A stretch of DNA of 50,760 nt, taken from the NCBI GenBank assembly GCA_021107945.1, contig JAIORV010000073.1:1-50760 (forward strand), written 5' to 3'. The notes beneath the pieces are model-generated. The model was given only the letters and a program-made list of their open reading frames with translations. It searched no databases and had not been told where the DNA came from. Every line of letters starts with the position of its first letter. The first letter of the stretch is position 1. This document shows positions 1 through 50,760 of the stretch, piece by piece. The stretch comes from Vulcanimicrobiota bacterium. Its GTDB lineage: Bacteria > Vulcanimicrobiota > JAJTBE01. The position numbers and the translations under genes are program-made.

Positions 1-33
1 CGGGAATAACTGATCTCAAGGCGGCATGATTTT

Positions 34-62
34 TTGACAGAATGTATATACACCCATTTAAT
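34..62 (+). promoter_or_regulatory. possible sigma70-type promoter
   Basis: TTGACA at 34-39 and TTTAAT at 57-62 are separated by 17 bases, which is ideal spacing for a housekeeping promoter. It points toward the GIY-YIG-like gene that starts about 240 bases downstream, so the leader would be long. The rest of 1-238 is AT-rich and shows no gene. Confidence 0.3.
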
Positions 63-301
63 TTTGCTTTAATAAAAAGAGTGAGCCTGGGTATTATTCG
101 ATTCCAATCAGCTTCATCTAATTTTTTACAAACAATTTCATCCATCCCCAATTACCTCACATCAACAATTTCATCCAATAACCCTTATACTTAATTTATT
201 TAATTCCTAAAAAAACCTTTCTAAAAGATTGAATAAAGATGGTGATTTTCAATAATTACTCGGCTTTAATATATGGAAGCAAATTTTTAGGAGGAAGCAA
301 A

Positions 302-658
302 ATGGCTCTTCGATTAAACTGGAACGGGTGGCAAGGCAATGATTGGTGCAACTTGCTTACGGTCAGTCTCGACCAGAAGCAGTTTAAATATATGGATGGA
401 GTGTACATCATCTGGCGCGGCGGCCAAACCCCAAAAGTTTTACGAGTTGGTCAAGGTTTTATCAAAGACCGGTTACATGCCCACAGAAACGCCCCGGAAA
501 TGTTGAGGTATAAACCATACGGGCTGTTTGTAACCTGGGCCTCGGTTCCCCAAAATCATCAAGATGGAGTTGAAAGATTCCTGTCAGAGACTCTTAAACC
601 CGAAGTCGGAAGTCGCTATCCAAATGCTTCTCCCATAGAGGTTAACATGCCGTGGTAA
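302..658 (+). CDS. GIY-YIG nuclease-like small protein
   Basis: A 119-residue protein. The ATG at 302 is preferred over the in-frame ATG at 239 because AGGAGG lies at 289-294, eight bases upstream. The middle of the protein reads GVYII, then about ten residues, then VLRVGQG followed by RLHAHRN. That is the order of the GIY-YIG fold: GVY strand, YIG-like strand, and R/H on the first helix. A late glutamate in ERFLSETLKPEVG is placed like the metal-binding Glu of the family. The second motif is VGQG rather than YIG, so nuclease activity is uncertain. It stands alone, upstream of a strong terminator. Family assignment is by eye only; it could be a divergent member or an unrelated small protein. 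Confidence 0.5.
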   Translation: MALRLNWNGWQGNDWCNLLTVSLDQKQFKYMDGVYIIWRGGQTPKVLRVGQGFIKDRLHAHRNAPEMLRYKPYGLFVTWASVPQNHQDGVERFLSETLKPEVGSRYPNASPIEVNMPW

Positions 659-734
659 AAGACTTTGCAAAAAATGCCAAGATAAAAAGATGGCAATGTT
701 TCAAGATGAAGCCAGTGTAATTATTAACCAAAAC

Positions 735-764
735 ATAAAGTGCCAGGCGGGGCACTTTATTTTC
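735..764 (+). terminator. intrinsic terminator of the GIY-YIG-like gene
   Basis: A perfect 10-bp stem, ATAAAGTGCC (735-744) with GGCACTTTAT (751-760), closes a 6-base loop and is followed by TTTT. It lies 77 bases after the stop codon at 658. Confidence 0.8.
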
Positions 765-887
765 CATGTTATCTCACAAATCATCTTCCTAATAATCTTA
801 TTGACAGTCTTTCTGTTTCCTTGTTCTTCCAATCTCTTTCTCGATTATCATTATCAAGGACTCACTCCATACCGGATGTCAGTCCCC

Positions 888-948
888 TTCTCCCATTTCC
901 CGTCTACCGTTTCCCATTTCCCGTCTCCCACTTCCCATTTCCCGTTTC
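888..948. repeat. tandem TTCCCATTTCCCGT-type low-complexity repeat
   Basis: Several imperfect copies of a 14-15 base unit (TTCCCATTTCCCGTCT and variants) run through 888-948. Close relatives occur at 21986-22031, and related CCATTATC tandems at 38360-38400. The gap 765-1085 otherwise holds only AT-rich sequence before pfkA. The two open frames crossing it read only repeat and were not called. Confidence 0.75.
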
Positions 949-1085
949 TCATATCATGCAGGAAGTTGCCGGAATTTCATTTAATATAAGTATAGATGAG
1001 TACCAGGGAAAATCGAAGATAGAAGATGAAAGATGTATCCAATTTCCATTTTCTATTTTCCAATCTCTATAAGGTAGGTTGATTT

Positions 1086-2171
1086 ATGAAAACAATAGGA
1101 ATTCTGACCGGTGGTGGGGATGCCCCGGGATTGAATGCAGTAATAAGAGCTGTGGTAAAAACCGCAATCCTTTCCTACAATTATAAGATCATGGGCATTG
1201 AAGACGGTTTTGAAGGTTTAATAAAACCCGGAAAAATGAGAAAACTTACCCTGAAGGATGTAAGTGGAATTCTCCCCAAGGGCGGCACAATTCTTGGGAC
1301 AACAAACCGTGGCAATCCTTTTGCATATAAGTGTAAGGAGGATGGCAAAATTGTTGAGAAGGATTATTCGCATATTGTAATGCACAATGTAAGAGAAGCG
1401 GGAATTGATGCCATGATCGTTGTGGGCGGCGATGGTACTCTTGCAATTGCACAGAAATTTTTCGACATGGGAATGAAAGTCGTCGGAGTACCCAAAACCA
1501 TTGACAATGACCTCAACGCAACCGAGTTTACATTCGGCTTCGACAGCGCAGTCGATGAAGCAACCGATGCCGTTGACAGGCTTCACACAACCGCAGAAAG
1601 CCACCACAGGGTAATGCTTATTGAAGTTATGGGAAGAAACGCGGGTTGGATCGCCCTCTTCTCAGGGGTTGCAGGCGGTGCGGATGTTATATTGATGCCC
1701 GAGATCCCTTTCAGTGTTGACAGCATTGTCAATAAAATCAATGAAAGAAATGAAAGGGGAAGTAAATTCAGCATTATTGTCGTAGCGGAGGGAGCAAAAC
1801 CCATCGATGGCGATGAGTCATACCAGGAAGTCTGCGTTGACAGGCTCGCCCCCCGGCGGCTTGGAGGCGCGGCAGAAAGACTCGCTGACACACTATTTGA
1901 AAAAACTGAACATGAGATACGGGTCACCGTGCTGGGACACCTTCAAAGGGGAGGCTCACCGTCGGCATACGACAGGATTCTTGGCACAAAATTTGGAGCG
2001 GCGGCGGTTCGACTTGTAAGCCGGGAGCAGTGGGGAATGATGGTTGGACTCAGGAATGCGCAGACTTATGAGATCGAAATAAAAGAGGCAATCGGAGAAT
2101 TGCATACGGTAAAACCCGATGATGACTTGCTGATATCGGCAAAAGAAATGGGAATCTGTTTTGGAGAGTGA
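1086..2171 (+). CDS. pfkA: 6-phosphofructokinase (ATP-type Gly, PPi-type Lys)
   Basis: Phosphorylates fructose 6-phosphate to fructose 1,6-bisphosphate in glycolysis. The N-terminus has the GGGDAPGLNA nucleotide loop, then VGGDGT, the catalytic PKTIDND segment, the substrate motif EVMGRNAGW and the late GHLQRGG motif. GGDGT keeps the Gly equivalent to E. coli Gly104, typical of ATP-users. PKTIDND carries the Lys that replaces E. coli Gly124 and is typical of PPi enzymes. This Gly/Lys combination marks the mixed group (group III, Actinobacteria-like). At 361 residues it is also longer than the about 320-residue E. coli enzyme. ATP is the more likely phosphoryl donor, but the donor is an inference. 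The next gene follows almost without a gap. Confidence 0.93.
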   Translation: MKTIGILTGGGDAPGLNAVIRAVVKTAILSYNYKIMGIEDGFEGLIKPGKMRKLTLKDVSGILPKGGTILGTTNRGNPFAYKCKEDGKIVEKDYSHIVMHNVREAGIDAMIVVGGDGTLAIAQKFFDMGMKVVGVPKTIDNDLNATEFTFGFDSAVDEATDAVDRLHTTAESHHRVMLIEVMGRNAGWIALFSGVAGGADVILMPEIPFSVDSIVNKINERNERGSKFSIIVVAEGAKPIDGDESYQEVCVDRLAPRRLGGAAERLADTLFEKTEHEIRVTVLGHLQRGGSPSAYDRILGTKFGAAAVRLVSREQWGMMVGLRNAQTYEIEIKEAIGELHTVKPDDDLLISAKEMGICFGE

Positions 2172-2182
2172 GGTTAGAAAAT

Positions 2183-2821
2183 ATGGCTAAAATTAAAATA
2201 AGAAGAATTAACTGCGGTTCATGCGGAGCGCCGGTAGAAATCAAATCCGCATATACAAAGTCCATGGTGTGTCCATATTGCGACACAACCAATATGATTG
2301 AAGATCAAGGTGTAGATCCCAAGGGAAAAATGGCAAAGTTGTCGGATGCTGTAGGTATATTTTCTATTGGAAGAACAGGTACTTTAAATAAAAGAAAGTT
2401 CGAAGTTCTGGGGCGTCTTCGATATGGTTATGACGAGGGATTCTGGGACGAATGGTTCCTCCAGTTCGATGACGGACAGTCCGGATGGGTAACAGAAGAA
2501 GAGGGAGAATGTTCCATCTTCACAAAGGAATTGGTAACAAAACCCATCGAGAACGTTGACAATATCAGGGTAGGTCAAATGGTGGACGTCGAGGACAAAA
2601 GGGTGTTTATAACCGAGATTACCGACTGCAAAATTCTGGGAGGAGAAGGAGAGCTTCATTACCAGGTGAGTCCCGGCAAGGAACTGGTGCATTACGAAGG
2701 CAATGCGGGCGGCAAGTTGGTCTCAATTGAGCTATGGCCAAAGGAGCTTGAGGTTCACAAGGGAGAACCCGTTTCATATAGCCAGATTAAAATGGACAAG
2801 GAAGATGACCCGTATGCATAA
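2183..2821 (+). CDS. DUF4178 protein with N-terminal zinc ribbon
   Basis: About 212 residues from the ATG at 2183. A GTG at 2168 in the same frame overlaps the pfkA stop, but GTGAGG sits upstream of the ATG at usable spacing. The N-terminus has a four-cysteine zinc ribbon (CGSCGAPVE then CPYCDT). A domain of the DUF4178 type follows, with the family-like pattern GRLRYGYDEGFWDEWFLQFDDG and GWVTEE. No enzymatic residues are recognisable. Genes of this family often sit beside DUF350 membrane proteins in conserved stress or membrane-associated clusters, and a DUF350-like gene does follow here. Its role is unknown; a soluble adaptor for the membrane partner is inference. Confidence 0.75.
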   Translation: MAKIKIRRINCGSCGAPVEIKSAYTKSMVCPYCDTTNMIEDQGVDPKGKMAKLSDAVGIFSIGRTGTLNKRKFEVLGRLRYGYDEGFWDEWFLQFDDGQSGWVTEEEGECSIFTKELVTKPIENVDNIRVGQMVDVEDKRVFITEITDCKILGGEGELHYQVSPGKELVHYEGNAGGKLVSIELWPKELEVHKGEPVSYSQIKMDKEDDPYA

Positions 2822-2891
2822 CTTGAAAGGGTTTTTAAATTGACCAACGAAAAGTAACAAAACAATATAATATAGAAAGGACGAGAAGAGA

Positions 2892-3176
2892 GTGGAAGCA
2901 TTAACAAAAGTATTGATCAGTTATCTCATCAGCATAGGCTGGGCAATCGTTGCGGCGATCTCCATGAGTCTTTCCATGGGAATACTCCTGAAAGTATATG
3001 ATATGATGACGCCTATTGATGAATGGGAAGAAATCAGAAAAGGTAATATTGCATGTGGTATTATAATGGCGGCGGTTGTGCTGGCTTTTGGAATCGTGGT
3101 GGCTCTTGCAATTGCATCACCCGATATTCCCACAAGTCTTGATCTCACCATAAAAAGTGCCATGCCCACTCCCTGA
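2892..3176 (+). CDS. small membrane protein, DUF350-like
   Basis: 94 residues with a GTG start at 2892. Two hydrophobic segments (about residues 5-35 and 52-75) flank a short polar loop, MTPIDEWEEIRKGN. The arrangement of two helices around a short polar loop, with NIACGIIMAAVVLAFGIVVALAI in the second half, matches half of a DUF350 unit. Its position directly after a DUF4178 gene supports the family call. Upstream lie TTGACC (2840-2845) and TATAAT (2866-2871) with a 20-base spacer, a possible internal promoter of sub-optimal spacing. Function is unknown, presumably in the inner membrane. Confidence 0.65.
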   Translation: MEALTKVLISYLISIGWAIVAAISMSLSMGILLKVYDMMTPIDEWEEIRKGNIACGIIMAAVVLAFGIVVALAIASPDIPTSLDLTIKSAMPTP

Positions 3177-3240
3177 TAACAGGGATTATCAGGGATTATA
3201 ATGTAACAAAATTTATGATTCTTTTATAAAGGAAATACAT

Positions 3241-3292
3241 ACGGTTCCGTAAAGTTGTTTCATATAAGCGGGAGCCGTCTTTTCTTTTAAAT
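3241..3292 (+). terminator. likely intrinsic terminator after the DUF350-like gene
   Basis: ACGGTTCCGT at 3241-3250 pairs, with one G-U and a bulge, with the copy ending GGGAGCCGT near 3280. The stem is followed by CTTTTCTTTT. The loop is about 20 bases. The acidic zinc-ribbon gene that follows must then have its own promoter. Confidence 0.6.
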
Positions 3293-3373
3293 TTACGTGA
3301 ATAGTTACAAGATTTGTTAAGAAAGCTTAACAAATAAGGAATTGGGACCCAAAGTAATAATTAAAGTAATAAT

Positions 3374-4912
3374 ATGGAAAAAGAACAGGAAAAAATTACA
3401 CTTTCTGATGAGGAAGTGAAGAAAATAGTGGACTCTATTGACGAGGTCGATGCCGTCGATGATTTCGATCCGGCAGATCTTCTCGGCCTTGCGATGGAGC
3501 TTTACGTTCAGGACTCAGAGTTTGATGTCAAAACAGATGAACATATAGCAGAGATTGACGAAATACAGGAACCCGACACAGAAAAACCAACAAACGTCGT
3601 TGAAGAAAAAGCGGAAACTGAAGAAGACAAAAACACTGTAATTAGTGAGCCCGGGGATAAAACAGAACAAAAGGAAGAAGAAGAAAAAGAAGAAGAGGTA
3701 GAAGAGGTAGTAATAGTAGAAGAGGAAGAGGTAGTAGAAGAAGAAGAAGAGATAGAAGAAGAAGAGGAAGAGGAAGAGGATGATGATTACTTCCTGGCGG
3801 CAATGGACCTCTTTGAATCACCGGAGGAAGAGGATGAAGAGCCGGAAGAAGAAAAGGATATAATCCAACAAAGTCCGGTTGTGGAAGTTTACGCACGGAT
3901 TGAAGAAGAAGGACCGACTCTCGAAACGGTACCACCGCAAATCCCGGAGAAAACCATTATTCCCGATCCTGTCGATTCGATATCGAAGCAAGCTACAAGA
4001 GACGTGCATCAGGGATCATCCAAAACAAATTTACAACTTGGAATTGTTAAAGAATATACATCTTTAGAAACAGTAAGCCCCATAGAAGAAACGTTGACGG
4101 CGAAAACAGAGACAAAAGATTCAACCCCGGAAAAAGAAATAGCTAAAGATGATGAAGTAGGAAGCAGCCTTGTTTTCCTGTCACCTGAGATGCTTAAAGC
4201 CATCGAAGACACCAAAGTAAAACCCCCGGAAGAAACTGTAGAAGAAGTAAAAATCCCGGAAGAAATCATAGAAGAAGTAAAACCTCCAGTAGAAGAAGAG
4301 TTGGAGGCGGAAATTGAAATTGAAAAAGACAAAGAAACGGAAGTGGAAGAAGAAGAAGCAGCAGTAGAAGCAGCAGAAGAATCAGAAATAAAAATGGAAG
4401 TGGGTCCGAAAAAAGAAATCCTTTCCCCCGATGACTGGATGGCAATAATGGAGGGTAAGGAAGTCGGAATGTCTATTGAAGACAGTCCGGCCGCGATTGA
4501 AGACCTGGGATACATGTTAAAAGAAGAAACGAATTATAAGGAAAGACATGTTCTGCCGGAAAGGCAAGCTCCGAAAGAAGTGGAGAAACCACCTCCAAGA
4601 AAGGGACTTCGAAAAAAAGAAATTTTTCTGCAAACTAAGCTTGCGTTCAAGCAACGCTTTGGAGGCGCTGTAAAATCTCCCGGGAAAATCTGTTCAGCCT
4701 GCGGCAAGGGAGAAAAGGCAAAGGAATGTGCTCTTTGTGGTGGTTCCGACGCTTCAATAATGACAAGGCTATGCGAGAAATGCGCCAATGACAAGAAAAC
4801 CGTAAACAACTGTATTTCCTGCGGACGTCCCAACGCCAAAATTCTTGCAAAGTTATGCGACAAATGTGGAACCAGGGCTATGTCGTGTATTAAATGCGGA
4901 GCAAAATTTTAA
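3374..4912 (+). CDS. acidic low-complexity protein with C-terminal zinc ribbons
   Basis: 512 residues. Residues 1-70 form a short ordered-looking head (LSDEEVKKIVDSIDEVD). A very long Glu-rich and Pro-rich region follows to about residue 350, including nearly pure E/V stretches coded by purine-rich DNA at 3660-3800. A basic segment (RKGLRKKEIFLQTKLAFKQRF) leads into the C-terminus, which carries six CxxC pairs (CSAC, CALC, CEKC, CISC, CDKC, CIKC), enough for three zinc sites. No catalytic domain is seen. The protein looks like a disordered linker presenting zinc ribbons. Its position behind DUF4178 (also zinc-ribbon) and DUF350 suggests one functional group. I do not recognise the family. Confidence 0.75.
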   Translation: MEKEQEKITLSDEEVKKIVDSIDEVDAVDDFDPADLLGLAMELYVQDSEFDVKTDEHIAEIDEIQEPDTEKPTNVVEEKAETEEDKNTVISEPGDKTEQKEEEEKEEEVEEVVIVEEEEVVEEEEEIEEEEEEEEDDDYFLAAMDLFESPEEEDEEPEEEKDIIQQSPVVEVYARIEEEGPTLETVPPQIPEKTIIPDPVDSISKQATRDVHQGSSKTNLQLGIVKEYTSLETVSPIEETLTAKTETKDSTPEKEIAKDDEVGSSLVFLSPEMLKAIEDTKVKPPEETVEEVKIPEEIIEEVKPPVEEELEAEIEIEKDKETEVEEEEAAVEAAEESEIKMEVGPKKEILSPDDWMAIMEGKEVGMSIEDSPAAIEDLGYMLKEETNYKERHVLPERQAPKEVEKPPPRKGLRKKEIFLQTKLAFKQRFGGAVKSPGKICSACGKGEKAKECALCGGSDASIMTRLCEKCANDKKTVNNCISCGRPNAKILAKLCDKCGTRAMSCIKCGAKF

Positions 4913-4985
4913 ATGTAACATGACATTCTGTGCCACCCGTCAGGATCATAGCGGAAGCTGAAGGGCGGAAGGAGGAGAATAAATC

Positions 4986-6083
4986 ATGCCAGAGCTTGAA
5001 AAAACAGCAATTAAACTACGGCGTATTAGCATAAAAAATTTCAAGGCATTTGACTCGCTGGAAATTGAATTCCCTCCTCCACGTATGAAGGCCGACCCGG
5101 ACATCATTGTAATGGGGAGTAAGAATGGGCTTGGGAAAACATCGGTTCTGGAAGCTTGCGCGTTACTTTTCTGGGCAGGTTTTGGTGGGCAGAAGGCTTC
5201 AAGTTTGATTCCTAGTTATATTATGTCAATTGATTTAAAAGATATACTTATTCGGGCGGGTTCCGGGAAAGCAATAATTGAAGGAACCTTTGTCTATAAA
5301 AATGATTATAGCATGTCCCTTGTTTTAGATAGGGAAACCTATTTTGAAGTTATGGGGAATTTAGAACCTATCCAAGATTTAATCCGCAGAAATTACCATT
5401 CCCATGACCTAAAAAATTTGGAGCGTTTATTATTCTCTCTTATGGCCATAAATTCAGAGCCTCTAATCTTGCCTCCATTGCTATATTTTCACAGCTTCCG
5501 CAAAATTCAGGAGGGAAATCCTGAACTCGGAATGATAGCAGAAGGGGAAAGCCATCCGAGGAAACCCTGGGAAAGATATAATAATGAATCCCAGACGAGT
5601 AAATTCAAATTGGAAATTTTACGTCTAATGATGAGTAAAGCTAATCTTTTTGAGGATATAGACGACAAGAAAGCTCAAGAGGCACTTGATAAACTAAATC
5701 AACTGATCGAGAAATACGCGGGAGGAAAAATCGCCAAATTACGCTCATCCAAGGATAGCACTATTGAATTTCGGATCGAGCCAACCGGGGGTGGCCCGTC
5801 ATATACCTTCGATGGTCTCAGCTCAGGGCAGAAAGAAATTATTTCAACTTTTTTTCTAATCTGGAAATACACAAAAGATATACCCGGAATTATCCTCATT
5901 GACGAGCCTGAACTTCACCTGAATGCTGAATGGCATCGTGATTATATTCATCAACTTCACAAACTCGCTCCTCACAATCAGTATATCATCGCAACTCATT
6001 CGGAAGATGTATTCTCCTCGGTTCCCCCGGATCGCCGTATTCTCCTGACAGAATCGAAAGGAGAAAAGAATGGTCGAGGTTAA
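4986..6083 (+). CDS. ABC/AAA-type ATPase, AriA-like (PARIS-like defence pair)
   Basis: 365 residues with a strong AAGGAGGAG site just before ATG 4986. The N-terminus LRRISIKNFKAFDSLEIEFP is the usual start of RecF/OLD-type ATPases. Walker A is GSKNGLGKTS (residues 44-53), the ABC signature is LSSGQKE, Walker B is IILIDEPELHL, and the switch histidine is in IIATHSEDV. There is no long coiled coil and no C-terminal TOPRIM domain. The TOPRIM function is instead supplied by the next gene, which overlaps the end of this one by 14 bases. A short ATPase followed by a DUF4435-like TOPRIM protein is the layout of PARIS (AriA-AriB), where the ATPase holds the nuclease until a phage trigger is sensed. 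Other split OLD systems are possible. Confidence 0.72.
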   Translation: MPELEKTAIKLRRISIKNFKAFDSLEIEFPPPRMKADPDIIVMGSKNGLGKTSVLEACALLFWAGFGGQKASSLIPSYIMSIDLKDILIRAGSGKAIIEGTFVYKNDYSMSLVLDRETYFEVMGNLEPIQDLIRRNYHSHDLKNLERLLFSLMAINSEPLILPPLLYFHSFRKIQEGNPELGMIAEGESHPRKPWERYNNESQTSKFKLEILRLMMSKANLFEDIDDKKAQEALDKLNQLIEKYAGGKIAKLRSSKDSTIEFRIEPTGGGPSYTFDGLSSGQKEIISTFFLIWKYTKDIPGIILIDEPELHLNAEWHRDYIHQLHKLAPHNQYIIATHSEDVFSSVPPDRRILLTESKGEKNGRG

Positions 6084-6957
6084 GAGAAATATTTCTTCTG
6101 AGAGGATTCGTCAATCCGCCAGGCATGTTCTTTTTGTTGAAGGTCGTGAGGGTTCAATTGATCCTACTGCCCTGAGAATCCTTCTCCCACAGATAGCTAT
6201 AAAGCCTCTTGGTCCGGCTTCGCATATAAAAAGTGTGGCATCAGCACTGCATAAGCATCACCCGGATTATTACTTCCTGATCGATAGAGATCACCAATCT
6301 GACGATTTTGTCAAGAAATGCTGGAAAAACTTTCCTGACCCCGAGAAGAGTAATCTCCTGGTATGGGGAAGGCGTAGTATAGAGAACTATTTTATTATCC
6401 CTGAATATCTTCTTAAATCCCAGTATTTAAAAAGGAATGTATCCAGGGATGAATTGATGTCTCATATCAGGGAATGTTGTGTGAAACGAATATACATGGA
6501 AGCGGCAAACATGGTAATCGTAAATATTAGAGAAGAATGTAAAGAGAGTTGGGTCAGATTATTTACCTGTTTAGAAGAATTTGATACAAAGGAGAAAGCA
6601 ATTCATAAGTTGGATTCAATAGAAAAATTCACAGAACAAAGAAAGAGAATTTCGAAATTGTTGAGCAAGAAAAAAAGAAGAATACTATTCCGCGAATATA
6701 CAAACATGCTCACCGGAGAGAAGAGAGAAATCGAATATGGCTATGGATTATGGTTGGATAGAATAGACGGCAAGAAGGTTCTAAATTCAATAATTGATTC
6801 TTGTTTTACTATTTCTGATTTGAAAGGAAATTCTCTGCATGGAATTGAGAAGGTTAACGAAGTTGTAAAAGATTTGATGAGGAAAGACTTGAAGGAGCAG
6901 CCTAGGGATTTTCAAAAATTATATGAAATAATCTCTAAAAGAGTTAAAGAAAGCTAA
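6070..6957 (+). CDS. DUF4435-like TOPRIM protein, AriB-like effector
   Basis: 295 residues, starting inside the ATPase gene, so the two are translationally coupled. The N-terminal half has TOPRIM features: VLFVEGREGS with Glu24, then YYFLIDRDHQSDDF with Asp72 and Asp74, followed by GRRSIENYFIIPEYL, the ENY-type signature of DUF4435. The C-terminal half is Lys/Glu-rich and helical, with no motif I recognise. In PARIS, AriB is the nuclease released by AriA; at about 295 residues this protein has the expected size. The catalytic acids look intact. Function as an anti-phage toxin is inference from family and gene order. Confidence 0.68.
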   Translation: MVEVKRNISSERIRQSARHVLFVEGREGSIDPTALRILLPQIAIKPLGPASHIKSVASALHKHHPDYYFLIDRDHQSDDFVKKCWKNFPDPEKSNLLVWGRRSIENYFIIPEYLLKSQYLKRNVSRDELMSHIRECCVKRIYMEAANMVIVNIREECKESWVRLFTCLEEFDTKEKAIHKLDSIEKFTEQRKRISKLLSKKKRRILFREYTNMLTGEKREIEYGYGLWLDRIDGKKVLNSIIDSCFTISDLKGNSLHGIEKVNEVVKDLMRKDLKEQPRDFQKLYEIISKRVKES

Positions 6958-7046
6958 TACCGCTCCGCGTTCTATATTTTTTCGCCCAGACATAGACAAT
7001 ATTTCTTTTTATATCCTCTTAAAAATCAGGGGATTTGAATAGTTTC

Positions 7047-7883
7047 TTAAGAAAATTTCAAACTCACATCAAAAGCTTTTACCGAGTGAGTTAATGCTCC
7101 CATAGATATAAAATCCACACCGGTTTTAGCGATTTGAATTAGTTTATCTTCGCTAACGTTTCCGGAAGCTTCAAGAAGAACTTTTCCTTTTGCTATCTCG
7201 ACAGATTTCTTCATATCCTCAAGAGTCATATTATCCAGCATAATAATATCCGCCCCGTATTGGATTGCTGTTTTTAATTGGCTGATATTTTCCACTTCCA
7301 CCTCAATTTTCAGTGTATGTGGCGCATTTTCTTTTACTTTAAAAATAGCGTTTTTTATTCCTCCCGCAGAAATAATATGATTATCCTTGATAAGAATCCC
7401 ACTGGATAAATTGAACCGATGGTTAAAGCCACCGCCGACACGAACTGCATATTTGTCGAATATTCTGAGTCCGGGAGCGGTTTTTCTCGTATCAACAATT
7501 TTGGCTTTATATTTTGATATTAACCGGACACACCTGGCAGTTTTGGTGGCAATACCGGACAATCTTTGCAAAAAATTTAACGCTGTTCTTTCACCTTTTA
7601 ATATTGCCTCCGCGCGCCCTTTTATTTCGGCAAGTATATCACCTTTTCTTACTTTCCTGCCATCATCCATGATAACCCTAAACTGAATTTCTTTATCGAG
7701 GATGGCAAATACTTCTCCTGCAATCCCGATGCCTGCAACTATTCCTTCCTCTTTGGCCTTGATTACGGCATTTGCTTTCAGGTCCGGGTCCACAATGTTG
7801 TCAGTAGTGACGTCCCCTTCACCCAGATCCTCCATCAGTGCCATTTCAAGTATTTTCCTATAATAGAAAAGTTCAGTTTTCAT
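7047..7883 (-). CDS. nadC: nicotinate-nucleotide pyrophosphorylase (carboxylating)
   Basis: 278 residues. Converts quinolinate and PRPP to nicotinate mononucleotide with loss of CO2, the third step of de novo NAD synthesis. Hallmarks are MEDLGEGDVTTD near the N-terminus, KGERTALNFLQRLSGIAT, the phosphate- and quinolinate-binding DTRKTAPGLR, then VGGGFNHRFNLS and ILIKDNH, and the barrel end VDFISMGALTHS. Length is normal for the family. It is the last gene of nadA-nadB-nadC, 21 bases after nadB. It converges on the PARIS-like pair; no clear terminator hairpin was found in the 89 bases between them. Confidence 0.96.
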   Translation of the reverse strand: MKTELFYYRKILEMALMEDLGEGDVTTDNIVDPDLKANAVIKAKEEGIVAGIGIAGEVFAILDKEIQFRVIMDDGRKVRKGDILAEIKGRAEAILKGERTALNFLQRLSGIATKTARCVRLISKYKAKIVDTRKTAPGLRIFDKYAVRVGGGFNHRFNLSSGILIKDNHIISAGGIKNAIFKVKENAPHTLKIEVEVENISQLKTAIQYGADIIMLDNMTLEDMKKSVEIAKGKVLLEASGNVSEDKLIQIAKTGVDFISMGALTHSVKAFDVSLKFS

Positions 7884-7904
7884 AGTACCAATTTCCCTCC
7901 ACTT

Positions 7905-9446
7905 TCAACCGACTCTGTAATGGCATCCGCAACTCTTGCTTCTATTTATAGCTGACTCCACAATCAACAAAGCGACGGACACCATATTTTTAACCTCTAT
8001 CTTTCTGACGTTGCCAATGTCTTTTCTGATAACCAATTTGTATATATTATATAATTCATCTCTCGCAAAAATAAGGTCTTTATAATTCCTTTCTATTCCC
8101 ACTTTATCATTCATAATATTTTTTATTTTATTTTTAATACTTTCCCAATCAACAACATTGTTATCATTATTTTCATTAAATGACATCTTCTTCTTTTCCG
8201 TTATTCTCTTCTCAATAGCTTCATTTATACATTCCGCGGTTCTTCTGCTAAAAACCAGACTTTCCGGAAGGGAATTGCTGGCAAGCCTGTTTGCGCCGTG
8301 AACCCCTGCGTCGGCGCACTCACCGCAGGCGAAAAGATAATCAACATTAGTACTTCCAAAAAAGTTTGTTTTCATACCGCCTATCATATAGTGAGCTACG
8401 GGAACAACAGGGATCATATCCTTTGAAATATCGATTCCCGCCTCAAGACATATTCCGAATATGGAAGGAAACCTATTTTTTAGATAATGTCTGCTTTTAT
8501 GAGTTATATCCAGAAAAACATTTTGAGAATTTTCTTTCTTCATTTCATTGTATATCGCTCTTGATACAACATCCCTTGGGGCAAGATCCTTCATTTCATG
8601 ATATTTATACATAAATGTCTCGCCATCGCTATTCCTCAAAACAGCTCCTTCGCCCCTTACCGCTTCTGAAATTAAAAAAAACCTGCCGTACTTTTCTTTT
8701 ATTCTGTTACTATATAAAGCTGTGGGGTGAAATTGTACAAACTCCATATCTTCTATATCACATCCGCACCTGCGCGCCATAGCTACGCCGTCGCAAGTGG
8801 AAGATTCCGTATTTGTTGTATTTCTATAAATGTTTCCGCATCCCCCTGTCGCAACCACTACCGCCCTTGCATAAACAATAAAACAACTGTTCTCTTTCAT
8901 CGCCAGAACCCCATAACATCGACCCTGTGAGGTTAATATGTCTATCACCGGGGTGTTCTCGAAAAAAGTAACATTATCCAGACTTTGTACGGCATGCAAC
9001 AATCCCCTGTGAATATTCATACCGGTGGAATCGCCGCCGGAATAAATAATCCTCCTTCTTGAATGTCCTCCTTCCCCTGTGGAAAGTAACTCACCCTTTT
9101 CATCCATATCAAATTCAATTCCCAGATCAATCAGTTTTAATACATTCGACCTTGCCTCTTCAACAAATATTTTTACAGCGGATGGATTATTTTTCCGAGA
9201 TCCAGCCTCTAATGTATCATTAAAATGAATTGATGGCGAGTCCTCCTTGTTCAGGGAACAGGCAACCCCTCCCTGGGCAAGAGATGTATTATTGTCGGTC
9301 AGATTTCTCTTGCATAAAATTGCAATCCGATAATTACCATTAATATGAAGGGCGACATACAATCCTGCGATACCACTTCCAATTATAACCACATCATAAA
9401 CCTTGTTCTCAACCTTTTCACTATCAAAATTGACAATATATCTCAT
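7905..9446 (-). CDS. nadB: L-aspartate oxidase
   Basis: 513 residues. An FAD enzyme that oxidises L-aspartate to iminoaspartate for quinolinate synthesis. It begins with the dinucleotide-binding fold VVIIGSGIAGLYVALHI. The succinate-dehydrogenase-family substrate region follows: NTSLAQGGVACSLN, GGHSRRRIIYSGGDSTG and FVQFHPTALY. It ends the FAD domain with MIGGMKTN, CGECADAGVHGANRLASNSL. The C-terminal helical domain is present. It is the middle gene of the operon, 11 bases after nadA. A normal, complete member of the family. Confidence 0.96.
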   Translation of the reverse strand: MRYIVNFDSEKVENKVYDVVIIGSGIAGLYVALHINGNYRIAILCKRNLTDNNTSLAQGGVACSLNKEDSPSIHFNDTLEAGSRKNNPSAVKIFVEEARSNVLKLIDLGIEFDMDEKGELLSTGEGGHSRRRIIYSGGDSTGMNIHRGLLHAVQSLDNVTFFENTPVIDILTSQGRCYGVLAMKENSCFIVYARAVVVATGGCGNIYRNTTNTESSTCDGVAMARRCGCDIEDMEFVQFHPTALYSNRIKEKYGRFFLISEAVRGEGAVLRNSDGETFMYKYHEMKDLAPRDVVSRAIYNEMKKENSQNVFLDITHKSRHYLKNRFPSIFGICLEAGIDISKDMIPVVPVAHYMIGGMKTNFFGSTNVDYLFACGECADAGVHGANRLASNSLPESLVFSRRTAECINEAIEKRITEKKKMSFNENNDNNVVDWESIKNKIKNIMNDKVGIERNYKDLIFARDELYNIYKLVIRKDIGNVRKIEVKNMVSVALLIVESAINRSKSCGCHYRVG

Positions 9447-9457
9447 TCATTGCTCCC

Positions 9458-10369
9458 TTACTTGATCGCAAGCATTCGGTCAAGAGTTTTCACTGCTTTT
9501 ATTCGTATATCCTCTTTAACTTCTACTTTATATTGCATATTTTCAAGTGCTTTTAAAACATCTTCAAGCTTTGTTTTTTTCATATCTTCACAAATAAAAC
9601 TCTGAGAAAGCAAGTAGAATTCTTTTTCAGGATTATTCTTTTTTAATCCATGGAGTAGTCCCTTCTCAGTACCTATAAGCATTTTTTTCGCCTTACTTAC
9701 ACTTGCCCTTTTAAGAATCTGGGAAGTACTGCCTATGAAGTCGGACAATTCCAGGACTTCAGGGCTACATTCGGGATGAACCAGAATTTCTGCATCCGGA
9801 TGTTCCTGTCTTGCTTTCTCTATTTCTTCTCTTGTCGTATTATTGTGGGTTGCGCAAAACCCATTCCATAAAATAATTTCCTTCCCCGGGGCAAATTTTG
9901 AAGCATGACTTCCAAGATTTTTATCAGGAAGAAATAATATCATATCACTGTCTATTGAGTCTATAATCTTTACAGCATTTGAAGAAGTACAGCAAATATC
10001 GCTTATTGCTTTCACCTCCGCCGATGAATTAATATAACATACCGTTTCGGCATCCGGATACTTCTTCTTAAACTCCTTCAATTGCCTGACTGTAATCATA
10101 TCCGCCAGAGTGCATCCGGCGTCGGGAACCGGCAATAAAACGATTTTTTCCGGATTTAACATCTTTGCACTCTCCGCCATAAAACGCACTCCACAAAAAA
10201 CGATTACATCTTTGTCAACTTTACAGGCAATCCTTGCTAATTCAAGAGAATCTCCAACATAGTCGGCAATATCCTGAACCTCTTTAACCTGATAATTATG
10301 GGCCATTATGACCGCATTTCTTTTTATTCTTAGCTTTCTTATTTCTTGAACTGTTCTCTGATTATCCAT
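9458..10369 (-). CDS. nadA: quinolinate synthase, 4Fe-4S
   Basis: Condenses iminoaspartate with dihydroxyacetone phosphate to quinolinate. The start is placed at ATG 10369 because GAGGA lies just upstream (10375-10379 on this strand). An ATG at 10381 would add four residues but has no ribosome site. The family motifs AHNYQVKEVQDIADYVGDS and FCGVRFMAESAKML are present. The three cluster cysteines are visible in PDAGCTLAD, HPECSPEV and SFICEDMKK. A TATAAT (complement of 10391-10396) lies just upstream, giving a short leader, though no convincing -35 box accompanies it. First gene of nadABC. Confidence 0.95.
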   Translation of the reverse strand: MDNQRTVQEIRKLRIKRNAVIMAHNYQVKEVQDIADYVGDSLELARIACKVDKDVIVFCGVRFMAESAKMLNPEKIVLLPVPDAGCTLADMITVRQLKEFKKKYPDAETVCYINSSAEVKAISDICCTSSNAVKIIDSIDSDMILFLPDKNLGSHASKFAPGKEIILWNGFCATHNNTTREEIEKARQEHPDAEILVHPECSPEVLELSDFIGSTSQILKRASVSKAKKMLIGTEKGLLHGLKKNNPEKEFYLLSQSFICEDMKKTKLEDVLKALENMQYKVEVKEDIRIKAVKTLDRMLAIK

Positions 10370-10510
10370 ATTTATCCTCATTTTCTTTAAATTATATCTC
10401 TATTTACTCTTTAGTCGTTTCCAATTTTCGCCCTGATATTCTCCCCATTCAGATGAGTTTCCTTCCCTATCTTGAATTAAGCTGTTTATAGTTGTTGATG
10501 ACATTTTTTT

Positions 10511-10665
10511 CACCGCAAAGACCACAAAGGGGAACGGATTATGGAGAACGGAAATGTAGGAGGGACGTCCCCGTCCCGATTAACGGATAACGGAGATCGG
10601 ATGACGGATGTTTTTGACCATAAAAAATCTCTGCGACCTCCGCGTCCTCTGCGATGAATAGTTAT
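10511..10665. repeat. dispersed repeat element with inward GCAGAG modules
   Basis: The left part holds CACCGCAAAGACCACAAAGG. The middle has GTAGGAGGGACGTCCCCGTCC (10558 on) with the following ACGGATAACGG run. The right part is the opposite-strand module CTCTGCGACCTCCGCGTCC, ending in TGAATAGTTAT (10655-10665), the complement of the recurring end motif GTAAYTRTTCA. It fills most of the gap between nadA and the epimerase gene. The left flank TGATGACATTTTTTTTCACCG recurs at 50607-50627. Confidence 0.75.
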
Positions 10666-10742
10666 GCCGGGAAAATGGAGGAAAATAATGCCACCTTTAA
10701 GAATAACTAATATGAAGTAAAAAAAGGGAAGGGATGATACAT

Positions 10743-11678
10743 ATGAATATAGTTGTAACGGGAGCGGCCGGGTTTATCGGCTCAAATGTCGCCGATGCAT
10801 ACATCAAAGCAGGCCACAATGTCATAATAATTGACGATCTCAGCTCCGGGAACAGGGAAAATGTCAACAAAAAAGCGGAATTTCACCATCTGAACATTAA
10901 TGATCCGAAAGTTGAAGACATTTTCAAGAATAACAAAATTGATGTGGTCAACCACCACGCGGCCCAGATTGATGTGAGGAAATCCGTGGCGGATCCGGTA
11001 TTTGACGCCACGAGCAATGTCCTGGGGATAATAAGATTACTTGAATATTGCCGCAAATATGATGTACCCCGGTTTATTTTCTCGTCAACCGCAGGGGCAA
11101 TTTACGGTGAGCCGGAGTATATTCCCGCTGACGAGAAACACCCCATCAGACCGCTTGCGCCCTATGGAGTGAGCAAATTCTGCGGAGAGAGGTATATTCA
11201 GTATTACCACGATCTCTTTGATCAGGATTATGTAATTCTCCGTTATCCCAATGTTTATGGTCCCAGGCAGGACCCGCACGGCGAGGCAGGTGTAGTGGCA
11301 ATATTCTCCGGGCTCCTTCTCGAGGGAAAACAGCCTAAGATATTCGGCTCCGGAGAGGCTACACGGGATTACCTTTTTGTGGGAGAAATTGTCAGGGCAA
11401 ATCTCATAGTTCTTGATAAGGGGACAAACAAACTGATGAACCTTGGAACCGGGATCGAGACGTCCGTCAATGATCTGTTCGGGAAGATGAGAGATATAAT
11501 CGGTGCCGATGTGGAGGCCATTCATATGCCCGACCGTCCCGGCGAGGTACAGGGGATAAGCATTGACGCTTCGTTTGCCAAGAAAACAATAGGTTGGCAG
11601 ACTAAGATAACTCTTGAAGAGGGTCTTGCCAGGACGATTGACTTTTTCCGCGATAAAATGAAAGTGGAAGCGAAATAG
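10743..11678 (+). CDS. NAD-dependent nucleotide-sugar epimerase/dehydratase
   Basis: 311 residues from ATG 10743. A possible ATG at 10734 is only one base from the GGGAAGGG ribosome site (10726-10733), whereas 10743 is at proper distance. It is an extended short-chain dehydrogenase: the Rossmann loop is VTGAAGFIGSNV, the acidic NAD anchor is IIDDLSSG, and the catalytic Ser-Tyr-Lys set is in FSSTAGAIYG and YGVSKFCGERY. RYPNVYGPRQDPHGEAGVVAIF and later GSGEATRDYLFV bind the nucleotide sugar. This is closest to UDP-glucose 4-epimerase (GalE-like) proteins, but substrate cannot be told. It is monocistronic and convergent with the DUF4416 gene. Confidence 0.88.
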   Translation: MNIVVTGAAGFIGSNVADAYIKAGHNVIIIDDLSSGNRENVNKKAEFHHLNINDPKVEDIFKNNKIDVVNHHAAQIDVRKSVADPVFDATSNVLGIIRLLEYCRKYDVPRFIFSSTAGAIYGEPEYIPADEKHPIRPLAPYGVSKFCGERYIQYYHDLFDQDYVILRYPNVYGPRQDPHGEAGVVAIFSGLLLEGKQPKIFGSGEATRDYLFVGEIVRANLIVLDKGTNKLMNLGTGIETSVNDLFGKMRDIIGADVEAIHMPDRPGEVQGISIDASFAKKTIGWQTKITLEEGLARTIDFFRDKMKVEAK

Positions 11679-11719
11679 TTATTATACCGGCCAACATGGA
11701 GACAATCAGGGGGAAATTA

Positions 11720-12271
11720 TCAGTAACGGAATCCTTCTTCCTGAAGTTGTTCCATGTATTTTTCTCTGACGCGGGTAAAGAAATCCTTGTAGAAATCTGT
11801 TTTATAATCCGGGTATGTCCAACTCCAGCTATGGAATTTGCCTCCGGCCCGGTATAGTGTTACCTCCGCATATATCCCGTCCCGGATATAAATGCGGTGG
11901 CTGAAGTTTTTAGTTGTGGCAAGAACCACCTTGGGCAGGCTGACATACCCGGGATCCAGGTTTATCTTTCTAAAAAGCTTGTCGTTCTCAATGTTTCCAA
12001 ATTTTCTCTCAATTTCATTTGTAAATATTTTTACATCAGGTAAAATGACCGGATGCATTAATTTTTTCATTGAGACAAATTTTCTGAGAAGCTCCTTGCC
12101 CATTTCTTCTTCATAGTAATTTGTAAAATCAAACGGGATTGTTTTGGATATTATATCGAAGCCCCCATATTTTTTTTCAAGTATCCCGATTGCCTTTGAA
12201 AAATCTTCTTCATTTGTTGCAATCATGCCCGTGAAATATTTTACAGGATTAATTTTCCTGATTATGCCCAT
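11720..12271 (-). CDS. DUF4416 family protein
   Basis: 183 residues with GGGAGTG upstream of ATG 12271. Family features are PVKYFTGMIA at the start, then PFDFTNYYEEEMGKELLRKF, INLDPGYVSLPKVVLATTKNFSHRIYIRDGIYAEVTL, and WTYPDYKTDFY at the end (each at its expected place). DUF4416 proteins are widespread single-domain proteins of unknown function in anaerobic bacteria. No transmembrane or signal sequence is visible. It has no operon partner here. Confidence 0.85.
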   Translation of the reverse strand: MGIIRKINPVKYFTGMIATNEEDFSKAIGILEKKYGGFDIISKTIPFDFTNYYEEEMGKELLRKFVSMKKLMHPVILPDVKIFTNEIERKFGNIENDKLFRKINLDPGYVSLPKVVLATTKNFSHRIYIRDGIYAEVTLYRAGGKFHSWSWTYPDYKTDFYKDFFTRVREKYMEQLQEEGFRY

Positions 12272-12548
12272 TTTTAGATATCACTCCCATCCGGAAAGAA
12301 TAAAATTAGTTCGCACATTACTTCAGGGAACCGGTACACCATACCATGTCCGCCTTCACTGCAATATGCCACTTTTACAACTCAACTTCTATGGCATCTG
12401 TTATACCACTGTTACAATGGAATTTGGATCATGCTTGTTTTTGTTGTTCTATTCCGACGGAATATGCCCTCCCTGACTTAAAATCAAACATACGGAAAGC
12501 GCCATATTTGTCGGGTAGTAGAAAATGGGAAATGAAAAATGAGAAATC

Positions 12549-12606
12549 GGGGACAGCACTATGATAGTGAAAGATATCACAAATAATAGGTGTCTGTCCC
12601 TAATTT
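12549..12606. repeat. inverted repeat of the GGGACAG...CTGTCCC type
   Basis: GGGGACAG at 12549-12556 faces CTGTCCC at 12594-12600 across an inner partial palindrome (GATAGTGAAAGATATCAC), preceded by AATAGGTGT. This GGTGTCTGTCCC module is commonly seen as a dispersed repeat near REP-type (Y1) transposases, but no transposase is in this window. The remainder of 12272-12778 is AT-rich with a TTGACA at 12622 and a TATAAT at 12660 that are too far apart to be one promoter. Confidence 0.6.
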
Positions 12607-12778
12607 TAAGAGCGCGGAAAATTGACAGAAAAACATTCAAAAAACCGGGGTAAATGTGTTATAATAAGAAGTAACCAGGCAATTTTGTAGAATAAACTGG
12701 TAATTCCGGGTTATTGCTTATAGGTTATTGCTTATAAAAACATATGTGGTAACAATTGCTCAAAGGGGGTCGGATATT

Positions 12779-13267
12779 TTGAAAAGTCGTGTTCCAAGAA
12801 CTTACTCCGCTGAGCTCGGAGGGGGCAATATTCACGAATTAAGCTCCGGTTTTATGTTCTGGAGAAAATACTGGTACACAAACAATCTTATGGAAGATCT
12901 GTGTAGAAAGTTCCACAAAACCCAGAGGAGAAAAGAAGTCCCCACCCTTGAAAGAGCAGAATTTCATAAAGTTGCTGAATTCATATTCGAGGAAGCGAAT
13001 CATCAAACTGTTTTCGTAGGATTATCATCCAAAAGAATAGTGGAAAAACTGAAAATAGATTACAGGTATCTCAAGTTAATGTGTGAGAAGGATTTACTCC
13101 AGAGAGGATTCCATAAACCCAAGGAGTTGAAAAAATTCCTGAATTGGGAAATCAAGGGTATCGATGAAGTTGAAGTAATGTTCCCCACCCGGAGACTGGT
13201 GACTGTGTATTTCGTCAAAAAAGAAAGAAGTGGAGAATCAAGAGTTATCAGATCAGCCGATTTATAA
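12779..13267 (+). CDS. uncharacterised basic protein
   Basis: About 162 residues. A TTG start at 12779 is chosen because AAAGGGGG sits at proper distance upstream (12761-12769). The frame is open back to 12728 (179 residues) but has no better start. The protein is basic and probably helical in the middle (FHKVAEFIFEEANHQT, GLSSKRIVEKLKIDYRYLKLMCEKDLL), a pattern compatible with a DNA-binding winged helix though no family could be named. The C-terminus ends in strand-like RRLVTVYFVKKE. No signal or membrane segment. The separation from both neighbours suggests its own transcript. Confidence 0.6.
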   Translation: MKSRVPRTYSAELGGGNIHELSSGFMFWRKYWYTNNLMEDLCRKFHKTQRRKEVPTLERAEFHKVAEFIFEEANHQTVFVGLSSKRIVEKLKIDYRYLKLMCEKDLLQRGFHKPKELKKFLNWEIKGIDEVEVMFPTRRLVTVYFVKKERSGESRVIRSADL

Positions 13268-13354
13268 GAATATAGTTCAAGCCGACAGAATCAACAAATT
13301 TGGAGTTGTTATTTTTTTCTGTCATCGGACAATTATTTATCCAGGAGAAATATT

Positions 13355-14824
13355 ATGAGTAATGGAAAAATAAATCCCATTGCGCCCGACGCCAAAATAT
13401 ATGGGCAGGTGCAGCTCAAAAAGTCCGGACAGGATACCGCTTTACCCGATATATCGGATTCATTTTCGAAAAACAACGATTCAGATGATAACCTGGTTGA
13501 CATTAAAAAAGCTTCACAAGACCTTTTCAATCCCGGTGAGATACCCCTGCAGGATTTCAAGCCCATGATAAGCCCATATCGAACATGCTCCCCTGCCGTT
13601 TCCAGTGAAGGGACAATCTTCATTTCCGACAATAAAAAGAAATTTCAGGCGATTGACGGGAAAACGGGAGAGATACTCTGGAAAAAGCGATTCAAGGCAG
13701 GGGATCAATCATCGGTCCTTAGCCCCGATGAAAAGAATGTTTATGTAGCTGATAACGACGGGCGTGTTCATGCCCTGAACAGCAAAAACGGCAAGAAAGT
13801 CTGGGAATACAAACCCGCGTTCTTTTGCCATCCCACAACTCCCGTTACAAGCAAGGATGGAAAGACATTGATTGTCGGCGATTATAAGACAATCGCTTCT
13901 GTTGACGCTTCAACAGGCAAGCCCGACTGGGTTGTGGATTCGGAGGAAGCCCTTGGGAACAGCGTCACCATGGACAGCGACTTCTCGACGGTGCTTACTC
14001 CTGACGAGAATACAATTTACGCCGCCACAAGCAAGGATGTTAAAATATGGAGCATAGATGCAAAAACAGGTAAAACAAACTGGTTTAAAGAGACGGGATG
14101 GTTATGGGCATCGAATTTGGCCTCCCTGGCATCGGGAAAAAAAGGAGTCGTTTACGCGGCAAACGGATTGGGTGAGATAACGGCGCTGGACAGAAAAAGG
14201 GGGGAGAAGAAATGGTCGGTCAATATACCCGATTATGATGTATGCAGGGGGGATGTCAATCTTATTCCCGATCACGACGGGGAAAGACTGTACGCGGTTA
14301 TGCCCCGCGTTATGGATATGTCGGGTGATTACGCGAAGGTATATGCGCTTGACCCCGAAAACGGCGATGTTCAATGGGAATTTAAATATAGATGCAAAGG
14401 ATGGTCGGATCACGACCGGCCCAGATCGGCGACGTTGAGCAAGGACGGCGAGACATTACTTGTGGGGGATGACTTCGGAAAGCTCCATGCTATAGACACA
14501 CGAACCGGTAAGAACGATTGGACATACTTCGGGAACAGGGATTTCTTCACATATGGCCAGAAGTACAACGGCGACGAATCACAGGTTTATATAACGCAGG
14601 TCAGATACGACGGTGAAGGATTTGCAGGATTAAAAGAAAAGGAAGACCACGAAAGTCAGATTATCGCCATAAATGCAAAAACCGGCATGAAAATATCAGA
14701 CTTTGCCGTTGGGGGCAAGGATAAAGAAAAGCCCGCCGACGAATCCGATCTGCCCAGAATTGAGAAGAAAGAGAAAAGCGTGGTTATCGGCGGCGTGGAA
14801 TTACCGGTACGGGCGCAGGATTAA
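13355..14824 (+). CDS. cytoplasmic PQQ-like beta-propeller protein
   Basis: 489 residues. After a polar 70-residue head (with DISDSFSKNND) it consists of PQQ/WD-type propeller blades. Repeated patterns are DGKTGEILWKKRF, NSKNGKKVWEYKP, DASTGKPDWVV, DAKTGKTNWFKE, DPENGDVQWEFKY and DTRTGKNDWTYF, each preceded by an SPDEKNVYVAD-like strand. That gives seven to eight blades. There is no signal peptide, no PQQ-dehydrogenase active-site set and no fused enzyme domain. It is probably a protein-interaction or scaffold propeller rather than a quinoprotein enzyme. AGGAG lies just upstream of ATG 13355. Function unknown. Confidence 0.85.
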   Translation: MSNGKINPIAPDAKIYGQVQLKKSGQDTALPDISDSFSKNNDSDDNLVDIKKASQDLFNPGEIPLQDFKPMISPYRTCSPAVSSEGTIFISDNKKKFQAIDGKTGEILWKKRFKAGDQSSVLSPDEKNVYVADNDGRVHALNSKNGKKVWEYKPAFFCHPTTPVTSKDGKTLIVGDYKTIASVDASTGKPDWVVDSEEALGNSVTMDSDFSTVLTPDENTIYAATSKDVKIWSIDAKTGKTNWFKETGWLWASNLASLASGKKGVVYAANGLGEITALDRKRGEKKWSVNIPDYDVCRGDVNLIPDHDGERLYAVMPRVMDMSGDYAKVYALDPENGDVQWEFKYRCKGWSDHDRPRSATLSKDGETLLVGDDFGKLHAIDTRTGKNDWTYFGNRDFFTYGQKYNGDESQVYITQVRYDGEGFAGLKEKEDHESQIIAINAKTGMKISDFAVGGKDKEKPADESDLPRIEKKEKSVVIGGVELPVRAQD

Positions 14825-14960
14825 CAGGAAAAGAAAGCATGTAAATCCATAATCCCTGCCGGGGCACTCACCGCGCTTGCCCTTTCCACTTGCACGAAAA
14901 ACACCCCGGGATTTACCTTTATTTATATAGTAGTATTTTTAATGTTTTTGTTCATTTTTT

Positions 14961-15130
14961 GTAACTATTCAGCACCTTTTTACGGGGGATTTCTAAACCT
15001 TGATTTCACAACGTTTTAGGCTGGTCAGGAGACCAGCCTCTACCCAAATATCATGGAATTAATAATGATAAAAAGTGTAAACTTTACTTAAAACTCTGCG
15101 CCCTCTGCGAACTCTGCGGTGAATAATTAC
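14961..15130. repeat. MITE-like element with 11-bp terminal inverted repeats
   Basis: The left end is GTAACTATTCA (14961-14971). The right end (15120-15130) is the complement of GTAATTATTCA, a 10/11 match. Inside are the GGCTGGTCAGGAGACCAGCC palindrome (15020-15039), followed by TCTACCCAAAT, and an opposite-strand module ACTCTGCGCCCTCTGCG (15092 on). Both modules recur elsewhere in the window. At 170 bp with no coding capacity, it looks like a non-autonomous mobile element. It abuts the CoA-transferase stop. The flanking 14825-14960 has only a weak long-loop inverted repeat, GTAAATCC/GGATTTAC. Confidence 0.7.
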
Positions 15131-15140
15131 CATTTTTTTT

Positions 15141-16448
15141 TCAAATAAGATACATATTTTCCGCTTCCCTTGCCAGCCATTCTCTGAATTTTGGATGGGC
15201 GATGCCGATAATCGCATGTGCTCTTTCCCTTGTGGATTTACCCTTAAGGTTTACCACTCCGTATTCAGTGGCGAGGTAATGCGTATCCGCTCTTGGTGTT
15301 GTTACAACCGCGCCTTCTTTCATGCGCGGAACAACACGGGAGACCTCTCCTCTTTTTGCCGTGGAATAAAAGGCATGGATCGATTTCCCTCCTTTGGAAT
15401 CAAATGCTCCTCTTACAAAATCAAGCTGTCCCCCGGTGCCGCTGAATGTCGTTCCACCCAGGAACTCCGCGTTGACCTGGCCTGTCAGATCAACCTCGAT
15501 AATGGAATTGACGGCAATCATATTATCATTTTGCGCTATAATACCGGGAGCGCAGACATATGAAGCGGGATAACTCTCGATACTTGGATTATCGTTCATG
15601 AATTCATACATAGCTTTCGTACCCGATGCCGTTGTAAAAACATGTTTCATTGGATTCAGGTTCTTTTTCCGCCCCGTAATGACACCTTTTTTAATCAGGT
15701 CTATCATCCCCTCGGTAAGAAGCTCCGAATGAACTCCCATGTCCTTGTGACCCGACAGGGAGCATGCGACGACGTTGGGAAGTCCGCCAATACCCAATTG
15801 TAATGTCGCCCCGTCGGGAATCATGTCCGCTATGTAATTGCCTATAACCTCATCTTCCGGCCTGGTAGCTGGAATCTTCAACTCCAGGATTGGAACATGA
15901 TTTTCCACTATCGCATCAACCTCGGATATATGGAGTAAGGAATCGCCGAAAACCCTGGGCATGTTTTCATTCACTTCAACTATAAGCGTCTTGCTCTGCC
16001 GTGCCGCCGTGGAAGTAAGGTCGTTTGCGGTTCCGAATGTGAAAAAGCCATACCTGTCCATAGGAGATACGGTTGTAACACATACGTCGATATCCATAAA
16101 CTCCCTGCACATTCTCGGAACCTGGTGCAAATATGACGGAACGAAATAATTGAGTCCCGTCCTGATCAGTCCTCTCTCCTGTCCTCCCACGAACCAGGAG
16201 TTGCCTTCAATCCTGTCCGCGAGGGCAGGATCCAGTACGGTCTTCATTGCATGTTCCAGGGGCAGAAAATTATACACCTTTATATTCTCCAGGTTTCCCT
16301 GCCTTGCCCTGTCTGCTATTGCGGCAAGAAGCGCCGGTGGTTGCGCTACACTCATGCCATATACAATAACATCGCCTTTCTTGATACATTCCACCGCTTT
16401 TTGTGGGGTGGTTAACTTTTTGTTGTATTCTTCCGTATAATGACCCAT
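15141..16448 (-). CDS. acetyl-CoA hydrolase/CoA-transferase family protein
   Basis: 435 residues behind a strong AAAGGAGGGC site. Family I-like CoA-transferase of the 4-hydroxybutyrate/butyryl-CoA:acetate group. The N-domain begins KGDVIVYGMSVAQPPALL. The C-domain has LQLGIGGLPNVV, then the catalytic glutamate in NSIIEVDLTGQVNAE, the oxyanion and CoA loop FSGTGGQLDFVRGA, and the conserved tail ATEYGVVNLKGKSTRERA. The enzyme would swap CoA between short carboxylates, linking acid production or use to acyl-CoA pools. The exact substrate pair cannot be read from the sequence. No partner genes adjoin it. Confidence 0.88.
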   Translation of the reverse strand: MGHYTEEYNKKLTTPQKAVECIKKGDVIVYGMSVAQPPALLAAIADRARQGNLENIKVYNFLPLEHAMKTVLDPALADRIEGNSWFVGGQERGLIRTGLNYFVPSYLHQVPRMCREFMDIDVCVTTVSPMDRYGFFTFGTANDLTSTAARQSKTLIVEVNENMPRVFGDSLLHISEVDAIVENHVPILELKIPATRPEDEVIGNYIADMIPDGATLQLGIGGLPNVVACSLSGHKDMGVHSELLTEGMIDLIKKGVITGRKKNLNPMKHVFTTASGTKAMYEFMNDNPSIESYPASYVCAPGIIAQNDNMIAVNSIIEVDLTGQVNAEFLGGTTFSGTGGQLDFVRGAFDSKGGKSIHAFYSTAKRGEVSRVVPRMKEGAVVTTPRADTHYLATEYGVVNLKGKSTRERAHAIIGIAHPKFREWLAREAENMYLI

Positions 16449-16539
16449 GTTGCCCTCCTTTATAAGATGTGAATTTTACATGAGATCCCCCCGGTTTAAT
16501 GTTAAGCTTGCAATAATTATTATATAGTATCTATATTTG

Positions 16540-16654
16540 TTATGTATTCAGACCCATCCTGTAGGAGGGATTTCCCAACCCCGATTTCAGGCCGTTTCCA
16601 GGTTGGTCAGGAGACCGGCCTCTACCCAAACAGTGGGGTGGTCTGAATAATTAC
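16540..16654. repeat. MITE-like element with terminal inverted repeats
   Basis: The left end TTATGTATTCAGACC (16540-16554) is matched by the complement of 16640-16654 (GTAATTATTCAGACC), with the ten inner bases identical. The interior carries GTAGGAGGGATTTCCCAACC followed by CCCGATTTC, and a GGTTGGTCAGGAGACCGGCC palindrome. Close copies occur at 43845-43945 and in part at 14961-15130 and 35938-35992. The rest of 16449-17116 is AT-rich, with no supportable gene. Confidence 0.72.
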
Positions 16655-16985
16655 TATATTTGTCATTAATTCATTTTATTAATACATCAAACCGGTTATC
16701 GATTCCTGCTGATAGGGATTGTTATTATTTCTGTATTTATTCAGGCCTATGAATAGTCTGAAAAACTTTACTTCCGGGAAGGAATATTGACGCAAGTTAT
16801 TTAACATAGTAAAGTAAGTTTTATGATACTCAATGATAGATATTATAGAATATAGAATATTTAAAATTATCAATTTTCATTTATTTGCTATTTTGTTTTT
16901 TTGGCAATAATAATACTTGTATAAAGTATTTTTTTAATTCATATGTAAATGAATAGCCATGACGGAAAACCAGATATTTTGCATG

Positions 16986-17017
16986 TGTTCAGTCCCCCTT
17001 GCTGCCCGGACTGAACA
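16986..17017. repeat. perfect 10-bp inverted repeat, TGTTCAGTCC
   Basis: TGTTCAGTCC (16986-16995) and GGACTGAACA (17008-17017) close a 12-base loop. The arm resembles the end motif of the dispersed elements (ATTCAG...). There is no T-run after it. It may be a minimal element or a regulatory hairpin in the leader of the sensor kinase gene about 100 bases downstream. Confidence 0.6.
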
Positions 17018-17116
17018 TATACTATATAATTATGGCAAACTAGTCGATACAAACATTAGAAATACTTATGATAAATACATGTAAAACCAAAATAATTGAT
17101 CGGGAAAGTTATTGGA

Positions 17117-19894
17117 ATGGATATTAAGAAAATAAATTGGGAGAGAGTCTTCAGAGAAACTTCCGAGAATATTGATGATTTGATTTGTCATTTAGATAAA
17201 GATGGAAAAATTTTATTTATTAATCATAAATTTGAAAAAACTCTTGGTACCATTTCCTCTGATATCATTGGGAATCATTATAGTAATTTTTGTTTTGCCG
17301 ATGAGTTAAAAAGAGTAGAAGAAGAATTAAAAAAGGTTTATTCAGGGAAATCAACTTCATTCGTTTTCAGTATCAAAGCATTGTCGGGAAAGACAGTCAA
17401 GACAAGGGCGTTTGCAAAACCCATAGGCGATCCTTCTTCTGATGATTTTGTTGTTTTGCTGATTTTAAAAGATGTGCTCAGAAGGCAGAGGATTGAAAAG
17501 GTAAGTATCAGGAGCGCGAAATTATTAAACTTCTTTTTCCACTTTGAATCAGAATTTTCAAATGTTTCAGAGCCTTCGGACGCCTACAAAAAGATAGTGA
17601 ATTTACTTGAGAAAAAACTCTCAACCGCCTATTGTGGGTTATATATAAAAAATCAGGATTCTAATGATTATGCTATTTTATACCATAAATCAAAAAGAAA
17701 CATACACGATCAATTATTAACATTGAAAAATGTAAGCGAGACTTTTTCCCAAAAAGTAAGCTATATCAGTAAAAGACTTTCAGAAGATTCTCCTTTGAAT
17801 TGCCTGTTTGACTTGGGAATAGACAATCTATTCATTGTGCCATTTCAATGTGATGATGACTGCAATGGATTGATTATCCTGGGAGGAGATTCCCGTAATG
17901 CTTTAGATCTAAGAGATGTTGCATTTTTCAAGACGCTGGGAGCACGTTTCTCCGGGGTATTGAATAACCTATCTTTGTTTAAGAAAGTTGAAAAAGCGAA
18001 ACGTGAATGGGAAAGTACTTTCGACGCCATAAGGGATCCTGTCGTTGTTCTTGATATAGACGGATTGATTATCAGGGCAAATGTATCCGCTCTTGAATAC
18101 ATTCCAGGAAGAGAGCATCTTGGAAAGATAAAATATTCAGATATATTTAATTATAATGCTATTGACGGCCTCAACCCGGCGTTAAAAACACTGGATTCCG
18201 GGAATAAAAAAGCAGGTTTGTTATTTAATCCCACCGATGAGAAATATTTTTATGTTAACTCATATCCAATTCTCAATAAAAAGGGGGATATAGAAAAAGC
18301 GGTTGTCAGCCATAAAGATATTACACTCTTTGTTGATACTTTTTCCCAGAATGAACTCCTGGCTCTTGCTTTAAAATCCACAAGAGACTCCATTGTGATT
18401 TTTGATCCTGATTACAAGATATTATTTGCAAATGATGCCATGCAAGATGTTTTTGGATATTCTATACAGGAAGTAGTTAATAAAGATTTTCGAGACCTAT
18501 TTCTTGCAAAGTTTCCCCCCGACTGGACAGACGATATTGAAAGCATCATAGGTAATATTGACAGCAAGGGATGGGAATGTGAGCTTGTTCAGCAAAATAA
18601 TGAAGGCGAGACTTTTCCGGCACTCGTTTCTTTGTCGCCGGCTTTTGACGATAACGATGAACTGGTAATGATTCTGGCCTCTATCCGGGACATTACGGAA
18701 GAAAAAGAAACACATCAAAAATTGATACACTCGGAAAAGCTCAGGGCAATTGGGGAAATGATCTCCTGTATTGCACATGAACTCAAGAATCCACTCACCG
18801 GAATCATTGGCTTTTCAGAGATTGTTAAAAAGAAATATGAAGATTATCAGTCTGTTACAGCGTATGATCTTTATCAGCCCCCTGATTGTATCGAGGAAAT
18901 TAACCTTATGCATAAACAGGCGGAAAGGGCATATCATATCATCAAGGATCTTTTGACATTTGCCCGCCATCAAAAGCCTGATATGAAAAAAATAAATATA
19001 AATAGAATTATCCAGGAGACTTTTCAACTCATTAAATTTGAAATGAATCAGAATGATGTACACGTTGAGTTGTCCCTTGATCCTGACCTTCACGATACAA
19101 GTGGCAATCCGTATCAGCTTCAGCAGGTTTTAATTAATATATTAACAAATGCCCAACAGGCGCTTCAAGCTGTTGACAGAAAGAAAATAATACAAGTTGA
19201 AACATCGGAATACAACGGATATATTTTAACTAAAATCTGCAACAATGGGACCAGCATACCGATTAAGCATCTCAGGAATATATTCGATCCTTTCTTCACT
19301 ACGAAAAAGTTAAGTATGGGAACGGGATTGGGTCTGAGTTTCTCATATGGAATCATTAAAAACCATGATGGTGATATTCTGGTGAAAAATAACGAAGAAC
19401 ATGGGGTTACATTTCTCATCAAGCTTCCAATACAATCAATTCAGGAGTACAATCAATTCAGAAAAGAAGTTGAAGCTCCTCCGGAAAAAGAAAAAGAAAG
19501 AGAACCAGAATATGAAAAAGTGTCCGTTCTGATTGTGGATGATGAGGAAAGCATTTGCAAGCTTATTATTCAAATACTCGAATTAATGGAATTCAAACAA
19601 TTCGACAAAGCGAATTCGGGGAATATGGCAATCAAGATGATGGAGAATAAAGATTATGACTTGCTGATATCTGATGTCAATCTACCTGATATTAATGGTT
19701 TTGATCTTTATGAAAAAATCTCTCGCGTTGGAACATCTTTACCGGTCTATACAATATTTACTTCCGGTGAAATGTTGGAAGACTATAAAGTTAAAGCTCC
19801 TCCTGAACATAAGATTGAGTACCTCAAGAAACCTTTTAGTGTAAAAGATTTTATGTCAATAATCAAATCACTTTTGAATAGGCGCCCAAGTTAA
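17117..19894 (+). CDS. hybrid PAS/GAF sensor histidine kinase
   Basis: About 925 residues, starting at ATG 17117; a TTG at 17096 would add seven residues. Neither start has a strong ribosome site. Predicted order: PAS (about 15-120), GAF-like (150-290), two further PAS domains (about 310-410 and 420-540), HisKA with the phospho-accepting His in IAHELKNPLTGIIGFSE (near 554), and HATPase with NILTNAQQAL, FDPFFTTK and GTGLGLS. A C-terminal receiver has VLIVDDEES, the acceptor Asp in LLISDVNLPDINGFD, and YLKKPFS. There are no membrane segments, so it senses a cytoplasmic signal. No response regulator gene is adjacent; signal and output are unknown. Confidence 0.92.
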   Translation: MDIKKINWERVFRETSENIDDLICHLDKDGKILFINHKFEKTLGTISSDIIGNHYSNFCFADELKRVEEELKKVYSGKSTSFVFSIKALSGKTVKTRAFAKPIGDPSSDDFVVLLILKDVLRRQRIEKVSIRSAKLLNFFFHFESEFSNVSEPSDAYKKIVNLLEKKLSTAYCGLYIKNQDSNDYAILYHKSKRNIHDQLLTLKNVSETFSQKVSYISKRLSEDSPLNCLFDLGIDNLFIVPFQCDDDCNGLIILGGDSRNALDLRDVAFFKTLGARFSGVLNNLSLFKKVEKAKREWESTFDAIRDPVVVLDIDGLIIRANVSALEYIPGREHLGKIKYSDIFNYNAIDGLNPALKTLDSGNKKAGLLFNPTDEKYFYVNSYPILNKKGDIEKAVVSHKDITLFVDTFSQNELLALALKSTRDSIVIFDPDYKILFANDAMQDVFGYSIQEVVNKDFRDLFLAKFPPDWTDDIESIIGNIDSKGWECELVQQNNEGETFPALVSLSPAFDDNDELVMILASIRDITEEKETHQKLIHSEKLRAIGEMISCIAHELKNPLTGIIGFSEIVKKKYEDYQSVTAYDLYQPPDCIEEINLMHKQAERAYHIIKDLLTFARHQKPDMKKININRIIQETFQLIKFEMNQNDVHVELSLDPDLHDTSGNPYQLQQVLINILTNAQQALQAVDRKKIIQVETSEYNGYILTKICNNGTSIPIKHLRNIFDPFFTTKKLSMGTGLGLSFSYGIIKNHDGDILVKNNEEHGVTFLIKLPIQSIQEYNQFRKEVEAPPEKEKEREPEYEKVSVLIVDDEESICKLIIQILELMEFKQFDKANSGNMAIKMMENKDYDLLISDVNLPDINGFDLYEKISRVGTSLPVYTIFTSGEMLEDYKVKAPPEHKIEYLKKPFSVKDFMSIIKSLLNRRPS

Positions 19895-20329
19895 GCCTAA
19901 ATCGAATATTCGCTAAGGTTTTATGCTCACATAAAATGCCATAACCCGGTCGGCCGGACGTAACCACCTTCGATACAGTGCTTTTTTTTATATCCCTCTT
20001 AAGGCAAAAGGATTTTTCAGAACAGGGAATAAATTACAATAAAACTCTCCCCACTATCACTTTATCTTTCGATACTTACGCAATTGTCATGCCGGAACAA
20101 GCCTGCCCTGGCGAAGGCCGGGGTTCAGCACAGGTTTCTGAGCGTTATAAGAATGAATAACTTTACTTCAACGACTTTATTAAAAAAGGAATAAGAAAAA
20201 TGGAGAGAGGAAGAAGGATAACGAATCGGGCATTCATTTTCTCTTTTCTTTTATCCTTTTTCCATTATCTTTATTATAGAGAGGTATTTTGTATTTTATT
20301 CGAAAAATAATAATGAGAGGGAGCATTAA

Positions 20330-21919
20330 ATGAAATATTTTACATTCTTTTTGATGCTGGTGGTTATTATGGGTGGAATTTATACTCCCGGGGTGGAAGC
20401 AAGAGATTTCTCCGATGATACAATATATTTTATTGTAGTTGATCGTTTCAAAGACGGTGATCCTTCAAATAATCCCAAAGGGAAGATATTCTCTCCTGAT
20501 AAAAAGGAATGGAAGCTATACTGGGGAGGGGATATACAGGGTATTATTGACAAGCTGACCTATATCAAGAAATTGGGTTGCACAGCTATATGGATAACGC
20601 CCGTAGTTGAGAATACCGAGGATCTTTATCTTTATGGCAAAAATAAGGAGGAAAAGATTTCCGCTTACCATGGTTATTGGGGGAAAGATTTTTCCAGGAT
20701 AAATCCATTCTTTGCAGACCAAGAGAAGTTTCAGGAACTTGTAGAGAAAGCTCACGGGATGGATATAAAAATTATATTCGATTATGTTTTGAATCATTCC
20801 AGTCCCATTGATCAGGGTATAGACGGCGCAGTCTATAAGGACGGTAAATTCATTGCCGATTATTCGAATGATCCTCACAAATGGTTCCATCACAACGGCT
20901 CGACAGATTTCAGAAAAAAAGATCTCCGTGAATGGCAGGATAAGAATCTGTTCGACCTTGCCGATTTCAACTCGGAAAATCCCGAAGTTCAAAAATATAT
21001 CTTCAACGCCGCAAAGGGTTGGATGAATACGGGGATCGATGCTTTTCGTATTGATACCGTGCGCCACATTCCTGTGGACTTCGCTGCAGAGTTTTATAAA
21101 GAAATGAAGGAAAACAACAGCGATATATTCATTTTTGGAGAATGGTCGATGGGCGGACCCGAGGTGCCCGGAGCGGTTGATTTTACACGCAAGACGGGAA
21201 TCCACATGATTGATTTCACATTAACATTCAAGCTTACGGATGTTCTTTGCAAGAAAAAGTCTTTCAAGCTCCTTGCCGATCATTTCAAACATGACACAAA
21301 CCTGAGAGAACCTCACCTTATGGTAACCTGTATCGATAATCATGATATGCCAAGGTTTATTTCCACGGCTATTGGAAACGGCGCGGATTTAAAAACGGCG
21401 AAGAGAAGAACCGAGCTTGCTATATATATTCTCATGACCTCCAGAGGAATTCCCAGCATATATTACGGCACAGAGCATTTCCTTCATGTCGATAAAAAAT
21501 CCACATGGGGATATGGCGGAGAGCCATATAACAGGCAGATGATGTCAGATTGGGATACCGAAAGTGAATTTTTCAAAAACATACGAAGATTGGCGGAAAT
21601 GAGAAAAGAGGCAAAAGCTGTTTCAAGAGGATCGCAGGATACACTTTTCGTATCGGACGAAGCGTGGGTTTATGAGCGAAGATATAAAAACAGTGTTGTT
21701 CTGGTGGCAGTCAACAAGGGACCGTCAACAAAAATAAAGGTTACATCAACCCACTTACCCGACGGAAAATATGACAATTCAAATTACGGAAATGAGAGGG
21801 TGATGGGGCCGTCTATCACTGTGGAAGATATGCATACCCAAATTGAACTTGGTGAAAATGAGATTGGAGTTTGGAGAAGCAGGAAATCGGAGGTCGGAAG
21901 TCGGAAGTCAGAACTGTAG
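20330..21919 (+). CDS. secreted GH13 alpha-amylase / cyclodextrinase-like enzyme
   Basis: 529 residues with a signal peptide (residues 1 to about 24, ending GVEA). All GH13 regions are present: DYVLNHSS (151-158), GIDAFRIDTVRHI with nucleophile Asp242, FGEWSMG with acid/base Glu271, and CIDNHDMPRF with Asp339. YWGKDFSRINPFFA resembles bacterial CGTase and alpha-amylase sequences. It would cleave alpha-1,4 glucans outside the cytoplasm. A short C-terminal beta domain ends near residue 515. The last residues (RKSEVGSRKSEL) are coded by repeat DNA continuing past the stop, so the original stop was probably lost to a repeat insertion. GAGAGGGAG precedes the start. The upstream gap 19895-20329 holds only repeat fragments such as the GCCTGCCCTGGCGAAGGCCG module near 20102 and AT-rich DNA. 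Confidence 0.9.
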   Translation: MKYFTFFLMLVVIMGGIYTPGVEARDFSDDTIYFIVVDRFKDGDPSNNPKGKIFSPDKKEWKLYWGGDIQGIIDKLTYIKKLGCTAIWITPVVENTEDLYLYGKNKEEKISAYHGYWGKDFSRINPFFADQEKFQELVEKAHGMDIKIIFDYVLNHSSPIDQGIDGAVYKDGKFIADYSNDPHKWFHHNGSTDFRKKDLREWQDKNLFDLADFNSENPEVQKYIFNAAKGWMNTGIDAFRIDTVRHIPVDFAAEFYKEMKENNSDIFIFGEWSMGGPEVPGAVDFTRKTGIHMIDFTLTFKLTDVLCKKKSFKLLADHFKHDTNLREPHLMVTCIDNHDMPRFISTAIGNGADLKTAKRRTELAIYILMTSRGIPSIYYGTEHFLHVDKKSTWGYGGEPYNRQMMSDWDTESEFFKNIRRLAEMRKEAKAVSRGSQDTLFVSDEAWVYERRYKNSVVLVAVNKGPSTKIKVTSTHLPDGKYDNSNYGNERVMGPSITVEDMHTQIELGENEIGVWRSRKSEVGSRKSEL

Positions 21920-22095
21920 GAGGGATGTCCCCATCCCGATAAACGGATAACGGAGAACAGAAAAAAGAAAGTGGAAAGTGGATCCCGTTTCCCACTTCCC
22001 ACTTCCCACTTCCCACTTCCCGTTTCCCGTTACCACAGAGGACACGGAATTTTTTTTATATTCTTCGTGAACTTCGTGTCTTCGTGGTGAGTATG
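21880..22095. repeat. mosaic of dispersed repeat modules
   Basis: Starting inside the amylase 3' end: GGAGGTCGGAAGTCGGAAGT, then GTAGGAGGGATGTCCCCATC followed by CCGATAAACGG (21918 on), tandem CCCACTTCCCACTTCCC (21991-22025), and CCACAGAGGACACGG with its opposite partner TTCGTGTCTTCGTGGTG (22033-22090). The same modules in the opposite orientation occupy 38268-38480. The remaining sequence to 22372 is AT-rich and empty. Confidence 0.75.
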
Positions 22096-22372
22096 TGTTT
22101 TTTCGATAGTCTAGCTTCTGATGTGGTCCTTTCAGTGAATTGATTCGATATTTTATTACCGTCATGCAGGATGTTCAAAGGGTTTTGTGTAACTTCATTA
22201 TAAGAAAATTACGTTCTGTAAGTTTGTTTGTCTTTGATAAATATTTTTTCCATGGGTAAAAAGCTAGTGTTAATTGTGGAAGAATTGGAAAAAGTTGGTT
22301 TTTTTGTTAGAATTCAAGCAACTTGTTAATCGATAATCAGAAAATATCCAAGAAGGGCAGGCGAAATAAGAA

Positions 22373-23065
22373 GTGCAAAATCCTATAAGTGCCATCGCTG
22401 AATTTTTGAACAAGGGCGGAGTAACCATGTACATGCTGGTTTTTTGCTCTATATTAATGTTTGCGGTAGTGGCTGAAAGACTTTACAGCCTGTGGAAAAT
22501 CTCAATTGATTCAGAGTGGCTTATCCAGCAATTGGCCCTGTTCCTGCAGGATCGAAAAATATCAGAAACCGTTGAATATCTCAGGGTAGTGCCCGGTATT
22601 CTTCCCCGCGTATTGGAATCGGGACTTATTCGTTATGACAAGGAAAAGGATGAGATTGAGACGGCCCTTGCAAATACGATAACAGAGCAAACTCCCGTAC
22701 TGGAACGGTTTGTGAGTATCCTGGGTACGATTGCAGTGATTTCCCCGTTCCTCGGTCTGCTTGGAACCATCCTGGGCATTATCAAAGCGTTCAATAATAT
22801 CGCTCAGCAAGGAACCACAGGGGCGGCGGTTATAGCACAGGGTATTTACGAGGCTCTTTATACCACGGCGGCCGGTCTTATAATTGCAATTCCGGCGGTT
22901 ATTTTCTATAACTACTTCAGGAGTAGAATTCGAAATATAATTACCGAGATGGAAGTGTGCAGCAATCGTCTTGTAGAAATGATAATACTCTCACGCAAGG
23001 GAGAGCCTTTCCCCGAGGATCTCTTGCCTGAAGGATATGAGCCAAAGGTTACTGAAAAAAAGTAG
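22373..23065 (+). CDS. exbB: MotA/TolQ/ExbB proton-channel family protein
   Basis: 230 residues with a GTG start at 22373. Three transmembrane segments are visible: VTMYMLVFCSILMFAVV, then ILGTIAVISPFLGLLGTILGII, and the last ALYTTAAGLIIAIPAVIFYNYF. The GLLGTILGIIKAFNNI and EALYTTAAGL motifs are diagnostic of TolQ/ExbB channels, which use the proton gradient to energise outer-membrane work with ExbD/TolR. Two exbD genes follow at gaps of 16 and 17 bases, so this is the head of an operon. Whether it serves TonB-type transport, Tol-type envelope constriction or another machine is not shown; no TonB or TolA is adjacent. Confidence 0.9.
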   Translation: MQNPISAIAEFLNKGGVTMYMLVFCSILMFAVVAERLYSLWKISIDSEWLIQQLALFLQDRKISETVEYLRVVPGILPRVLESGLIRYDKEKDEIETALANTITEQTPVLERFVSILGTIAVISPFLGLLGTILGIIKAFNNIAQQGTTGAAVIAQGIYEALYTTAAGLIIAIPAVIFYNYFRSRIRNIITEMEVCSNRLVEMIILSRKGEPFPEDLLPEGYEPKVTEKK

Positions 23066-23081
23066 AAGGTGATCAATCCTC

Positions 23082-23498
23082 ATGATGAAGCTGAAAAAAC
23101 CTGTCGAAAAGGATATGAACACGCTCAACCTTACATCTATGACCGATGTTCTTCTTACATTGCTTATCATGTTTATGGTGGCGGAAACGGCAGGTACTAC
23201 CTGGGCTTTTAATATGAATTTACCCAAAGTTGTTTCGCTTGAGAAAGCAGATGACCCGTCGGTCCTTATTTCATATACCGCAAAGAGGAAATTATGGGTG
23301 ACCACCTCGATAACCGGGGATATCCAGGTTCAAAGAGAAAATCTGAAAGTACATCTTGCAAGAATCAAGGGAAAATATAATTTTGAGAAGGTTATTATCA
23401 AAGCTGATAAATCAATTCGCTATAAAGAGGTCATAGCGGTTATGGATGACGCCAAACGTGCAGGGTTCGACAGCATTTCACTTGCCACTGAAATATGA
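23082..23498 (+). CDS. exbD: ExbD/TolR family protein (first copy)
   Basis: 138 residues, with AAGGTGATC before ATG 23082. One N-terminal transmembrane helix, DVLLTLLIMFMVAETAG, is preceded by NLTSMTDV with the conserved Asp that takes part in proton flow. The periplasmic part follows, ending VIIKADKSIRYKEVIAVMDDAKRAGFDSISLATE, a family-typical pattern. It would pair with the ExbB protein upstream and the second ExbD downstream. Confidence 0.9.
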   Translation: MMKLKKPVEKDMNTLNLTSMTDVLLTLLIMFMVAETAGTTWAFNMNLPKVVSLEKADDPSVLISYTAKRKLWVTTSITGDIQVQRENLKVHLARIKGKYNFEKVIIKADKSIRYKEVIAVMDDAKRAGFDSISLATEI

Positions 23499-23515
23499 AT
23501 CGAGGCATTTTTTAG

Positions 23516-23989
23516 ATGGGTATAAAAGCCAGGAAAAATAATGAAGAGGAATTTGACGAGGTAAATGTTACTTCCCTTATAGACGTGCTTTTTGTACTTC
23601 TTATTGTTTTTATGATTTCCGCTTCCGCCGTTGTTCATTCAAGTATTAATATCAAGTTACCTCAAGCTCACGTCACAAAAAAAGACAAGGCGCCGCCGTC
23701 GGAAATTGGAATTGACATTGATAAGGCGGGAAACGTTTACGTCGCCAATCGTAAATTATCAGGAAAAAGACTGGAAAACTATCTTCGCAGAGTGGCAAAT
23801 GACATAAGAATCAGCAAGGGTATGACAGGGGAAAATGGAAATGGAGGCAAAAAAAGAGAAGATTTGATCAGTGTGACAATCAGGGCCGACGGGGATACGG
23901 ATTACGGCAAAGTTATGGGAGTAATGGACGTCTGTCGCCTTGTGGGGCTGAATTCTATTTCTCTTGCTGTGGAAGAAAAAGTCAATTAA
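23516..23989 (+). CDS. exbD: ExbD/TolR family protein (second copy)
   Basis: 157 residues. VNVTSLIDVLFVLLIVFMISA is the transmembrane helix with the conserved Asp. The periplasmic domain ends ISVTIRADGDTDYGKVMGVMDVCRLVGLNSISLAVE. It differs from the first copy, so this is a heterodimer-type arrangement (one ExbB, two ExbD), not a recent duplication. It contains an extra Gly/Asn-rich insertion (TGENGNGGKK). Confidence 0.9.
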   Translation: MGIKARKNNEEEFDEVNVTSLIDVLFVLLIVFMISASAVVHSSINIKLPQAHVTKKDKAPPSEIGIDIDKAGNVYVANRKLSGKRLENYLRRVANDIRISKGMTGENGNGGKKREDLISVTIRADGDTDYGKVMGVMDVCRLVGLNSISLAVEEKVN

Positions 23990-24014
23990 TCTTGAACCGA
24001 AGGGGATTTGATTT

Positions 24015-24398
24015 ATGAAAAGAAAAACCGTCATTATTATTTTTTTGCTATTATTATCAGTGACAATCGCAGTTATCCTTTCGTCTTGCAAAGAAACCGA
24101 TAATCCTGTTTTTTTGTATTTAAAAAATGTGGAGCTTCAGTATGAAGGTGAAGTTCAAAAAGAAAATATTAAAACCGCCCTTCAAGATATTCTGACCCTC
24201 ACACTGGATCAGTTAAAGAAAAAGAGATACAGGGATTACAAGGGGAAAGAAAATCAGTGGGATCTGCCTACCCTCATAGAAAAGCATTTTGTTCCCGCAA
24301 AGTCAGGGATTACACTTGGTGATAATTTTTACAAAGATGTAAAATCAATGGAAGTACAAAATGAAGTCAAAATAATCCTTGACAGGTTAGTGAAATAA
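24015..24398 (+). CDS. small lipoprotein in the ExbBD operon
   Basis: 127 residues. A signal peptide with a long Leu/Ile-rich core ends in the lipobox LSSC (Cys30). The mature part is a charged, probably helical domain without recognised family. GAAGGGGATT precedes the start, 25 bases after exbD2. The outer-membrane or periplasmic location and operon position suggest a partner or client of the ExbBD motor or of the following peptidase. Function unknown. Confidence 0.7.
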   Translation: MKRKTVIIIFLLLLSVTIAVILSSCKETDNPVFLYLKNVELQYEGEVQKENIKTALQDILTLTLDQLKKKRYRDYKGKENQWDLPTLIEKHFVPAKSGITLGDNFYKDVKSMEVQNEVKIILDRLVK

Positions 24399-24413
24399 TT
24401 TAAGGAAAATATA

Positions 24414-25274
24414 TTGAAGTTCATTGATTTCACAAAAGAACAATTCGGGGAAAATGATGGGTTCATAAAAGACAATCCCTTATTCAGGGAATTTATTTCG
24501 GAATATGAGAGAGTATGCGACAATAGACCTGATTTCTCAGGAAGACTTTCAAGTACCGTCCTGGAAGAAGATTCCGACATAACTGCACAAAATGTAGAAA
24601 AACTTATTAAAACTATAGAAGGACTTGAATTCCCGACTTCTTCTTTTCCTGGAAAAATTCAACTGCCCGATGTTATTTTCTTTATAGGAACCAGGGCGTG
24701 GGACGGACATGGAATATATATTGACGGTAAGTTTTATGTGTTTTTTAATATGTCCATTCTTAATATGATTATGGCTAAACCCGAATTCAACCGGGATATC
24801 CACAACCTCCACGAGATAATTCACGCCATTCACTATACTTGCCTTCCGGAATTTTATCCTGGAAATTACAGAAAAACAGATCAGCAATACCTGAACAAAA
24901 TGATTGCGGAAGGAACAGCCACATATATTTCCGGCAAATTGTCAGGCAAAACCCCCGGGGAATCCCTCTGTTTCGGTCTTATGGATGAAGATGATTTTCA
25001 AGAGTGGATTGGTATAGCGCGGGAGTCAAAGGGGGAAATATGGAGATCGTTAAAAGAATGTTTTGAAACCGGAAAAAAAGATGAGGATTTGATGTCCCGT
25101 TTGTTTTATATGCCGGGAGGGTCTCTGGATAGCGGCAGGTTTGGCTATTTTTACGGGATGGAGATTGTCCGCTCGGCGGCTTGTAAGCATGGGGATGAAA
25201 TGATAATGTCAATGAATATGGAGCGGTTCGATAGCTACATAAAGAAATATTTCGAGAATGATACCCGGAAATGA
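24414..25274 (+). CDS. putative HExxH metallopeptidase (DUF2268/DUF5700-like)
   Basis: 286 residues with a TTG start 15 bases after the lipoprotein stop, preceded by AAGGA. Zinc-peptidase features: HNLHEIIHAIHY (His133, Glu134, His137), then MIAEGTATYISGKLSG with Glu166 as the likely third ligand. That AEGTA.Y pattern is typical of DUF2268-type gluzincins. There is no signal sequence, so it is probably cytoplasmic or exported by other means. The tight spacing with exbB-exbD-exbD-lipoprotein indicates one transcript. Substrate unknown. Confidence 0.7.
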   Translation: MKFIDFTKEQFGENDGFIKDNPLFREFISEYERVCDNRPDFSGRLSSTVLEEDSDITAQNVEKLIKTIEGLEFPTSSFPGKIQLPDVIFFIGTRAWDGHGIYIDGKFYVFFNMSILNMIMAKPEFNRDIHNLHEIIHAIHYTCLPEFYPGNYRKTDQQYLNKMIAEGTATYISGKLSGKTPGESLCFGLMDEDDFQEWIGIARESKGEIWRSLKECFETGKKDEDLMSRLFYMPGGSLDSGRFGYFYGMEIVRSAACKHGDEMIMSMNMERFDSYIKKYFENDTRK

Positions 25275-25276
25275 GT

Positions 25277-25315
25277 GTGATTATTCACCGCAGAGAACAT
25301 AGAGGACGCAGAGTT
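25277..25315. repeat. GCAGAG-type dispersed module with element end
   Basis: GTGATTATTCACCGCAGAG opens at 25277, three bases after the peptidase stop, and continues AACATAGAGGACGCAGAG. GTGATTATTCA is one copy of the recurring element end; a matching right end was not located with certainty. Confidence 0.7.
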
Positions 25316-25419
25316 GCTCATGAAATTAACGAATTTTTATACATTTTTCAAGAAGGAGTAAATCAATCTTTCACAGAGCCTGCCCTGACGATGGATCTCC
25401 TGTGAGTGAATCATCAAGG

Positions 25420-25687
25420 CTGTCATCCTGAGCGGAATATGATCTTTACCTTTCCTGAATAAGACATGGCAAGAACGGATCTTACTTGCCTCCGATGAAA
25501 TACTCAGCGAAGGATCTCCACCCGGGTTCTCCTTCAAAACAGTACTTCTTATTCTGGATACTTGCTTCCTCCGCACCAACGGGGGTTGAGATTCTTCGCT
25601 GAGTGAATCACGAACATCAAGAAAATCCCGTCCTTGAGAAAATCATCGGACTAAAGCAATTCATTCTTGATTCGCTCAGAATGACAG
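25420..25687. repeat. 268-bp inverted-repeat-bounded element, CTGTCATYCTGAGCG family
   Basis: The left end CTGTCATCCTGAGCGGAAT (25420-25438) faces the right end (25669-25687), the complement of CTGTCATTCTGAGCGAATC. Inside are further family words in both orientations: AGCGAAGGATCTCCACC, TTCGCTGAGTGAATC. No protein is encoded. This module type is widespread as dispersed DNA in many bacterial genomes. It is distinct from the GTAAYTRTTCA family. The gap 25275-25865 contains nothing else. Confidence 0.7.
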
Positions 25688-25865
25688 TTTGTATGCTCAG
25701 AATGTCTATTTGCATGCCTTTTTTAATAGGTAATGTCATTTCTATTTGAATTCCAATGAAGACGCAAATCTGCAATTAGTGGAAATGGGAAAGCGGACTC
25801 TACGGTAATTGACCACTTATTCGATAATCTCATCTCCGCAATCCAGCTTCCATTCTACCTGTGGG

Positions 25866-26777
25866 TTAGAATAGTGCTTTGAGAAAGAATTTTTCTTTGT
25901 TTAGAATATCAGGCCATTTTTCTGATAGTCTGAGCAGGTGAAATCCCTCTTCAACCGCAACCAATTCCGCTCCCGGAATTGTATCTGCGGCGAATTGCGC
26001 ATGTTCAAAAGGAACATCCGCGTCTTTTTTTCCATGACATATCAGAGTGGGGGCAGTTATATGCTCCAGGGGATACCTGTCCATGTCAGATAATTGTTTC
26101 AGGTCATTTTCAAGTCCTTCCTTACGGATACAATATGGGCTCATTGTATGGAGAAGCTTTTGCAGAAATTCCACCTTCCTTGGATCATCAAGGATCTCGG
26201 AGATAATTGTTTTAGCTGTATCAGGGTCAAAATCACCCTCCGTATCGACAATCTGTTGTGCAAGGAGATCGGGGCGCCAGGAAGAGAGCAAGTTAATGAG
26301 CCATTCCCCGGGAGAACTGAGGAAGATAAATTTTTCCAGGGGACCGACTTTCTCTTGATTAATTACATATTTCTTTGTTACAGCGCTTTCAAGTATCAAA
26401 GCCCAGACTCTTTCGGGATGACGAAGGGCAATTTGCAATGCTATGGGACCTCCCGCCGAGTATCCTGCTATAGCTGCTTGATTTATTCCCAATTTATCCA
26501 GAAGTGTAACAAGCGCGTCGGCCTGTGCTTCAATGGTTTTTCCTGTTGAGAGTGGTGTTCTGAGATATCCCGGTCTGGAAGGACATATCAGTCGGTATCC
26601 CTGTCCCAAACCCTGTGCTACCATGAGAGCTTGATCATATCCGCCCGGGCCGCCATGGATTGACAGAAGAGCTTTTCCATGTCCCAACTCACAATATTCC
26701 ATTGGTCCCGCAATTGTCTTAACAACAGTGCTTCCTGAATTAAGCTCCGCAATTCTCTTGGATTTCCAGTCGAACAT
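25866..26777 (-). CDS. alpha/beta-fold hydrolase
   Basis: 303 residues with GAGGAGGC just before ATG 26777. HGGPGG forms the oxyanion loop. The nucleophile Ser is in GYSAGGP, the likely acid is Asp in CHGKKDADVPFEHA, and the His is in EEGFHLLRL. A cap region sits between RHPERVWALILES and the C-terminal strands. No signal peptide. Similar proteins include proline iminopeptidase-like and ester or C-C bond hydrolases; the substrate cannot be inferred. Stand-alone gene. Confidence 0.85.
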   Translation of the reverse strand: MFDWKSKRIAELNSGSTVVKTIAGPMEYCELGHGKALLSIHGGPGGYDQALMVAQGLGQGYRLICPSRPGYLRTPLSTGKTIEAQADALVTLLDKLGINQAAIAGYSAGGPIALQIALRHPERVWALILESAVTKKYVINQEKVGPLEKFIFLSSPGEWLINLLSSWRPDLLAQQIVDTEGDFDPDTAKTIISEILDDPRKVEFLQKLLHTMSPYCIRKEGLENDLKQLSDMDRYPLEHITAPTLICHGKKDADVPFEHAQFAADTIPGAELVAVEEGFHLLRLSEKWPDILNKEKFFLKALF

Positions 26778-26837
26778 TTATTGCCTCCTCAGCCGGTTTT
26801 GGGTTAATTTCTTTGTGTATATTCAGTTCAGGTAGCC

Positions 26838-26887
26838 GATAGCAGTTGCCCTCGGCATAATACAAGGGGCAGTTGCCCCTTGCTATC
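26838..26887. repeat. nested palindrome CAAGGGGC-AGTT-GCCCCTTG
   Basis: A perfect 8-bp stem (26863-26870 with 26875-26882) lies inside outer arms GATAGCA (26838-26844) and TGCTATC (26881-26887). GGGCA/TTGCC words repeat in between. It sits in the 5' flank of the hydrolase gene, preceded by ATATTCAG at 26819, the end motif of the other repeats. There is no T-run, so a terminator is unlikely. Confidence 0.65.
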
Positions 26888-26988
26888 CAAAATCATAGGG
26901 ATCTGAATCTTTGCATTTTTTTTACCATGAATCTTAACCAAGCTACTTAATTCAATTTTTCGGTTGAATTTCCTTTCTCATTTAAAAT

Positions 26989-27235
26989 GTAACTGTTCAG
27001 CTTTCATCGTTTTTTTTCTGCTATTCCTCTAATTCTCAACCATAAAGAACGCCAAGAGCACGAAGATACGGAGATACGGAGATAAAAATTAGAAAATTCT
27101 CTGAGTCCTCTGTGCCCTCTGTGGTTTTAGATAGTCCTTTGTATCATCTTCGATTCGCTCATTTATTACCAATAGAAAACAGAGATTTTATCCGGGATTC
27201 TCCTTGTTTTAATAACCTCTGCGGTTAATAGTGAC
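26989..27235. repeat. MITE-like element with terminal inverted repeats
   Basis: The left end is GTAACTGTTCA (26989-26999). The right end (27225-27235) is the complement of GTCACTATTAA, a diverged copy. Inside are AAAGAACGCCAAGAGCACGAA (in part), GGAGATACGGAGA, and on the other strand TCTGAGTCCTCTGTGCCCTC. The element ends exactly where the peptidase stop codon (27236-27238) begins. Confidence 0.6.
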
Positions 27236-27844
27236 TTAGAAATTTCTGTTTATATCCTTCAGTTTCAGGACGTAAGGCAGAACTCCTTTTTCACCATACT
27301 TGTCTTCAACTTTCAGAATGAATTTGTAACCCACTCCGTAAATGGGATCAGCGGTTCGATGAATTTGACGCGCGAGGGTATGTGCACCGCTCCACTGCAA
27401 CGCTTTCACTTCCACCCATCTTGCAAGTCCTTCCCTGAGTATCCTTGTCTGCCCCGGGCAGTTTTCATCCTGCCATCCATGAGTCATTTCATGGCACATT
27501 GTTCCATAAAACCTATCTTTTCCCACATCATCGAGCATATATATGTAATTTACACCCTTTCTGTAGCGATGGAGACCGATGATGTTTTTATGATAAGGGC
27601 TAGCTTTTGTTATTTTATCCATTTCCTTTCCTGTTACCAATTTGATCTCAAAAGGCCTGTGAAATACCATTCCAAGCTTTGATCTCAGTGACTCTTTTGC
27701 TTTTTTAAACACTTTCATCGCATCTTCGTGCTTATTTATTATAGTGGGTATATCATCGGCATTGACTTCAGCAACGACAAAAGCAAGAGCAATAAATGCC
27801 GAGACTAAAATTATCATTAATTTTTTCAGAGTATTCACCTTCAT
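27236..27844 (-). CDS. secreted DA1-like metallopeptidase
   Basis: 202 residues. A signal peptide ends near residue 29 (VAEVNA). The zinc motif is CHEMTHGWQ (His118, Glu119, His122), followed by RILREGLARWVEV with Glu138 as probable third ligand. HEMTH with the downstream EGLA.WV pattern resembles the plant/bacterial DA1 peptidase domain, without the LIM part. It probably acts in the periplasm or outside. The start ATG overlaps the stop of a short upstream frame (ATGA), described separately. Confidence 0.75.
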   Translation of the reverse strand: MKVNTLKKLMIILVSAFIALAFVVAEVNADDIPTIINKHEDAMKVFKKAKESLRSKLGMVFHRPFEIKLVTGKEMDKITKASPYHKNIIGLHRYRKGVNYIYMLDDVGKDRFYGTMCHEMTHGWQDENCPGQTRILREGLARWVEVKALQWSGAHTLARQIHRTADPIYGVGYKFILKVEDKYGEKGVLPYVLKLKDINRNF

Positions 27845-27972
27845 TTCTTCTTTTGGGGAAGTTCCTTCATGCGTCTTACAATCAGTATAGCTCCCTTTTC
27901 TTCATGCTTATCTTCAATCTCAGTAATTCCATGTAATTCCACAAGCTATATCTGATATTTTTTAATTGACAC
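27841..27972 (-). pseudogene. short coding frame interrupted by an amber codon
   Basis: A GTG at 27972 has an ideal GGAGG site (27980-27984 on this strand). The frame runs 43 codons to a TGA that overlaps the ATG of the DA1-like peptidase gene (ATGA). Codon 9 (27946-27948) is TAG. Without it the product would be MSIKKYQI-x-LVELHGITEIEDKHEEKG and then AILIVRRMKELPQKKK, which has protein-like composition. TAG is used as a normal stop in this genome (epimerase, exbB and amylase genes), so this is probably a broken or mis-sequenced small gene. Readthrough is possible. The rest of 27973-28150 shows nothing. Confidence 0.4.
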
Positions 27973-28150
27973 CGATATTCCTCCATTTCCTTTATTTATT
28001 GAAGGATTTTATGTGACCATAGAAGAATTTTTACCATTCTTTCGGATAATAAAAGAATAGGATTGTCAAGTTGTAATGTGCCCGGGGATCATTCAAGTTA
28101 AGACACATGAGATGAATGAAATTTAAAATCAATAATTTATTGGTGTCCCG

Positions 28151-29824
28151 ATGAATCAAAAAGAGACTGCCTTGAAAGAAAGTTTCGTCAAGGAAAATAT
28201 TAAATATGTCGGAATCCTCATACTGATTGGGGTTATACTCTATTTCTTTCAGTTGGGTTCAATGACACTCTGGGACACAGATGAAGCGCTATATACAGAA
28301 ATCGCCAGAGAGATGCAAACCACCGGCGATTATTTATCAACCCAGTGGAACTACTCACCCTGGTTTTGTCATCCTCCGCTTTATTTCTGGATGGTAAATC
28401 TCACTTCCCGCGTTATTGGATGGAACGAGTTCGCGGCAAGGTTTCCATCGGCGTTTTTTGCTCTTCTTATTGTCATATTGGTGTATTTCATGGGGAAATT
28501 ACTCATAAACAGGAAAGTGGGATTTCTTGCGGGACTTATCACCGTAACCACGCTACATATCTGGGTGCAGGCAAGAATGGTGCTTCTTGACATGCCTTTT
28601 TTATTTTTCCTGGTAGCGGCGGTCTATTTTTTCTTTAAGGGATTTTTAAGTGAAAAATATTGTTATTACGCCGGATTCTGGATATCGGCCGGGTTTGCCG
28701 TCCTGACAAAGGGACCTGTGGGCTTTTTGCTGCCGGCAATATACGTCCTGTTTTATCTGTGTATAACCAGGCAATGGAAAAGAGCCCTCCCGTTGCTTTA
28801 TTCCTGGGGGATCCCGCTTTTCCTCATAATTTCAGTCCCATGGTATTGGGCAATGGCAAGAATATACGGGCAACCCTTTATTGAGCAGACTTTCGGTTAT
28901 TTCTTTATTACAAGGATATATGCGCCTGTCATGAACCAGGACGGCCCCTGGTATTACTATATACCGTTTTTTCTTGCGGGGTTTCTTCCCTGGACACCTT
29001 TTATTCCGTTCATGTTCTATTTTCTTTTTAAGAAATTCTCCGATTACAGGGCGAAATTTCTTCTGTCCTGGGTTGTATTTACATTTCTGTTATTCACATT
29101 TGCGGGAACAAAAAGACCGAATTATATACTGTTTATATACCCCGGACTTTCAATTGCGCTGGGGTGGGCAATGTATTCAGTCTTCCATTCACAGAAATTT
29201 AAGAAATCTTCCTTTATGTCATTCCTTGCGTTTTCCCTGAGCACATTACTTGTTATCGGTGCATTCATCCTGGCATCCATGCATTATTATCCGGATTATT
29301 ACAGGCAATATTCCGGCAGCCTATTCCTCCTTGCCGCTCCCATTATAGTGGGTGGAATTATTATACTATTTCTGACTTTCAGAAACAAACAGTGGGCGTT
29401 TTATGGGATTGTTGCAATGACTGTATCTGTTTGCCTCGTGATAACCTCGTATATTCCACTGGTGGAAAGCCTGAAGCCAGAACCTGAAATTGCCCGCACT
29501 ATAAAAAAGCTTGAAAAGCCCGGCGATGGATTGACAATGAGAAGTAACTTCGGGCGTCAGTTTTCAATCATATATTACACGCAGAAAAAGGCAAACTTTT
29601 ATCATTCCGATGAGGAGCTGGCAAGAGGATTGCGGGAAAAACCCGGCCAATTTGTGGTTATGCATCGAAAAAATTTCGACCGAATTCGAGACGACTTTGA
29701 TATGCCGTTAACTATAATAAAAGAAAAAGGGGAAATAATCCTATTTTATACCGGGAAAGATAAGTCCGCTCCAATGCAGGAAGATAAGGGACAGGATATT
29801 AATACCGATACTCAGGCTTTTTGA
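28151..29824 (+). CDS. GT39/ArnT-like membrane glycosyltransferase
   Basis: 557 residues with about ten to eleven hydrophobic segments. The first periplasmic loop carries the acid pair in LWDTDEALYTEIAREM, the hallmark of PMT_2/ArnT-type transferases that use polyprenyl-phosphate sugars. The stretch WFCHPPLYFWM and a later KRPNYILFIYPGLSIALGW fit the same family. A soluble C-terminal part follows from about residue 440. Likely adds a sugar to a lipid or protein on the periplasmic side; the acceptor is unknown. The start lacks a strong ribosome site. Confidence 0.85.
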   Translation: MNQKETALKESFVKENIKYVGILILIGVILYFFQLGSMTLWDTDEALYTEIAREMQTTGDYLSTQWNYSPWFCHPPLYFWMVNLTSRVIGWNEFAARFPSAFFALLIVILVYFMGKLLINRKVGFLAGLITVTTLHIWVQARMVLLDMPFLFFLVAAVYFFFKGFLSEKYCYYAGFWISAGFAVLTKGPVGFLLPAIYVLFYLCITRQWKRALPLLYSWGIPLFLIISVPWYWAMARIYGQPFIEQTFGYFFITRIYAPVMNQDGPWYYYIPFFLAGFLPWTPFIPFMFYFLFKKFSDYRAKFLLSWVVFTFLLFTFAGTKRPNYILFIYPGLSIALGWAMYSVFHSQKFKKSSFMSFLAFSLSTLLVIGAFILASMHYYPDYYRQYSGSLFLLAAPIIVGGIIILFLTFRNKQWAFYGIVAMTVSVCLVITSYIPLVESLKPEPEIARTIKKLEKPGDGLTMRSNFGRQFSIIYYTQKKANFYHSDEELARGLREKPGQFVVMHRKNFDRIRDDFDMPLTIIKEKGEIILFYTGKDKSAPMQEDKGQDINTDTQAF

Positions 29825-29895
29825 CTTCGTCAATGTGTTATTTGAGAGCAAATGCCAAAGTCAAAAAGTGGAAAAAAGAAGTCGGAAATAGGAAA

Positions 29896-30040
29896 TAAGG
29901 ATACTATTCAGACCTCCTACTGCAACTCGATTTTCGTGGCAAGATGCCACTCCTGCAAAGGGGGGACTGAACATTTGCGAATATTTGCGTTATTTTTTTA
30001 TGGAAAGATGTTGCTCCTGAAAGGGAAAAACTGAATACTT
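29896..30040. repeat. repeat element with two internal ~40-bp direct copies
   Basis: It begins CTATTCAGACCTCC and ends with the complement of AAGTATTCAG (30031-30040). Two diverged direct copies lie inside: GGCAAGATGCCACTCCTGCA... ending ACTGAACA, and GGAAAGATGTTGCTCCTGAA... ending ACTGAATA. The open frame crossing it reads only repeat. The gap to the polymerase gene (30041-30254) is AT-rich. Confidence 0.6.
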
Positions 30041-30254
30041 ATGAAAAATAGCAGGTTTATTGCTATTTATTAAGTTATATGATGAATATTTGGGAAGGTT
30101 TTTTTATCTGTAAATAGAACCACAACATGGTAAGTTTTATCTAAAATTTACATGAAGTGCCAATAGTCTTAATCGCCGGGATTGACAAATATACAGGAAG
30201 ACAATCAATTAACCGGTAACCGGATTAAATTAATTATTGAACAGGATGAAAAAT

Positions 30255-32975
30255 ATGGATCAAATTAAGAAAAAGAAAGAAAAATTGATATTAATCGACG
30301 GGAATGGACTTGCCTACCGCGCGTTTTATGCATTGCCTCCCCTGAAAACCTCAAGGGGAGAGCCGATGAATGCCGTTTATGGCTTCACAACTATGCTGTT
30401 TCAGATAATTGAAGAAGAAAAGCCTGATTATATAGCGGTAGCATTTGATAAATCAAGGGCAACCTGGAGATTGAAGCAATTTGACAAATATAAAGCGCAT
30501 AGACTGAAAATGCCGGAAGAGCTTGAGATTCAATTTCCATTCATTGAAAAAATTGTAACAGCTTTAAAAATTCCAATCTTCTGGAAAGACGGCTATGAGG
30601 CTGATGATTGTATAGCTACATTAACGAATCTCGCATCCGAGAAGGGTATTTTCACAAAGATATACAGTGGAGACCTTGATATGCTTCAACTGGTTTCTGA
30701 TGATACTCTTGTTGTAACCACCCGCCGCGGGATAAGCGATCTTGTTATATATGACAAGGTTTTGGTAAGGAAGAGGTATAATATAAATCCTCCCCAACTT
30801 GTTGACTATAAAGCACTGGCAGGCGATTCTTCAGATCATATACCTGGAATACCCGGTATTGGCGAAGCTAGTGCATCAAAACTGTTAAACCAATTTGAAA
30901 AAATTGAGATGATGTATGAGTATCCCGAGGAAGTCCCATCTCGCTGGAAAAAGCAGATTCTTGAGAACAGGGAGCAGGCATTTTTATCAAAGTCTCTTGC
31001 ATCTTTGCAGAAGAATCTTGATCTTGGAGTCTCCTGGGATGAACTCAAACTTAAAGAAATAGACAGGGAAGATTTAAAAGAACTTTTTATTCACCTGGAG
31101 TTTAAAACTATGCTGAAAAAAATGGGATTCAGTGATGAGGAACTTGAAGCAATCCAGGAAATTACTGTTATGATAGTGGGTAGGGATGAGGATCTCAGCC
31201 TGATGCTTAGCAAGATCAGTTCATCCGGGGAATATTCGATTTTATGGAAGGCTGACGAGAACGATCTTGTTGGATTTGCAATAGGTGAGGGAAGCACAAA
31301 CGGATTTTATTTCCCGTTTATTTTGCCGGAGAATCTAAATATTTCCTCAACCTTCGGAATTTCCACTTTCTCGGCGGATAGGGTTTTTCATGAACTCAAG
31401 GTGTCAATGGAGAATAATAGTATTTGCAAATATGTGTTCAACCTGAAAAGTGGAATAAAGTTTCTTAAAAGAAGTGAATATTTCACAGGTAATAATTTCG
31501 TTGATCTACTTATTGCGGCATATCTATTGGAGCCTGAAAATCCTCCCAAGACAATGGAAACTGTTCTGGCTCATTATTCCGACTTTATTCCCAGGACACT
31601 TGAAGAGATTGTATCTTCAAAAAAATCAAGGAAGAGGATCAAGTTGGTTGAAATACCTCTTCAGGATCTTGCACTGTTCACGGCGGGAAGGGCTGTAAGA
31701 TTAAATAAACTGGGTCCCGATTTAATAGAAAGACTTAAAGAGAAAGACCTTTACAAGATTTTTACCGAGCTTGAAATGCCTGTAGTTACAGTATTATCTT
31801 CAATGGAGAACAGGGGAGTAAAAATCGATTTAATGGCTCTCGATGAAGAAGCTCAGAAAGTGGATAAAAAGATTAATGAAGTGACCGGTAAGATTTACGG
31901 GATTGTCGGACATGAATTTAATGTAAACTCATCAAAACAATTGGGAAGTGTCTTATTTAAAGAGTTGAAGTTGCCTGGAGCGAAAAGAACATCCACCGGT
32001 TATAGAACCGGCGCTGAAATCCTGGAGAAGATAATCGATGTTCATCCTGTTGTAACACAAATTCTGAGATATCGTGAATTGGCAAAATTGAGATCCAGCT
32101 ATATTACTACTATCCAGAAGCAGATCAACCCAAATACCTGTAAGTTGCATCTCAAATTCCATCAGAATTCCACTTCAACAGGCAGAATAACTACAAGTTC
32201 TCCTAACTTATCCAATGTTCCCGATTTTATTAAGAGAGTGTTTATTCCGTCAGACTCCGAGCGAATTTTCCTTGGTTTTGAGTTCTCGCATTTGGAGCAC
32301 AGGATTCTGGCCAATCTCTCCGGAGACGAGAAACTTTTATCCATATTTGAGAAGAATGGTGATGTACATGCCTGGACGGCGGCCTTTCTCTTTGAAAAGG
32401 ATTTAGAGCAGGTCACACCTGAAATGTATAATATTGCACGGGAAGTAAATTTCAGCTTTATACATGGAATGTCATCCCATGCCCTCTCACAGCGCCTTGG
32501 AATAAAACGCTCCAGCGCAAGAGAGCATATAAAGCGTTATTTTGAAATTTTCCAGGGTGTCAAGAAATATATTGATGACACCATTGATAAAACTCGGGAG
32601 ATGGGATACATCGAAACAGTCCTGGGGAGAAAGAGATACCTTCCCAATATCAATAGCAAGAATAAGAATCAGAAGGACTCTGCTGAAAGGACCGCGATAA
32701 GTATTGCTATCGAGGGAAGCGCGGCAGATATTATTAAGAAAACAATGGTGGGAGTTTTTGAAGATTTCATCATAAATCATCGTGATATTCACATGATTCT
32801 ACAAATTCATAACTCTTTTCTGTTTGAGACAAAGAAGCGAAGAACTGATCGGTATTCACAAGAAATAAAAGAGTTAATGGAAAATGTCATTGAATTTTCA
32901 ACTCCACTTGTTGTTAAAGTTCTTGAAGGAATTAATTGGAAGGAAATGAATGAAAAGGTACAAATAAAATGTTAA
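30255..32975 (+). CDS. polA: DNA polymerase I homologue with degenerate polymerase active site
   Basis: About 906 residues; ATG 30255 is chosen for AGGA at 30243-30246 (a TTG at 30237 is the longest frame). The N-terminal 5'-nuclease (about 1-300) is intact: LIDGNGLAYRAFY, AFDKSRATWR, GYEADDCIATL, YSGDLDMLQL and GDSSDHIPGIPGIG. The middle domain lacks the DEDD exonuclease acids. The polymerase domain is full length, but key positions differ. Motif A DYSQIELR reads EFSHLEHR (32280 on; Asp to Glu). The O-helix reads AREVNFSFIHGMS (32436 on), where canonical is AKAINFGLIYGMS: Lys to Arg, Tyr to His, and the preceding Arg lost. IQGTAAD reads IEGSAAD. Motif C VHDE reads IHNS (32805-32816; catalytic Asp to Asn). 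It is probably a flap nuclease on an inactive polymerase scaffold. Confidence 0.9.
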   Translation: MDQIKKKKEKLILIDGNGLAYRAFYALPPLKTSRGEPMNAVYGFTTMLFQIIEEEKPDYIAVAFDKSRATWRLKQFDKYKAHRLKMPEELEIQFPFIEKIVTALKIPIFWKDGYEADDCIATLTNLASEKGIFTKIYSGDLDMLQLVSDDTLVVTTRRGISDLVIYDKVLVRKRYNINPPQLVDYKALAGDSSDHIPGIPGIGEASASKLLNQFEKIEMMYEYPEEVPSRWKKQILENREQAFLSKSLASLQKNLDLGVSWDELKLKEIDREDLKELFIHLEFKTMLKKMGFSDEELEAIQEITVMIVGRDEDLSLMLSKISSSGEYSILWKADENDLVGFAIGEGSTNGFYFPFILPENLNISSTFGISTFSADRVFHELKVSMENNSICKYVFNLKSGIKFLKRSEYFTGNNFVDLLIAAYLLEPENPPKTMETVLAHYSDFIPRTLEEIVSSKKSRKRIKLVEIPLQDLALFTAGRAVRLNKLGPDLIERLKEKDLYKIFTELEMPVVTVLSSMENRGVKIDLMALDEEAQKVDKKINEVTGKIYGIVGHEFNVNSSKQLGSVLFKELKLPGAKRTSTGYRTGAEILEKIIDVHPVVTQILRYRELAKLRSSYITTIQKQINPNTCKLHLKFHQNSTSTGRITTSSPNLSNVPDFIKRVFIPSDSERIFLGFEFSHLEHRILANLSGDEKLLSIFEKNGDVHAWTAAFLFEKDLEQVTPEMYNIAREVNFSFIHGMSSHALSQRLGIKRSSAREHIKRYFEIFQGVKKYIDDTIDKTREMGYIETVLGRKRYLPNINSKNKNQKDSAERTAISIAIEGSAADIIKKTMVGVFEDFIINHRDIHMILQIHNSFLFETKKRRTDRYSQEIKELMENVIEFSTPLVVKVLEGINWKEMNEKVQIKC

Positions 32976-33045
32976 TAATCAAAGGTGGTGGGAGTTGACA
33001 ATAATTCAAGAATAACTAAAGCGGTACTAGGAAAGGAGATTACTA

Positions 33046-34830
33046 ATGGACAATCAACAAGAAATTCGACCCGACGAGCAGGAGCAGGAATCAACAATAG
33101 ATTCCCTGGAGTCAACAACGGATTCTCAGGAACCAACTAAAGACTCTCTGGAGACACCAATAGACTCTCAGGAACCAACTAAAGACTCTCTGGAGACACC
33201 AACAGACTCTCAGGAGTCAGCTAAGGACTCCATGGAGATAACAATGGCCTCCCATGAAGATTATGAGAAGAGTTTTAAAACAATTGCTCGAGGAGACTAC
33301 CTTGTAGGTCAGGTCGTTAAACTGGATGAAAATGGAGTATATGTGGATATTGGCTATAAACAGGAAGGTTTTATTCCTCTGAATCAACTTACACATAAAA
33401 GAGCCGGCCGTCCCGATGAAGTGGTACAGGTTGGAGATGAAATTCCTATTGTAGTTCTCAAGTGTAACGATATGGAGGGAGACTTGATACTCTCCAAAAA
33501 ACGAGCCGATCTGGAAACATCCTGGCGAAATGTCACCAAAGCTTATCACGATGGCAGTATAGTAACTGCAACAGTTGTGGAGCATGTCAAAGGTGGACTG
33601 CTCGTGGATCTCGGATTGCGGGGATTCATACCCGCCTCACAGGTTGATATAAGACCTGTAAAAGACCTCTCGGAATTTGTAGGCGAAGCCCTCAGATTAA
33701 AGGTGATCGAACTTGATAGATCAAGACGAAAAGTGGTACTCTCACGCAAGAAGGTTCTTGAAGACGAAAAAGTACGTCTCAAGGACGACACACTCAATAG
33801 TCTGTATGAGGGACAAATTGTAAAGGGAATAGTTGCCCGACTTACAAATTTTGGTTCATTTGTAAACCTGGGTGGAGTGGATGGACTTATTCATATTTCG
33901 GAGCTTGCCTGGAAAAGGATAAAACATCCCTCAGAAGTCGTGAAAATTGGGGATAATATAGATGTAATGGTGCTGAAAGTTGATACAAAGAGGGAGCGCA
34001 TCTCACTTTCCCTGAGGCAGGCATTGCCGGATCCGTGGTCAATGGTACGCGATAAAATGACCGAAGGTGACATTGTTACGGGTAATGTTACAAAAATTGC
34101 GAAAAGATATGTTTTCATTGAAGTGATGGACGGTGTCGAGGGAGTCATCCCCCTGCATGAACTGGCACATGGAAAAATGGTCAATCCAAGCACTGTTCTC
34201 AAGGAAGGCGAGGATGTTAAGGTCAAGGTATTGGAAATTCATCCTGAGGCCAGAAGAATGGTGTTTTCATATAGGCAAGCTAATAGCATGCCGGAGAAGG
34301 AAGATTCTCCAGGTTTTTCCACTTCTCAGTCCTCGGGTGCAACTATCGGTGATATATTAAGGGCGAAACTCAGAGAAAGCAGCGATAAGGAAAAATCCAA
34401 CGGAGCTATTGGAAAATTGTTGATGGATTCAAAGAAAGTAAGTAAACCCGGGAAGAAAAAGCAACAAAAAAAAGAGGTTCCAAAGAAGAAACCCGCTGAC
34501 TCAACAAGTGTGAAAGTTGAATCACCTAAAGCTGAAGTCGTGGAGGAAGTTGAAAAAAAAGAGCCTTTGGGCATTCCCCTCCAGGAAGTAGTCAGTGAAA
34601 TTGAGACACCTGTGGAAGTTGTTGAAGAAGAAGTAATAATCGAGGAAACTCCCCAGAATATTAGTGCCCTCAAGGAAGAAGAGGAAGAAACGATTCTGGG
34701 CATACCCGATGAGAAAGAGGATGAAGAGGAAATTTTGCTGAAAAAAATAACTTCATCCACAAATCCGGTTCCCGCAATACCCGGAATCAAGCCTATTAGC
34801 TATGGCGATATAAAAAAAAAGCTAGTATAA
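33046..34830 (+). CDS. rpsA: ribosomal protein S1, four S1 domains
   Basis: 594 residues in the uninterrupted frame, behind GGAAAGGAGA. Residues 1-75 are a low-complexity acidic head containing 14-residue repeats (KDSLETPIDSQEPT type). Four S1 RNA-binding domains follow, at about 84-152, 167-235, 251-325 and 337-405, with GQVVKLDENGVYVDIGYKQEG and DGLIHISELAWKRI as typical strands. A basic KPGKKKQQKKEVPKKK linker and a Glu-rich tail complete it. It would bind mRNA on the 30S subunit. The frame ends at TAA 34828-34830, just after nine adenines, yet protein-like sequence continues in the -1 frame to 34994 (see next entry). It follows the Pol I gene by 70 bases. Confidence 0.87.
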   Translation: MDNQQEIRPDEQEQESTIDSLESTTDSQEPTKDSLETPIDSQEPTKDSLETPTDSQESAKDSMEITMASHEDYEKSFKTIARGDYLVGQVVKLDENGVYVDIGYKQEGFIPLNQLTHKRAGRPDEVVQVGDEIPIVVLKCNDMEGDLILSKKRADLETSWRNVTKAYHDGSIVTATVVEHVKGGLLVDLGLRGFIPASQVDIRPVKDLSEFVGEALRLKVIELDRSRRKVVLSRKKVLEDEKVRLKDDTLNSLYEGQIVKGIVARLTNFGSFVNLGGVDGLIHISELAWKRIKHPSEVVKIGDNIDVMVLKVDTKRERISLSLRQALPDPWSMVRDKMTEGDIVTGNVTKIAKRYVFIEVMDGVEGVIPLHELAHGKMVNPSTVLKEGEDVKVKVLEIHPEARRMVFSYRQANSMPEKEDSPGFSTSQSSGATIGDILRAKLRESSDKEKSNGAIGKLLMDSKKVSKPGKKKQQKKEVPKKKPADSTSVKVESPKAEVVEEVEKKEPLGIPLQEVVSEIETPVEVVEEEVIIEETPQNISALKEEEEETILGIPDEKEDEEEILLKKITSSTNPVPAIPGIKPISYGDIKKKLV

Positions 34831-34994
34831 AAAACGATACCGGTGCGGAAAATGTTAATAAATCTACAACATCTGATGAAGAGGAAGAGGAATTTAGTAC
34901 CGACACAACCGAATCCCTGGTAGGAGCGGCAACGGAAGTCTGGAAAGAGCATGTTGAAGAATATGATGAAATATCGGTTGAGGAAGTGAAGTAA
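34812..34994 (+). other. probable frameshifted C-terminal extension of S1
   Basis: After nine As and a G (34812-34821), the annotated frame reads AAA AAG CTA GTA TAA. One base back, the -1 frame continues from GCT at 34821 for 57 codons: ASIKNDTGAENVNKSTTSDE, then EEEEF, later ATEVWKEHVEEYDE, ending SVEEVK before TAA at 34992-34994. The composition matches the acidic S1 tail. Either the ribosome or RNA polymerase slips on the A-run (the A-AAA-AAG context is a known slippery site), or one A was lost by mutation or sequencing error. Confidence 0.65.
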
Positions 34995-35048
34995 TTGTCC
35001 TCTTGAAAATTAGGATGTAATGATTTAATTCTGAAAAGAATGAAAAAT

Positions 35049-35110
35049 ATATATTAGAAGATAGTTTGGAAGTTGGAATTTTCGTATCCAACTTCCAATT
35101 TCTAATATAT
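35049..35110. repeat. long hairpin after S1 gene
   Basis: The outer arms ATATATTAG (35049-35057) and CTAATATAT (35102-35110) are perfect. The inner arms TTGGAAGTTGGA (35066-35077) and TCCAACTTCCAA (35087-35098) are also perfect. Only GATTTTAGGG follows, so it is a weak terminator at best, though it could end the S1 transcript or protect its 3' end. Confidence 0.7.
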
Positions 35111-35245
35111 GATTTTAGGGATATTAATCAGATAAAGTCTTCATGGCAAACTTCTGTGATGAAAAAACACATGTTCGATAGTCTCTTCTCTAACCTCAGG
35201 TCTCTTGTCTTGCGATAAATAAACAATATTCAGGATTGATGTTAT

Positions 35246-35878
35246 ATGGATCAAAAAACTTACCGGACTTATCCACAAGATAAATACATTATTGCGCTTA
35301 CCGGTGGAATAGCAACCGGGAAATCATACGTATCGAAAATTCTTCAGACACTGGGAGCAGGAATTGTCGATACGGACAGGATTGCAAGAAAGGTTGTGGA
35401 ACCGGGTACTCCATTGCTTTATGAAATAAGGGAAATCTGGGGGGATGACCTCATAAAAAAAGATGGGACACTTGATAGAAGCAAGCTGGCATCAATCATA
35501 TTTTCATCGGATAAAGACAGGGAGAAGCTGAACAACTTGATGCACCCGGCGATCAGGAAAGTTATGTATGCCGATGTAAAGAAATTAAAGCAAAACCTGG
35601 TGTTTATTATTATCCCCCTGTTGTATGAAGCAAAAATTCCAATAAAATATGATGAATCCTGGATTGTTTCTTGCACCCCGGATCAACAAATGAAGAGACT
35701 TATGGGGAGAGACAAAATAACACGGCAACAGGCTCAAAAAAGGATTGACTCCCAGATTCCCATTGATGAAAAAAGGAACCTTTGCGATATCGTAATTGAC
35801 AATACCGGCACTCCGGAAATGACATTTGCCCATGTTTTCCATCAATGGCAGGAGTTGCTGAAAAGGGCGAGCTTTTAA
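35246..35878 (+). CDS. coaE: dephospho-CoA kinase
   Basis: 210 residues. Phosphorylates the 3'-hydroxyl of dephospho-CoA, the last step of coenzyme A synthesis. The P-loop is LTGGIATGKS. DTDRIARKVVEPGTP is the CoA-domain segment, then HPAIRKVM, VFIIIPLLYEAK and the adenine-binding RLMGRDKITRQQAQKRIDSQ. VIDNTGTPEMTF is near the end. Length is typical. It converges on gatC; repeat DNA fills the 122 bases between them. Confidence 0.95.
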   Translation: MDQKTYRTYPQDKYIIALTGGIATGKSYVSKILQTLGAGIVDTDRIARKVVEPGTPLLYEIREIWGDDLIKKDGTLDRSKLASIIFSSDKDREKLNNLMHPAIRKVMYADVKKLKQNLVFIIIPLLYEAKIPIKYDESWIVSCTPDQQMKRLMGRDKITRQQAQKRIDSQIPIDEKRNLCDIVIDNTGTPEMTFAHVFHQWQELLKRASF

Positions 35879-35880
35879 AT

Positions 35881-35992
35881 TCAACGCAGAGAGCGCAGAG
35901 AGCGCAGAGATATATAAATCCGGATAATGGTTTTTATATCGTATGTATTCAGTTTTATCCTATAGGAGGGATTTCCCAATCCCGATTTCATG
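35881..35992. repeat. GCAGAG tandem plus GTATTCAG-type module
   Basis: AACGCAGAGAGCGCAGAGAG continues GCGCAGAG (35883-35910). It is followed by GTATGTATTCAG at 35940 and TAGGAGGGATTTCCCAATCC with CCGATTTCATG after it. It fills the convergent gap between coaE and gatC. Confidence 0.7.
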
Positions 35993-36000
35993 ATTTTATC

Positions 36001-36318
36001 CTACCCGTTCTTCTTTCCCATAATCGGGGGCATTTTGAAATAATCATTTTCCCTGTCGGGCGCGTTGGACAGCACTTCCTCCGGGGAAAGCGATTTTTTT
36101 ATGACATCCTTCCTGAATATGTTTGACAAGGGCGCGGTTTGAAAAGTGGGATCGATACCTGATGTCTCCAGCTTTTGAATTTGATTTACATAATCGATTA
36201 TCTCTCCAAGCTCTCCTGTAAACCTGTCAATATCTTCCGGCGAAAGCTGAAGTCGGCAAAGATGCGCCATATGCCTGACCTCATCAACAGTTATGCTCTT
36301 GTTTTGGGATTTTGCCAA
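36001..36318 (-). CDS. gatC: Asp/Glu-tRNA amidotransferase subunit C
   Basis: 105 residues with a TTG start at 36318, supported by GGAGG seven bases upstream. GatC holds the GatA-GatB complex that converts Glu-tRNA(Gln) or Asp-tRNA(Asn) to the amide form. ITVDEVRHMAHLCRLQLSPEDIDRF, then ELGEIIDYVNQIQKLETSGIDPT and a C-terminal DRENDYFKMPPIMG are family-typical. gatA and gatB are not adjacent; the gene sits instead behind pilT and an unknown gene. Confidence 0.93.
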   Translation of the reverse strand: MAKSQNKSITVDEVRHMAHLCRLQLSPEDIDRFTGELGEIIDYVNQIQKLETSGIDPTFQTAPLSNIFRKDVIKKSLSPEEVLSNAPDRENDYFKMPPIMGKKNG

Positions 36319-36333
36319 TGCAATACCTCCGGG

Positions 36334-37017
36334 CTAATTAATTTCCGGGATATTAACTTCAATCCTGGGAATTAATTTATGTATATGTTTTCTATAAACC
36401 TGGCTTTCAAGCTCGAAATCATAGACAGTATTATAAAACTTGAGTTTCCTTTTTTCCTGCGCAAGATATGCGATCAGGCAGGGATCCAACCTGGAGTTAT
36501 TCGAATAGCAGGCAATTTTATTAACAAGCTTTCTGAAATTGTTTGAGCTGACATATCCCGGGTTTTTCAGAATGCTCCTGTAGTTGAAGGATGAATGGTC
36601 AATCCTGTACGGAGTTTGCTCCTCTTTTAAATATATGTCAAGCAGGTACGTATCTCTCCATTCTTTTGTCTCATCCATCTGCCTGTCAGGATCGCCAAGC
36701 AAAACCTGGCGAATTCTTATCCTGAGACTCGATTTGGGAGCCTCACCGGAATTTCTTTCCGCGTGGACAATACCCAGGGATAGAAGTTCAATATCCTCCC
36801 AGGGTATTCTTTTCGTGGTTTCCGATGTATGAATTACCATCTGGTCTTTTTCTATGCTTCCTGATTTAATTCTTATCGGGACAGGAGTAGGTATTCTGCC
36901 CTGGTCAAGATGCTCATACTGCTGGAATTCTTTCATTGAAAGGCGATCAAGGTTTTCAATTCCTTCCGCCAGTGATCGCCACGGAAATTCTACTGATTCA
37001 TTTGTTTTTTCTTCCAA
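36334..37017 (-). CDS. uncharacterised protein between pilT and gatC
   Basis: 227 residues with a TTG start at 37017 and AGGGTGAT upstream. No family recognised. The first half, TPVPIRIKSGSIEKDQMVIHTSETTKRIPWEDIELLSLGIVH, looks like a small beta domain in which a setting is translated into an address (PH-like pattern of the kind IPWEDI.LL.LG), followed by a helical C-terminus (NNFRKLVNKIACYS). No signal or membrane helix. It is 30 bases after pilT and 15 before gatC, so the three are probably co-transcribed. Confidence 0.65.
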   Translation of the reverse strand: MEEKTNESVEFPWRSLAEGIENLDRLSMKEFQQYEHLDQGRIPTPVPIRIKSGSIEKDQMVIHTSETTKRIPWEDIELLSLGIVHAERNSGEAPKSSLRIRIRQVLLGDPDRQMDETKEWRDTYLLDIYLKEEQTPYRIDHSSFNYRSILKNPGYVSSNNFRKLVNKIACYSNNSRLDPCLIAYLAQEKRKLKFYNTVYDFELESQVYRKHIHKLIPRIEVNIPEIN

Positions 37018-37047
37018 TTTTTATCACCCTGCTCTATTATAGCAAAA

Positions 37048-38184
37048 TTAACGATACCTTTCATCCTCTTCTCCGCTGCTTCTTATGTAAACAGGCATTG
37101 TCTTGATTTTGAGCTTCATATCGTGAGAATTATCGGAATTTTTAATACATTCCTGAACGGTGATTTGTTGGGTTTTGTAAAGCTCCATCAGGCTATGGTC
37201 GAAGCTCTGCATACCCTCGGGATGGAATATATCCAACTCTTTCTTCATTTGCTTCAATGAGCCCTTTGCAATAAGGTCGGAGATTCTTGCATTGTTTATT
37301 AGGATCTCCAGTGCCGCCACCCGTGCGCCCGTTACCCCGGGAATGAGACGCTGGGAAACGATTCCCTTGAGGTTAAGGGACAACTGTTTCAATATCTGTT
37401 CATGCATCTCCGACGGGAAAAACTGGAGAACTCTCTCAACGGTTTGTGTGGCATTGTTTGAATGTAGTGTCGAAAGGACAAGGTGTCCCGTCTCAGCAAA
37501 ATAAACAGCGGTTTTCACACTCATGGCATCTCTCATCTCTCCCACCAGCATAACATCGGGAGCCTGTCTTACTGCGTTTTCCATAGCGTCCTGGAATGAG
37601 AAAGTATCACTGCCTACTTCTCTCTGGCTGACTATACATTTTATATCCTTATGCACAAACTCGATGGGATCCTCCACTGTCAGTATATGCCCCGTGCTGT
37701 TCAGATTCCTGTGATGAATCATTGCGGCGAGTGTTGTGGATTTACCCGAACCCGTGGGACCTGTTACAAGAACAAGTCCCCTTTTTTCCATCACGAGCCT
37801 TTTCAAGACCTGGGGAAGTCCGAGGTCATCCACGGTGGGAATGTCTTCCTTCACCCTCCTCATAACAATTCCATGCCATCCCCTCTCCTTGTAGATGTTT
37901 ACACGGAATCGCCCCACGCCCTCTTTCTCATATACAAGGTTCGCCTCGGGCTTTTTTTCCAGGAAGTCATTTCTAATACGGGGAGGCATCATTTGCAAGG
38001 CAAGTATTTCCGTCTGCTCCGGTGTGAGAGGGTCAATATCAACGGGTACCAGTTGCCCCTCTATTCTCAGGTTTGGTGGACTTTTTGCCTTGATATAGAC
38101 ATCGGAAGCATCATTTTCCACCATAAGCTTCAGAACCTGCTCAAGCAGGCTGGCAAGATATTCTTCAATGGGCTCTTCAGACAT
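37048..38184 (-). CDS. pilT: type IV pilus retraction ATPase PilT
   Basis: 378 residues. Hexameric ATPase that powers pilus retraction. The N-terminal PAS-like domain (ASDVYIKAKSPPNLRIEG) is followed by Walker A GPTGSGKST (near 141-150). The Asp box VEDPIEFVHKD, Walker B-like VMLVGEMRD and the His box TGHLVLSTLHSNNA come next. The C-terminal region has the MQSFDHSLMEL segment in place of AIRNLI-type motifs. The genes for pilus assembly (pilB, pilC, pilin) are not here. GGAGGGTTACC precedes the start. It heads pilT-unknown-gatC. Confidence 0.94.
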   Translation of the reverse strand: MSEEPIEEYLASLLEQVLKLMVENDASDVYIKAKSPPNLRIEGQLVPVDIDPLTPEQTEILALQMMPPRIRNDFLEKKPEANLVYEKEGVGRFRVNIYKERGWHGIVMRRVKEDIPTVDDLGLPQVLKRLVMEKRGLVLVTGPTGSGKSTTLAAMIHHRNLNSTGHILTVEDPIEFVHKDIKCIVSQREVGSDTFSFQDAMENAVRQAPDVMLVGEMRDAMSVKTAVYFAETGHLVLSTLHSNNATQTVERVLQFFPSEMHEQILKQLSLNLKGIVSQRLIPGVTGARVAALEILINNARISDLIAKGSLKQMKKELDIFHPEGMQSFDHSLMELYKTQQITVQECIKNSDNSHDMKLKIKTMPVYIRSSGEEDERYR

Positions 38185-38267
38185 GGTAACCCTCCTTTTA
38201 TTTTTTGCATCAATTCACTCAATTCCAACCTGATTCATACCGCTTTCAAAGGGTCTATCGACACCCT

Positions 38268-38480
38268 CTTATCCGACCTCCGGCCTCCGTTCTCCGTTTA
38301 TCGGGACGGGGACGTCCCTCCTACACACCTGGAGATGGGAAACGGGAAGTGGGATCCACTTTCCATTATCCATTATCCATTATCCATTATCCATTATCCG
38401 ACTTCTGACCTCCGGCCTCCGACTTCCGGTCTCCGTCATCGGCCATCTTATCTCCGTCATCCGACTTCCGGTTTCGTACA
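38268..38480. repeat. mosaic of dispersed repeat modules
   Basis: In the reverse orientation it holds CCGTTTATCGGGACGGGGAC followed by GTCCCTCC (38293-38320). Next come a CCATTATC tandem (38359-38400) and GACTTCTGACCTCCGGCCTC-type words to 38470. It overlaps the last ~90 bases of plsY. The same modules lie at 21880-22095 and 46490-46545. Confidence 0.75.
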
Positions 38481-39088
38481 ATTTTTTTCTCCTCGCCCTT
38501 GAGAAGCCTGCCTATGTTGGCCCTATGTTTATAGAAAGCAAATGCGCTGGCAATAAATCCAAATATTATGAATTCTTTAGGTGATTTGAATACAATCATT
38601 AATATGGGCAGGGAAATGGATCCCATCAATGATCCGAGGGAGGAGAGCTTCGTGGTTGTAACTATAATTACCCAGACCAGGAGTGACAAAATCGCCGCTC
38701 TCCAGTCGAGAATAACGAAAACACCAAAGCTTGTGGCGATTCCCTTGCCTCCCTTGAAACCAAGGAACAGCGGGTAATTATGCCCCAATATCGAAGCAAA
38801 ACCCACAAGGGTAATAGTCAAATTCACCAGGTTTTGAGGGATTGCTCCCGGAAACCATTTGTTTATTCCCAGAGTCAATAGAATGGGGATGGCGCCTTTG
38901 ATTGAATCGCACAAAAATACCATCCCTCCGAGAAAGGGACCCAGTGCCCTCACGGCATTGGCGGTACCGATGTTACCGGAGCCTGTTTTTCTTATGTCTA
39001 TTCCCTTGAATTTCTTACCGATAACAATCCCATACGGAACCGAGCCGCTCAGGTAACCTATAATAACTAAAATGAATATCCAGAACAT
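38387..39088 (-). CDS. plsY: glycerol-3-phosphate acyltransferase PlsY
   Basis: 233 residues, against about 200 for the family. It transfers the acyl group from acyl-phosphate to glycerol 3-phosphate, the first step of phospholipid synthesis, in the inner membrane. Diagnostic motifs: GYLSGSVPYGIVIGK (motif 1), RKTGSGNIGTANAVRALG (motif 2) and GHNYPLFLGFKGGKGIAT (motif 3). About five hydrophobic segments. The last 30 residues (RNRKSDDGDKMADDG and on) are hydrophilic and coded by the dispersed repeat at 38387-38480. This tail is not part of the family and shows that repeat insertion replaced the original stop. Confidence 0.93.
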   Translation of the reverse strand: MFWIFILVIIGYLSGSVPYGIVIGKKFKGIDIRKTGSGNIGTANAVRALGPFLGGMVFLCDSIKGAIPILLTLGINKWFPGAIPQNLVNLTITLVGFASILGHNYPLFLGFKGGKGIATSFGVFVILDWRAAILSLLVWVIIVTTTKLSSLGSLMGSISLPILMIVFKSPKEFIIFGFIASAFAFYKHRANIGRLLKGEEKKIVRNRKSDDGDKMADDGDRKSEAGGQKSDNG

Positions 39089-39126
39089 TATTATTCCGCT
39101 CCCTGATTCTGATTATCCCTCCGGGT

Positions 39127-40452
39127 CTATTTCTTGAATATGAGCCTGATCGGAGTCCCCTTAAAGCCCAGGGCATCCCTGAGTCGATTTTCAAGATAAC
39201 GCTTATATGAAAAGTGCAACAGCTTCGGCGAGTTTACCTTGAGAATAAATGTCGGAGGCCCAGCTAAAAGCTGAAAAGCGTAATATAATTTCAGTTTCTT
39301 ACCCGTGAAAGACGGCGGCGGTTTGTAAAAGAACGCCTCATGTAAGATATTGTTTACAACCGATGTTTCAATTTTCCTTATACATTCATCATAGACCTTC
39401 AATATTCCCGGCAGTATTTTTTTTGTTCCAATTTTTTCAAGCGCTGATGTGAAAAGAATGGGCGCATACCGGAGAAAATCCATCTCCTCCCGGAGGAATT
39501 CCTCGAATGAGCGCATTGACTCACTGTGCCTATTCTCTCTATAATCCGGCTCGATCAGGTCCCATTTGTTAACCACCAGGATTACTCCCTTACCCTCATC
39601 GTCAAGTATGCCTCCTATCCGCTTATCCTGATTTACCGCGGGTTCCGAGGCGTCAATTACAAGAAGGGACACCTGGCTACGCTTGATCGCATTCTTTGCT
39701 CTGTGGGTGCTATAATATTCTATCCGGTCATCGATTTTTGCTTTCCTGCGAAGGCCGGCTGTGTCAACAATAACAAATTTCGATCCACCCCATGAAACGG
39801 TCGAATCAACCGCATCCCTGGTAGTGCCGGGCTTGGGTGTTACGATCGCCCTTTCTTCCCCGGTTATTGCATTGAGAAGAGAAGATTTGCCTACATTAGG
39901 CCTTCCCACAATCGAGATGTATATCTCGTTTTCTTCAACTTCATCTCCTGTATCTGGGGGGAGCTTGTCAGTAATCAAATCAAGCAGATCGCCGGTTCCG
40001 TTGCCATGAACAGCCGAGACGCAAAGTATATTCTCCCATCCCAATGAATAAAACTCCGAAGCTTCAACCTCCATTTCACAGTTATCAACCTTGTTCGCCA
40101 CAACGATGATATCTTTTCCTGAATTCCTGAGGAGGTTTGCAACGTCCTGATCCAGGGGGTGAATACCCTCTCGGACGTCCACAATGAAAAGAATTAAATT
40201 TGCTTCATCAATCGCTACCTCAACCTGTAATCTTATCATCATCTTCAGGTTGTCGGCATCATGAAGCAATATTCCCCCCGTGTCAACAAGGGTGAAATTT
40301 CTCCCATTCCAATCACATTCACGGTATATCCTGTCACGGGTTACGCCGGGAGTGCTCTCCACTATGGCATCTCTGCGGGATATTAATCTATTCAATAGCG
40401 CGGATTTGCCCACATTGGGCCTGCCGACTATCGCTACAATTGACTTTGCCAT
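39127..40452 (-). CDS. der: ribosome-assembly GTPase Der (EngA)
   Basis: 441 residues. Two tandem GTPase domains: GRPNVGKSALLNRL with DTGG, then GRPNVGKSSLLNAI with DTAG, and each NKVD/NKWD motif. The C-terminal KH-like domain ends GFKGTPIRLIFKK. It binds the 50S subunit during maturation. AGAGGAAATATC precedes ATG. Just upstream of plsY with a 38-base gap. Confidence 0.96.
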   Translation of the reverse strand: MAKSIVAIVGRPNVGKSALLNRLISRRDAIVESTPGVTRDRIYRECDWNGRNFTLVDTGGILLHDADNLKMMIRLQVEVAIDEANLILFIVDVREGIHPLDQDVANLLRNSGKDIIVVANKVDNCEMEVEASEFYSLGWENILCVSAVHGNGTGDLLDLITDKLPPDTGDEVEENEIYISIVGRPNVGKSSLLNAITGEERAIVTPKPGTTRDAVDSTVSWGGSKFVIVDTAGLRRKAKIDDRIEYYSTHRAKNAIKRSQVSLLVIDASEPAVNQDKRIGGILDDEGKGVILVVNKWDLIEPDYRENRHSESMRSFEEFLREEMDFLRYAPILFTSALEKIGTKKILPGILKVYDECIRKIETSVVNNILHEAFFYKPPPSFTGKKLKLYYAFQLLAGPPTFILKVNSPKLLHFSYKRYLENRLRDALGFKGTPIRLIFKK

Positions 40453-40696
40453 GATATTTCCTCTTTTTCACATTATTAGTTCTTTATTTCATTAATTAAT
40501 CTTAAAATCATTTATAACATCAAAAACTACCGGGAGCAACTATGCCGGAATTTTATTTGCAATAAATACTCTCAATATAATGATTGGATTCTTTCAGGAA
40601 GTTATATGACATTTCCTTCTCGATATAATGAGAAAAATATTGAAAGCAAATATATCCGGGTATCCACAGTTCCCGGATCGATATTTTAAATTATAT

Positions 40697-40742
40697 GTAA
40701 CTGTTCACCGCAGAGAACGCAGAGGACGCAGAGAGCACTGAA
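40697..40742. repeat. GCAGAG-type module with element end
   Basis: GTAACTGTTCACCGCAGAGA opens at 40697 and continues ACGCAGAGGACGCAGAGAGC. The copy is truncated on the right. The rest of 40453-40784 is AT-rich and holds no gene. Confidence 0.7.
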
Positions 40743-40784
40743 ACAAGCCTTGCAACATGTTAACAAAATAGTAACATCATATAA

Positions 40785-40813
40785 TTGCATGGTGTCAATA
40801 CCGATGTTATAAT
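40785..40813 (+). promoter_or_regulatory. promoter of the glycine-zipper gene
   Basis: A perfect TATAAT (40808-40813) stands 17 bases from TTGCAT (40785-40790), a -35 matching consensus only in its first three bases. The gene starts 40 bases later at 40853, behind GGAG. Confidence 0.5.
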
Positions 40814-40852
40814 TAATGAGACAAATATAATCAATATTAGTGGAGTCATTTT

Positions 40853-42121
40853 ATGATTGACAAAAGTAATGCCATAGCCGGCCATTCTGCAAGAGTCGGT
40901 CCCGGCAACATCCTGGCATCAAAAAAGAAGAAAGCTCCGGCTTTGCCAAAGGATACGGTTGAGATTTCCGACGGCAAACAGGAGCCTGTAAAGCGGCCGT
41001 TACCTTCTAAAATGGCAAGAATGGCAAGGAAGGGAATTGCTAAAATTTCGGGTACCGCATGTGGAGCAGTAACTGCGGTGACAAATATCCCCCTCGGGAT
41101 GATCGAGGCGGGAAATCGTGTTCTTCACCCGGAGAAGGATATTGCAACCAGGAAAAAGGGCATTATAAACCGCTCTACACGAGTAAATACAGTGGCAGGA
41201 GCGGCCATAGGCTGTGTGGCTTTCGGTCCCGTCGGGCTTGTTGTCGGTGCCGCTATGGGATATATTCAAAGTACAATCAGCCGCTACCTGGATAGTAAAG
41301 CCCATGTCACGGATAACCTGATTGACAAGGTTGACAAAAAAGTTGACGAGACAATTCAAAACCTTCCCAACAAGGAGGATTCGTCAAAATTCAGAAAGCT
41401 CATCAATGCTACGGTTCAAGGCGGTATCGAAGCATCAAAAGAGGGGTGGCGCTCGGGAAAGGTAATCGGAGCCGGCTCCGGAGCAGGTTTGTTGTCAGGT
41501 GGAATGTTTATTGCAAGGGACATGAAGGATTCAATCAAAGATATTCATCAATCTGCAAAGGAAGAAATGACAGGAAAACCGAAGAATGGTGAAAGCAAGT
41601 CAATCATGGGTAAAATGTTTGAAGTTGGGATGGGAATCGTCTGCGGCGTGTCAGGCGTTATTATAAATGTACCCGGTGGGGCAATCGAAGGTGCACTACA
41701 ATCAGTCGAAAGAGGTAGTGAACGCAAGGAAATGACCAGGCCTCTTCTTCTTTTCTCGACGAATGCAGGCAAGATAATTCCTCCTGCAATTGTAGGCGCA
41801 GCAATAGGAGGTCCCGTGGGAGCCGCCGCCGGTACCGCGGTAGGTATGGTTTCAGGAAGTTTGACCACAATAATCGACGGCAAATATGGATTCAACAAGC
41901 AGATAGTGCGGCAAATTGATAAAGCTATTGACGAGGTTGTTGAAGATACGGGCAATAGCTCCGAGGGATACAGCGTTTATCATAACTCGGCAAAAGGGAC
42001 GCTTGTCGGCGCATATGCCGGATTAAAGGAAGGATGGAGAGTGGGATACAAGGGAGGCAAAGAATTCGCCCGTGGAGTATTCGATGCTCCAACTGAGGTT
42101 GTAAAAAAAGAGGAAGAGTAA
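40853..42121 (+). CDS. duplicated glycine-zipper protein of unknown function
   Basis: 422 residues. After a basic head (with DTVEIS) come two related halves. Each has an apolar start, a glycine-zipper (GAAIGCVAFGPVGLVVGAA in the first, GAAIGGPVGAAAGTAVGMV in the second), a charged helix with repeated Asp (DNLIDKVDKKVDETIQ; KQIVRQIDKAIDEVVED) and a closing G-rich part (ASKEGWRSGKVIGAGSGAG; GLKEGWRVGYKGGKEF). No signal peptide. The glycine zippers suggest membrane insertion or helix packing. No named family was recognised. Its own promoter is likely. Confidence 0.75.
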   Translation: MIDKSNAIAGHSARVGPGNILASKKKKAPALPKDTVEISDGKQEPVKRPLPSKMARMARKGIAKISGTACGAVTAVTNIPLGMIEAGNRVLHPEKDIATRKKGIINRSTRVNTVAGAAIGCVAFGPVGLVVGAAMGYIQSTISRYLDSKAHVTDNLIDKVDKKVDETIQNLPNKEDSSKFRKLINATVQGGIEASKEGWRSGKVIGAGSGAGLLSGGMFIARDMKDSIKDIHQSAKEEMTGKPKNGESKSIMGKMFEVGMGIVCGVSGVIINVPGGAIEGALQSVERGSERKEMTRPLLLFSTNAGKIIPPAIVGAAIGGPVGAAAGTAVGMVSGSLTTIIDGKYGFNKQIVRQIDKAIDEVVEDTGNSSEGYSVYHNSAKGTLVGAYAGLKEGWRVGYKGGKEFARGVFDAPTEVVKKEEE

Positions 42122-42126
42122 TTTTT

Positions 42127-42240
42127 TACCGCAGAAATCGCAGAGTCCGCTGAGTTTTTAATTAAGTTGGCAATTTATACCAATTAGTATTCATTTTTAT
42201 TGTAGGATGGGGTTCCCAACCCCGACAAAAAGGGGCATGA
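42127..42240. repeat. repeat modules after the glycine-zipper gene
   Basis: ACCGCAGAAATCGCAGAGTC continues CGCTGAG (42127-42153). It is followed by GTATTCATT (42187) and GTAGGATGGGGTTCCCAACC with CCGA after it (42203-42226), a diverged copy of the GTAGGAGGGATTTCCCAACC module. Confidence 0.65.
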
Positions 42241-42265
42241 AAGTTACAAAGAAAAAATAAATTTC

Positions 42266-43810
42266 TCATTTCATTTTAGTCTCTGTCTTTATCTCCCTCA
42301 CATCAACTCCTCTTTCTGAAAAATAAGAGATAAGGGACTTAATATCCGATTCAAGATGTAATTTGATTTCCTTAAATTCAGTTATTATCACCACATCGGA
42401 GCCGCTATTCTTTTCCTTAATTGTATATTCAAGAGCTTTTATATCACTCCATAAGAACTCCTCAACGTATGTTTTATAAATTATTCTCTCAGATATCTCC
42501 ATAGATTCTTTTTTAAATTCATCAGGCACCTCCACAAGAGGATCCTTTCTTTTACACAGAACAATGACATTCTCGTAAATATCGAGTATAAACGTTCTGC
42601 AAGGAAGCTTTGCTTGTGAAGCTACCACTATAATGGGTATAATGACAAATATTACAAGCAACCAGATAAACAAGCCGAGACTAAGTATTTCAAATGTCAC
42701 GTTGGAAAAACCCAACACTGCAGAAAACAAAGATAAAAATCCAATAATGAAAGATCCACACAATAAACTAAATATGGTTCTTGAAGAAATTTTATTGTAA
42801 TCTTTTTCCTTGAATGAATTTATAAAATTACCGGAATGGCGGTATTTGGAAGATATAAAAGTTTCATTCCCTTTTTCGCTTTCATTCCGTGGTATGCGGT
42901 AAAGCATTCCCTTTCCATGCCAGGGCGATTCGATTCTTTTTTTTATCTGGTGACTTTCAAGGAATTTTAAGCCTGTAAATATTCCAAAAATCCCACTCTT
43001 CCTATTCAACGCCCATCTTATTTCATCAACTCCCTGAAACCTCTTCTCCGGGTCAAGTTCCAGGCATTTCATAGAAATTTCAGAAAGCCAACGGGGAATC
43101 CTGGAATTGATCTCATGGGGAGGCTTGAATTTAAACGGGATGTCCTCGGGATTCACTCCGGTGAGCATGTAATGAAGCGTCGCCCCAAACGAATATATGT
43201 CAACCCTGGGGTCAGATTGTGAGGATCTATATTGCTCCGGGGCGGCATATCCCGGTGTTCCAAGCTCGATTGTATCCTTTAACTTCCCGGGAGAATAGAA
43301 ATGAGATGCTCCGAAATCAAAGAGAATCAAATAATCTTCCGGTGTTACAATCAAATTTCCGGGTTTCAGATCTCTGTAAATTATGCCCTGGCTATGAAGA
43401 TACTCGAGTATATCCACCATCTGAAACGAATACTGGACAATCTTTCGATTGAGAATTTTCCGTATCATAATGTCTTCCAGAACCTCACCGGAAATATATT
43501 CCCTTACATAATAGACCTTTCCGTTCTTGTCGAAAAAGTCATAAACACAAGGTATGTGTGGGTTGCTGAGCTGTTGAAGCGTCCTGAACTCCCGCTCGAA
43601 CATAAACCTGACCTCGTTAAAACGTTCGTAATTGTCAATTGTCCCTTTTGATTCCTTGATGACGAGCGGCTTATTGATTACTTCATCAGGATTTTCACTG
43701 ACATAATTATCCCTGGCCAGGTATATTACCGAGAATCCACCCTCTCCCACCTTGTCCTCAATTCGATACCTGTCTTTTAATATGTACCCGGGCTCAAGAT
43801 TTGCAGACAT
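42266..43810 (-). CDS. Ser/Thr protein kinase with C-terminal membrane region
   Basis: 514 residues behind AGGATATG. The kinase domain (about 14-270) has the loop GEGGFSVIYLA, the ATP lysine in LVIKES (Lys52), the catalytic loop YRDLKPGNLIV with Asp147 (Tyr in place of the usual His of HRD), DFGAS with Asp165 and AAPEQY. Two hydrophobic segments follow (about 350-405). A short soluble tail closes it. It phosphorylates cytoplasmic proteins and may sense envelope state. No adjacent phosphatase or substrate gene. Confidence 0.9.
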   Translation of the reverse strand: MSANLEPGYILKDRYRIEDKVGEGGFSVIYLARDNYVSENPDEVINKPLVIKESKGTIDNYERFNEVRFMFEREFRTLQQLSNPHIPCVYDFFDKNGKVYYVREYISGEVLEDIMIRKILNRKIVQYSFQMVDILEYLHSQGIIYRDLKPGNLIVTPEDYLILFDFGASHFYSPGKLKDTIELGTPGYAAPEQYRSSQSDPRVDIYSFGATLHYMLTGVNPEDIPFKFKPPHEINSRIPRWLSEISMKCLELDPEKRFQGVDEIRWALNRKSGIFGIFTGLKFLESHQIKKRIESPWHGKGMLYRIPRNESEKGNETFISSKYRHSGNFINSFKEKDYNKISSRTIFSLLCGSFIIGFLSLFSAVLGFSNVTFEILSLGLFIWLLVIFVIIPIIVVASQAKLPCRTFILDIYENVIVLCKRKDPLVEVPDEFKKESMEISERIIYKTYVEEFLWSDIKALEYTIKEKNSGSDVVIITEFKEIKLHLESDIKSLISYFSERGVDVREIKTETKMK

Positions 43811-43844
43811 ATTATCATATCCTGGTTATAGTTTTTTAATTAGT

Positions 43845-44004
43845 ATGTATTCAGCCCCATTCTGTAGGAGGGGTTTCCCAACCCCAATTTCATGGCGTTC
43901 CCATGCTGGTCAGGAGACCAGCCTCCACCCAAATTTAATGGAATTTGTAATTGTCTGAAGTGCTAACTTTATTAAAAACTCTGTGTCCTCTGTGGTAAAA
44001 AAAC
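43845..44004. repeat. GTATTCAG-type element with opposite GCAGAG module
   Basis: GTATGTATTCAGCCCCATTC opens near 43845, followed by GTAGGAGGGGTTTCCCAACC and a GCTGGTCAGGAGACCAGCC palindrome (43903 on), TCCACCCAAA, and CTCTGTGTCCTCTGTGGT at 43980. The layout matches 14961-15130 but the right end is less clear. Confidence 0.7.
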
Positions 44005-44022
44005 ATATGGGCTTAAAAGTAT

Positions 44023-45123
44023 CTATTTACTTATCACCGAGGTCAATCTTTGTACTTTGAAAAATACTCCCGGACTATTGCTGACGTCAATCCCGCTTGC
44101 CAACATCTCCCATACAATTGTTCCGTCAGGTGTAACCTCAAACATTGTTGACTCATGTAAATCGGTGCGAACGGATACGAAGAGGGTGTTCCCATTTGGC
44201 AGCCTGTTTGCATCACGGGTTGTACGCATATTCTCCCGGGCGTATGTCCATACCGTTTCTCCTGTGGTCCGGTCAATCTCTACCCCTATATATGGAGAAT
44301 CATGCTGAAGCGCTACTATCAAATGATTGTTCGCGAGTATCTTGGGTTCATGAGGATCGACAGTCTCACCGAATATAGACCAGTCAAACTCCCATACCAC
44401 ATCACCGTTAGAATCAACCTCCGTAGTCAGATTGAAATTCCTCAAACTCACAAGGGTGTTACCATTCGACATTCTCGTTACCGCATTGGCGTGAGTCCAA
44501 CCCCCATCCCAAATTCCGATGTAGGGATCCTTGTAATAATCCTCGCCGGCAAACCAGGACCATACCAGATTCCCCTGGTAATCAACTTCTTTTGTCTGGG
44601 CGTCATCCACGGTATCATTGTTTCCAAAATTATAAACCGTATTCCCGTTGGAAAGCCTGTCTGCATCATGGCTTACTTTCTTGTCCAGATGCTCCCATAT
44701 TACATTTCCGCTCCCGTCGATTTCACGGATGCCATAACCGGGAAGAACTATAAGTATATTCCCGTTATCCAGCAATTCCGCATCAAACCCGGGCTGTGTA
44801 TATGAACTTACATCCGCGGGAAGGACATATTCCCATACGACATTTCCCTGCATATCCACCTGCACGACACGGGGACCATTCCCGGAATATGGGAACAGAG
44901 TGTATCCATTGTATGCCTGGGATTGATCGTATGTAATAACGTTGAGCCCGGTTGAGGTGGGCGTGGGTGTGGGCGTTGTTGTTGGTGTTGTTGTAGCTGT
45001 GGGGGTTGTTGTTGGTGATGTTGTGCCACCTCCGCCACTACTCCCGGAGCATCCAACCAGGACGATGGCCGGGATGGACAGGATTAAAAACAGAACCATC
45101 AGAATTCTTATTTCTCTTTTCAT
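44023..45123 (-). CDS. propeller lipoprotein, arylsulfotransferase (ASST)-like
   Basis: 366 residues with a strong GGAGGTTGC site. A signal peptide ends in the lipobox LVGC (Cys25). A Gly/Ser and Thr/Pro linker (TTTPTATTTPTTTPTPTPTS) follows, then a six-bladed propeller with repeats such as LSNGNTVYNFGN, DSNGDVVWEF, LPNGNTLFVSV and DGTIVWEM. The pattern of VWEY/VWEH/VWSW repeats with conserved His (VSHDADRL, THANAV) is like arylsulfotransferases. The catalytic histidine was not confirmed, so enzyme activity is uncertain. Outer-membrane or inner-membrane periplasmic location. Confidence 0.75.
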   Translation of the reverse strand: MKREIRILMVLFLILSIPAIVLVGCSGSSGGGGTTSPTTTPTATTTPTTTPTPTPTSTGLNVITYDQSQAYNGYTLFPYSGNGPRVVQVDMQGNVVWEYVLPADVSSYTQPGFDAELLDNGNILIVLPGYGIREIDGSGNVIWEHLDKKVSHDADRLSNGNTVYNFGNNDTVDDAQTKEVDYQGNLVWSWFAGEDYYKDPYIGIWDGGWTHANAVTRMSNGNTLVSLRNFNLTTEVDSNGDVVWEFDWSIFGETVDPHEPKILANNHLIVALQHDSPYIGVEIDRTTGETVWTYARENMRTTRDANRLPNGNTLFVSVRTDLHESTMFEVTPDGTIVWEMLASGIDVSNSPGVFFKVQRLTSVISK

Positions 45124-45144
45124 TATGCAACCTCCACAATGAGC

Positions 45145-46305
45145 TTATTCTTTCTGGAATAAGAAAATATATTCGTGCTTAAAAAGATAAAACCCACCCA
45201 CAAGCGCCCTGTATCTCCATAGCTCTTTCTGATTTCTCTTTCCCTTTGTTTCCTGAAAATTCTTGACGACTATGCTCTTAAGTTTATAAAACCCGGAGCT
45301 TAAAATTCTCTGCATCGCATAAAATCCCAGTGGAATCCATTCTCCGCCCGTGTATTTATCGCCGATTACAAGGCACATATAACGCCCGTTTTCAAGTGCA
45401 GGGGCGGAATTTCGAACTATCATATCCATACGATCCAGGAAGTCATCGACGCTTGCGGCATTGGACAGGTCTTCCCCGTTCTCACTGAATTTTATTATGT
45501 CATAATATGGTGGGTGCATTACAATCAACTGTACTTTTTTTATTCCCCGCTCGTCAAGTACTTTTTTATAATCAATAGTTGCAGAATTTGCTTCAATAAC
45601 ATCGGTTTTTACATCAAAAGGATTCTCCTGGCTTTCAACAACGAATCTGGAGTTTTTTGCCGCTTCGGGGTTCAACTCAATCCCTACTCCATTCCTTCCA
45701 AGGCGGCGGCATTCAATCATAGTTGTGCCGCTTCCGGAAAAAGTATCCAGGACATATTCCCTTTGCTTTGTGAATCGCAACATCATCTGCTGGGGAATCT
45801 GGGGGATGAAATTGCCCCAGTAGGAGGCCATATGATTTCCCGCCCTGCTTCTCTTCTTCTCGATCCATAAGCTGTCGGTATTGACATGGTTATACTCTTT
45901 CCACCGGTTCAGGTTGATGTCGTTTACCTTTCCTGTTTTTATTTTCAGGGTCGATTTCTTCAACCTTTTCAGGTAATACCTGGTTCTGTCGAGACTGAAA
46001 GTGTCAAAAATCTGTTGCAGATTACCTATGAAAACTTCCGGGTCTATCCTGTAACATTTGCCGTTGGTTAATATGGATGTATCCGCAGTCCAGGGGTTGT
46101 TTAAAGGATCTTCCCGAATAGTAGATAAAAGCTTTTGTACCTCATCCCTTATATCATTCAAGTTTGCTCTGGAAATGATATAATCAATTGTATCGGCAAG
46201 TTTATCCTTATCAAGACAAATTTTTACGGATTCATCCGTGAATGAAAATTCCAACACTTCATAATTGTTTTCCATATTACATGCCACCATATCAATAAAT
46301 TTCAT
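45145..46305 (-). CDS. orphan DNA methyltransferase (N4/N6 type)
   Basis: 386 residues. The AdoMet loop VLDTFSGSGTTMIECRRLGRNGVGIELNPEA (each part in family order) and the catalytic MHPPYYDIIKF, where HPPY replaces the usual DPPY or SPPY, mark an amino-group DNA methylase. The first 170 residues are a separate N-terminal domain. No restriction enzyme, specificity subunit or BREX gene is adjacent. It may be a solitary regulatory or protective methylase. The start at 46305 is uncertain; ATGs at 46290 and 46275 are alternatives. Confidence 0.82.
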   Translation of the reverse strand: MKFIDMVACNMENNYEVLEFSFTDESVKICLDKDKLADTIDYIISRANLNDIRDEVQKLLSTIREDPLNNPWTADTSILTNGKCYRIDPEVFIGNLQQIFDTFSLDRTRYYLKRLKKSTLKIKTGKVNDINLNRWKEYNHVNTDSLWIEKKRSRAGNHMASYWGNFIPQIPQQMMLRFTKQREYVLDTFSGSGTTMIECRRLGRNGVGIELNPEAAKNSRFVVESQENPFDVKTDVIEANSATIDYKKVLDERGIKKVQLIVMHPPYYDIIKFSENGEDLSNAASVDDFLDRMDMIVRNSAPALENGRYMCLVIGDKYTGGEWIPLGFYAMQRILSSGFYKLKSIVVKNFQETKGKRNQKELWRYRALVGGFYLFKHEYIFLFQKE

Positions 46306-46434
46306 GATATATTTCTCAATAAAAGTGAAAATTCCTCTTTTTAATTATTCCATGATTGAATAATATGTAATCATGACATGATTTTAACATGTTATATTGG
46401 GGCAACTCCCGATAAGAAATGCAGGAATTTTTGC

Positions 46435-46550
46435 CGCTAAGGAAATGAGGAAATAAGGATTACGGAGGACAGAGACTGGATCTCGTTTCCCATCTCCCGC
46501 CTCCAACCCTGTAGGAGGGACGTCCCCGTCCCGATAAACGGACCTAACAT
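46435..46550. repeat. repeat modules upstream of the BMP lipoprotein gene
   Basis: TCTCGTTTCCCATCTCCCGC (46481 on), then GTAGGAGGGACGTCCCCGTC followed by CCGATAAACGG (46510-46541). The remaining 46306-46644 is AT-rich with no gene. The short open frames here read only repeat. Confidence 0.7.
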
Positions 46551-46644
46551 TGTCGATTATAATCATTATTAATATTTATCGCCCACAAATCAAAGGAGGG
46601 AAGTTACCTTATTCAGTGAATTTTATTTTAAATGGAGTGAGTAA

Positions 46645-47802
46645 TTGTTGCAAGATAGAAAATCAAATATTCACATATTTATGTTGATATTATTAACGCT
46701 TGCTTTGATTTTGGTCGGATGTAAGGATGAGAAAAATGGGGGATCCGGCGATAATAAAAATGACAACAAGAGCAAAGACCTCAAGGTTGCTTTTGTATAT
46801 GTGGGGATTATTGGCGATGCGGGATGGACTTTTACACATGATCAGGCAAGGATACAGTTAGAAAGGGATTTTCCCAATATAAAAACATCATATGTCGAAT
46901 CGGTGAAAGATGGTGCGAGCTCAAAAAAAGTATTCGAGAAGCTGGCAAAAGACGGGAATGATCTAATTATCGGAACATCCCTTGATCATGAAGAGAATAT
47001 GCTGGAAACCGCCAAATTATTTCCCGGTGTTAAGTTTTTGCATTGCTCCGGCAGTAAGATCTCGAATAATATGGGAACTTATTTCGGGAAGATGTACCAG
47101 GCACGATACCTCACGGGCCTTGTCGCCGGAAACATGACTGATACCAACAAAATCGGATATGTAGCCGCCTATCCTGTTCCCGATGTAATAAGGGGTATAA
47201 ACGGGTTTACGGTAGGAGTCAGGAAAGTCAATCCTTCTGCAAAAGTATTCGTGGTCTGGACAAACACGTGGTTTGATCCCCTCAAAGAAAGGAAGGCGGC
47301 GGAATATTTGCTTGACAGGGGATGTGATGTACTCGCCCAGCATCAGGATTCGCCGGCATCCCAATTAACCGCCAGGGAATACGGGAAATTCTGCATTGGG
47401 TATAATTGTGACATGAGTATATTTGCACCCAATGTACATCTTGTCTCACCGATCTGGCGATGGGGTGTTTATTACGAAAAGGCAATAAAAAATATTGAAA
47501 ATGGAACCTGGAGACCTTCAAGATACTGGGGAGGCATGAAGGAGGGAATTGTGGATATATCACCGATTGGGGAAATGGTGCCAAAACACATAAGAGAACA
47601 GGTGGAACAGGAAAGAAAGGACATAATTTTTGGAAGAACCAGGATTTTTGAAGGGCCTATAAGGGATAACAAGGGTAAGATTATCTACATGATGGGTGAG
47701 AACCCGGATGATAATGAGCTGTGGAATATGGACTTTTTTGTCGAAGGAGTTGTTATTAAAGACAGAAAGGCAAACAAGGTAATAAAAAAGAAAAAGAAGT
47801 AA
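46645..47802 (+). CDS. BMP/PnrA-family substrate-binding lipoprotein
   Basis: 385 residues with a TTG start supported by GGAG seven bases upstream (TTG at 46648 equally possible). The lipobox is LVGC, Cys26. Family segments: VAFVYVGIIGDAGWTFTHDQAR, IIGTSLDHEENMLETAKLFPGVKFLHCSG, YLTGLVAGNMT, VIRGINGFTVGVRKVNPSAKV and the C-terminal GIVDISPIGE. Such proteins bind nucleosides or related ligands for an ABC importer. The importer genes are absent from this window. The next gene starts 5 bases later. Confidence 0.9.
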   Translation: MLQDRKSNIHIFMLILLTLALILVGCKDEKNGGSGDNKNDNKSKDLKVAFVYVGIIGDAGWTFTHDQARIQLERDFPNIKTSYVESVKDGASSKKVFEKLAKDGNDLIIGTSLDHEENMLETAKLFPGVKFLHCSGSKISNNMGTYFGKMYQARYLTGLVAGNMTDTNKIGYVAAYPVPDVIRGINGFTVGVRKVNPSAKVFVVWTNTWFDPLKERKAAEYLLDRGCDVLAQHQDSPASQLTAREYGKFCIGYNCDMSIFAPNVHLVSPIWRWGVYYEKAIKNIENGTWRPSRYWGGMKEGIVDISPIGEMVPKHIREQVEQERKDIIFGRTRIFEGPIRDNKGKIIYMMGENPDDNELWNMDFFVEGVVIKDRKANKVIKKKKK

Positions 47803-47807
47803 TTCCA

Positions 47808-48407
47808 ATGGCAGGCTATAAAATGAGGAAAGACCATTCAAACAAAAAAGCATACACATTGATTGAAATAATTATTGCAATGGCGATATTTATGGTATTT
47901 ATCGGCGCTGTTCTGGGTCTTTATATTCACGCGGTCAGAAAATATAGTTTCCTGGAATCCAGGACAGGGGCAAGAGGACACCTTGACGATGCCAGAATCG
48001 GGTTGGATAGGATGTCTAAAGATCTGAAAAAAGCCAATTTTATTCTCTACCCGGATGAAGCCGTCCTCCGGGGGCAGGGAAGCTCCATAATCGTCTTTTC
48101 TTCACTTGAAACCAGGCGGGTGGGGGCGACATCCACAAATATATTCGGAATCAGGCAGGAGAATAACACAGTCGAATTTTTAATGTTGAGTTCCGATTAC
48201 GACCTTGATCCCGAAGACCCCGGGACAACACCTGAAGTTATTATGAGTCAGGTTATATATAGAAGAGTGATATCCCAAAACATACAATCCATTGGATTTT
48301 ACCAGGACGATAGCCGCAGACCGCAGTTGGTTACTATTCGATTGCAAACATTAGAAATAAAAGGGAATCAGGTTACATTGATGACAAAGATATTTATAAG
48401 GCACTGA
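47808..48407 (+). CDS. prepilin-type / GspJ-like pseudopilin
   Basis: 199 residues; ATG 47823 (M6) is an alternative start. The class III signal is KKAYTLIEIIIAMAIFMVFIGAV with Glu at +5. The residue before the cut site is Ala rather than the usual Gly. One hydrophobic helix is followed by a globular part. The RMSKDLKKANFIL segment resembles GspJ/PulJ minor pseudopilins. Prepilin peptidase genes are not seen. Coupled to the BMP lipoprotein by a 5-base gap, an unusual partnership. Confidence 0.78.
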   Translation: MAGYKMRKDHSNKKAYTLIEIIIAMAIFMVFIGAVLGLYIHAVRKYSFLESRTGARGHLDDARIGLDRMSKDLKKANFILYPDEAVLRGQGSSIIVFSSLETRRVGATSTNIFGIRQENNTVEFLMLSSDYDLDPEDPGTTPEVIMSQVIYRRVISQNIQSIGFYQDDSRRPQLVTIRLQTLEIKGNQVTLMTKIFIRH

Positions 48408-48417
48408 TTTGTGTTGA

Positions 48418-49296
48418 TCAGATTATTTCTCCCAGCATTTTCTCGGTGCGAGAATTCAGGTAGGCGGATATCAACAGGAGCACAAATACTACCGGTATAA
48501 AGAGATACACAACAAATGTGAGTGGATAATTACCCAGGAATTTCATGATAAAATGGGGGTAATATGCCATCTCCCCGAAGTTATTTGTCAGGAGTATCAG
48601 TTGCACCTGTATGAATATGAATGCCGGAATAATAAAGATCGAACTTCTTTCTATCCAGGTAAAGAGCTTTGAGATTCCGTAGATTTCTTTACCTTCATCC
48701 CCGTTACCCGATTTTGATCTTGCCTTATGATAAGCTTCCCGTGCCGATATATATATGCGGTGAGATATGATATAACACCCTGCGGCGAGATCCAGCGCAA
48801 GTATGATCAGGATAAGCGTGGGGTGAATTCCCGATATGGGTGAGACAATAAAAAGAATCAGGAAACCCGTGAGAAGAAACTTGAGGAAATGGACGAACAC
48901 ATGCATGAATTTCCCCCAGACTATCTTGCCGGGCTCCAGTAAAGTTGTCATGACGGTTTCAAAGACGCCGTTCTTCAAATCCCTTGTAAATGAGTTAAAG
49001 CCTTCCCATATAACGGCAATCATCAAGCTGCATAGAAAAACAGACTCAGTGAGAATAAGCCCAAAAACCTGCAACCATACTCCACTGTCCTCCATATACC
49101 TGTGACGCACCAGATATACGCCAAAAGGAATGACGAGCAAGGTTATTACCACACCCCAGAATTGAATCCATCTCTCACTTGTCATACTCTCCTCGTCCCT
49201 CTGCGCCTGAATCTTTTGCCTTTCATACCTGATGGAATCAAGGAAGTAGATGGGATTTTTTTTGAAAAATTTATCAACGAAGTCAATTTTGAACAT
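48418..49296 (-). CDS. ABC-2-type permease-like membrane protein
   Basis: About 292 residues from ATG 49296 (GGGGTGT upstream); the frame is open to 49344. About six hydrophobic segments. The stretch FTRDLKNGVFETVMTTLLEPGKIVWGKF is the ABC-2 permease-like pattern following the second helix. No ATPase gene is adjacent, so it may work with a distant one. Also the only gene between the pseudopilin and the GNAT gene. Confidence 0.65.
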   Translation of the reverse strand: MFKIDFVDKFFKKNPIYFLDSIRYERQKIQAQRDEESMTSERWIQFWGVVITLLVIPFGVYLVRHRYMEDSGVWLQVFGLILTESVFLCSLMIAVIWEGFNSFTRDLKNGVFETVMTTLLEPGKIVWGKFMHVFVHFLKFLLTGFLILFIVSPISGIHPTLILIILALDLAAGCYIISHRIYISAREAYHKARSKSGNGDEGKEIYGISKLFTWIERSSIFIIPAFIFIQVQLILLTNNFGEMAYYPHFIMKFLGNYPLTFVVYLFIPVVFVLLLISAYLNSRTEKMLGEII

Positions 49297-49371
49297 TTTT
49301 ACACCCCGCAAGAAGCAATTATGTTTCTTTATAAATGTAAACACCCCGGAATATCATTTGTTCATTTTGTG

Positions 49372-49483
49372 TATTCATTCACCGTAAAGACCACAAAGAC
49401 TGCAAATACTACATAAGTATTACCCTTTTTGATCTGCGGCGAAACGCCGCAGCCACCAACATTGTTATAAAGGTGGGGTGGCA
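49372..49483. repeat. repeat fragment and hairpins
   Basis: TTCACCGTAAAGACCACAAA (49377 on) is a GCAGAG-type module. It is followed by a perfect hairpin CTGCGGCG-AAA-CGCCGCAG (49434-49452) and GCCACC/GGTGGC arms (49453-49482). Neither hairpin has a T-run. The remainder of 49297-49674 is empty apart from a diverged long palindrome near 49611-49684. Confidence 0.55.
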
Positions 49484-49674
49484 GAGTATGTCAATGCTCG
49501 GAGCCCTTAAAGCATCAAGAGATCTTACGAGAAATTTATGGTACTTCTCAAAAAAAGTTTCTCTCTTTCCCACCTCTCATCTGAGAATGTCGAATAAGCA
49601 GGATTGACAGGGAGGAGGGCATGTATGTTTTGTCTTCCTCATTTTGCATAACTCCTGCTCTGCATACATCCTTC

Positions 49675-50124
49675 CTACTCCTCCATATCCTCTCTCACCC
49701 CTGCATAGTCTCCCCTGGCTTCACCCGACTGATACTCATATTTCATAAGCGTCATTCCGTAACTTTTCTTCATCCCAAACCTGCTGTAGTAATCCTGCAA
49801 TTCCTCATCGCAACATAAATCGATTTCATATATATTACTAAATTTTTTGAACACACTGCGGATTAGCTCCGAGCCTATTCCCAGCTTCTGATATTCCGGC
49901 AAAACTTCGAGCAACGGGATATAGACGGTTAAGACATTGTCGGTCAAACATGTTATAAAGCCTACAACTCGATTGTTTTCATCGTCTATGGCAACTACAA
50001 AATAGCCGCTGTTTTTTAATATATTTAATAAAACCTGAGAGGATGGTGGATTCGGCCAGCCAATGAAAAAACCTGTGAGATTTTCAACTTTAACATCTTC
50101 AATTGAATTGGAATAAATAATCAT
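49675..50124 (-). CDS. GNAT-family N-acetyltransferase
   Basis: About 149 residues. The start is at ATG 50124 (GGGGAT upstream). The frame is open to 50415, but the first 97 codons read an SRP RNA gene and repeat DNA. GNAT core: VVAIDDENNRVVGFITCL, then the acetyl-CoA signature LPEYQKLGIGSELIRSVFKKF and YYSRFGMKKS. Acetylates an amine; the substrate is unknown. Confidence 0.85.
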   Translation of the reverse strand: MIIYSNSIEDVKVENLTGFFIGWPNPPSSQVLLNILKNSGYFVVAIDDENNRVVGFITCLTDNVLTVYIPLLEVLPEYQKLGIGSELIRSVFKKFSNIYEIDLCCDEELQDYYSRFGMKKSYGMTLMKYEYQSGEARGDYAGVREDMEE

Positions 50125-50165
50125 TACATCCCCGTTTAAACAAAAATTACGTGACCCCTTTATCC

Positions 50166-50205
50166 CTTTAAACTCTGTGTTCTCTACGAACTCTGCGGTG
50201 AAAGT
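50166..50205. repeat. GCAGAG-type module between GNAT and SRP RNA genes
   Basis: On the plus strand it reads AACTCTGTGTTCTCTACGAA continuing CTCTGCGGTGAAAG. It supports the GNAT start at 50124, because such modules are otherwise intergenic. Confidence 0.7.
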
Positions 50206-50222
50206 TTCCCGAAATAAATAAA

Positions 50223-50495
50223 GACCGCGCATCCAATCTTCGATAATGACAAACCCGGCGTTACCGGGCCAGTTAGCTCCAACCAGGTAGTTCTCCGGCA
50301 CACAAGAGGTCTTGTTTAGGGCTGCTCCGTTCCCGTCCTGACCCGGTTCACAAGTTCCTGTTGCGGAGAGCCCGACCTTCAACACCACTTCTCCCGGGCT
50401 GTCCCGACCAAGCAAAACCTCAGATGGACATCGACCCTGCTATGGAGGGTTATGCAGGCTACAGGGCACCCCCGGCTCCCCGTCTTAGCGCGGTC
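50223..50495 (-). ncRNA. ffs: signal recognition particle RNA, long Alu-domain type
   Basis: 273 bases. The ends GACCGCGC and GCGCGGTC pair exactly (50488-50495 with 50223-50230). The Alu part has GGTGCCCTGTAGCCTGCA and AGCAGGGTCGA with ATCTGAGG, as in Clostridium-type SRP RNA. The S-domain tip is CAGGACGGGAACGGAGCAGC, a GGAA tetraloop closed by compensated pairs, followed by GTGTGCCGG and CTGGTTGGAGCTAACTGG. SRP RNA scaffolds Ffh for co-translational targeting to the membrane. The two Alu and S domains together are diagnostic. Confidence 0.95.
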
Positions 50496-50516
50496 AAAAA
50501 TATCTGAATCTTTTAC

Positions 50517-50522
50517 ATTATA
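50517..50522 (-). promoter_or_regulatory. -10 box of the SRP RNA promoter
   Basis: TATAAT on the minus strand lies 21 bases from the mature 5' end. A TTGACA (50554-50559) is too far for the same promoter. No good -35 is at 17 bases, so transcription from here is only likely. Confidence 0.35.
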
Positions 50523-50569
50523 CCTGAGTTAAGTTATCATAAAACATCGTATTTGTCAATAGAAATTTT

Positions 50570-50660
50570 GTATATATTCAGGTCCCTCCATGAAAGCTAA
50601 TCTTTGATGACATTTTTTTTCACCGCAGAGAGCACGGAGGGTTCAAGGGATTGACAGATC
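50570..50660. repeat. dispersed repeat module at the window edge
   Basis: GTATATATTCAGGTCCCTCC opens near 50570. TGATGACATTTTTTTTCACC (50607 on) then leads into GCAGAGAGCACGGAGG, the same order as at 10496-10530. Confidence 0.65.
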
Positions 50661-50760
50661 AACTTGTTGGATACAGTTTTATTTCATGGAATTATATTTG
50701 CTAAAACTGATTATCCATTTTACTCCGCAAAATAGAGGTTACTACCGTACACATATCGAA

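Follow-up and report, generated by a model that had tools for sequence, protein, structure and literature searches.

Mosaic miniature elements with IS66-type ends in an uncultured Vulcanimicrobiota genome and their link to GxxExxY genes

Introduction

Insertion sequences of the IS66 family are characterized by termini beginning with GTAA and by 8-bp target-site duplications. Mobile insertion cassettes are nonautonomous insertion sequences that carry a passenger gene, and REP and BIME repeats combine GTAG with a hairpin, often occur as facing pairs, and are intergenic. A bacterial MITE mobilized by an insertion sequence has been described in MITEAba12, which is moved by ISAba12 (PMC6382973).

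The elements analyzed here come from a 50,760-bp stretch of contig JAIORV010000073.1 of a Vulcanimicrobiota bacterium (the window). They share with the IS66 family (NF033517/PF03050) the GTAA termini, the 8-bp duplication, and 10 to 11 of the 11 terminal bases of the IS66 transposons L268, L227, and L257; they differ from it in that the window elements have no transposase, the members span only 65 to 592 bp, the tips alone are in common, and no IS66 was detected in the same genome. Like MITEAba12 (PMC6382973), they are short and multicopy, lie in A+T-rich targets, have terminal inverted repeats (TIRs) and a duplication of fixed length, and are identical to the putative parent only in the TIRs. 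In contrast to MITEAba12, whose mobilizer makes 9-bp duplications, their interiors are strongly heterogeneous and mosaic, their ends belong to the IS66 class, and the cognate insertion sequence is absent from the genome. Related elements of the L205 type resemble mobile insertion cassettes in their insertion sequence-like ends, a 7/8 duplication, and a passenger replacing the transposase, but this passenger is a GxxExxY gene with inverted arms of its own, a combination that none of the papers searched described. The interior hairpins are like REP and BIME repeats in being GTAG-type, intergenic, and often arranged as facing pairs; they differ in lying inside IS66-type ends with duplications, and no RAYT gene was seen when 0.8 Mb was scanned with a crude motif. 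MITEs are a known kind of element, and the mosaic, IS66-ended form with GxxExxY arms is a new variant.

Results

The original prediction held that GTAAYTRTTCA bounds a family of elements with interchangeable interiors, to be read as MITEs or as mosaic REP repeats. The motif occurred well above chance level: with up to one mismatch, there were 14 sites in the window (shuffles: mean, 4.45; maximum, 11), and the full genome (5.56 Mb in 215 contigs) contained 269 exact sites compared with 11 for the reversed pattern. Ends of this family were also enriched in genomes of other phyla (47 versus 7, 49 versus 8, 24 versus 3, and 26 versus 10). A whole-genome self-comparison with the 170-bp element at 14961 to 15130 as the query, in which 40 of 448 candidates were scored, recovered at least 40 homologous copies with 76 to 100% identity. 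The ends were found to bracket homologous segments and, where paired, to be flanked by 8-bp duplications, in agreement with their proposed role as boundaries. The prediction withstood both of the refuting conditions set for it, and the GTAAYTRTTCA element family is real.

Inspection of the flanks, for which the statistics cover approximately 0.8 Mb plus 30 extracted copies, revealed an exact 8-bp target-site duplication. Among 25 copies of the 14961-15130 family, flanking direct repeats peaked only at 8 bp, where the mean identity was 0.65 (7 perfect and 4 with 7/8 matches), compared with 0.32 to 0.43 at the other lengths from 2 to 14 bp. In all of the sequence fetched, 39/233 end pairs up to 700 bp apart had 8-bp flanks matching at 7/8 positions or better, compared with 1/233 in an offset control in which the left flank was moved by one base; above 700 bp, end pairs showed no real duplication excess. 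One 1037-bp candidate, in L068, was discarded despite its perfect 8-bp match, as it traverses a gene reading as uvrC. The paired ends carry GTAAYTRTTCA in opposite orientation as TIRs and delimit elements of 65 to 592 bp, and no transposase gene was found in the duplication-verified elements. The 8-bp duplications at paired ends therefore identify these as short transposed units without a transposase, and the predicted MITE status is supported by their shortness, TIRs, fixed 8-bp duplication, and multiple copies. The GTAAYTRTTCA elements are MITEs. The A-type end was not found in viral contigs.

In the window, the query element at 14961 to 15130 (plus strand) is an intact 170-bp IS66-type MITE with a REP-type core and a GCAGAG right arm, flanked by a perfect duplication (CATTTTTT) at 14953 to 14960 and 15131 to 15138. 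Its TIRs, GTAACTATTCA at 14961 to 14971 (plus strand) and GTAATTATTCA at 15120 to 15130 (minus strand), both match the motif exactly. Between them lie a minus-strand GTAG-type hairpin, GGGTAGAGGCTGGTC-TCCT-GACCAGCC (15017 to 15044; read from the letters and common to the next element), and a GCAGAG-type arm of three 9-nt units (15094 to 15119, minus strand), of the type seen in the 5' arm of GxxExxY genes. The second intact element, of 115 bp, occupies 16540 to 16654 (plus strand); its left end has decayed to TTATGTATTCA, and its duplication, TATATTTG at 16532 to 16539 and 16655 to 16662, is perfect. Its core is 78% identical to 14966 to 15048 while its right end differs from that of the first element, and it includes a GTAG-type hairpin unit, TGTAGGAGGGATTTCCCAACCCCGATTTC (16560 to 16588, plus strand), belonging to the TGTAGGAG hairpins with compensating stems. 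As single strands, both elements fold better than shuffles (z of about -3), as expected because of their inverted repeats. A third, probable element (26989 to 27235, plus strand) is decayed and runs from GTAACTGTTCA to TTAATAGTGAC, with a CTCTGTG-type arm and a 6/8 duplication (TTTAAAAT/TTAGAAAT).

These three elements account for part of the ends listed originally, with the coordinates of the second and third amended to those given here. The listed ends at 10655, 25277, and 40697 had no verified partner and are classed as solo, and the pair at 29896/30031 is weak. Each solo end carries a GCAGAG arm: ATAACTATTCA (10655 to 10665, minus strand), with a GTAGGAGGGACGTCC hairpin inside; GTGATTATTCA (25277 to 25287, plus strand); and GTAACTGTTCA (40697 to 40707, plus strand). 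Absent from that list were a solo left end, GTATGTATTCA (35941 to 35951, plus strand), followed by a TAGGAGGGATTTCCC module, and a decayed homologous copy at 43843 to 44023 (plus strand) whose right end bears a CTCTGTG arm. This copy is 84% identical to the 16540 element and 74.5% identical to the 14961 element; its ends are degenerate, and no clear duplication was seen at its flanks. The predicted intergenic or stop-abutting position holds for the window copies; the end at 25277 begins 3 bp past a stop codon, and the element ending at 27235 abuts a stop at 27236. Elsewhere in the window, a bacterial large SRP RNA was identified at 50225 to 50493 (minus strand; RF01854, 153.9 bits).

The interiors are built of three kinds of module, namely, GTAG-type hairpins, the GCAGAG arm, and nested insertions (for example, L049:549-1140), which have been recombined between the same ends, as had been proposed. 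The mosaic structure is demonstrated by the 14961 and 16540 elements, since these have a common core and different right ends and each is flanked by a perfect duplication of its own. In 0.80 Mb, TGTAGGAG occurred at 96 sites, compared with 42 for a reversed control pattern, and was followed by a hairpin at 83 of the 96 compared with 7% of random positions. The stems are compensating, with at least seven different ones (for example, GGGACG/CGTCCC, GAGGCT/AGCCTC, GTGGCA/TGCCAC, and GGGGTT/AACCCC). Both the GGCTGGTC and the TAGGAGGGATTTCCC module belong to these GTAG-type REP hairpins and have such stems. On the opposite strand, the GGCTGGTC palindrome reads GGGTAGAGGCTGGTC-TCCC-GACCAGCC, the same build as the TGTAGGAG hairpins, and the 16540 element is therefore a facing hairpin pair between IS66-type ends. 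For the interiors, with their GTAG-type hairpins, the "mosaic REP" reading was correct. The GTAGGAGGGACGTCC module, proposed as a family interior, is mostly a separate repeat that also lies off the ends (about 21915, 38325, and 46510).

GTAG-type REP hairpins of the TGTAGGAG kind were located in the window at about 10554, 21915, 38325 (minus strand), and 46510 and in loci L031 to L070 of the same genome; their density is about 120 per Mb, and many lie outside GTAAYTRTTCA elements. The nested example at L049:549-1140 spans 592 bp and has a 7/8 duplication; its multihairpin interior, judged by eye only, resembles an IS200/IS605-type remnant.

The GCAGAG module, noticed in the original prediction with its origin missed, is one arm of inverted repeats that bracket GxxExxY genes (TIGR04256, PD-(D/E)XK) in many phyla. 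A scan of 84,980 species with GTAAYTRTTCACCGCAGAG returned 38 loci in many phyla, against about 7 expected by chance (a rough estimate). At L115, one end is followed by an intact GxxExxY gene (TIGR04256, E = 1.2e-46) with GCAGAG units ahead of its start codon and CTCTGCG units after the gene, and at L125 and L105 a similar gene has been reduced to its start. The Vulcanimicrobiota genome itself has five GxxExxY loci, comprising two intact genes and three remnants (L144, L145, and L146) that lie between or beside GTAAYTRTTCA-family ends. The L205 element, of 538 bp, encloses a GxxExxY gene between two exact ends and has a 7/8 duplication; L185 has ends of the same type and an internally deleted gene; and L193 and L203 retain only the subterminal arms, with other interiors and perfect duplications. 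These loci form a series of intact, deleted, and replaced versions. GxxExxY was present in 13 of 18 genomes with the A-type end. No description of a link between GxxExxY and MITEs was found in the searched literature (GxxExxY, PF13366, IS66 MITEs, and repeat sequences), which hardly mentions this nuclease-like family, and the link is the part that a specialist would not expect.

Inverted arms were common at GxxExxY loci. For 48 loci, most of them from genomes selected for the A-type end, comparison of the upstream flank with the reverse complement of the locus's own downstream flank gave a mean score of 33.8, compared with 17.2 against the flanks of other loci and a largest mean of 22.5 in 5000 permutations. 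An arm score of at least 24 was reached by 79% of these loci and by 2.2% of 598 control ORFs. The letters of the arms vary by lineage (CCGCAGAG, CCACGAAG, CCACAAAG, CACAGATT, and GCGGATGAC) while the two arms of a locus stay complementary. Among eight plasmid records selected independently, by protein alone, four had strong arms (Gemmatimonadota, Bacteroidota, and Sphingomonas). GxxExxY was not found in phage records, and no homologue was found by sequence among solved structures.

GxxExxY genes often lie between codirectional genes in an operon-like, apparently unbroken context, as in L143:1477-1914 (after an HdrA-like ORF), L115:2532-2954 (histidine kinase/response regulator), L276 (a Sphingomonas plasmid, between fabD and fabG), and L275 (a Bacteroides plasmid, after radA). 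At L148, a direct repeat of about 16 bp (AGGAGAAAAATTATGA) flanks the arms; it includes a ribosome-binding site and a start codon and looks like a duplicated start of the neighboring gene.

The original prediction suggested a search for a transposase gene with the same ends. None was found in the same genome, and IS66 transposases with matching ends were found in others. IS66 genes in other genomes with the same ends and in genomes of the same phylum were scanned for inverted tips with 8-bp duplications, GTAA not being required. Transposon L268 has the ends GTAACTGTTCACGGC / GTAACCGTTCACGGG and the duplication AAAAAAAG on both sides; L227 has the ends GTAACCGTTCACGG (GTAACCGTTCACGGGG / GTAACCGTTCACGGCT) and the duplication AATAATTG; L228 has the ends GTAAATGTTCACT and the duplication GTTGCTAG; and L257, from the same phylum, has the ends GTAACCGTTCAGCCC and a 7/8 duplication (TTTTTCCC/CTTTTCCC). 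The matching end form elsewhere is GTAAC(C/T)GTTCA. The transposases of L268, L227, and L257 scored above the NCBIfam cutoff, and their ends have 10 to 11 of 11 terminal bases in common with the MITE ends. Inside the tips, the MITEs have subterminal variants, CACCGC and CAGCCC, that are similar to the two end types of IS66, CACGGC and CAGCCC; the two common continuations of the MITE ends (...TTCACCGC and ...TTCAGCCC) show this resemblance. The similarity is limited to about 11 to 15 terminal bases, and most IS66 loci examined had ends that were unresolvable or different (GTAAGCGG, GTGTGC, or GTACGTG). The Vulcanimicrobiota genome (98.6% complete) yielded no IS66 transposase, nor did tblastn find one in the fetched 0.8 Mb.

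The IS66 transposons L268:1967-4776 and L227:776-3352 (Desulfobacterales genome G164), with perfect 8-bp duplications, also carry a DruA-domain gene adjoining the transposase (PF14236, E values of 1e-31 to 5e-34); the searched literature contained no paper with DruA and IS66 together.

Discussion

The MITE ends begin with GTAA, are associated with an 8-bp duplication, and match real IS66 ends, the latter in other genomes only. From the ends and the duplication length, we strongly infer that IS66 is the mobilizer, and it is very likely that these MITEs were moved in trans by a DDE transposase of this family. Another DDE family making 8-bp duplications would be an unlikely agent. The candidate at hand is IS1595, whose transposases occur in the same genome. 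The tips of one copy (L071) bear an 8-bp direct repeat (AAACATAA); these tips, ATTGACTATG and ACTGATTATCC, are loosely like GTAAYTATTC shifted by one base. However, they lack a GTAA start and are out of register with the TIR, a second copy (L072) showed no 8-bp tip repeat, and the IS66 ends fit at 10 to 11 of 11 positions, so that IS1595 was rejected for having the wrong ends.

Spread of the whole unit as a REP/BIME-type repeat by a RAYT (HUH tyrosine transposase), with no classical transposition, would account for the GTAG-type hairpins with compensating stems in the interiors (83/96 TGTAGGAG sites versus 7% of random positions). HUH transposition leaves no target duplication, and the exact 8-bp duplications at the outer ends contradict it; the hairpins also stand alone, off the ends, at the three window positions given above for GTAGGAGGGACGTCC. 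This origin is highly improbable for the outer unit, where it is contradicted, and may apply to the interior hairpins. We give equally little credence to mobilization by the GxxExxY nuclease itself, with the elements as its deletion derivatives. It is true that inverted arms bracket these genes far more often than control ORFs, that the same ends enclose intact and deleted versions, and that the PD-(D/E)XK residues D71, E81, and K83 are conserved in three aligned GxxExxY proteins. However, a GxxExxY-type arm is missing altogether from many elements that have the same ends and duplications; GxxExxY arms without GTAAYTRTTCA had direct repeats in 9/39, no clear excess over the 13.7% in swapped pairs; and to our knowledge, a PD-(D/E)XK nuclease has no strand-transfer activity of its own. 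A search of the same genome for PF05635 (23S rRNA intervening-sequence protein) gave no match, a result made uninformative by controls that were equally silent.

Under the favored IS66 mechanism, the transposase would have recognized the short terminal repeat GTAAYTRTTCA, about 11 to 13 bp, and, by excision or copying, would have moved the unit into 8-bp targets rich in A+T. The interior would be free to vary because recognition would require little beyond the tips. The interiors are mosaics of GTAG-type REP hairpins, commonly in facing pairs, and of GxxExxY inverted arms of 9-nt repeats; some elements keep the GxxExxY gene, and others have lost part of it internally. Since no IS66 was detected in their own genome, the MITEs of this lineage may be relics whose activity has ceased. 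An autonomous partner in the same genome is usual for MITEs but not obligatory; the failure to find one fits relic MITEs and weakens only a claim of current activity.

Independent mobility of GxxExxY is unsupported, because arms without IS66-type tips show no clear duplication. We propose only tentatively that GxxExxY genes could represent, in coding form, a widespread mobile cassette with lineage-variable, mutually complementary arms of 9- to 10-nt units, that the environmental repeats of the CTCTGCG and CTCTGTG types, including GCAGAG, could be its remains, and that it was perhaps packaged between IS66-type ends in some lineages and moved in trans.

These findings define a repeat family present in high copy number in an uncultured genome, together with its likely class of mobilizer, and they suggest that very short IS66-type tips suffice for carrying unrelated interiors. 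The tie to GxxExxY offers a first explanation for a repeat of many phyla (CTCTGCGTCCTCTGCGGTGAA and its kin), and the covarying inverted arms predict that the GxxExxY protein, or the RNA, recognizes or depends on the paired arms.
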